A program made the position numbers and the translations under genes. The notes under the pieces were generated by a model. That model was not told where the DNA came from. It worked only from the letters and a program-made list of their open reading frames with translations, and made no database searches. From assembly GCA_002877985.1 (NCBI GenBank), contig PNIK01000091.1, forward strand, positions 1 through 32,201: 32,201 nucleotides of DNA. The letters run 5' to 3'. Positions 1 through 32,201 of this stretch are shown here, piece after piece. This stretch comes from Thermodesulfobacterium geofontis (GTDB lineage: Bacteria; Desulfobacterota; Thermodesulfobacteria; Thermodesulfobacteriales; Thermodesulfobacteriaceae). Numbering within the stretch: the stretch's first letter is position 1; each line of letters opens with the position of its first letter.

Positions 1-8
1 TCAAAAAT

Positions 9-398
9 TTATTTCTTATGACACTCATTACATTTGGTTGGTGCAGCTTTTCCTTGTTCTGCATTTACTTTTTGATGACAGTCAATACAATTTTTATGAT
101 AAGCTAACATATTCTTGGGTGCATTTGGAGCTTTCTCAGTTCCTCCTGTCAATCCGTGACAGGTTGAACATTTTTGTACGCCTTTGGTAGGATCTTCTTC
201 TTTATGGTGGCAAACTTTACAATCTACTTTATACTCTTCAATGTGTTTTTGATGAGAAAATTTAACAGATGCCATTTTTGCACCTTCTACAAATATTTCA
301 CACTCTGTAGGAGGTGTTACCTGTTGAGCCAAAATGTATCCTCCTCCCATTAAAAACATTCCACTAAAAATTCCAATCAAAACTTTTTTAAGCCTCAT
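9..398 (-). CDS. Tetraheme cytochrome c3-family protein (class III), exported
   Basis: ORF with N-terminal hydrophobic signal and four CXXCH motifs (CKVCH, CSTCH, CIDCH, CNECH) with cytochrome c3-like spacing; near-perfect SD upstream. Confidence 0.9.
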   Translation of the reverse strand: MRLKKVLIGIFSGMFLMGGGYILAQQVTPPTECEIFVEGAKMASVKFSHQKHIEEYKVDCKVCHHKEEDPTKGVQKCSTCHGLTGGTEKAPNAPKNMLAYHKNCIDCHQKVNAEQGKAAPTKCNECHKK

Positions 399-402
399 AA
401 AA

Positions 403-412
403 TCACCTCCTT
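403..412 (-). promoter_or_regulatory. Strong Shine-Dalgarno (AAGGAGGTGA) for the cytochrome c3 gene
   Basis: Reverse complement of TCACCTCCTT, 4 nt upstream of the ATG at 398. Confidence 0.85.
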
Positions 413-431
413 AAAAAATTTTATTTGTTTT

Positions 432-1064
432 TTAATGTTCCTCTGGTTCTTCTTCATATCCTGTAATCATGGCAATAAAATGAGCCCAAAAGGTATGTCC
501 TAAACTTGCCAAATAAAAATGAACAATAATAAAAGCCGAAAAGAATATCCATAAAGCAACATGAATTAAAGAAACTATCTGAATTCCTCCTAAAATATCT
601 CCTAAAAACTTAAATTTTATAGGATCCCAAAGTACAAGACCTGTTAAAATTTGAAGAGGAATTAAAACTACCATAATCAAAAAATAAGCCACCTGCTGTA
701 AAGGATTAAATTTATTTTCTGGTGTAGGATGATGAGGATTTTTATCTCCTATCATAATTCCAAATCCATAATATATAGCTTGACGAATAGCTCTTTTTGT
801 AAAATCAATAGGTCTCCAGAAAGGAGGCAAATAAATTTTAAAAAATTTAAGGGTAGCAAAATAATAAATAAACCAGATAAAATAATTAGCAATTAGGATA
901 AAACCTGTCCAACTATGAATTTTAACAGCTGTTTGAAAGGACATTAAACCTATTTTATCTATCCACCTTATCTGAAGACCTGTAATTATAAGAATAATAA
1001 AACAAATAGCATTTATCCAATGCCAAATTCTTACGGGTATAGGATGTAAGTAGATTTTTTTCAT
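432..1064 (-). CDS. Cytochrome b561-like / thiosulfate reductase-type b-type cytochrome membrane subunit
   Basis: HPIPVRIWHWINA start and several His-bearing TM helices, typical of Ni/Fe-hydrogenase/thiosulfate reductase cytochrome b subunits. Confidence 0.85.
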   Translation of the reverse strand: MKKIYLHPIPVRIWHWINAICFIILIITGLQIRWIDKIGLMSFQTAVKIHSWTGFILIANYFIWFIYYFATLKFFKIYLPPFWRPIDFTKRAIRQAIYYGFGIMIGDKNPHHPTPENKFNPLQQVAYFLIMVVLIPLQILTGLVLWDPIKFKFLGDILGGIQIVSLIHVALWIFFSAFIIVHFYLASLGHTFWAHFIAMITGYEEEPEEH

Positions 1065-1067
1065 TTC

Positions 1068-3776
1068 TTAGCCTCCTCTTCTTCTTCTAATAGGTATGGT
1101 AATTATTCTCAAGAAAACATGTCCTATTGCTACACCAGCTCCCGCAATTAGAGCAATTATAAAAAGTGTATCCAGAATATTTATCTTAGTCAATCCCAAA
1201 ACATAGAAATCTTTAATATTAGGTATTGTATAAGCTGAATTCACTGCACTTCTTTCTAATTCAAATTTTTCCGGTTTTTCTCCTAATTTATTTATCTCTA
1301 ATCTTCCTTTAAAAATTGCTTCAGGATTATGACAAAAGGCACAATCTTTTACAGATTCTTTCTTAGAAACTATTTTATGAGCATCATCACTATTAACCAT
1401 CACCAATTTACCCATCAATTCTACCTTAGTCTTTTCTTTAAGCATATTCATAAATTTCCATAATTCATCTTTTTGTATTATTCCATCATTGTTATAATCA
1501 AGTAAAGTCTTCATTTCTGCAGGTTCTCTACCAATAACTTTAGAAATTTCTTCTAAAGTTACGGCATTTTTACCTGATGCTAAAATCAATCTGATAGCCT
1601 TTTCACCTTTAGTATGACAAACTTCACAAGAAACTGAACTAAAATGAACATCAACAAAACTTTCTAATTTAAAAGGAGGATTGTATAACCATTTGTTATG
1701 AATTTTTTTGAGATTTTTATCATGACAAACTATACAATTATTATTAATTTGAGCTATGTTAGTAGGTAATACTTTATGTGCGTTATGACAACTTGAACAT
1801 ACAGGGGCATCTTTTTTACCTTCTTCAAGAGCTTTATAGTGAATACTTTCTTTAAGGCTCTTATCTTCTTTATCATGACATCTCATACAGGTTTGATATC
1901 TTAGTTTTAAATCAGAAGTGATTTTAGGAGTATTATGATATCCGTGACACTTCAAACAATCTGGAGCTTCTTTATTTCCTTTTAAAATCGCCTTAGCATG
2001 AATACTTTCATTATATTCAAAAGACTCCTTTTTATGACAATTGGCACATATTTCTTGAGCTTTACTTCTGTACTCAGCAAGGGATTTAAAACTTCTTATG
2101 GGGTGAGTTCTGGTAGAAAAACCAATATGGCACTGGGAACATTTTAGATCCTTATGAGCTGAAGTTAAAATTTCCCTTTCATCCACTTTTACTGACAAAA
2201 TTTCTCCATTTTCCATCTTCTTTACTAAACTCATAGAGTGACAATTCATACAATATTTATTTTCTGGAACTCCTGCAGGAACTTTTAGTGATTTTACATT
2301 ATGATATCCGTGACAATCTATACAGGAAGCTGTTTTAGCAATGGCATAATGTGCGGGATTCTTCTTAAGTTCTTCATCAGTATGACAGGTTTGACATATG
2401 TTTTTGGAAAGATTTATTGCATATTCCTTCTTGTTTTTAAAATCATAACTTGGATGTTCTTTCTTAGAAAAACCTTTATGACAAACTATACATTCAAAAT
2501 TCTTATGAACTGATGCTTTAATTTGAGCCACATCCACTTTTACACTGATTTTTTCTCCACTAGATAATTTTTTATATAAATCTAATTTATGACAGCTCAT
2601 GCAATAATCTTCATACTTAACCTTTTCTTTCCATTCTTTAATTGATTGATTTTTATGGTATCCATGACAATCAATACAGAGAAAATTTTTCATTTCTATT
2701 ATTTTAGCATGACCTTTATGTCTTGAAAGTACATCCTTAGGATGACATCTATAACATCCAGCACTTACCTTTTCTGCATAAGCCCTTTTACTCTCTATAC
2801 GCATAGGACGAGGATGATTGGAAAAGTCTATACCCTGATGACAAACCCAACAACCCACATCTCCGTGAACGGTTTTCTTAAATACTTCCTTATCTACATA
2901 AAGATCCATCTCCTCACCGCTGGGAAGTACTTTTGGAAGTCTTCTTACAAAATGACATTTTAAGCATTTATCAGTTTCTTTAAGCCATTGAGCTCTTGAC
3001 TTTACATAATGATTACCATGACATCCAAAACAAACCATTCTATCCTCTTTAAGAAATTCCTTATGAATGGGAGATAAACTATTAAATGGATGACAATTTA
3101 AACAATTTTTATAGACTTTTTTTGCGTATTCCTGTTTAGAAGATATTTGTACAGGTCTGGGATGGGTAGCAGGATCTATATCTTTATGACAGAAAAGGCA
3201 ACCTAACTTTCCATGGATAGAATTTAAAAACTTTTCTTTTTCCACATAAAGATACATTTCCTCTCCATTTGGGAGAACCTTAGGAAGTCTTTTCACAGTA
3301 TGGCATTCCAAACATTTTTCCCCATCCTTAGTCAATTCTTTTATGGGTTTAATATAATGAGAACCGTGACACTCTGCGCAAGATATTTTCCCTTCCTTAA
3401 GAATATTTTTATGAATTGGAGACAAGCCGTCTTCTGGATGGCAGTTGGCACAATTTTGAGAAACCTTTTTGGTGTATTCCAATTTACTTGCTATTTTTAA
3501 AGGTCTTGGATGGGTAGCAAGATCTATATCTGCATGACAGTCGGTACAACTAAGACTCCCATGGACAGAATTTAAAAATTTTTCTTTGTCTATATAAAGA
3601 TCCATTGCTTCTCCGCTGGAAAGCATTTTAGGCAATCTTTTTACTGAATGACACTTTAAACAACTGTTTTCACTTTTTGCAAAAGTAAGATTTCCAGAAA
3701 ATATGTAAAGACAAACAAAAACTGACAAAAATACTAATGCCCCCAAAATATAAAATAATCTATGACTTAATTTCAT
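1068..3776 (-). CDS. Membrane-anchored multiheme cytochrome c with 25 CXXCH motifs, tandem four-heme modules and an EF-hand
   Basis: 902-aa ORF; N-terminal signal/TM; 25 CXXCH counted by eye; five repeats starting with CxxCHxxxxLxKxLxxGE; C-terminal TM followed by RRRRGG. Confidence 0.9.
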   Translation of the reverse strand: MKLSHRLFYILGALVFLSVFVCLYIFSGNLTFAKSENSCLKCHSVKRLPKMLSSGEAMDLYIDKEKFLNSVHGSLSCTDCHADIDLATHPRPLKIASKLEYTKKVSQNCANCHPEDGLSPIHKNILKEGKISCAECHGSHYIKPIKELTKDGEKCLECHTVKRLPKVLPNGEEMYLYVEKEKFLNSIHGKLGCLFCHKDIDPATHPRPVQISSKQEYAKKVYKNCLNCHPFNSLSPIHKEFLKEDRMVCFGCHGNHYVKSRAQWLKETDKCLKCHFVRRLPKVLPSGEEMDLYVDKEVFKKTVHGDVGCWVCHQGIDFSNHPRPMRIESKRAYAEKVSAGCYRCHPKDVLSRHKGHAKIIEMKNFLCIDCHGYHKNQSIKEWKEKVKYEDYCMSCHKLDLYKKLSSGEKISVKVDVAQIKASVHKNFECIVCHKGFSKKEHPSYDFKNKKEYAINLSKNICQTCHTDEELKKNPAHYAIAKTASCIDCHGYHNVKSLKVPAGVPENKYCMNCHSMSLVKKMENGEILSVKVDEREILTSAHKDLKCSQCHIGFSTRTHPIRSFKSLAEYRSKAQEICANCHKKESFEYNESIHAKAILKGNKEAPDCLKCHGYHNTPKITSDLKLRYQTCMRCHDKEDKSLKESIHYKALEEGKKDAPVCSSCHNAHKVLPTNIAQINNNCIVCHDKNLKKIHNKWLYNPPFKLESFVDVHFSSVSCEVCHTKGEKAIRLILASGKNAVTLEEISKVIGREPAEMKTLLDYNNDGIIQKDELWKFMNMLKEKTKVELMGKLVMVNSDDAHKIVSKKESVKDCAFCHNPEAIFKGRLEINKLGEKPEKFELERSAVNSAYTIPNIKDFYVLGLTKINILDTLFIIALIAGAGVAIGHVFLRIITIPIRRRRGG
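1464..1499 (-). other. EF-hand Ca-binding loop DYNNDGIIQKDE within the multiheme cytochrome
   Basis: 12-residue D-x-N-x-D-G-I-x-Q-x-x-E loop followed by a predicted helix (LWKFMNMLKEK). Confidence 0.8.
1935..3662 (-). repeat. Five tandem protein-level repeats of a four-CXXCH module (about 116, 116, 121, 117, 121 aa)
   Basis: First Cys codon of each unit at 3662, 3314, 2966, 2603, 2252; next heme block starts at 1889. Confidence 0.85.
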
Positions 3777-3843
3777 TCTCGCCCCCTATTAAAAATTAAT
3801 AAATTAAATAAATTTACTATTATGTTAACCAGATTAAAATAAA

Positions 3844-3871
3844 ATCTTATAAAAACTCAAATATTTGTCAA
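3844..3871 (-). promoter_or_regulatory. Putative sigma70-type promoter for the multiheme cytochrome operon
   Basis: TTGACA (3866-3871 rc) with a weak -10 TAAGAT (3844-3849 rc), 16-bp spacer. Confidence 0.35.
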
Positions 3872-3964
3872 GAATAATAAAATTAAAATTTCACTATTTT
3901 TTATAAATAAAGCTCTAATTTTAGCAATTTTTTTCTTTTTTTTTCTAATTTATCCAAATTCCTA

Positions 3965-4516
3965 TTATTTTTGAACTTTTAACTCTGTATAAATTTTCAA
4001 TATATTTTTACAACCTTCACATAATTGTTTATCTTTTCTATCTGTATCTAAAATAGAATTAGAAAAAGCCATCACGCATTTAGGATTTTCACAATGGGGT
4101 AGATAAAAAAGATGTCCCAATTCATGAGTAGCCTCTTTTAAAATTCTTTCTAAAAAAAGTTTTTCATTTGGTTTTTGTCCGTAAAACTCAGGTTTAAGTC
4201 TTGTTAAAGAAATTATTCCTATACCCGATCTTATGTCTGCTTGACCAAAAATAAAATTCAACCCTGAAGCATAAAGATCAACATCTACAACGAGTAACCA
4301 CTTTTCTTTAGGATCTTTTTTTAGTTTTTTTGCCTCTCCCATTATAATATCTGCCAAATATTGATTTTTTCTAAAATCATAAGCTTTAGAAATGTCCAAG
4401 TAAAGGTAAGCTATATCAAGTTGTGAAGAATAGATATTTTTAAGATGTTCTTTTAAATTCTCAAGTTCTTTCTCTTTTAAAGTACAAAAAAGAAATTTAA
4501 TGGAGATTTTGTTCAT
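3965..4516 (-). CDS. amzA: Archaemetzincin family zinc metalloprotease
   Basis: HELGHLFYLPHCENPKCVM...CEGC matches HEXXHXXGX3HCX4CXM-CXXC of archaemetzincins. Confidence 0.9.
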   Translation of the reverse strand: MNKISIKFLFCTLKEKELENLKEHLKNIYSSQLDIAYLYLDISKAYDFRKNQYLADIIMGEAKKLKKDPKEKWLLVVDVDLYASGLNFIFGQADIRSGIGIISLTRLKPEFYGQKPNEKLFLERILKEATHELGHLFYLPHCENPKCVMAFSNSILDTDRKDKQLCEGCKNILKIYTELKVQK

Positions 4517-4621
4517 TTTTTAAAAATTTTTATTTAAGTTTCTTTAAAAAATTATTCAAATCATGACCTTTGTCAAGATAAATAAATTTGTTATTTTATT
4601 AAATTTTATTATATTAAAATT

Positions 4622-6400
4622 ATGAGCTTAAAAAAATTCTTTTCCTTGTTTTTTATTTTTATTTTCTCCTTTTTATTAATTTCCTATATTTTCATCTATA
4701 AGTTTTTAGAATTTGGATTTTTATCCTTAAAGAAAGAAGAAGCTAAAAAAGTTATAAGTAAAGTTGAATTTTATTTCCAAAAAGAACTTGATAAATTACA
4801 CAATTTAACAAAAGATTGGGCTGCTTGGGATGAAGCATATCTTTTTATGCAAAATAAACAGCCATATTTTATAAAATCTAATATTATTCCAGAAACCTAT
4901 TTAAACCTTAAAATAGATCTACTTCTCTACACATATTTAAATGGGGGTATCAAAGCAGGAGGTCTTTTTAATAAAGAAAATAAAAAAATTTATATTAACA
5001 AAGAAATTTTGCATCTTGTTAAATCTACACTTGAAAAATTTTCTAAAAAAAATCAATATAATTATAAAAAACTAATTATTTTCATAAATAAGCCTTTTAT
5101 ATTAGCTGTTTATCCTGTTTTAAGATCTGATTTTACAGGTGTTCCTAAAGGATACCTTTTTATGGGAAAATTCTTAACTTCTGAAGAATTAGATACTGTA
5201 GCCAATCTATTTAATATAAAGGAATTAAAAATTCTTAAGTCTGATAAACCTTCACCAGAAATTAATTTTATAAAAGTCGACCTTAAAGAAGTTATTTTGG
5301 AAAAAACCTGGTTTTTAAATGATCAAGCCTTAAAATTAAGGATGGGTTATATTGTTGTTGGAGAATCCTTAATAAGATCTTTTATTTTTTATGTAGTAAT
5401 TACACAGATATCTTTACTTTTGATATTTGCTATAATGGTATCATTCTTAATAGATAAACACATTTTAAAACCTCTATTAAAACTTCTTAAAGAAATTGAT
5501 CAAGTAAAAAATAAAGAAAAAACAAGACTTTCCTTAGAATATAATACCAAGGAATATGAAAATTTAGCTAAAGTTATAAATAAATTTTTAGAGGATATTT
5601 CTATAAGAGAAAATATTTACAAGACAGTGGCAGAAAAAACTGAGAATCTGATCATACTCTTTGACAAAGAAAGAAATATAATTTTCCAAAACACAAATAC
5701 AAAAATATACTTCAACTCAGAAGAGCTTAAATCTTTTATAAATAAATTTTTAGAAGAAGCAAAGGGTTTAAATTTCTCCGAAGGGAAGTTGAAGATTAAT
5801 GAAATTTCTTTCAAAAATTACTGGTTCAATTTTCAAGTAATTAAGGTTTTTAAGGATTTATATTTATTAATTGGACAAAATATTACTGAATTAAAATTAA
5901 AGGAAGATGCTCTTTTCAGAATGGCTACTCATGATTTCTTAACGGATCTTTATAATCGCAGATACTTAGAGGATGTCTTACAAAGAATCGCGGCAGCCTC
6001 AAAGAGGGGGGAAAAATTTGTATTGTTATTTATAGACTGTAACGACCTTAAAAAAATAAATGATCTTTATGGCCATTTAGTAGGAGATGAAGTTTTAAAG
6101 AGTGTTGCTAAAGCTATAAAAGAAAATATTAGAAAGGAGGATTTAGCATCTCGCTGGGGAGGAGATGAGTTTGTAGTAATTTTAAATCACTGTGATAAAA
6201 ATACAGGAATAAAAATTGCTGAAAGAATAATTAGCAATTTAGAATCCTCAGAAATCAAAACAGATTTTGCAAAAATTAAACCTAGTGTAAGTATAGGGCT
6301 TGTGGAAATTGATGAAACTAAAGAAATAAATGAAATATTAAATTTAGCAGATAAACTTTCTTACAAATCTAAAGAAACAGGAAAAATAGAATATGATTAA
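4622..6400 (+). CDS. Membrane CHASE4-like/HAMP/PAS-like/GGDEF diguanylate cyclase
   Basis: N-terminal [14 protein letters not shown] (CHASE4-like), second TM, RWGGDEF with upstream RKED I-site. Confidence 0.9.
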
Positions 6401-6404
6401 AAAA

Positions 6405-6478
6405 TCGGGGCGAGAGGATTTGAACCTCCGACCCCCTGCTCCCAAGGCAGGTGCGCTTCCAGGCTGCGCCACGCCCCG
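6405..6478 (-). tRNA. tRNA-Pro (anticodon UGG)
   Basis: Reverse complement CGGGGCG...CCTGC-CTTGGGA-GCAGG...GGTTCAAATCC...CGCCCCGA folds as a cloverleaf; CCA not encoded. Confidence 0.93.
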
Positions 6479-6510
6479 CAAAATTTATTAGAATTAATTA
6501 TAAATTATTT

Positions 6511-7105
6511 TCAGCAAAATACAAGTTTTGTATGTGCCCATACCATTTGAGATGGAGATTAATTTTTTTTATCCTCTATTCCATTATGCGGTCTCTCCGT
6601 ATTATATCATAATAAATATTCCAATTAAATTCCTGTTAAATCCATCTAAATCTTCTTCTAATTGCCACTTGATAAATTACTTGCATAATAACTTAACTTT
6701 GATCTTTCCTCCCATCGAAGTAACCCCTTTCCTTCAAATACTTTTATAATTCTTCCTATAGTTGAAACTGATATACATTTAATCCCCTTCTCCTTACAAT
6801 ATCTATCAACTACAGGCTTTAACTTCTCTTTACCTATCTTTGGATGCTCTCTTCTATAATTCAAAATAAATTTTTCTTTTAGCAATTCTTGGCTTTGATA
6901 TGAGACTCTCAAGCTTGCCTCCACTCTCCCTAAACTGCTTCTTCCAACGATATATAGTTGCTCGAGAAATACCATATGCAGAAACTTCCGCAGATGTCTC
7001 ATATTTGTGATGATACTCAATTACCTTAAGTCTAAAATCACTTCCTACCTTTTTAGAAGCATCTCCAATTGATGAAAGCCTTTCAGCCATTTTTGCATCC
7101 CATTT
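6511..7105 (-). pseudogene. Degenerate, internally deleted IS481/IS3-like transposase remnant
   Basis: HTH part (AERLSSIGDASKK...YGISRATIYRWKKQFRE), frameshift, then REHPKIGKEKLKPVVDRYCKEKGI..VSTIGRIIK, then directly EEDLDGFNRNL...YNTERPHNGIEDKKN*SPSQMVWAHT; DDE core absent. Confidence 0.8.
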
Positions 7106-7148
7106 TACTACCTTTTTATTTTCTTGAAAGCTTCTGAGCTTATGCAGA

Positions 7149-7600
7149 TGGAGTTTAAATTTTTTCTTTTTTTAGTATTTTTAAATTATGATTATTTCCA
7201 CCTTTCAGGATAAATGTTACGATTCTAAAGGAAAAGAAATTCCCTGTTTTAATACTGGGTAGGATGAAGAAATTAAAAGTGGTATTCCTTTTTCCGGAAC
7301 CGAGGTTTGAAGTAATTGGAGAAATAATTTTTGATAATTTAACAGGGCTTTTCTGGACCAAAAAGGCAGACCTTGGCCCTGGTTTAGTTACTTGGAATGA
7401 GGCCTTTGAAATTATAATGAGCTTAATAGAAAAGAATTTTTAGGTTTTTCTGATTGGAGACTTCCTAATATAAATGAACTTGAAAGTCTTGTAGATACTG
7501 AATATCATTTCCCTGCCCTACCCCTTTATATCCCTTTGAGGATGTCAAAGAGTTTTACTAGTCCTCAACTACAAGCTTTTATGATCCTCATAAAAACTAA
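7149..7600 (+). pseudogene. DUF1566 / Lcl C-terminal domain protein, disrupted
   Basis: Across frames: MEFKFFLFLVFL.. / CYDSKGKEIPCFNTG*DEE / PEPRFEVIGEIIFDNLTGLFWTKKADLGPGLVTWNEAFE / FLGFSDWRLPNINELESLVDTEYHFPALP / YPFEDVKEFY*SSTT, the DUF1566 signature set (TGLxWTK, DWRLPNxxELESL, WSSTT). Confidence 0.78.
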
Positions 7601-8985
7601 CTCTCTATAAATTTTAAAGCTTTCTCCAACCTTTTTTTTACCCTTTCTTTTCCCAAAACTTTCATTATCTCAAAAAGCCCTGGACTCACCATTTTTCCTG
7701 TTAAGGCAATCCTTACAGCCTGAGCAATATTTTTTAATTTTATACCTGACTTTTCTGCAAGGTTTCTGAAATATTCTTCAAGTTTTTTCTCATCAAAAGG
7801 TAAATCTTTTAAATCTTCAATAATTTTTTGGAGTAAAGGTTTGATTTCTGGAACTAAAAATTTCTTAGCAGAATCTAAATCATATTTAACCTCCTCCACC
7901 AAATAAAATTCCATCATTTCAGCCATTTCAAGCAGGGTTTTACTCCTTGTCTTTACAGTTTCTATAGCAGAAAGAAGATATTCTTCAGAAAAGTTTCTCA
8001 AATCATAAGCTTTGAAAAAAGATTTAAGATTTTCTAAAAGGTATTTATTATCGCTATTTCTTATCCAATAGGCATTTATGGCTAAAAGTTTGTCTTGATC
8101 AAATCGTGCAGGAGAAAGATTAACATCTCTTAAATCAAATTTTTCTATTAATTCCTCAACAGTAAAATATTCTTGATCTCCATATCCCCATCCAAGACGG
8201 GCAAGATAATTGATAAGCGCCTTAGGTAAAAATCCAGCCTCTCTATATTCCGAAATTGATTTTGCTCCATGTCTTTTTGATAGTCTTGCTCCATCAGGTC
8301 CAAGAACCATAGGAATATGAGCAAATTCAGGGGGATAGGCTCCAAGAGCTTCATAAATAAGAAGTTGTTTAGGGGTATTTGAAATATGATCATCTCCTCT
8401 TATAACATGAGTTATTCCCATAGTTATATCATCTATCACTACCGCAAAATGATAGGTAGGCGTTCCATCTGAACGCACAATTATAAAATCATCTATTTCC
8501 TCTGCTGGAAAAACAATTTTTCCTCTCAAAAGATCTTCAAAAACTATTTCTTTAATTTCCGGAACTTTAATTCTTAAAGCCCTACCCTCACCTGGACCCA
8601 AATTTTTATTTCTACAAGTTCCGTCATATTTTGGTTTAAGTCCCTTTTCTAACATTTCTTTTTTCTTTTTTTCTAAAACTTCTTTACAACATTCACAATA
8701 GTATGCCTTCCCTTCTTCAAAAAGCTTTTTAGCGTAACTATTGTATATTTCTAATCTTTCACTCTGGAAATAGGGACCTTCATCCCAATCAAGCCCGAGC
8801 CATTTTAAAGCTTCTATAATAGAATCTACATATTCTTTTTTAGATCTTTCTTTGTCCGTATCTTCAAAGCGTAATATAAACTTTCCTTTATTATGCCTTG
8901 CAAAAAGCCAGTTAAAAAGTGCTGTTCTTGCTCCTCCAAGATGCAAATGCCCTGTAGGACTGGGAGGAAATCTGGTAACAACCAT
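7597..8985 (-). CDS. gltX: Glutamyl-tRNA synthetase
   Basis: RFPPSPTGHLHLGGARTALFNW (HIGH-type) and ARLSKRHGA (KMSKS-type) motifs. Confidence 0.96.
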   Translation of the reverse strand: MVVTRFPPSPTGHLHLGGARTALFNWLFARHNKGKFILRFEDTDKERSKKEYVDSIIEALKWLGLDWDEGPYFQSERLEIYNSYAKKLFEEGKAYYCECCKEVLEKKKKEMLEKGLKPKYDGTCRNKNLGPGEGRALRIKVPEIKEIVFEDLLRGKIVFPAEEIDDFIIVRSDGTPTYHFAVVIDDITMGITHVIRGDDHISNTPKQLLIYEALGAYPPEFAHIPMVLGPDGARLSKRHGAKSISEYREAGFLPKALINYLARLGWGYGDQEYFTVEELIEKFDLRDVNLSPARFDQDKLLAINAYWIRNSDNKYLLENLKSFFKAYDLRNFSEEYLLSAIETVKTRSKTLLEMAEMMEFYLVEEVKYDLDSAKKFLVPEIKPLLQKIIEDLKDLPFDEKKLEEYFRNLAEKSGIKLKNIAQAVRIALTGKMVSPGLFEIMKVLGKERVKKRLEKALKFIES

Positions 8986-8998
8986 GTTAAGCTCCTTT

Positions 8999-9805
8999 TT
9001 AATAAATAATTATTCCTGCATAACCAACCACAGAGGAATAATCTTTTATTACATCTCCTGAAGTCATATAGTCTATAAGTTCAGCTTTATTTGCTCCAAG
9101 ATTTTTACAAGCATTAATAGTAACTGCTATAGGAATGTAGCCACAAGCACTTACTCTTTCTTCAAAAATCACTTTAAGAAAACTTTCTTCCGAAAGTTTT
9201 AAAATTTCTTTTATAGCCATCATATCTTTTTCCTTAGCCACCTCATGAGGTACATAATGACTAAAGTCACTACTTCCAATTATTAAAACATATTTATCAG
9301 GATATCTTTTTATCACTTCTGAAATACCCCTTCCCAATTCTATTACCTCCTCTAATTTTAATCTACCTAAACAAAGAGAAACTATTTTTACTTCAGGATT
9401 TATGTATTGCAAAAATGGAACCTGAACTTCTATAGAATGTTCATGCAAATGAGCCATAACATCCTTAGCTATAATAGGAACCAATTTTACTAAATCTTCT
9501 GTAAGTTCTTTATCAATTAGAGTTTCACCTAAGGGAGTAATAAAGGATTCTCCAGGAAAAATGGATATTCTTTCACCCAATCCTGTGTGATTTGTACCTA
9601 TTATCATAGCAGTATCAGGAGGTAGTATACTTCCATAAACCTTTCCTGCTACCCATCCAGAATACATATAACCTGCATGAGGGACAATTATTCCTTTAGC
9701 TTTTATTTTATTTTTCTTAAATTTAATAAGGGTAGACAAATGAAATTTTAACTCTCTTGGATTTTCACTATAAAAATATCCTGCCACTGCTGGCTCTCTT
9801 TTCAT
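8999..9805 (-). CDS. AmmeMemoRadiSam system protein B (Memo family)
   Basis: REPAVAGYFY...VPHAGYMYSG...IIGTNHTG...GSSDFSHY motifs. Confidence 0.93.
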   Translation of the reverse strand: MKREPAVAGYFYSENPRELKFHLSTLIKFKKNKIKAKGIIVPHAGYMYSGWVAGKVYGSILPPDTAMIIGTNHTGLGERISIFPGESFITPLGETLIDKELTEDLVKLVPIIAKDVMAHLHEHSIEVQVPFLQYINPEVKIVSLCLGRLKLEEVIELGRGISEVIKRYPDKYVLIIGSSDFSHYVPHEVAKEKDMMAIKEILKLSEESFLKVIFEERVSACGYIPIAVTINACKNLGANKAELIDYMTSGDVIKDYSSVVGYAGIIIY

Positions 9806-9808
9806 TTT

Positions 9809-10540
9809 TTACACCTCTTTTAAAGTTTTTATATATTCCAAATCTTCAGGAGTATCAACCTCTGGAACATCCTTAGGAACTACAGTCACAGCTATTTTAT
9901 AACCATATTCCAAAGCCCTCAACTGCTCAAGTTTTTCAGAAGCTTCCAGATCTCCAGGTGGAAGACTTATAAATTTATCTAAAAATTCTTTAGTATAAGC
10001 GTAAACTCCTATGTGTTTTAAGTAAAGTGGCTCTTTACCGGTAGGTACAAAATAAGGAATAGGAGATCTTGAAAAATAAAGAGCCTTTCCTTCCTTATCT
10101 AATACTACTTTCACCTTATTAGGGTTTTCAAGATCTTTTAAATTTTTTATTGGGGTTGCTAAAGTGCTTATATGAACATGGGAAGAAAAAAGCAAAGGTT
10201 TTATTAATAAAGAAAAATATTCAGGTGGAAATAGTGGTTGATCACCCTGTAAATTTATAATTATATCTTCTTCATTGAGACCTAAAATGTTAGAAGCTTC
10301 AGCAACTCTTTCAGTGCCGCAAGTATGTTCTTTTCCTGTTAAAATTGCTTTTCCTCCAAAATTTTTTACTTCATTAAAAATTCTCTCATCATCAGTTGCA
10401 ACATATACTTCTGAAATTTCTGAAGATAAAGCCCTTTCATAAACATGATGGATTATTGTTTTCCCCCAAAGTAAGGCTAAAGGTTTACCAGGAAATCTTG
10501 TGGATCCATACCTTGCAGGAATAATAATTACTTTTCTCAT
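9809..10540 (-). CDS. kdsB: 3-deoxy-manno-octulosonate cytidylyltransferase
   Basis: IIPARYGSTRFPGKPLALLWGKTIIHHVYERA and NLQGDQPLF motifs. Confidence 0.95.
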   Translation of the reverse strand: MRKVIIIPARYGSTRFPGKPLALLWGKTIIHHVYERALSSEISEVYVATDDERIFNEVKNFGGKAILTGKEHTCGTERVAEASNILGLNEEDIIINLQGDQPLFPPEYFSLLIKPLLFSSHVHISTLATPIKNLKDLENPNKVKVVLDKEGKALYFSRSPIPYFVPTGKEPLYLKHIGVYAYTKEFLDKFISLPPGDLEASEKLEQLRALEYGYKIAVTVVPKDVPEVDTPEDLEYIKTLKEV

Positions 10541-10673
10541 TTAATTTTAATTTAATCTAACTTTTTCAAAATAAAAGCCACTCTTGAATTTTATTGCTTT
10601 AAGATTAAACTTATTTAAACTTTATTTTAAAACTTTTTAAAAAAACTAAAAAATTTCTAAACTTAGGTGTCTA

Positions 10674-13226
10674 ATGGGAAAAATAAAGGTTGTAGAATTA
10701 GCTAAGGAGTTAAACTTAGACCCTAAAGAACTTCTTAAAAATCTTCAGGAAAAGGGATATACTGTAAAAACAATAGCTTCTTCTATAAACGAGGAGGAAG
10801 CTCAGAAAATACGAGAGTTTTATAATGTAAAATCCGGTTTCATTGTGATAAAAAGAGAAGAATTTGAAAAACATCAGGTTGATCTTTCTGAAAGTACGCT
10901 TTCAGAAATTTTAGGACCTGAAGCTTTAGAAAAGCCAAAAAAGAAAAAATTAGTTATTAAAAAGGCAAAAAAAGAAGAAGCTGAGATTATAAAACCTGAA
11001 ATTACTGAAACACCAGTTGTTCTGGAAAAGGAATTTCCAGAAGAAAGATTTAAGCTTGAAGAAATAACAAAAGAAGAAAAGCCTCTAGAGGAACCTGAAA
11101 AAGAATTAAAGGTTTTTCCTGAAAAACGAATAGTTACTGATTTCAGACCAAGAAAAGAAAGACCTTTTAAACCAAAAGAAGTACCCTCTATATCAATACC
11201 TAAGGAAGAGCCTGAAACTTTACCTATACCAGAAAAGGAAGAGATAAAAAGAAAGAAAAAAGAAAAAGAACTTGAGTTAAGAGAAAAGAAAAAGGGCAAG
11301 AAAAAACCTGGATTATTTAAAAAACCAAGAAAAGAATTGGAAGAACTTGAAGAACTCTTTATAGAAGAACCAGAGGTACTTTTCGAGGAAAAAGTAATTG
11401 TAGAGGAAAAACCTAAAAAAGTAAAAGAAAAGGTAGAAAAAGTTCCGGAAAGACCTCCTACCCTTCCTCCCAAGGAAAAGAAAATTAAAGTTTATGAAAC
11501 TATCCAAGTTAGTGAGCTTGCTAAATTAATGGGGGTAAAAGTTGGTGAATTAATTAAAAAATCTTTACAAATGGGTATGCCTGTAACTGCCAATCAATCA
11601 ATAGATGCTGATACTGCAGCAATTTTAGCTGATGAATTTGGATATCAGGTGGAAAAAGCACCTATTGAAGAAGAAATTCTTCTACAATATACTCCTCCTT
11701 CTCCAGAAGAATTAAAGCCCAGACCTCCTGTGGTTACAGTTATGGGACATGTTGATCACGGAAAAACAACTCTTCTTGATGCTATAAGGAAAACTGATGT
11801 AGCAAACAAAGAAGCAGGAGGAATTACTCAACATATAGGTGCCTACACTGTGAAATTAGAGGATGGGAGAATTATAACTTTTATTGACACACCAGGACAT
11901 GAAGCTTTTACATCTATGAGGGCAAGAGGAGCCCAAGTCACAGACATAGTAATTCTTGTTGTAGCAGCTGATGATGGAGTAATGGAACAAACTAAAGAAG
12001 CTATTGAACATGCAAAAGCTGCTAAGGTTCCCATTGTGGTTGCCATAAACAAAATAGACAAACCTGATGCTAACCCTGAAAGAGTTAAATCTCAACTTGC
12101 AGAATTGGGACTTGTTCCTGAAGAATGGGGAGGAGATACCTTAGTGGCTAACATTTCTGCCAAAAAAAGGATAGGAATAGAAGAACTTCTGGAGCTTGTT
12201 CTTTTACAAGCAGAAATGCTTGAACTTAAAGCAGCCTATGATAGACCTGCCAGGGGAAGAATTATTGAAAGTAAACTTGATAAAGGTAGAGGACCTGTAG
12301 CAACAATCATTGTCCAAGAGGGGACTTTAAAAGAAGGAGATATCTTTGTAGCAGGGCTTACCTATGGAAGAGTAAGAGCTATGTTTGACAGTTATGGAAA
12401 TAGAATTAAAGTTGCTACCCCTTCCATTCCTGTAGAAATTCTTGGATTTGAAGATTTACCGCAGGCTGGAGATGATTTTATTGTAGTTGATGAAGAAGAA
12501 AAAGCAAGAAAAATTGCAGAATACCGACAAAGAAAAGCTCGTGAAGCTGAAACTGCAAAAGAGGTTAAAATATCTTTGGAAAAACTTTTTGAAAAACTAA
12601 AAGAAGGAGAAATAAAAGAACTAAATATAGTATTGAAAGCAGATACTCAAGGAACTTTAGAAGCATTAAAAACTTCTTTATCAAAACTTTCTACTGATAA
12701 GGTAAAAATCAATATTATACGTGCAGGAATTGGAGCAATTTCAGAAAGTGATGTAATGCTTGCTTCTGCTTCTAATGCTATAGTAGTTGGTTTCAATGTA
12801 AAGCCAACTCCAAATGCCAAAAATGTTGCTAAAGACGAAAGAGTGGAAATCAAATTTTACGATGTAATTTATCAACTTATTGATGATATTAAAAAAGCTA
12901 TGACCGGTCTTCTTGAACCCAAACTTGAAGAACATATTACAGGTATTGCTGAAGTGAGAGCTACTTTTAAAATACCTAAAATAGGTATTGTTGCTGGTTG
13001 TTATGTAAAAGAGGGAACCATACATAGAAATAACAAAGTAAGAGTTATTAGAGATGGTGTAGTAATTTTTACAGGAAATATTGCATCCTTAAAACGTTTT
13101 AAGGAAGATGTAAGAGAAGTTTCAGCAGGATACGAATGTGGATTGAGGATAGAAAATTTTCAGGATATAAAAGAAGGAGATATAATTGAAGCCTTTGAAA
13201 TAAAAGAAGTTACTCCAGAGCTTTAA
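10674..13226 (+). CDS. infB: Translation initiation factor IF-2
   Basis: [50 protein letters not shown]; two IF2-N-like segments separated by a charged linker. Confidence 0.98.
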
Positions 13227-13227
13227 A

Positions 13228-13518
13228 ATGGTAGTGGGAATAGCAAAAATAGAAATCTTTTTTCCTGAACCTAATTCCCTAAAGTCAAAAAGAAGAAGAC
13301 TGAAAGCTCTTATCCATAAATTGGAATCCCAATTTAAAAAAATTTCCTTAGCTGAAGTTGATGGACATGATCTGTGGCAAAGGACAATTCTTGGTATAAG
13401 TATAGTGGGGAAGAATCAAAAATTTGTAGATAGCAAACTTACTTCCATTCTAAATTTTATCCAAAATGACGGGAGTATTGAAATTATTAAAGCTGAAATA
13501 GATTTTATTTCTTATTAA
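13228..13518 (+). CDS. DUF503 / YlxP-like protein
   Basis: Size, LKSKRRRLKALIHKLESQF and AEVDGHDLWQRTILGISIV; position after infB. Confidence 0.88.
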   Translation: MVVGIAKIEIFFPEPNSLKSKRRRLKALIHKLESQFKKISLAEVDGHDLWQRTILGISIVGKNQKFVDSKLTSILNFIQNDGSIEIIKAEIDFISY

Positions 13519-13526
13519 AAATTTCA

Positions 13527-13868
13527 ATGTCCTATAGATCTAAAAAAGTAGCCAGCTTATTACAAGAAGTTATCTCAGAAATAATCATGCATGAATTAAA
13601 CGACCCTATATTTAAACAATTTATTACTATAACTGAAGTAAAAATTGGAGAAGATTTAAAAAAAGCAATTATTTATTTTACCGTTTATGAGGGTAATAAA
13701 GAAGAGGTAGAAAAAGCTTTAAATAAAGCTAAGGGCTATATCAAAAAACTTTTGGGAGAAAAAATAACCATTAAATACCTGCCAGATATTGAGTTTCGTC
13801 CAGATGATAGAATGGAAAAAGAAAAAAGAATTGATGAATTACTGGCTAAAATTTCCAAAGAATCCTAA
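13527..13868 (+). CDS. rbfA: Ribosome-binding factor A
   Basis: SYRSKKVASLLQEVISEII...ITEVKIGEDLKKAIIYFTVY...LPDIEFRPDD; follows infB. Confidence 0.93.
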   Translation: MSYRSKKVASLLQEVISEIIMHELNDPIFKQFITITEVKIGEDLKKAIIYFTVYEGNKEEVEKALNKAKGYIKKLLGEKITIKYLPDIEFRPDDRMEKEKRIDELLAKISKES

Positions 13869-13870
13869 AA

Positions 13871-14857
13871 ATGAATCAGACTTTAGAAAATATTTTAAAC
13901 ATCTTTAAATCCTTAGAAAATTTTATATTAATTACTCATTTAAATCCAGATATAGATGGTATATCCTCTATGCTTGCCTTACACATCTTTTTAAAGACAA
14001 ATAAAAAAAACTCTTTTCCTATTTTAGAAATTATTCCAGAAAATATAAACTTTTTACCCTATTCAGAAGACCTTATTTTAATAGATAATTTCAATTTAAA
14101 CTTTGAAAAATTTGCTACCATTGTTTTAGATACTCATACTCCAGAAAGAATTTTTGAAAAAATTTATCTAAAAATTGCTTCTTCCGAAATTTTTATTATT
14201 ATAGACCACCATCATGTTGAAAAAAATAGAATACGATTTTCTGAAAATGAAATTACCTTAATTGATTCTTCAGCTCCTTCTACCACATATTTAATATATG
14301 AAATACTAAGAGATGGAAACTTTATTATCACCCCAGAAATGGCACAAAACTTACTTTCTGGTCTTTATTTTGACACAGGATCTTTCAAATATGAAAATGT
14401 AAATGAAAAAACATTTTTGGTAGCAGGTGAACTCTGCAAATTGGGTGCAAACCCTCATTTAATAGCTTCTCATCTTTTTGAAAATATCTCCGTTAAGGAG
14501 ATAGAAATTTTAAAAAAGATTTTAGATAGACTTGAATTTCTTGAAAACGGTATTATAGCAATTTCTTATTTAACCTTTGAGGATATTAAAGAAATAGGGA
14601 TTAAAAATTTAAATGATTTTTCTAACTTTTTGAGAAGCATAAAAGAAGTTAAAATTTCTGTCTTAATAAAGGAAGTTGAAAAAAATATAGTTAGTGTGAG
14701 TCTTAGAAGCAGAGCACCTATTGAAATACTACATTTAGCAAAAACTTTTGGTGGTGGAGGACATAAATATGCCTGCGGTTTTAAAATGAAAGTTAATAAT
14801 TTTTATGAATTTTTAGAAAATTTTAAAGAAATTTTAAGGGATTATTATGGAAGCTAA
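13871..14857 (+). CDS. DHH/DHHA1 phosphoesterase (NrnA-type oligoribonuclease)
   Basis: HLNPDIDG, VLDTH, DHHHVEKN and GGGGHKYACGF motifs. Confidence 0.92.
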   Translation: MNQTLENILNIFKSLENFILITHLNPDIDGISSMLALHIFLKTNKKNSFPILEIIPENINFLPYSEDLILIDNFNLNFEKFATIVLDTHTPERIFEKIYLKIASSEIFIIIDHHHVEKNRIRFSENEITLIDSSAPSTTYLIYEILRDGNFIITPEMAQNLLSGLYFDTGSFKYENVNEKTFLVAGELCKLGANPHLIASHLFENISVKEIEILKKILDRLEFLENGIIAISYLTFEDIKEIGIKNLNDFSNFLRSIKEVKISVLIKEVEKNIVSVSLRSRAPIEILHLAKTFGGGGHKYACGFKMKVNNFYEFLENFKEILRDYYGS

Positions 14858-15800
14858 ATCCTTTTTATTAAATGGGATTTTGGTAATAGATAAACCTCAA
14901 GGTCTTACTTCTACACAAACCTTAGAACAGGTTAAAAAATTTTTAAAAGTTAAAAAAGCTGGGCACGGAGGAACGCTTGATCCAATTGCAACAGGAGTTT
15001 TACCTATTTTTTTAAATAACACCACTAAACTTGCAGAAATATTTTTAGAAGGTGATAAAGTCTATGAAGGTGAATTTCAACTCGGTATATCTACTGAAAC
15101 TTATGATATAACAGGTGAAATTATAGCAAAAAAGAAAGTTCCAGATATAGGTATAGATGAAATCCAAAAAATAGCTGATTCTTTCTTAGGTGAAATTGAA
15201 CAAGTTCCTCCTCCCTTTTCAGCTACTAAATACAGGGGGAGACCTCTTTATAAATATGCAAGAAATGGAGTATATATTCCTAAAAGCCCCAGAAAGATTA
15301 AAATTAATGAATTTAAAATTCTTGAAAAGAATAATTCAAAGGTACGTTTTTATCTTCATTGTTCCAAAGGAACTTATGTAAGATCTTTGATTCACGATCT
15401 TGGAGAAAAACTGAATTGTGGAGCAGTTCTTGTAAATTTGAGAAGATTAAAGAAAAGTGTTTTTACCTTAGATAAAGCTATAACTTTAGAAAAATTAAAA
15501 GAACTTTCCTTTCAGGGATTAGATAAAATCTTACCATTTATTATTCCTCCAGAAGAAGCTTTAGAATTTTTACCTAAGGTTATTGTGAGCGAGGATCTTT
15601 CACAAAGAATAAGGGATGGACAACAAATCTATACTTCTTCTTTCCTTTCTTTTATAAAATTTCAAAAACTTGTAATTTCACCTACAGAGAAATGGATAAG
15701 AATTGTTACTACAAGAGGGAAATTGGTTGCTATTATTGAAAACCCACTCCTTAATCCATCTGCAACTTATATCAAATACTTTAAGGTATTTAAAGACTAA
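14847..15800 (+). CDS. truB: tRNA pseudouridine(55) synthase
   Basis: GILVIDKPQGLTS...GHGGTLDPIATGVLPI...QVPPPFSATKYRGRPLYKYAR...GTYVRSLIHDLG. Confidence 0.95.
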   Translation: MEAKSFLLNGILVIDKPQGLTSTQTLEQVKKFLKVKKAGHGGTLDPIATGVLPIFLNNTTKLAEIFLEGDKVYEGEFQLGISTETYDITGEIIAKKKVPDIGIDEIQKIADSFLGEIEQVPPPFSATKYRGRPLYKYARNGVYIPKSPRKIKINEFKILEKNNSKVRFYLHCSKGTYVRSLIHDLGEKLNCGAVLVNLRRLKKSVFTLDKAITLEKLKELSFQGLDKILPFIIPPEEALEFLPKVIVSEDLSQRIRDGQQIYTSSFLSFIKFQKLVISPTEKWIRIVTTRGKLVAIIENPLLNPSATYIKYFKVFKD

Positions 15801-15802
15801 AA

Positions 15803-16708
15803 ATGAAAAAATTCAAATCCTATCTTTTCCTTTTTCTTAGAATTTTTATTACAATTTCCATTCTTTATATACTTTTCAAAAAAAGCGATTTTGAAAAATT
15901 AAAAAATATCTTTAAAAAGATTTCTTTCCCCTATTATATTTTAGCTTTGCTAAGTTTCAACACTTTTCAAGTATTAGTAGCTCTCAGATGGAAATTTATA
16001 TGCGAAAGTTGGGGATTTAGAACTAAATATTTCTTCTATTTAAAAACCTATTTAATGGGTTATTCCTTAAATACTGTTTTTCCAGGAATTATAGGCAGTG
16101 ACATTTTAAGAACATTTTTTCTTACTAAGGAGGGTTTAAACTGGAAAAAAGCAAGTTTAAGTGTATTTTTTGATAGGATGTTTGGTCTATTGGGTATTTT
16201 TTTAATTCTTCTATGGTCTCTACCACTTTTTGGAAATTTTTTACCCTATAAATTTTACTCCTTTCTCTTATATTTAGTTTATGGAACTCTATTAGCAGCA
16301 ATTTTAGCCAATATAATAATTTTAATAATTTTAAAATTTTATTCTCCAGAATATTTACAACCCATCCTCTTTCCACATAACATAAAACCTTTATTTTTAG
16401 GTTTTATTATTCAGACTCTTTTTGTTTTACAATTTATTTTCTTAGGTAAAGCTTTACATCTTAATTTAAACTTTATTTATTTTTTTGTAATCATACCTGT
16501 AGTTAGTTTTCTTGCAGCTTTACCTTTAAGTATTTCTGGATTAGGAATAAGAGAGGGTACACTAAGTTATTTTCTTTCTCTTTTACATTGTTCTTTAGAA
16601 TATGGTATTTCCTTAGGACTTTTGGGTTATTCACTTATTTTGCTTTCCTCTCTACCAGGACTTTATTTTTATTTAAAGGAAAAAAGTTTATGGAAACAGG
16701 CTTCTTAA
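15803..16708 (+). CDS. Lysylphosphatidylglycerol synthase TM region / UPF0104 flippase-like membrane protein
   Basis: Polytopic protein with GYSLNTVFPGIIGSDILRTFFL and LPLSISGLGIREG motifs. Confidence 0.85.
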   Translation: MKKFKSYLFLFLRIFITISILYILFKKSDFEKLKNIFKKISFPYYILALLSFNTFQVLVALRWKFICESWGFRTKYFFYLKTYLMGYSLNTVFPGIIGSDILRTFFLTKEGLNWKKASLSVFFDRMFGLLGIFLILLWSLPLFGNFLPYKFYSFLLYLVYGTLLAAILANIIILIILKFYSPEYLQPILFPHNIKPLFLGFIIQTLFVLQFIFLGKALHLNLNFIYFFVIIPVVSFLAALPLSISGLGIREGTLSYFLSLLHCSLEYGISLGLLGYSLILLSSLPGLYFYLKEKSLWKQAS

Positions 16709-17304
16709 TAAAAAGTTTTTTAACCTTTTTTACTATTATTGACCCAGTAGGAGGTGTTCCTTTCTTTTTAAGTATTACTGCAGGATATTCTGAGGAGGAA
16801 CGTAGAAAAATAGCCTTAAGAGCTTCTATAACAGCAATTATAACTCTTTTGTTTTTTTTATGGATAGGAAAGTATTTATTATACTTTTTTCAAATTTCTG
16901 TTTCTTCTTTTAAAATAGCTGGAGGAATACTTCTTTTTCTTATAGCTATGGAAATGCTTTTTGGAAAAACTACCCAGGTAAAAACTACAGAAAGAGAAAC
17001 ATTAAAGGTGAAAGAAAAGGAAGATGTATCTATTGTTCCTCTTGGCATTCCCTATTTAGCTGGTCCTGGTGCTATAACAACTACCATTATCTTAAGTGAA
17101 ACCTCAAGTTTATATACCAAATTAGGTTTATCCATGACTATTTTGTTGGTTTTGTTAATTACTTTTGTAATTTTTAGTTATTCTTCTAAAATTTCTAAAT
17201 TTTTAGGTGAATTAGGTACAAAAGCTGTAGTAAGAATTCTTGGGTTAATTCTTGCAAGTATAGCTATTGAATACGTTACTACTGGACTCAAAGAAATTTT
17301 TTAG
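16690..17304 (+). CDS. MarC family integral membrane protein
   Basis: FFTIIDPVGGVPFFLSIT and PLGIPYLAGPGAITTTI; start reassigned from 16588 to ATG 16690 (19-nt overlap with the upstream gene). Confidence 0.9.
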   Translation: METGFLIKSFLTFFTIIDPVGGVPFFLSITAGYSEEERRKIALRASITAIITLLFFLWIGKYLLYFFQISVSSFKIAGGILLFLIAMEMLFGKTTQVKTTERETLKVKEKEDVSIVPLGIPYLAGPGAITTTIILSETSSLYTKLGLSMTILLVLLITFVIFSYSSKISKFLGELGTKAVVRILGLILASIAIEYVTTGLKEIF

Positions 17305-17322
17305 TATAATTATGGTTCAATT

Positions 17323-18714
17323 ATGGATCTTTTTAGAAAAAAACCCTTAAGTTTTGCTGAAAAAATAACTTCTCAATTAAAAAGAGAACTATATTTATGG
17401 GATATAGTTTTTATAGGAATTGGTGCAGTGGTTGGAGCAGGGATTTTTGTTATTACGGGACAAGCAGCAGCTTCTTATGCTGGGCCTGCCATAATACTTT
17501 CTTTTATACTGGCAGGTATTGGAATAGGAATTACCGCTCTTGTTTATGCTGAACTTTGTTCTGCCTTTCCACTTGCAGGAGGTGCTTATAATTACACTTA
17601 TTTTGTTTTAGGAGAATTTTTTGCTTGGTTAGTAGGATGGAACATCCTTCTCGAATATGGAGTTGCTACTGCTGCTGTGGCAACTGGTTGGTCTGGCTAT
17701 TTAAGAGCTTTTTTAAAAAATAATTTTAACTTTGTTTTACCTAATGCTCTATCAGGCCCTATAAATTTTCAGCAGGGTACTTTTATTGATCTTTTTGCCT
17801 TTATAGGAGTTATTTTAATATTTTTGCTTGTAACTATAGGAATAAGAAAGAGTGCTTTGGTTAATAATTTTATAGTAGTTTTAAAACTAATTGTGCTTTT
17901 TTCCTTCGTGATTTTTGGAATTAAATATATTAATTGGGAAAATCTTAAAAATTTTATGCCCTATGGTTGGAAGGGTGTTTGGAGTGGTGCCTCTCTTATA
18001 GTCTTTGCCTATCTTGGTTTTGATGCCCTTGCTACCCTTGCTGAAGAAACAAAGGAGGTAAAAAAAACTCTTCCACAAGGACTTATCCTTTCTTTGATTA
18101 TTATAACTTTTCTTTATATAATAGTTTCTTTTACTCTAGTAGGAATGCTTCCCTATTGGGAATATGAAGGAAAACCTGATGCCTTAGCTTATGCTATGTA
18201 CAAGGTTAATGAAAAATGGGTGGCAAATTTTATTTCTTTAGGGGCAGTAATAACTATTACTTCTGTAATGCTCGTTATGGCTATAGGTTTTACAAGGGTT
18301 TTATATGCCCTTGCCAGAGATGGACTTATGTTTAAAGCCTTTTCGGAAGTCCATCGTAAATATTTTACCCCCTATAAAGCCTCTATTTTCGGTGCTATAT
18401 TTTTATCTCTGTTTGCAGGATTTTTGCCTTTAAAAATACTTGCAGAATTGATAAATATTGGAACTCTTTTTGCTTACCTTATAATCGGAGTTGCTGTGAT
18501 GCTGCTTAGAAAAAATAAAGAATATAATCCAGTTTTTAAAGTACCCTTCCCCAAAATTTTCCTTCCTTTAAATTTAATTTTTCTTTTATTTATAATGTTT
18601 GGACTCCCTCTTGAAACCTGGATTAGATTTGCAGTATGGAGTTTAATTGGAATTTTAATTTATTTCCTCTACGGATATAAACATAGCTTGCTTAATACAG
18701 AAATCCAGAAATAA
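17323..18714 (+). CDS. APC family amino acid permease
   Basis: [18 protein letters not shown]...[14 protein letters not shown]...[17 protein letters not shown]. Confidence 0.93.
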
Positions 18715-18718
18715 ATAC

Positions 18719-18760
18719 TTGACAAATATTTAAAAAAAATTAAATTAAGTAAGTACTTAC
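18719..18760 (+). promoter_or_regulatory. Putative promoter (TTGACA 18719, TAAATT 18741) plus a 12-bp palindrome GTAAGTACTTAC (18749-18760)
   Basis: Consensus -35, weak -10 with 16-bp spacer, perfect palindrome at the expected transcription start, 15 nt before the tolC-like ATG. Confidence 0.55.
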
Positions 18761-18775
18761 ATAAAAAATTTTATT

Positions 18776-20047
18776 ATGAAAAAGATTTTAACCAGCTTTT
18801 TAATCATTTTTTTCTTTAGTTTCTATTCTAATCTTTTTGGAGCTCAAACCCTCTCTTTAGAAGATGCCATTCTGATAGGAATCAAAAATAATCCACAAAT
18901 CAACATTGCTTCAAAAATAAAGGAACAATATTATTATCAAAAAAATATCGTTAGAGCAGGATTTTTCCCTTATTTATATTTTGAATATAGTTTTCAGAGA
19001 TGGGATCGGGGAAAAGATGAACCTAATGTAGATTATCAGAGATGGGGACCTTATTTAAGTTGGAATATCTTTTCTGGATTCTCAACCTGGCATAGTTACA
19101 AAGAGGCACTTCTGCTAATTTCTTCTCAGGATGAAAATATTAAAGCTACTATCCTAAACATTGCTCTTAACATAGTACAAGCCTATTTAGAATATTTTAA
19201 ACAAAAGGCACTCTATGAAGCAGCTTTAGCAGATTTAGAAGATGCTAAAACTTTACTAAAACTTGCCCAAAAAAAATATGAGGTAGGACTTTCTCCTTAT
19301 GCAGACGTACTTGATGCTCAGGCAAGAGTTAAAGAAGCGGAATTTAATGTAACTAATTATAAATACACAGCGGAAATTGCTAAAGTAAATGTATTAACTT
19401 TAATAAACTACGATCTTACAAAAGTAGGTGAATTTGAATTCTTACCTGTTGAAGAAAAAAAACTTGAAGTGAAAGCCTTAGAGGAATGTATAAAAATAGG
19501 ACTAACAAATAGACCAGAGCTTAAAGCAAAGGAAAAGGAAATACTCGCTCAACAGGAAAAAATAAAAAGTGTAAAAGGAGAATTTTATCCTTCTGTAGAT
19601 CTATTTAGCAGTTATTATAAATATAAAAATTTACCTACGGAAGACGAGGAGTTTATAGCAGGAGTAAAAATTACTTTTCCTATATTTTTAGGTCTTTCAA
19701 GATTTGCTAAACTCGGAAAAGAAAAGGTTTATTTAGAACAGAAAAATTTTGAGAAAATTTCTACAGAACTTGATATAAAACAGGAGATTTTTACTAATTA
19801 CAAACATTGGCAAACCACAAAGGAAAATTATGAGTCAGCACTTGCTTGGTTAAAAAGCATAGAAGAGGATTATAGAATTATCCAGAAAAAATATGAAGAA
19901 GGTCTGGCAAGTATAGTAGACGTAACCACACTTCTTGCAAGACTTTCTCAAGCGAGAGCCAAAGTAGCAGTTTCCAAATATGACTGGATATATTCTTATT
20001 ATAAACTTCAAAAATCTATAGGTCTCATCCCTGAAATTGAAAAATGA
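18776..20047 (+). CDS. TolC family outer membrane efflux protein
   Basis: Signal peptide, LSLEDAILIGIKNNPQI, periodic coiled-coil repeat architecture. Confidence 0.93.
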   Translation: MKKILTSFLIIFFFSFYSNLFGAQTLSLEDAILIGIKNNPQINIASKIKEQYYYQKNIVRAGFFPYLYFEYSFQRWDRGKDEPNVDYQRWGPYLSWNIFSGFSTWHSYKEALLLISSQDENIKATILNIALNIVQAYLEYFKQKALYEAALADLEDAKTLLKLAQKKYEVGLSPYADVLDAQARVKEAEFNVTNYKYTAEIAKVNVLTLINYDLTKVGEFEFLPVEEKKLEVKALEECIKIGLTNRPELKAKEKEILAQQEKIKSVKGEFYPSVDLFSSYYKYKNLPTEDEEFIAGVKITFPIFLGLSRFAKLGKEKVYLEQKNFEKISTELDIKQEIFTNYKHWQTTKENYESALAWLKSIEEDYRIIQKKYEEGLASIVDVTTLLARLSQARAKVAVSKYDWIYSYYKLQKSIGLIPEIEK

Positions 20048-21228
20048 AGAAAATTTTTTTTCTTTTTTTTGTTTCTTTGTTTCTTTTTATAGGGTGCAAA
20101 AGAAAAGAAAATAAAAATCCTTTACCCAGAGAATCTGCTAAAGTAGAGAGAGGCACCATATATTTAGAGGTAAGTGCGACAGGCGCTGTTAAACCTCAGG
20201 TTGGCGCCCAAGTAAAGGTGGGAGCAAGGATTTCAGGAAAGGTGGAAAAACTTTTTGTAACTCAGGGAGATAGAGTAAAAGCTGGACAACTTATTGCTAT
20301 TATTGAACACCAAGACTTGCAAGACGAAGTAGATAGAACTTATGCCAATTATAAGGATGCTTTAGCAAATTTAGAAAAAATCAAAAGGGTTTATCCCTCT
20401 AAAATTGAAGCCCAAAGAAAAAAAATAGAAGCAATAAAGACTGAATTAGAACAAATAGGAAGGGAATTAAAAAGATATGAAGCTTTATATAAAGATGGTT
20501 TAATTTCTTTAACAGATTTAGAACGAATGGAAAGGGATTATAAAGTAAAAAAAGCCGAGCTGGAGTCAGAAAAATCAACCCTTGATGCTTTAATTTCTGA
20601 ATACGAAAAGGAACTAGAAAGGACAAATGCACAAGTTTTTGCAGCGAAAAATGCTTGGGAAGAAGCAAAGGTAAAACTTAGTTATGCCTTTGTTTATGCA
20701 CCTATTTCAGGTGTAGTTTCTGAAGTTACTACCCAACAGGGAGAAACAGTAGTTGCAGGACTTAACGCCCCTACTTTCATAACTGTAGTTGATCTCTCAA
20801 GACTTCAAGTAGAATGCTATGTTGACGAAACAGATATAGGAAAAATAAAAGCAGGACAAGAAGCTACTTTTACTGTAGATGCTTATCCTGATAAAGTTTT
20901 TAGAGCAAGAGTTAGAACCATTTATCCAGGAGCTATCATAAAAAATAATGTAGTATTTTATGATGTAGTTTTAGATATTTTAGATCCCTATGAAAACTTT
21001 CTCCGTCCTGAAATGACAGCTCAAGTCACCATAATTGCAGGGAAAAAGGAAAATGTTTTAATAGTTCCTTCTCAGGCAGTAAAAATAGATACTCAAGGTA
21101 ATTATTATGTAATGGTTAAAAAAGGAGATAAATGGGAAAAAAGAATAGTAAAGGTAGGATGGGAATCTAAAGGCAAAACTGAAATTATTTCTGGTCTTAA
21201 AGAAGGTGAGGAAGTAGGTTTGTGGTAA
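20044..21228 (+). CDS. MacA/HlyD-type periplasmic adaptor lipoprotein
   Basis: Lipobox LFLFIGC; VSATGAVKPQ, lipoyl/barrel-sandwich motifs, ATG/TGA overlap with tolC. Confidence 0.93.
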   Translation: MKKIFFLFFVSLFLFIGCKRKENKNPLPRESAKVERGTIYLEVSATGAVKPQVGAQVKVGARISGKVEKLFVTQGDRVKAGQLIAIIEHQDLQDEVDRTYANYKDALANLEKIKRVYPSKIEAQRKKIEAIKTELEQIGRELKRYEALYKDGLISLTDLERMERDYKVKKAELESEKSTLDALISEYEKELERTNAQVFAAKNAWEEAKVKLSYAFVYAPISGVVSEVTTQQGETVVAGLNAPTFITVVDLSRLQVECYVDETDIGKIKAGQEATFTVDAYPDKVFRARVRTIYPGAIIKNNVVFYDVVLDILDPYENFLRPEMTAQVTIIAGKKENVLIVPSQAVKIDTQGNYYVMVKKGDKWEKRIVKVGWESKGKTEIISGLKEGEEVGLW

Positions 21229-21899
21229 AAAAACTCGTTATTCTTAAAGGTATTACCAAAACCTATTACACAGGAAGAATAGCTTATCAGGTTTTAAGAG
21301 GAATAGATTTAGAGGTGGAAGAAGGAGAATTTTTGGCTATAATGGGAGTTTCAGGAAGTGGGAAATCAACCCTTTTAAATATTATTGGTCTTCTTGACAA
21401 ACCAGACTACGGAACCTATATACTTGATGGACAAGAAGTAAGTAAACTTAGTAAAAAGGAACTCGCTTATATAAGAAATAGAAAAATAGGTTTTGTATTT
21501 CAGGCTTTTCATTTAGTTCCATGGGCAACAGCTCTTGAAAATGTTTTAATGCCCCTTTTGTACAGAGGTAACTTAAAAAAGGAAGACGAAGAGAGGGCTT
21601 TACAATTTTTAACCCGCTTAGGACTTGAAAAGAGGATAAATGCTAAACCAAGTGAACTTTCTGGCGGAGAACAGCAAAGGGTAGCTATTGCAAGAGCCCT
21701 TATTACAAAACCAAAACTTCTTTTAGCAGATGAACCTACAGGAAATCTTGATAGCAAAAGTTCTCAAGAAGTAATGAAGATTTTTAAAGAACTTAATAAA
21801 AATGGATTAACCATCATTATGGTTACCCATGATCCAGAAATTGCTAAATTTGCTCAAAGAATTAAAATAATAAAAGATGGGATTTTTGTAGAAGAATGA
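21222..21899 (+). CDS. MacB/LolD-type ABC transporter ATP-binding protein
   Basis: Walker [10 protein letters not shown], signature [15 protein letters not shown], Walker [16 protein letters not shown] start. Confidence 0.95.
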
Positions 21900-23110
21900 A
21901 AATCTCATTTTTTCAGTTTTTAAAAGATATTTTTAAAGAGCTTCTTTCCAATAAAATAAATTTTCTTTTTATGTGTTTAGCTTTAACTATAAGCCTTATT
22001 GCTCTAAATACCATTTATTCCTTGGGACTTTCTGCAAAAAAACAGGTATTAGATGCTTTAGCAAGTGTTCAGTTTGGGAAAGATGCTATGCTTATTATTG
22101 CAGGAGGTGGAAGAATAATAGGATTAACAACCACAAGAACCGATACTCTAAAATTAGAAGATGTGGAAGAGATAAAAAAACTTGATTTTGTAACCTTAGC
22201 TTCTCCCATGTCAAGAGGAACACTTGAGGTCTCTTATAAAGATTTCGCAGAAAAATTAAGGGTTGAAGGTGTTTTTCCTAATTATACCATTGCTAACAAC
22301 TGGTATCCAAAAATAGGAAGATTTATCAACGAGAATGATTTAAAGAGTATGACTAAAGTTTGTGTATTAGGTGCTGACATACCTGAAAGGCTAAATACCA
22401 AAAATATCATAGGAGAAAAAATTAAAATTGCAGGAGAAACTTTTGAGGTAATTGGAGTTTTAGAATCTAAACCATCCTTTGGTCATTTTAGAAGGGATGA
22501 AAGTGTTATTATTCCTTTTACTACAGCACAGAGAAGAGTTTTTAATAAAGACTATATTGATGCGGTTAAGCTTTTATTCAGAGAAGGTACAGACATGAAA
22601 ATGGCAGAAAATAAAATAAGAGAAATATTAAGAAAAAGACATAATCTTTTTGGGATAGCACCAGATGATTTTAGAATCATCACTCCTGATCTTGCCATTT
22701 CTGTTTTTACAAAAACCATGAGAACTATTAATGTCTTTCTTTTAGCTATAGCCTTAATAAGTTTAATTATAAGCGGAGTTATTATCATGAACCTTATGTA
22801 TGCCAATATTGAAGAAAAGGCTCCTATTATAGCCTTAAGAATTGCTCTTGGAGCAAGTTCTAAAAAAATAATAGAACATTATCTCATAATGTCTCTTTTC
22901 ATAGCTATAATAAGCGGTATTGCTGGCTGGATATTAAGCTTATTCCTAATGGAAATTATTTCTTTTTTTACTCCTTTAAAACCTATTTTTTCTTGGTGGA
23001 TTTTTTTACTTAGCTTCTTATTTGCCTCCTTTACTGGGATAAGTTTTACTTTAATCCCAGCTATAAGGGCATCTCAAATTGATCCTGCTATTTTATTAAA
23101 GAGTCTTTAA
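21896..23110 (+). CDS. MacB-type ABC transporter permease (periplasmic core + FtsX domain), copy 1
   Basis: Four-TM topology with periplasmic core; EEKAPIIALRIALGASSKKI, ATGA overlap. Confidence 0.92.
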   Translation: MKISFFQFLKDIFKELLSNKINFLFMCLALTISLIALNTIYSLGLSAKKQVLDALASVQFGKDAMLIIAGGGRIIGLTTTRTDTLKLEDVEEIKKLDFVTLASPMSRGTLEVSYKDFAEKLRVEGVFPNYTIANNWYPKIGRFINENDLKSMTKVCVLGADIPERLNTKNIIGEKIKIAGETFEVIGVLESKPSFGHFRRDESVIIPFTTAQRRVFNKDYIDAVKLLFREGTDMKMAENKIREILRKRHNLFGIAPDDFRIITPDLAISVFTKTMRTINVFLLAIALISLIISGVIIMNLMYANIEEKAPIIALRIALGASSKKIIEHYLIMSLFIAIISGIAGWILSLFLMEIISFFTPLKPIFSWWIFLLSFLFASFTGISFTLIPAIRASQIDPAILLKSL

Positions 23111-23112
23111 AT

Positions 23113-24324
23113 ATGTTTATAAAATATAGATTACTCTGGGGAGGGCTTTTTCACAAAAAATTAAGGCTTCTTCTTTCTGTTATAGGAATAATTATTGGAG
23201 TTTCTTCGCTTCTTCTTATGAATTCTTTTGGAGAATCTGCTAAGCTTAAAACTTTAAAAGAAATCGAAACCTTTGGTCCTGAAGTAATCATGGTTGTTGC
23301 AGGAAGTGTAAGAGTTCATGGAGGGAGAGCCATACAAACTGAGATAACCACAACCCTTAAACCCGATGATGCAGAAGCTTTAAGAAAGGTAAAGGGGATA
23401 AAGTATCTTTCTCCTGTTTTTAACGGAGATGCAATTGTAAGATATCTGGGAAATAATCTGACCACAATAATCAACGGAGTTAACGAAGAGTACATATTAA
23501 TAAGAAAATTCCCCTTAGCTGAGGGAAGAAATTTTTTGAAAGATGAAATTTTTGGTTATAAAAAGGTTGCTATTTTAGGTTATAAAGTAAAAAATCAACT
23601 ATTTGGGAATGAAGACCCCATGGGAAAAATTATTCTTATAAATAAACTTCCCTTCAGAGTTATAGGAGTTCTTGCTCCCATAGGCATTGATGCAAGTAAT
23701 GCTGATCAAGATGATCAAATATTAATTCCTTGGAGTGTTGCTTTATCAGCTCTTTATAATGTAGACTATATAAGAAGTATTTATTTAAGTGTGGAAAGTT
23801 TAGAAGAAATTTCTTTTATAGAAAAACAAATTAATGAAATTCTTTTAAAAAGACATAAAGTAAGTGAAAGAAATAAAGATTTTCAAATAATAAAAGCTGA
23901 GGATATATTAGAGGTAAAAACACAGACTACAAAACTTTTTTCTTCCTTAGTAAAAAGTATTTCTATTTTATGCCTTTTAGTTGGGGCACTGGGAGTAACA
24001 GCCATTATGACTCTTTCTGTAAATGAAAGAAAAAAAGAAATTGGTATTAGAAAGGCTCTTGGAGCAGAGGATAGAGATATTCTTTTACAATTTTTGATGG
24101 AAAGCATTTTTATTACCCTTTTAGGTGGTATAATTGGCGTTTTAGTAGGAGTTGCTGGTTCTTTAATACTTCTTCCTCTTTTTAACTATCCCTTAGTTTT
24201 TCCCTGGAGTCCAATACTTATTTCTTCTTTTTTAACCATAATTTTTGGAATTATTGCAGGAATATACCCTGCTTATAAGGCTACCAAAATTGATCCTATT
24301 ATTCTTTTAAGACAGGGTTTTTAA
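23113..24324 (+). CDS. MacB-type ABC transporter permease (periplasmic core + FtsX domain), copy 2
   Basis: IGVSSLLLMNSFGESAK; VNERKKEIGIRKALGAEDRDIL; homologous in layout to copy 1. Confidence 0.93.
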   Translation: MFIKYRLLWGGLFHKKLRLLLSVIGIIIGVSSLLLMNSFGESAKLKTLKEIETFGPEVIMVVAGSVRVHGGRAIQTEITTTLKPDDAEALRKVKGIKYLSPVFNGDAIVRYLGNNLTTIINGVNEEYILIRKFPLAEGRNFLKDEIFGYKKVAILGYKVKNQLFGNEDPMGKIILINKLPFRVIGVLAPIGIDASNADQDDQILIPWSVALSALYNVDYIRSIYLSVESLEEISFIEKQINEILLKRHKVSERNKDFQIIKAEDILEVKTQTTKLFSSLVKSISILCLLVGALGVTAIMTLSVNERKKEIGIRKALGAEDRDILLQFLMESIFITLLGGIIGVLVGVAGSLILLPLFNYPLVFPWSPILISSFLTIIFGIIAGIYPAYKATKIDPIILLRQGF

Positions 24325-24367
24325 ATTGAAAAATAGCTTTTTAAATCTTATATTTTAAAATTGGTAA

Positions 24368-24384
24368 TCCTAAAACTTTTAGGA
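24368..24384 (+). promoter_or_regulatory. Inverted repeat TCCTAAAA-C-TTTTAGGA overlapping the Shine-Dalgarno
   Basis: 8-bp perfect arms; the right arm enters AGGAGG just before ATG 24392. Confidence 0.5.
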
Positions 24385-24391
24385 GGTGTGT

Positions 24392-24898
24392 ATGAGTAAA
24401 AAGGGGGATAAATGGATTAAATATACTTGGGAATTTGAAACTACAGAAGATCCTTATGCTGTCAAAGCTGCCCCTGCAGGAGAGGCAGTATGTCCCAGAT
24501 GTAAAGCTGTTTTTAAAGATAAAAGATGGCTCTTGGATGAAACTTTATATGAGGAATTAAAAGATATAGAAACTGTTCCTCAAATTATTTGTCCTGCTTG
24601 CAGAAAGGCTCTTGAGAAATATGCGATGGGATATCTTTATATTTCTGGAGAATTTTGGGAAACTCACAAGGAAGATATAATGAAACTTATAAATAATGAA
24701 GTAGAAAGAGCAAGAGGTTTAAACCCTTTACATCAAATTATCGATATATACGAAGAGGATGGAAAAACTGTTATAGAAACAACAACTGATCAGCTTGCTC
24801 AAAGATTGGGAAGGGCTTTGTATAAAGCCTATAAAGGAGAACTTGAATTTAAATGGTCAAAAGGAAATAAACTGGTCAGAGTTTATTGGTCAAGATAG
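24392..24898 (+). CDS. BCAM0308-like protein with two zinc-knuckle CXXC pairs
   Basis: AAPAGEAVCPRCKAVFKDKRW...IICPACRKALEKY...GYLYISGEFW; start reassigned to ATG 24392 downstream of AGGAGG. Confidence 0.75.
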   Translation: MSKKGDKWIKYTWEFETTEDPYAVKAAPAGEAVCPRCKAVFKDKRWLLDETLYEELKDIETVPQIICPACRKALEKYAMGYLYISGEFWETHKEDIMKLINNEVERARGLNPLHQIIDIYEEDGKTVIETTTDQLAQRLGRALYKAYKGELEFKWSKGNKLVRVYWSR

Positions 24899-25738
24899 AT
24901 GTCTAAACCTATAGCTTTAGCTATAGATTTTAAAAAATTTACCTTTTCTGTATTAGAAACAGGTCTATTTTTAAAGAAAAACCTATATCCTGAAAGCAAA
25001 ATAATTCTTTTTCATGTTATTGAATCTTTTTTAACCCCTCCCCATTACCTTATCCCCTATTTTAAAAAAGAGGAAAATAAATTAAAAACAGAACTTTTAA
25101 AACTTTCTCAAAAATTTAAAAATGAAAATATCCCTGTAGAAATTGAGGTAATCTTTGGAAATTTCTGGGAGGCTTTAAAAGGTTTTATAGAAAAGTTAGA
25201 TCCTTATTTATTACTCATAGGTTATCAACCTTATAAATTTAAAATTCCTACAGCTGAAAAGATGTTAGAAAGATTAAAAGGAAATTTTCTGGTAGTGAAA
25301 GACATCCCTCTAAAGGAAATTAAAAAAGTATTATGTTGTATTGACTTTTCTGAAAGTTCCCAACCTTGTTTAAAATTGGCAAGCTTTATAAGTAAAAAAT
25401 TGAAGGCAGAGTTAAAAGTTTTAAATGTAATGGCTGAAATTAAAATAAAAGAAAAAAGTCTGAAAGATAGGTTATTAGAAGAAGAAAAAGTTAAAAGAAA
25501 AGAAATGTGGGGAAATTTAATAAATTCTTTAGCTAAAGATGAAAAAATAGAAAATCTTAATCTTCAAATAGAATATGGAGACAGGGTAAAAGAGATAATT
25601 AAATCTATTAAAAATTTTTCTCCAGATTTATTAGTAATTGGAAAAACAGGAAAAACTTTAAAATTAGGACTTGGTTCTGTTACTAAGGAATTGCTTAAGG
25701 TTTTACCTATCCCTATATTAATAGTTGAAAATGTATAA
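24899..25738 (+). CDS. Universal stress protein with tandem UspA domains
   Basis: Two Usp-like halves; second with VLCCIDFSESSQPCLKLA and LLVIGKTGKTLKLGLGSVTKELLKVLPIPILIV. Confidence 0.9.
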   Translation: MSKPIALAIDFKKFTFSVLETGLFLKKNLYPESKIILFHVIESFLTPPHYLIPYFKKEENKLKTELLKLSQKFKNENIPVEIEVIFGNFWEALKGFIEKLDPYLLLIGYQPYKFKIPTAEKMLERLKGNFLVVKDIPLKEIKKVLCCIDFSESSQPCLKLASFISKKLKAELKVLNVMAEIKIKEKSLKDRLLEEEKVKRKEMWGNLINSLAKDEKIENLNLQIEYGDRVKEIIKSIKNFSPDLLVIGKTGKTLKLGLGSVTKELLKVLPIPILIVENV

Positions 25739-25744
25739 GCTCAT

Positions 25745-26773
25745 ATGGAATTAATACTCTTGATTCTCTCTCTTGGAATAATATTAATTTGTGCAGAACT
25801 TTTTACTAATGGAGTTGAGGCTTTGGGAGAAAGGCTATCTTTATCACAAGCAGTTGTTGGAAGTATTTTAGCAGCTGTAGGAACTGCACTTCCTGAAACT
25901 ATAATTCCTCTTGTTGCTATCTTTTTGTATAAAGGAGAAAGTGGAGCAAATATTGGAGTGGGAGCTATTTTAGGAGCTCCTTTCATGCTCACCACCATGG
26001 GACTATTTTTAGTAGGTTTGGGGGTTTTTATCAGTTATTTATTAAAAAAGAGAGAGAAACTGGAAATCTATTTAGAGCCTCAAACTTTTATAAGAGATTT
26101 TAGATTTTTTCTTTTAAGTTATTCCTTAGCAATTATTATTCCGTTAATTTTTCCTAATACCCGTGTTCTTCATTATTTTATTGCTCTGTTGCTGTTTTTA
26201 AATTATATAGTTTATCTGCTTTTTACTTTTCGAGCTGATAGTTTAGAGATTGAATCTTCAAAGGAATTATATTTTGCTAGATTATTAAAATTAGATAATG
26301 TTAATCCTCAAAAAAGATTTATCCCTGTTTTTCTCTCTATTTTTCAAATAGTTTTTGCTCTTTTAATTATGATAAAGGGTGCTCATATTTTTGTAGAGAA
26401 TTTGGAAATACTTGCTAAAGAATTAGGAATGGATCCTTTGCTTTTTTCTTTACTTTTAGCTCCTATAGCTACAGAACTTCCTGAAAAAAGTAACAGTTTA
26501 CTTTGGACTCTAAGAAAAAAAGATATTCTTGCTCTCGGAAATATGACTGGAGCAATGGTATTCCAATCGACCTTTCCTGTAAGTATAGGGCTTTTTTTTA
26601 CTACTTGGGAAATTAAGGGATTAGCTTTAATTTCTGCATTAATTGCGCTTTTTTTAGCCACCTTTTATCTTCTTTTTCTAAAAATTTTTAAAAAACTCCC
26701 TGTGTATCTTTTATTACTTTCTGGTTGTGCCTATTTAGTTTATATCTATTTTGTTATAAAAACAATTTCTTAA
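25745..26773 (+). CDS. Sodium/calcium exchanger (CaCA)-like membrane protein
   Basis: Two inverted halves with VGSILAAVGTALPETI and LAPIATELPEKSNSLLW (alpha-repeat-like). Confidence 0.85.
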   Translation: MELILLILSLGIILICAELFTNGVEALGERLSLSQAVVGSILAAVGTALPETIIPLVAIFLYKGESGANIGVGAILGAPFMLTTMGLFLVGLGVFISYLLKKREKLEIYLEPQTFIRDFRFFLLSYSLAIIIPLIFPNTRVLHYFIALLLFLNYIVYLLFTFRADSLEIESSKELYFARLLKLDNVNPQKRFIPVFLSIFQIVFALLIMIKGAHIFVENLEILAKELGMDPLLFSLLLAPIATELPEKSNSLLWTLRKKDILALGNMTGAMVFQSTFPVSIGLFFTTWEIKGLALISALIALFLATFYLLFLKIFKKLPVYLLLLSGCAYLVYIYFVIKTIS

Positions 26774-26775
26774 AA

Positions 26776-28047
26776 ATGGAAAAAAATTATTTAAATTGGC
26801 TTAACAGTCATCAGTTTTACGGAATAAAACCAGGCTTAAAAAGAATTAAGGAAATCCTTAAAAGGCTCGGCAATCCTCACAGATACATAAAAACTATCCA
26901 CATTGCTGGAACTAACGGAAAAGGTTCTACTGCTTCTATTTTAAGTGAAATTCTTTTAGAACACGGATTTAAAGTAGGACTTTATACTTCTCCTCATCTC
27001 ATTCAGTTAAATGAAAGATTTAAAATTAATGGAAAGAAAATAGAGAATGAAAGATTAAATGAATATTTAAAATACATTAAAAAAAATATTAAAGATTATC
27101 CAGCAACTTATTTTGAAATTACAACTGCCCTTGCTTTTTTATACTTTTATGAAGAAAAAGTAGATATTGGAGTTATTGAATGTGGAATGGGGGGAAGACT
27201 TGATGCAACAAATATCATAAATCCTGAGGTTTCTATAATTACAAGTATAGGATGGGATCATACCAAATATCTGGGAAATACACTTGAAAAGATTGCTCAT
27301 GAAAAGGCAGGAATAATTAAAAGAGAAACTCCTTGTGTTTTGGGAGACCTTTCAGAAAATCTAATCCCTATATTTCAAAAAAAAGCAGAAATTTTAAAAG
27401 CACCTCTTTTTATAGTGGGAAAAGATTTCTATATAGAGTTTAATAAAAAAAATAATTGGAATTATGTGGGAGATCATAAATTCGAAGATTTAAATTTGAA
27501 TCTCAAGGGCTATTATCAAGGAAACAATCTTTCCTGTGCCCTTAAAGCTTTAGAAATTCTTGAAAGAAAGGAATTCTTAAAAATCACTGAAGAAAAACTT
27601 AGAAAAGCTTTAGGTCAAGTTAAGGTCTCAGGTCGTTATGAATTTTTAAATATAAAAGGTAAAACTATTTTAATTGATACTGCCCACAATTTAGATGGTT
27701 TTATTGCTCTTAAATCTTCTCTTTTAAAAGATAATTTTAAAGATTTTTTGCTAATCCTTGGAATAACCAATGAGGAAGGAGATAAGCCTTTTGTTAAAAT
27801 GATTGAAATCCTACTTCCTTTAGCAAAAAAAATTTATCTCTGCGAATTTAATTCTCCAAGAAAAATAGTTTCTATAAGAGAATGGAAGAAAAGTTTAGAA
27901 AAATTCCCAACAATTCTTAATAAAATAGAATTTGTAGAAAATTGTGAAAGAGCTGTTAAAATGGGTTTAGAAAGTGATTTCGAAAAGATATTAGTTACTG
28001 GATCTATTTATTTTGTAGGTGAGTATCTTAAAAATTTAAAGTTTTGA
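26776..28047 (+). CDS. folC: Folylpolyglutamate/dihydrofolate synthase
   Basis: HIAGTNGKGSTASILSEIL...GLYTSPHLIQLNERF...ECGMGGRLDATN; start reassigned from 26725 to ATG 26776. Confidence 0.95.
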   Translation: MEKNYLNWLNSHQFYGIKPGLKRIKEILKRLGNPHRYIKTIHIAGTNGKGSTASILSEILLEHGFKVGLYTSPHLIQLNERFKINGKKIENERLNEYLKYIKKNIKDYPATYFEITTALAFLYFYEEKVDIGVIECGMGGRLDATNIINPEVSIITSIGWDHTKYLGNTLEKIAHEKAGIIKRETPCVLGDLSENLIPIFQKKAEILKAPLFIVGKDFYIEFNKKNNWNYVGDHKFEDLNLNLKGYYQGNNLSCALKALEILERKEFLKITEEKLRKALGQVKVSGRYEFLNIKGKTILIDTAHNLDGFIALKSSLLKDNFKDFLLILGITNEEGDKPFVKMIEILLPLAKKIYLCEFNSPRKIVSIREWKKSLEKFPTILNKIEFVENCERAVKMGLESDFEKILVTGSIYFVGEYLKNLKF

Positions 28048-28059
28048 AAAAATTTAAAA

Positions 28060-28555
28060 ATGTTAAAAGAAAAAATACCAAGAATTAACTGAACTATTAC
28101 TCAAAGAAATTAAAGAATTTTATAAAGATCGACTTGTATCTGTAGTTCTTTTTGGTTCTGTTGCCAGAAAAACTCAAAGATTTGATTCAGATATAGATAT
28201 TCTTCTTGTGATAAAAGATCTTCCAAGAGGTCGATTAAATAGAGTTTTAGAATTTTTATGCAAATTGAAGAAAAAATAGAAAATTATTTAAAAAAATTTA
28301 GAAAATTTGGGCATATATATCCATATTTCTCCTGTTTTAAAAACACCGGAAGAAGTAAAAAGGGGAAGTCCTCTATTTTTAGATTTAGTGGAAGATGCTA
28401 AAATTCTTTATGATAAAGAGAATTTTTTTAAAAATAAATTAGAAGAAATTAAAGAAAAATTAAAGAAATGGGGAGCTAAACGTTATTGGCTGGGGAATGC
28501 ATGGTATTGGATTTTAAAACCTGATATAAAGCCTGGAGAAAGTATTGAATTATGA
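28060..28555 (+). pseudogene. MNT-type minimal nucleotidyltransferase, frameshifted
   Basis: VVLFGSVARKTQRFDSDIDILLV (GSx10DxD) with three frame changes near A6 28070-28075, T5 28253-28257 and A7 28290-28296; the provided ORF 28307-28555 is its C-terminal part. Confidence 0.85.
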
Positions 28556-28960
28556 CTTTTGAAGATTTAGCTAAAAGCTATATAAAAAAAGCTAAAGTTA
28601 GACTTGAAATGTTAGAATTCTTATATAAAAAGGAAGCTTATTCGATGTAATAAGAGAAGCTCAAGAAGCTGTTGAATTAGCTACAAAGGCTATGCTTAGA
28701 CAAAGAGGAATTGAGCCTCCAAAATATCATGATGTAAGTTCTCTATTTTTTTATCATAAAGATAAATTTCTTGAATTTACAGAAGAAGAAATTAAAAAAT
28801 TACAAAAATTTCAAAATTTTTAAGAAAAGAAAGAGAACTTTCCTTTTATGGAGATATAGATTTTATTCCTACTGAAGAATATACAGCAGAAGAGGCAAAT
28901 ATTGCCATTGAAGGAGCTAAATTTATAATTTCCCTTGCTGAAAAAATTATTAAAATTTAA
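28552..28960 (+). pseudogene. HEPN domain protein, frameshifted partner of the MNT gene
   Basis: MTFEDLAKSYIKKAKVRLEMLEFLYKKEAYS/DVIREAQEAVELATKAMLRQRGIEPPKYHDVS.../KFLRKERELSFYGD..; ATGA overlap with MNT; two frameshifts. Confidence 0.85.
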
Positions 28961-29166
28961 CTTTTCTCTAAATAATTTTTCAAAATTTCATAATTAAAAC
29001 TTACAATTTCTTGATAGGTTTTTTTGTTTTCAGCTATTTCTTCCAGATCTCCTTCCATTTGGGAAGTAAATTTATAATCTAAAAATTTGGGAAATCTTTT
29101 TGCCAAAAATTCACAAACTTCTTTCCCAAGCTCTGTAGGTTTTAAATAGCTCTTTTCTTTTATCAC
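28957..29166 (-). CDS. Topoisomerase I C-terminal fragment (separate ORF after a frameshift)
   Basis: VIKEKSYLKPTELGKEVCEFLAKRFPKFLDYKFTSQMEGDLEEIAENK continues the topoisomerase IA family sequence; GTGA overlap with the upstream ORF. Confidence 0.8.
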   Translation of the reverse strand: MIKEKSYLKPTELGKEVCEFLAKRFPKFLDYKFTSQMEGDLEEIAENKKTYQEIVSFNYEILKNYLEKS

Positions 29167-30587
29167 ATATTTTCTTTTATAATATCAAGTAAAGTGGCAT
29201 AGGTAGATGGTCTTCCAATACCCATAGATTCAAGCTTTTTGATTAAAGTTGAAGAAGTATATCTGGAAGGTGGTTCAGTAATATGTTCTTTAATTCTCCA
29301 TTCGGAAACTTCAAAAGTTTCTTTTATCCTTAAATCTACAAATTCATTCTCTTCTTCTTGGTTTCTAAATATTTTTAAAAATCCCTCAAAAATAAGTTTT
29401 CTGTAAGTACTTTTGAAAATATAATCTTTTTCCAAATTTTTGTGAGTAAAAATATAGGTTCTTAGAAGATATTCTGCAGGAACCATCTGACTTGCTATAA
29501 AAAAAGACCTTATAAGTTTATAAAGTTTTTTCTCAGGCTCAGAAAGAGGAACATCTTCTCTATAAATATCCGTTGGTCTTATACATTCATGCGCATCTTG
29601 AACAAATCTATTCTTTTTGATATTTATTTTTTGGGCTACAAATTTCCTCCCAAAATATAACTCTATAAACTCTTTGGCCAATTTTTTAGCGTATTCACTC
29701 ACTCTTACAGAATCAGTCCTCATATAGGTAATATACCCATTTTCATAAAGCCTCTGAGCATAATACATAGTCTGCTTTGGCTCATATCCCAAAAACTTTT
29801 GAGATATTTCAATCAAAGTGGTTGTTTTCAGAGGCAAAGGAGGATTTTTCTTTTCAATCCTTTCTTCTATCTTTTCGAGAGTTATAAAGTCCTTTGAAAG
29901 CTTTTCTTTAAAAAATTTTATCAACTTTTCTTTATTTTTTGTCTTATAAAGTTTATTTTTATAATAAAGCCCAGCTGAAATTTCTGTGTAATCTTTTTTT
30001 AATTTAATTTCCAAGGAATAACTTTTTTCAGGAACAAAATTTTCTATTTCTCTTTCCCTTTCTACAATAAGTCTTAAAGCCACACTTTGAACCCTTCCAG
30101 CTGAAAGGCTTTTTTTAAAGTTCTTCGAGAGTTGTGGTGAAATTAAATAACCTATAAGTCTATCTAAAACTCTTCTTGTAAGCCAGGATTGATAAAGGTA
30201 TGGATTTATTTCTCTTAGATTAGAAAGTGCTTTTTTTAAGCCATTCTCAGTAATTTCTATTAAATCAAGTCTTTTAAATTTGAGTTCAGGTTTAATTTTA
30301 GAAAGGTATTCATAAAAATGATAAGCAATAGCTTCTCCTTCTCTGTCAGGATCTGTAGCAAGATATACTTCTTTTACTTGAGAACCTATTTTTTTTATCT
30401 CTGAAAGAACTTTTCTTTTATTTGAAAGCCACTCCAAGGTTGGTTTAAAAGTATTTAAATCAATACCCAATTTAACCTTTGGAAGATCTCTTATATGTCC
30501 AAAGGTAGCTCTAAAAATAAAACCTTCTTTAAGAAATTTTTGTAGAGTTTTAATTTTAGTAGGTGACTCTACCACAAAAAGTATCAT
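29163..30587 (-). CDS. topA: DNA topoisomerase I (type IA), Toprim + catalytic core
   Basis: FVVESPTKIKTLQKFL, ATDPDREGEAIAYHF (Toprim), LSAGRVQSVALRLIVEREREI, YITYMRTDS (active Tyr), GIGRPSTYATLL. Confidence 0.93.
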   Translation of the reverse strand: MILFVVESPTKIKTLQKFLKEGFIFRATFGHIRDLPKVKLGIDLNTFKPTLEWLSNKRKVLSEIKKIGSQVKEVYLATDPDREGEAIAYHFYEYLSKIKPELKFKRLDLIEITENGLKKALSNLREINPYLYQSWLTRRVLDRLIGYLISPQLSKNFKKSLSAGRVQSVALRLIVEREREIENFVPEKSYSLEIKLKKDYTEISAGLYYKNKLYKTKNKEKLIKFFKEKLSKDFITLEKIEERIEKKNPPLPLKTTTLIEISQKFLGYEPKQTMYYAQRLYENGYITYMRTDSVRVSEYAKKLAKEFIELYFGRKFVAQKINIKKNRFVQDAHECIRPTDIYREDVPLSEPEKKLYKLIRSFFIASQMVPAEYLLRTYIFTHKNLEKDYIFKSTYRKLIFEGFLKIFRNQEEENEFVDLRIKETFEVSEWRIKEHITEPPSRYTSSTLIKKLESMGIGRPSTYATLLDIIKENM

Positions 30588-30712
30588 AATTTTTAATTAT
30601 AACATTTTTTTCAAAGATCTTCTAATCAATGTATGCGTGGTTTATAAATCTTGACAAAGATTGCTTTATAAAAGTTTTGTGATATTTTATAAACACTTTC
30701 AAAAATTCCTCT

Positions 30713-30720
30713 GGGAGGGG
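30713..30720 (+). promoter_or_regulatory. Shine-Dalgarno GGGAGGGG for the small Rho-N-like gene
   Basis: G-rich box 5 nt before ATG 30726. Confidence 0.6.
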
Positions 30721-30725
30721 TCTTT

Positions 30726-31079
30726 ATGGAAGAAAAAAACACTGAAGAAACAAGAGAGCTTCCTAAGTTAGAAAAAAAGCTTGAAAAGATGACTATTAAG
30801 GAATTAAGAGAAATTGCACTTCAGATTCCTGAAATAAGTGGTGTTCATGGAATGAACAAAGAAGAATTAATATCAGCCTTAAAGAAGGTTTATGGTATTA
30901 AAGAAGAGCCGAAAAGGGTTGGAGAATCTATGAGAGAACTTAAGGCTAAGATAAGGAAATTTAAAGCCCTTGCTGAGGAGGCTAAAAAAAATAAAGAATG
31001 GAAAAAATATGAGAGATATAGAAGGCTAGCAAGTAAATTTAAAAAACGCACCAGAAAATTAGCTAAAGGTATTGCTTAA
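30726..31079 (+). CDS. Small basic protein with Rho N-terminal/SAP-like domain
   Basis: MTIKELREIALQIPEISGVHGMNKEELISALKKVYGI resembles the Rho-N helix-extended-loop-helix; Lys/Arg-rich helical tail. Confidence 0.7.
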   Translation: MEEKNTEETRELPKLEKKLEKMTIKELREIALQIPEISGVHGMNKEELISALKKVYGIKEEPKRVGESMRELKAKIRKFKALAEEAKKNKEWKKYERYRRLASKFKKRTRKLAKGIA

Positions 31080-31085
31080 AAATCT

Positions 31086-31973
31086 ATGAAAGATGCCCTT
31101 TACCAAACAGATATTAAAGAAGTTCCACTTTTAAAAAGGGGAAAAGTAAGAGATATTTATGATCTTGGAGATAGCCTTCTTATTGTGGCTACAGATAGAA
31201 TTTCTGCTTTTGATGTAGTTTTACCAACCCCTATTCCAAATAAAGGTAAAATACTCACTCTCATGACACTTTTCTGGCTTGATTTTTTAAAAGATATTGT
31301 AGAGAATCATTTAATTACAGCTTATGTAGAAGAATATCCAAATATTCTCAAACCCTATAAAGAAATCCTTCATCAAAGAAGTATGATTGTAAAAAAAGCT
31401 AAAGTCATTCCAGTTGAATGTATTGTAAGAGGTTACATTACTGGTTCTGCAATGAAAGATTATCAAAAAACTGGTAAAGTTTGCGGAATTAAATTACCTC
31501 AAGGCTTAAGAGAAGCTGATAAATTCCCAGAACCTATTTTTACACCTTCAACTAAAGCTGAAGAAGGACATGATATTAATATAACTTTTGAAGAAATGAT
31601 AAATCTTGTAGGAAAAGAAACTGCAGAAATTTTGAAAGAACTTTCTTTAAAGCTTTATATTAAAGCCTCAAACTATGCTGAATCAAAGGGTATAATTATT
31701 GCAGACACAAAGTTTGAATTTGGCTTTTATGAAAGAAAAATAATTTTAATTGATGAGGTTTTAACTCCAGATTCCTCACGTTTCTGGCCAAAAGATGAGT
31801 ATGAACCTGGAAGACCTCAAAAAAGTTTCGATAAACAATTTATAAGAGATTGGCTAAAATCAATTTCTTGGAAAGACAACACTCCTCCTCCACCTATTCC
31901 ACCAGAGATAGTAGAAAAAACGAGGGGAAAATACCTCGAAGCTTTATATAGGCTTACTGGAAAAACTTTGTAA
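31086..31973 (+). CDS. purC: Phosphoribosylaminoimidazole-succinocarboxamide synthase
   Basis: RGKVRDIYDLGDSLLIVATDRISAFDVVLP, ECIVRGYITGSAMKDY, DEVLTPDSSRFWP. Confidence 0.96.
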   Translation: MKDALYQTDIKEVPLLKRGKVRDIYDLGDSLLIVATDRISAFDVVLPTPIPNKGKILTLMTLFWLDFLKDIVENHLITAYVEEYPNILKPYKEILHQRSMIVKKAKVIPVECIVRGYITGSAMKDYQKTGKVCGIKLPQGLREADKFPEPIFTPSTKAEEGHDINITFEEMINLVGKETAEILKELSLKLYIKASNYAESKGIIIADTKFEFGFYERKIILIDEVLTPDSSRFWPKDEYEPGRPQKSFDKQFIRDWLKSISWKDNTPPPPIPPEIVEKTRGKYLEALYRLTGKTL

Positions 31974-31975
31974 AA

Positions 31976-32201
31976 GTGAATTTTGAATATACCTTTGTCT
32001 ATATTGAAAATATAGAGCTTCAGGATAGAACCTACATTTTTTCATATCCAAAGAGAAATAAAATTTTAAAAGAAAGTATAAAATCGATAGGGCTTCTTCA
32101 ACCACCTATCCTTTTCTTAAAAAAAGAAAATCTAAAATTCCAAATTATCTGTGGAGAAGGGAGAATCCTTGCTTGCTATGAACTTAATATTAGTGAAATA
32201 C
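31976..32201 (+). CDS. ParB/Spo0J N-terminal-like domain protein, truncated by window edge
   Basis: GTG start; KRNKILKESIKSIGLLQPPILF...QIICGEGRILACYEL matches the ParB-N pattern. Confidence 0.7.
   Translation, partial: MNFEYTFVYIENIELQDRTYIFSYPKRNKILKESIKSIGLLQPPILFLKKENLKFQIICGEGRILACYELNISEI

Follow-up and report, generated by a model that had tools for sequence, protein, structure and literature searches.

A 25-heme, membrane-anchored CbcA-type cytochrome built from tandem tetraheme modules in Thermodesulfobacterium

The 25-heme cytochrome and its operon

The window (the whole stretch of 32,201 nucleotides from Thermodesulfobacterium geofontis that was analyzed) begins with an operon on the reverse strand that encodes a large multiheme cytochrome c, a cytochrome b, and a small tetraheme cytochrome, past which the contig ends (Table 1). 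The translation of the first gene (902 residues) contains exactly 25 CXXCH motifs, as counted in the first-pass annotation, and the five units said to hold the first 20 hemes have precisely the lengths given there (116, 116, 121, 117, and 121 amino acids). The annotation had further described the protein as exported and membrane-anchored, which agrees with hydropathy analysis: a hydrophobic segment is present at the N terminus, and both a transmembrane helix and the motif RRRRGG are found at the C terminus.

Table 1. Features of the 25-heme cytochrome and its operon (window positions)
Feature	Position	Strand	Basis
CbcA-type 25-heme membrane-anchored cytochrome c, 902 aa	1068..3776	-	sequence, profiles, gene pairing
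N-terminal export signal, aa 1-33 (hydrophobic 3-28; cleavage possible after TFA)	3678..3776	-	sequence and hydropathy
Tetraheme module 1, aa 36-151	3324..3671	-	
Tetraheme module 2, aa 152-267	2976..3323	-	
Tetraheme module 3, aa 268-388	2613..2975	-	
Tetraheme module 4, aa 389-505	2262..2612	-	
Tetraheme module 5, aa 506-626	1899..2261	-	
Half module, hemes 21-22, aa about 627-677	1746..1898	-	heme spacings
CbcA-type membrane-proximal domain, hemes 23-25, aa about 678-843	1248..1745	-	PDB 28pb profile match, phylum-wide family
EF-hand loop DYNNDGIIQKDE, aa 760-771, hemes 24/25 interval	1464..1499	-	PF13202, below cut-off
C-terminal transmembrane helix, aa about 867-892, then RRRRGG	1101..1178	-	hydropathy, alignment
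CbcB-type cytochrome b (PF01292), 210 aa, directly downstream of the 25-heme gene	432..1064	-	domain match and tree
Tetraheme class III cytochrome c (c3/TmcA-like), third gene of the operon	9..398	-	domain match

The five modules are followed by a half module, whose two hemes show the same spacing as hemes 3-4 of module 5, and by a membrane-proximal domain with the last three hemes. The EF-hand loop of this domain is invariant at D1, N3, and E12 in the nine relatives aligned. Leaving aside the histidines of the signal peptide and the transmembrane helix, and counting H353/H356 once, the protein possesses 25 histidines outside the CXXCH motifs for its 25 hemes. Nine aligned proteins all keep the candidate distal histidines found in units 4 and 5 and in the C-terminal domain, and nearly all of the candidates are invariant among those relatives that possess the unit in question. 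Judged from the sequence, this conservation makes bis-His ligation of all 25 hemes likely. The transmembrane helix also carries a histidine, His-886 (window positions 1119-1121), which is invariant in all nine aligned proteins (9/9) and may be a ligand or provide a quinone contact with cytochrome b.

The 25-heme form also occurs in the complete, single-contig genome G004 and in the named record CALLJG010000005.1, and it is therefore not an assembly artifact. Compared with G004, the units show dN/dS values of 0.06-0.12, indicating that they are under purifying selection. The gene for cytochrome b comes next in every relative examined, and the tetraheme c3 gene keeps its position in most of them, as seen in the comparison of flanking genes that the first-pass annotation had suggested.

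AlphaFold models of the full protein (two alignment rows; mean pLDDT 29.6) and of modules 1-2 (eight rows; pLDDT 60, pTM 0.43) were too poor for heme placement, and a Foldseek search with the model of modules 1-2 returned no match at E < 5. If fully extended, the long heme wire pictured in the first-pass annotation would span ∼20 nm with its 25 hemes, as estimated from heme spacings.

The operon is bordered by a gene for an archaemetzincin (peptidase M54; 3965-4516, reverse strand), and an M54-like gene holds this place in relatives as well. A CHASE4-GGDEF diguanylate cyclase (4622-6400, forward strand) adjoins the operon, and a short reading frame resembling an integrase or transposase fragment (6658-7020, reverse strand) lies near a tRNA-Pro gene (6405-6478). 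Elsewhere in the window, a topoisomerase I-like reading frame (29163-30587, reverse strand) comprises only 474 amino acids, and the ∼1.1 kb that follow it (28048-29162) contain no open reading frame of more than 82 amino acids; the gene is possibly truncated or frame-broken.

Kinship to CbcA and CbcB

When the last five hemes and the transmembrane helix were used as a profile, the structure with PDB code 28pb was matched (E 3.7e-18). Searching with a profile of a single module, as proposed in the first-pass annotation, gave matches to hemes 1-4 both in this structure (E 1.4e-7) and in ten CbcA-type proteins with seven hemes (best-domain E 1e-8 to 1e-18). Chain A of 28pb, a 278-residue heptaheme "cytochrome c," is thus a solved relative of both the module and the C-terminal domain; it contains one tetraheme unit, stops just short of the transmembrane helix, and shares 66% identity with the ectodomain of a 7-heme relative (L044).

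Profile searches located the domain in 34 of 297 genomes of the phylum. In all 24 phylum loci inspected (24/24), a gene for cytochrome b lies directly downstream of that for the cytochrome c, which mostly carries 7 or 13 hemes. In a phylogenetic tree, these partner cytochromes b form one clade (support 100/100) distinct from the cytochromes b linked to hydrogenases in the family and order. The CbcA/CbcB layout of Geobacter combines a heptaheme cytochrome c that ends in a transmembrane helix with a neighboring b-type cytochrome. The name CbcBA was assigned here from this architecture and from the partner gene; the kinship to the pair of 7-heme cytochrome and cytochrome b was tested directly.

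The protein shares with CbcA of Geobacter and Seep-SRB2 a tetraheme unit at the N terminus that is homologous to the repeat, three more hemes, the last of them preceded by an EF-hand, a single C-terminal transmembrane helix, and an adjacent CbcB-type cytochrome b. However, it contains 25 hemes instead of the seven of the canonical loci inspected, in five full and one half tetraheme units plus the membrane-proximal domain, and on sequence grounds it is classed as an enlarged CbcA variant and not as a canonical CbcA. The locus also differs from canonical CbcBA loci in its third gene, which encodes a tetraheme c3 here but a 7-8-heme cytochrome in several of them, and in the occurrence of split and fused versions within one genus. 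Most of the remaining loci of the phylum carry 13 hemes, and many of these arose when the whole EF-hand ectodomain was doubled. Such 13-heme CbcA variants with two EF-hand domains (L012, L037, L038, L041, L042, L051, and L053-L056) have the same cytochrome b partner and were likewise enlarged by internal duplication. Whereas they doubled the ectodomain once, the 25-heme protein multiplied the tetraheme unit instead.

Models of other multiheme families did not account for the protein. It has no match to the HmcA model NF045713 (cut-off 400 bits), and it stays below the cut-offs for DmsE/MtrA decahemes (TIGR03508, 114.8 bits over five stretches versus 192.2), GSU2203 decahemes (NF041028, 85 versus 325 bits), OmcA/MtrC decahemes (TIGR03507, 39.4 versus 209.3 bits), NrfH/NapC (TIGR03153, 41.7 versus 134.2 bits), and QrcA (NF041781, 30.4 versus 180 bits). 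The first-pass annotation had set its layout apart from HmcA, NrfH, and OmcA, which holds true insofar as the protein reaches the cut-off of none of these three models; the layout is not an isolated novelty, though, but that of an enlarged CbcA/CbcB. Neither the EF-hand nor the cytochrome b that accompanies it had been mentioned in that annotation. HmcA, with 16 hemes, is likewise a large multiheme cytochrome at the inner membrane that is fed by c3, but unlike the 25-heme protein it consists of class III c3-type repeats and has NrfD and FeS partners. A true HmcA is encoded elsewhere in the same genome (502 bits versus a cut-off of 400).

A search of named genomes yielded one true relative (L020) in addition to matches from Nitrospira (L021-L024) that are 24% identical over short stretches only, and a plasmid search gave zero matches. 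Our literature search found no paper on CbcBA in Thermodesulfobacterium; the one paper containing both terms is about Geobacter.

Growth and shrinkage of the heme array

Outside the heme motifs, the five units are 28-57% identical in pairwise comparison, with z-scores of 7 to 28 against shuffled sequences in which the heme residues were held fixed. The all-versus-all alignment called for in the first-pass annotation thus extends well beyond CXXCH. Units 1-3 group together, as do units 4-5.

Within Thermodesulfobacterium, the fused array comprises 25 hemes in four genomes (G000, which contains the window, G004, G008, and G009), 21 in G007, and 17 in G012. Elsewhere in the genus, the array is split into two open reading frames, of which the second starts just ahead of module 4. 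The division is 12 + 13 hemes in G010 and G013 and also in G001, where it is cut at the contig end, and in G006, where it contains a frame break; G002 shows a division into 8 + 13 hemes. A TAATG overlap joins both reading frames in G010, G001, and G006. The frame shift in G006 affects the 13-heme reading frame (L011, contig C9) in its EF-hand region, around positions 1474-1492, and marks either a pseudogene or a sequencing error.

In a tree of the modules, units 3, 4, and 5 are largely orthologous across the genus, whereas the outermost units are variable. The 17-heme G012, whose assembly is fragmented and 82% complete, is sister to the 25-heme G008, which indicates that arrays also shrink. 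Moreover, units 1 and 2 of G008 share an exact repeat of 104 bp, and units 1 and 3 of G009 share one of 87 bp, pointing to recent exchange between units at the DNA level. Together, the module tree, the length polymorphism in the genus, and these exact repeats strongly support the earlier suggestion that the protein grew by module duplication. The array is best explained by duplication of CbcA's own N-terminal tetraheme unit, with intragenic recombination that still exchanges and shortens units. Further large, repeat-built multiheme cytochromes were noted at G002:C5:210188-213201 and G019:C1:90462-93487, where frames of 400-670 amino acids give many weak matches to decaheme families.

A candidate route from periplasmic c3 to menaquinone

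All 12 genomes of the genus with a full [NiFe]-hydrogenase encode a Tat-exported small subunit of ∼305 amino acids that lacks a C-terminal transmembrane helix, and in none of them (0/12) does a cytochrome b lie beside the large subunit. Beyond the genus, all readable loci in the family and order have a cytochrome b at this place. Of the 12 hydrogenase-bearing genomes of the genus, 11 encode a CbcA-type protein (G011, the exception, is only 70% complete), as against 0/16 elsewhere in the family; neither hydrogenase nor CbcA is present in G003 and G005. Among the genomes of the order with a hydrogenase-linked cytochrome b, G030 has a 13-heme CbcA-type protein with two EF-hands, and the others have no match. 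Within the family, the association between hydrogenase type and CbcA gives a Fisher p of 1e-5, uncorrected for shared ancestry; the number of independent events behind the correlation is small, essentially one.

The FdhAB-type formate dehydrogenases of G004 and G000 are also Tat-exported alpha-beta pairs without a neighboring cytochrome b. Two of the alpha subunits (L150 and L152) contain one in-frame TGA, probably encoding selenocysteine, and G004 has a TGA-free paralog in addition. G004 matches the isolate T. geofontis OPF15, which uses only hydrogen or formate as electron donors and does not grow on organic acids or alcohols (PMC3624685). No genome of the order reached the cut-off for QrcA, although two other members of the phylum do match, and Thermodesulfobacteriales have been described as lacking Qrc (PMC10553843). 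With neither enzyme linked to a cytochrome b and with Qrc absent, periplasmic electrons need another route into the membrane. In G007 (99% complete), which combines a soluble-type hydrogenase with CbcA and has neither Hmc nor Qrc above cut-off, the CbcBA-like complex is the only recognized route. For Seep-SRB2, CbcBA has been proposed to replace Qrc in the direction of quinone (PMC10553843).

We consider it probable (roughly 0.6) that the complex is an enlarged CbcBA acting as a periplasmic cytochrome c3:menaquinone oxidoreductase. The soluble [NiFe]-hydrogenase and the formate dehydrogenase of the periplasm would reduce tetraheme c3, which would in turn donate electrons to the 25-heme CbcA. 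Anchored in the inner membrane, CbcA would use its tandem modules as an extended relay of bis-His hemes, and its membrane-proximal three-heme/EF-hand domain would pass the electrons on to CbcB, which would reduce menaquinone and thereby supply Qmo and APS reductase. The complex would thus substitute for Qrc or for the hydrogenase cytochrome b of other sulfate reducers; QrcABCD, a cytochrome c3:menaquinone reductase, has the function proposed here but a different architecture. We infer the electron path, its direction, quinone as the substrate, and the linear geometry. Several observations count against this role: Hmc, present in 9 of the 11 CbcA-bearing genomes, could take the electrons of c3 instead; the operons of G002 and G007 lack the c3 gene; and the hydrogenase of Ca. 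T. syntrophicum has been described as membrane-bound (PMC10322722).

The direction of electron flow may also be reversed, as CbcBA of Geobacter is described as a quinol oxidase for low-potential respiration that runs in the menaquinol-oxidizing direction near -0.2 V (PMC12307469). The complex would then serve extracellular electron transfer, from menaquinol through CbcB and the 25-heme wire to outer-membrane cytochromes, and a possible partner is encoded in the window's genome, where a GSU2203-family decaheme lipoprotein is followed by a GSU2204-family protein (L129; G000:C31, 1-2340). However, the GSU2203-type decaheme exceeds its cut-off in only 2 of the 11 CbcA-bearing genomes (G000 and G012) and not in the complete genomes G004, G010, and G013, so that a conduit of this type was rejected as an obligate partner at the outer membrane. 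The known isolates, moreover, respire sulfate with reductases located in the cytoplasm, and a menaquinol oxidase seems rather unlikely to us. We also doubt, somewhat more strongly, that the covalent 25-heme wire of an inner-membrane quinone oxidoreductase crosses much of the periplasm and directly contacts the outer membrane or its proteins, with a reach tuned in evolution by gain and loss of modules (13 + 8 or 12 split; 17, 21, or 25 fused).

The electrons could, alternatively, enter from an archaeal partner across the outer membrane, with the same chemistry toward menaquinone as in the c3-dependent reading but a different donor. Thermodesulfobacterium species are indeed partners of ANME-1c and of alkane-oxidizing archaea (PMC9539880, PMC10322722), cytochromes of Ca. 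T. torris carry up to 26 heme motifs (PMC9539880), and an interspecies role was proposed for CbcBA in Seep-SRB2 (PMC10553843). Yet the complex also occurs in G004, the match to a free-living isolate, and only one of six multiheme cytochromes of Ca. T. syntrophicum was slightly enriched (PMC10322722), which leaves direct interspecies transfer distinctly improbable as the main role. That the extra hemes mainly store electrons, buffering the periplasm without added reach or a catalytic route, would fit with heme numbers that vary from 17 to 25 and with arrays split into two proteins, both of which suggest that the exact length is uncritical. The strict pairing with cytochrome b and the conserved membrane-proximal domain nevertheless imply a role in throughput too, and a mere capacitor appears very improbable.

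Up to 26 heme motifs were already reported for cytochromes of Ca. T. torris, so that high heme numbers were known from the genus; our contribution is to recognize the protein as a CbcA of enlarged and variable length and to link it to the type of hydrogenase. In the literature we found, reduction of the quinone pool in Thermodesulfobacteriales grown on H2 or formate is unexplained, and the c3-dependent CbcBA complex is a specific candidate for it. The genus includes partners of methane- and alkane-oxidizing archaea, and one of the genomes matches a cultured isolate. With 17, 21, and 25 hemes and with split versions, Thermodesulfobacterium offers naturally occurring length variants of the same heme wire, useful for studying the effects of wire length on electron transfer.
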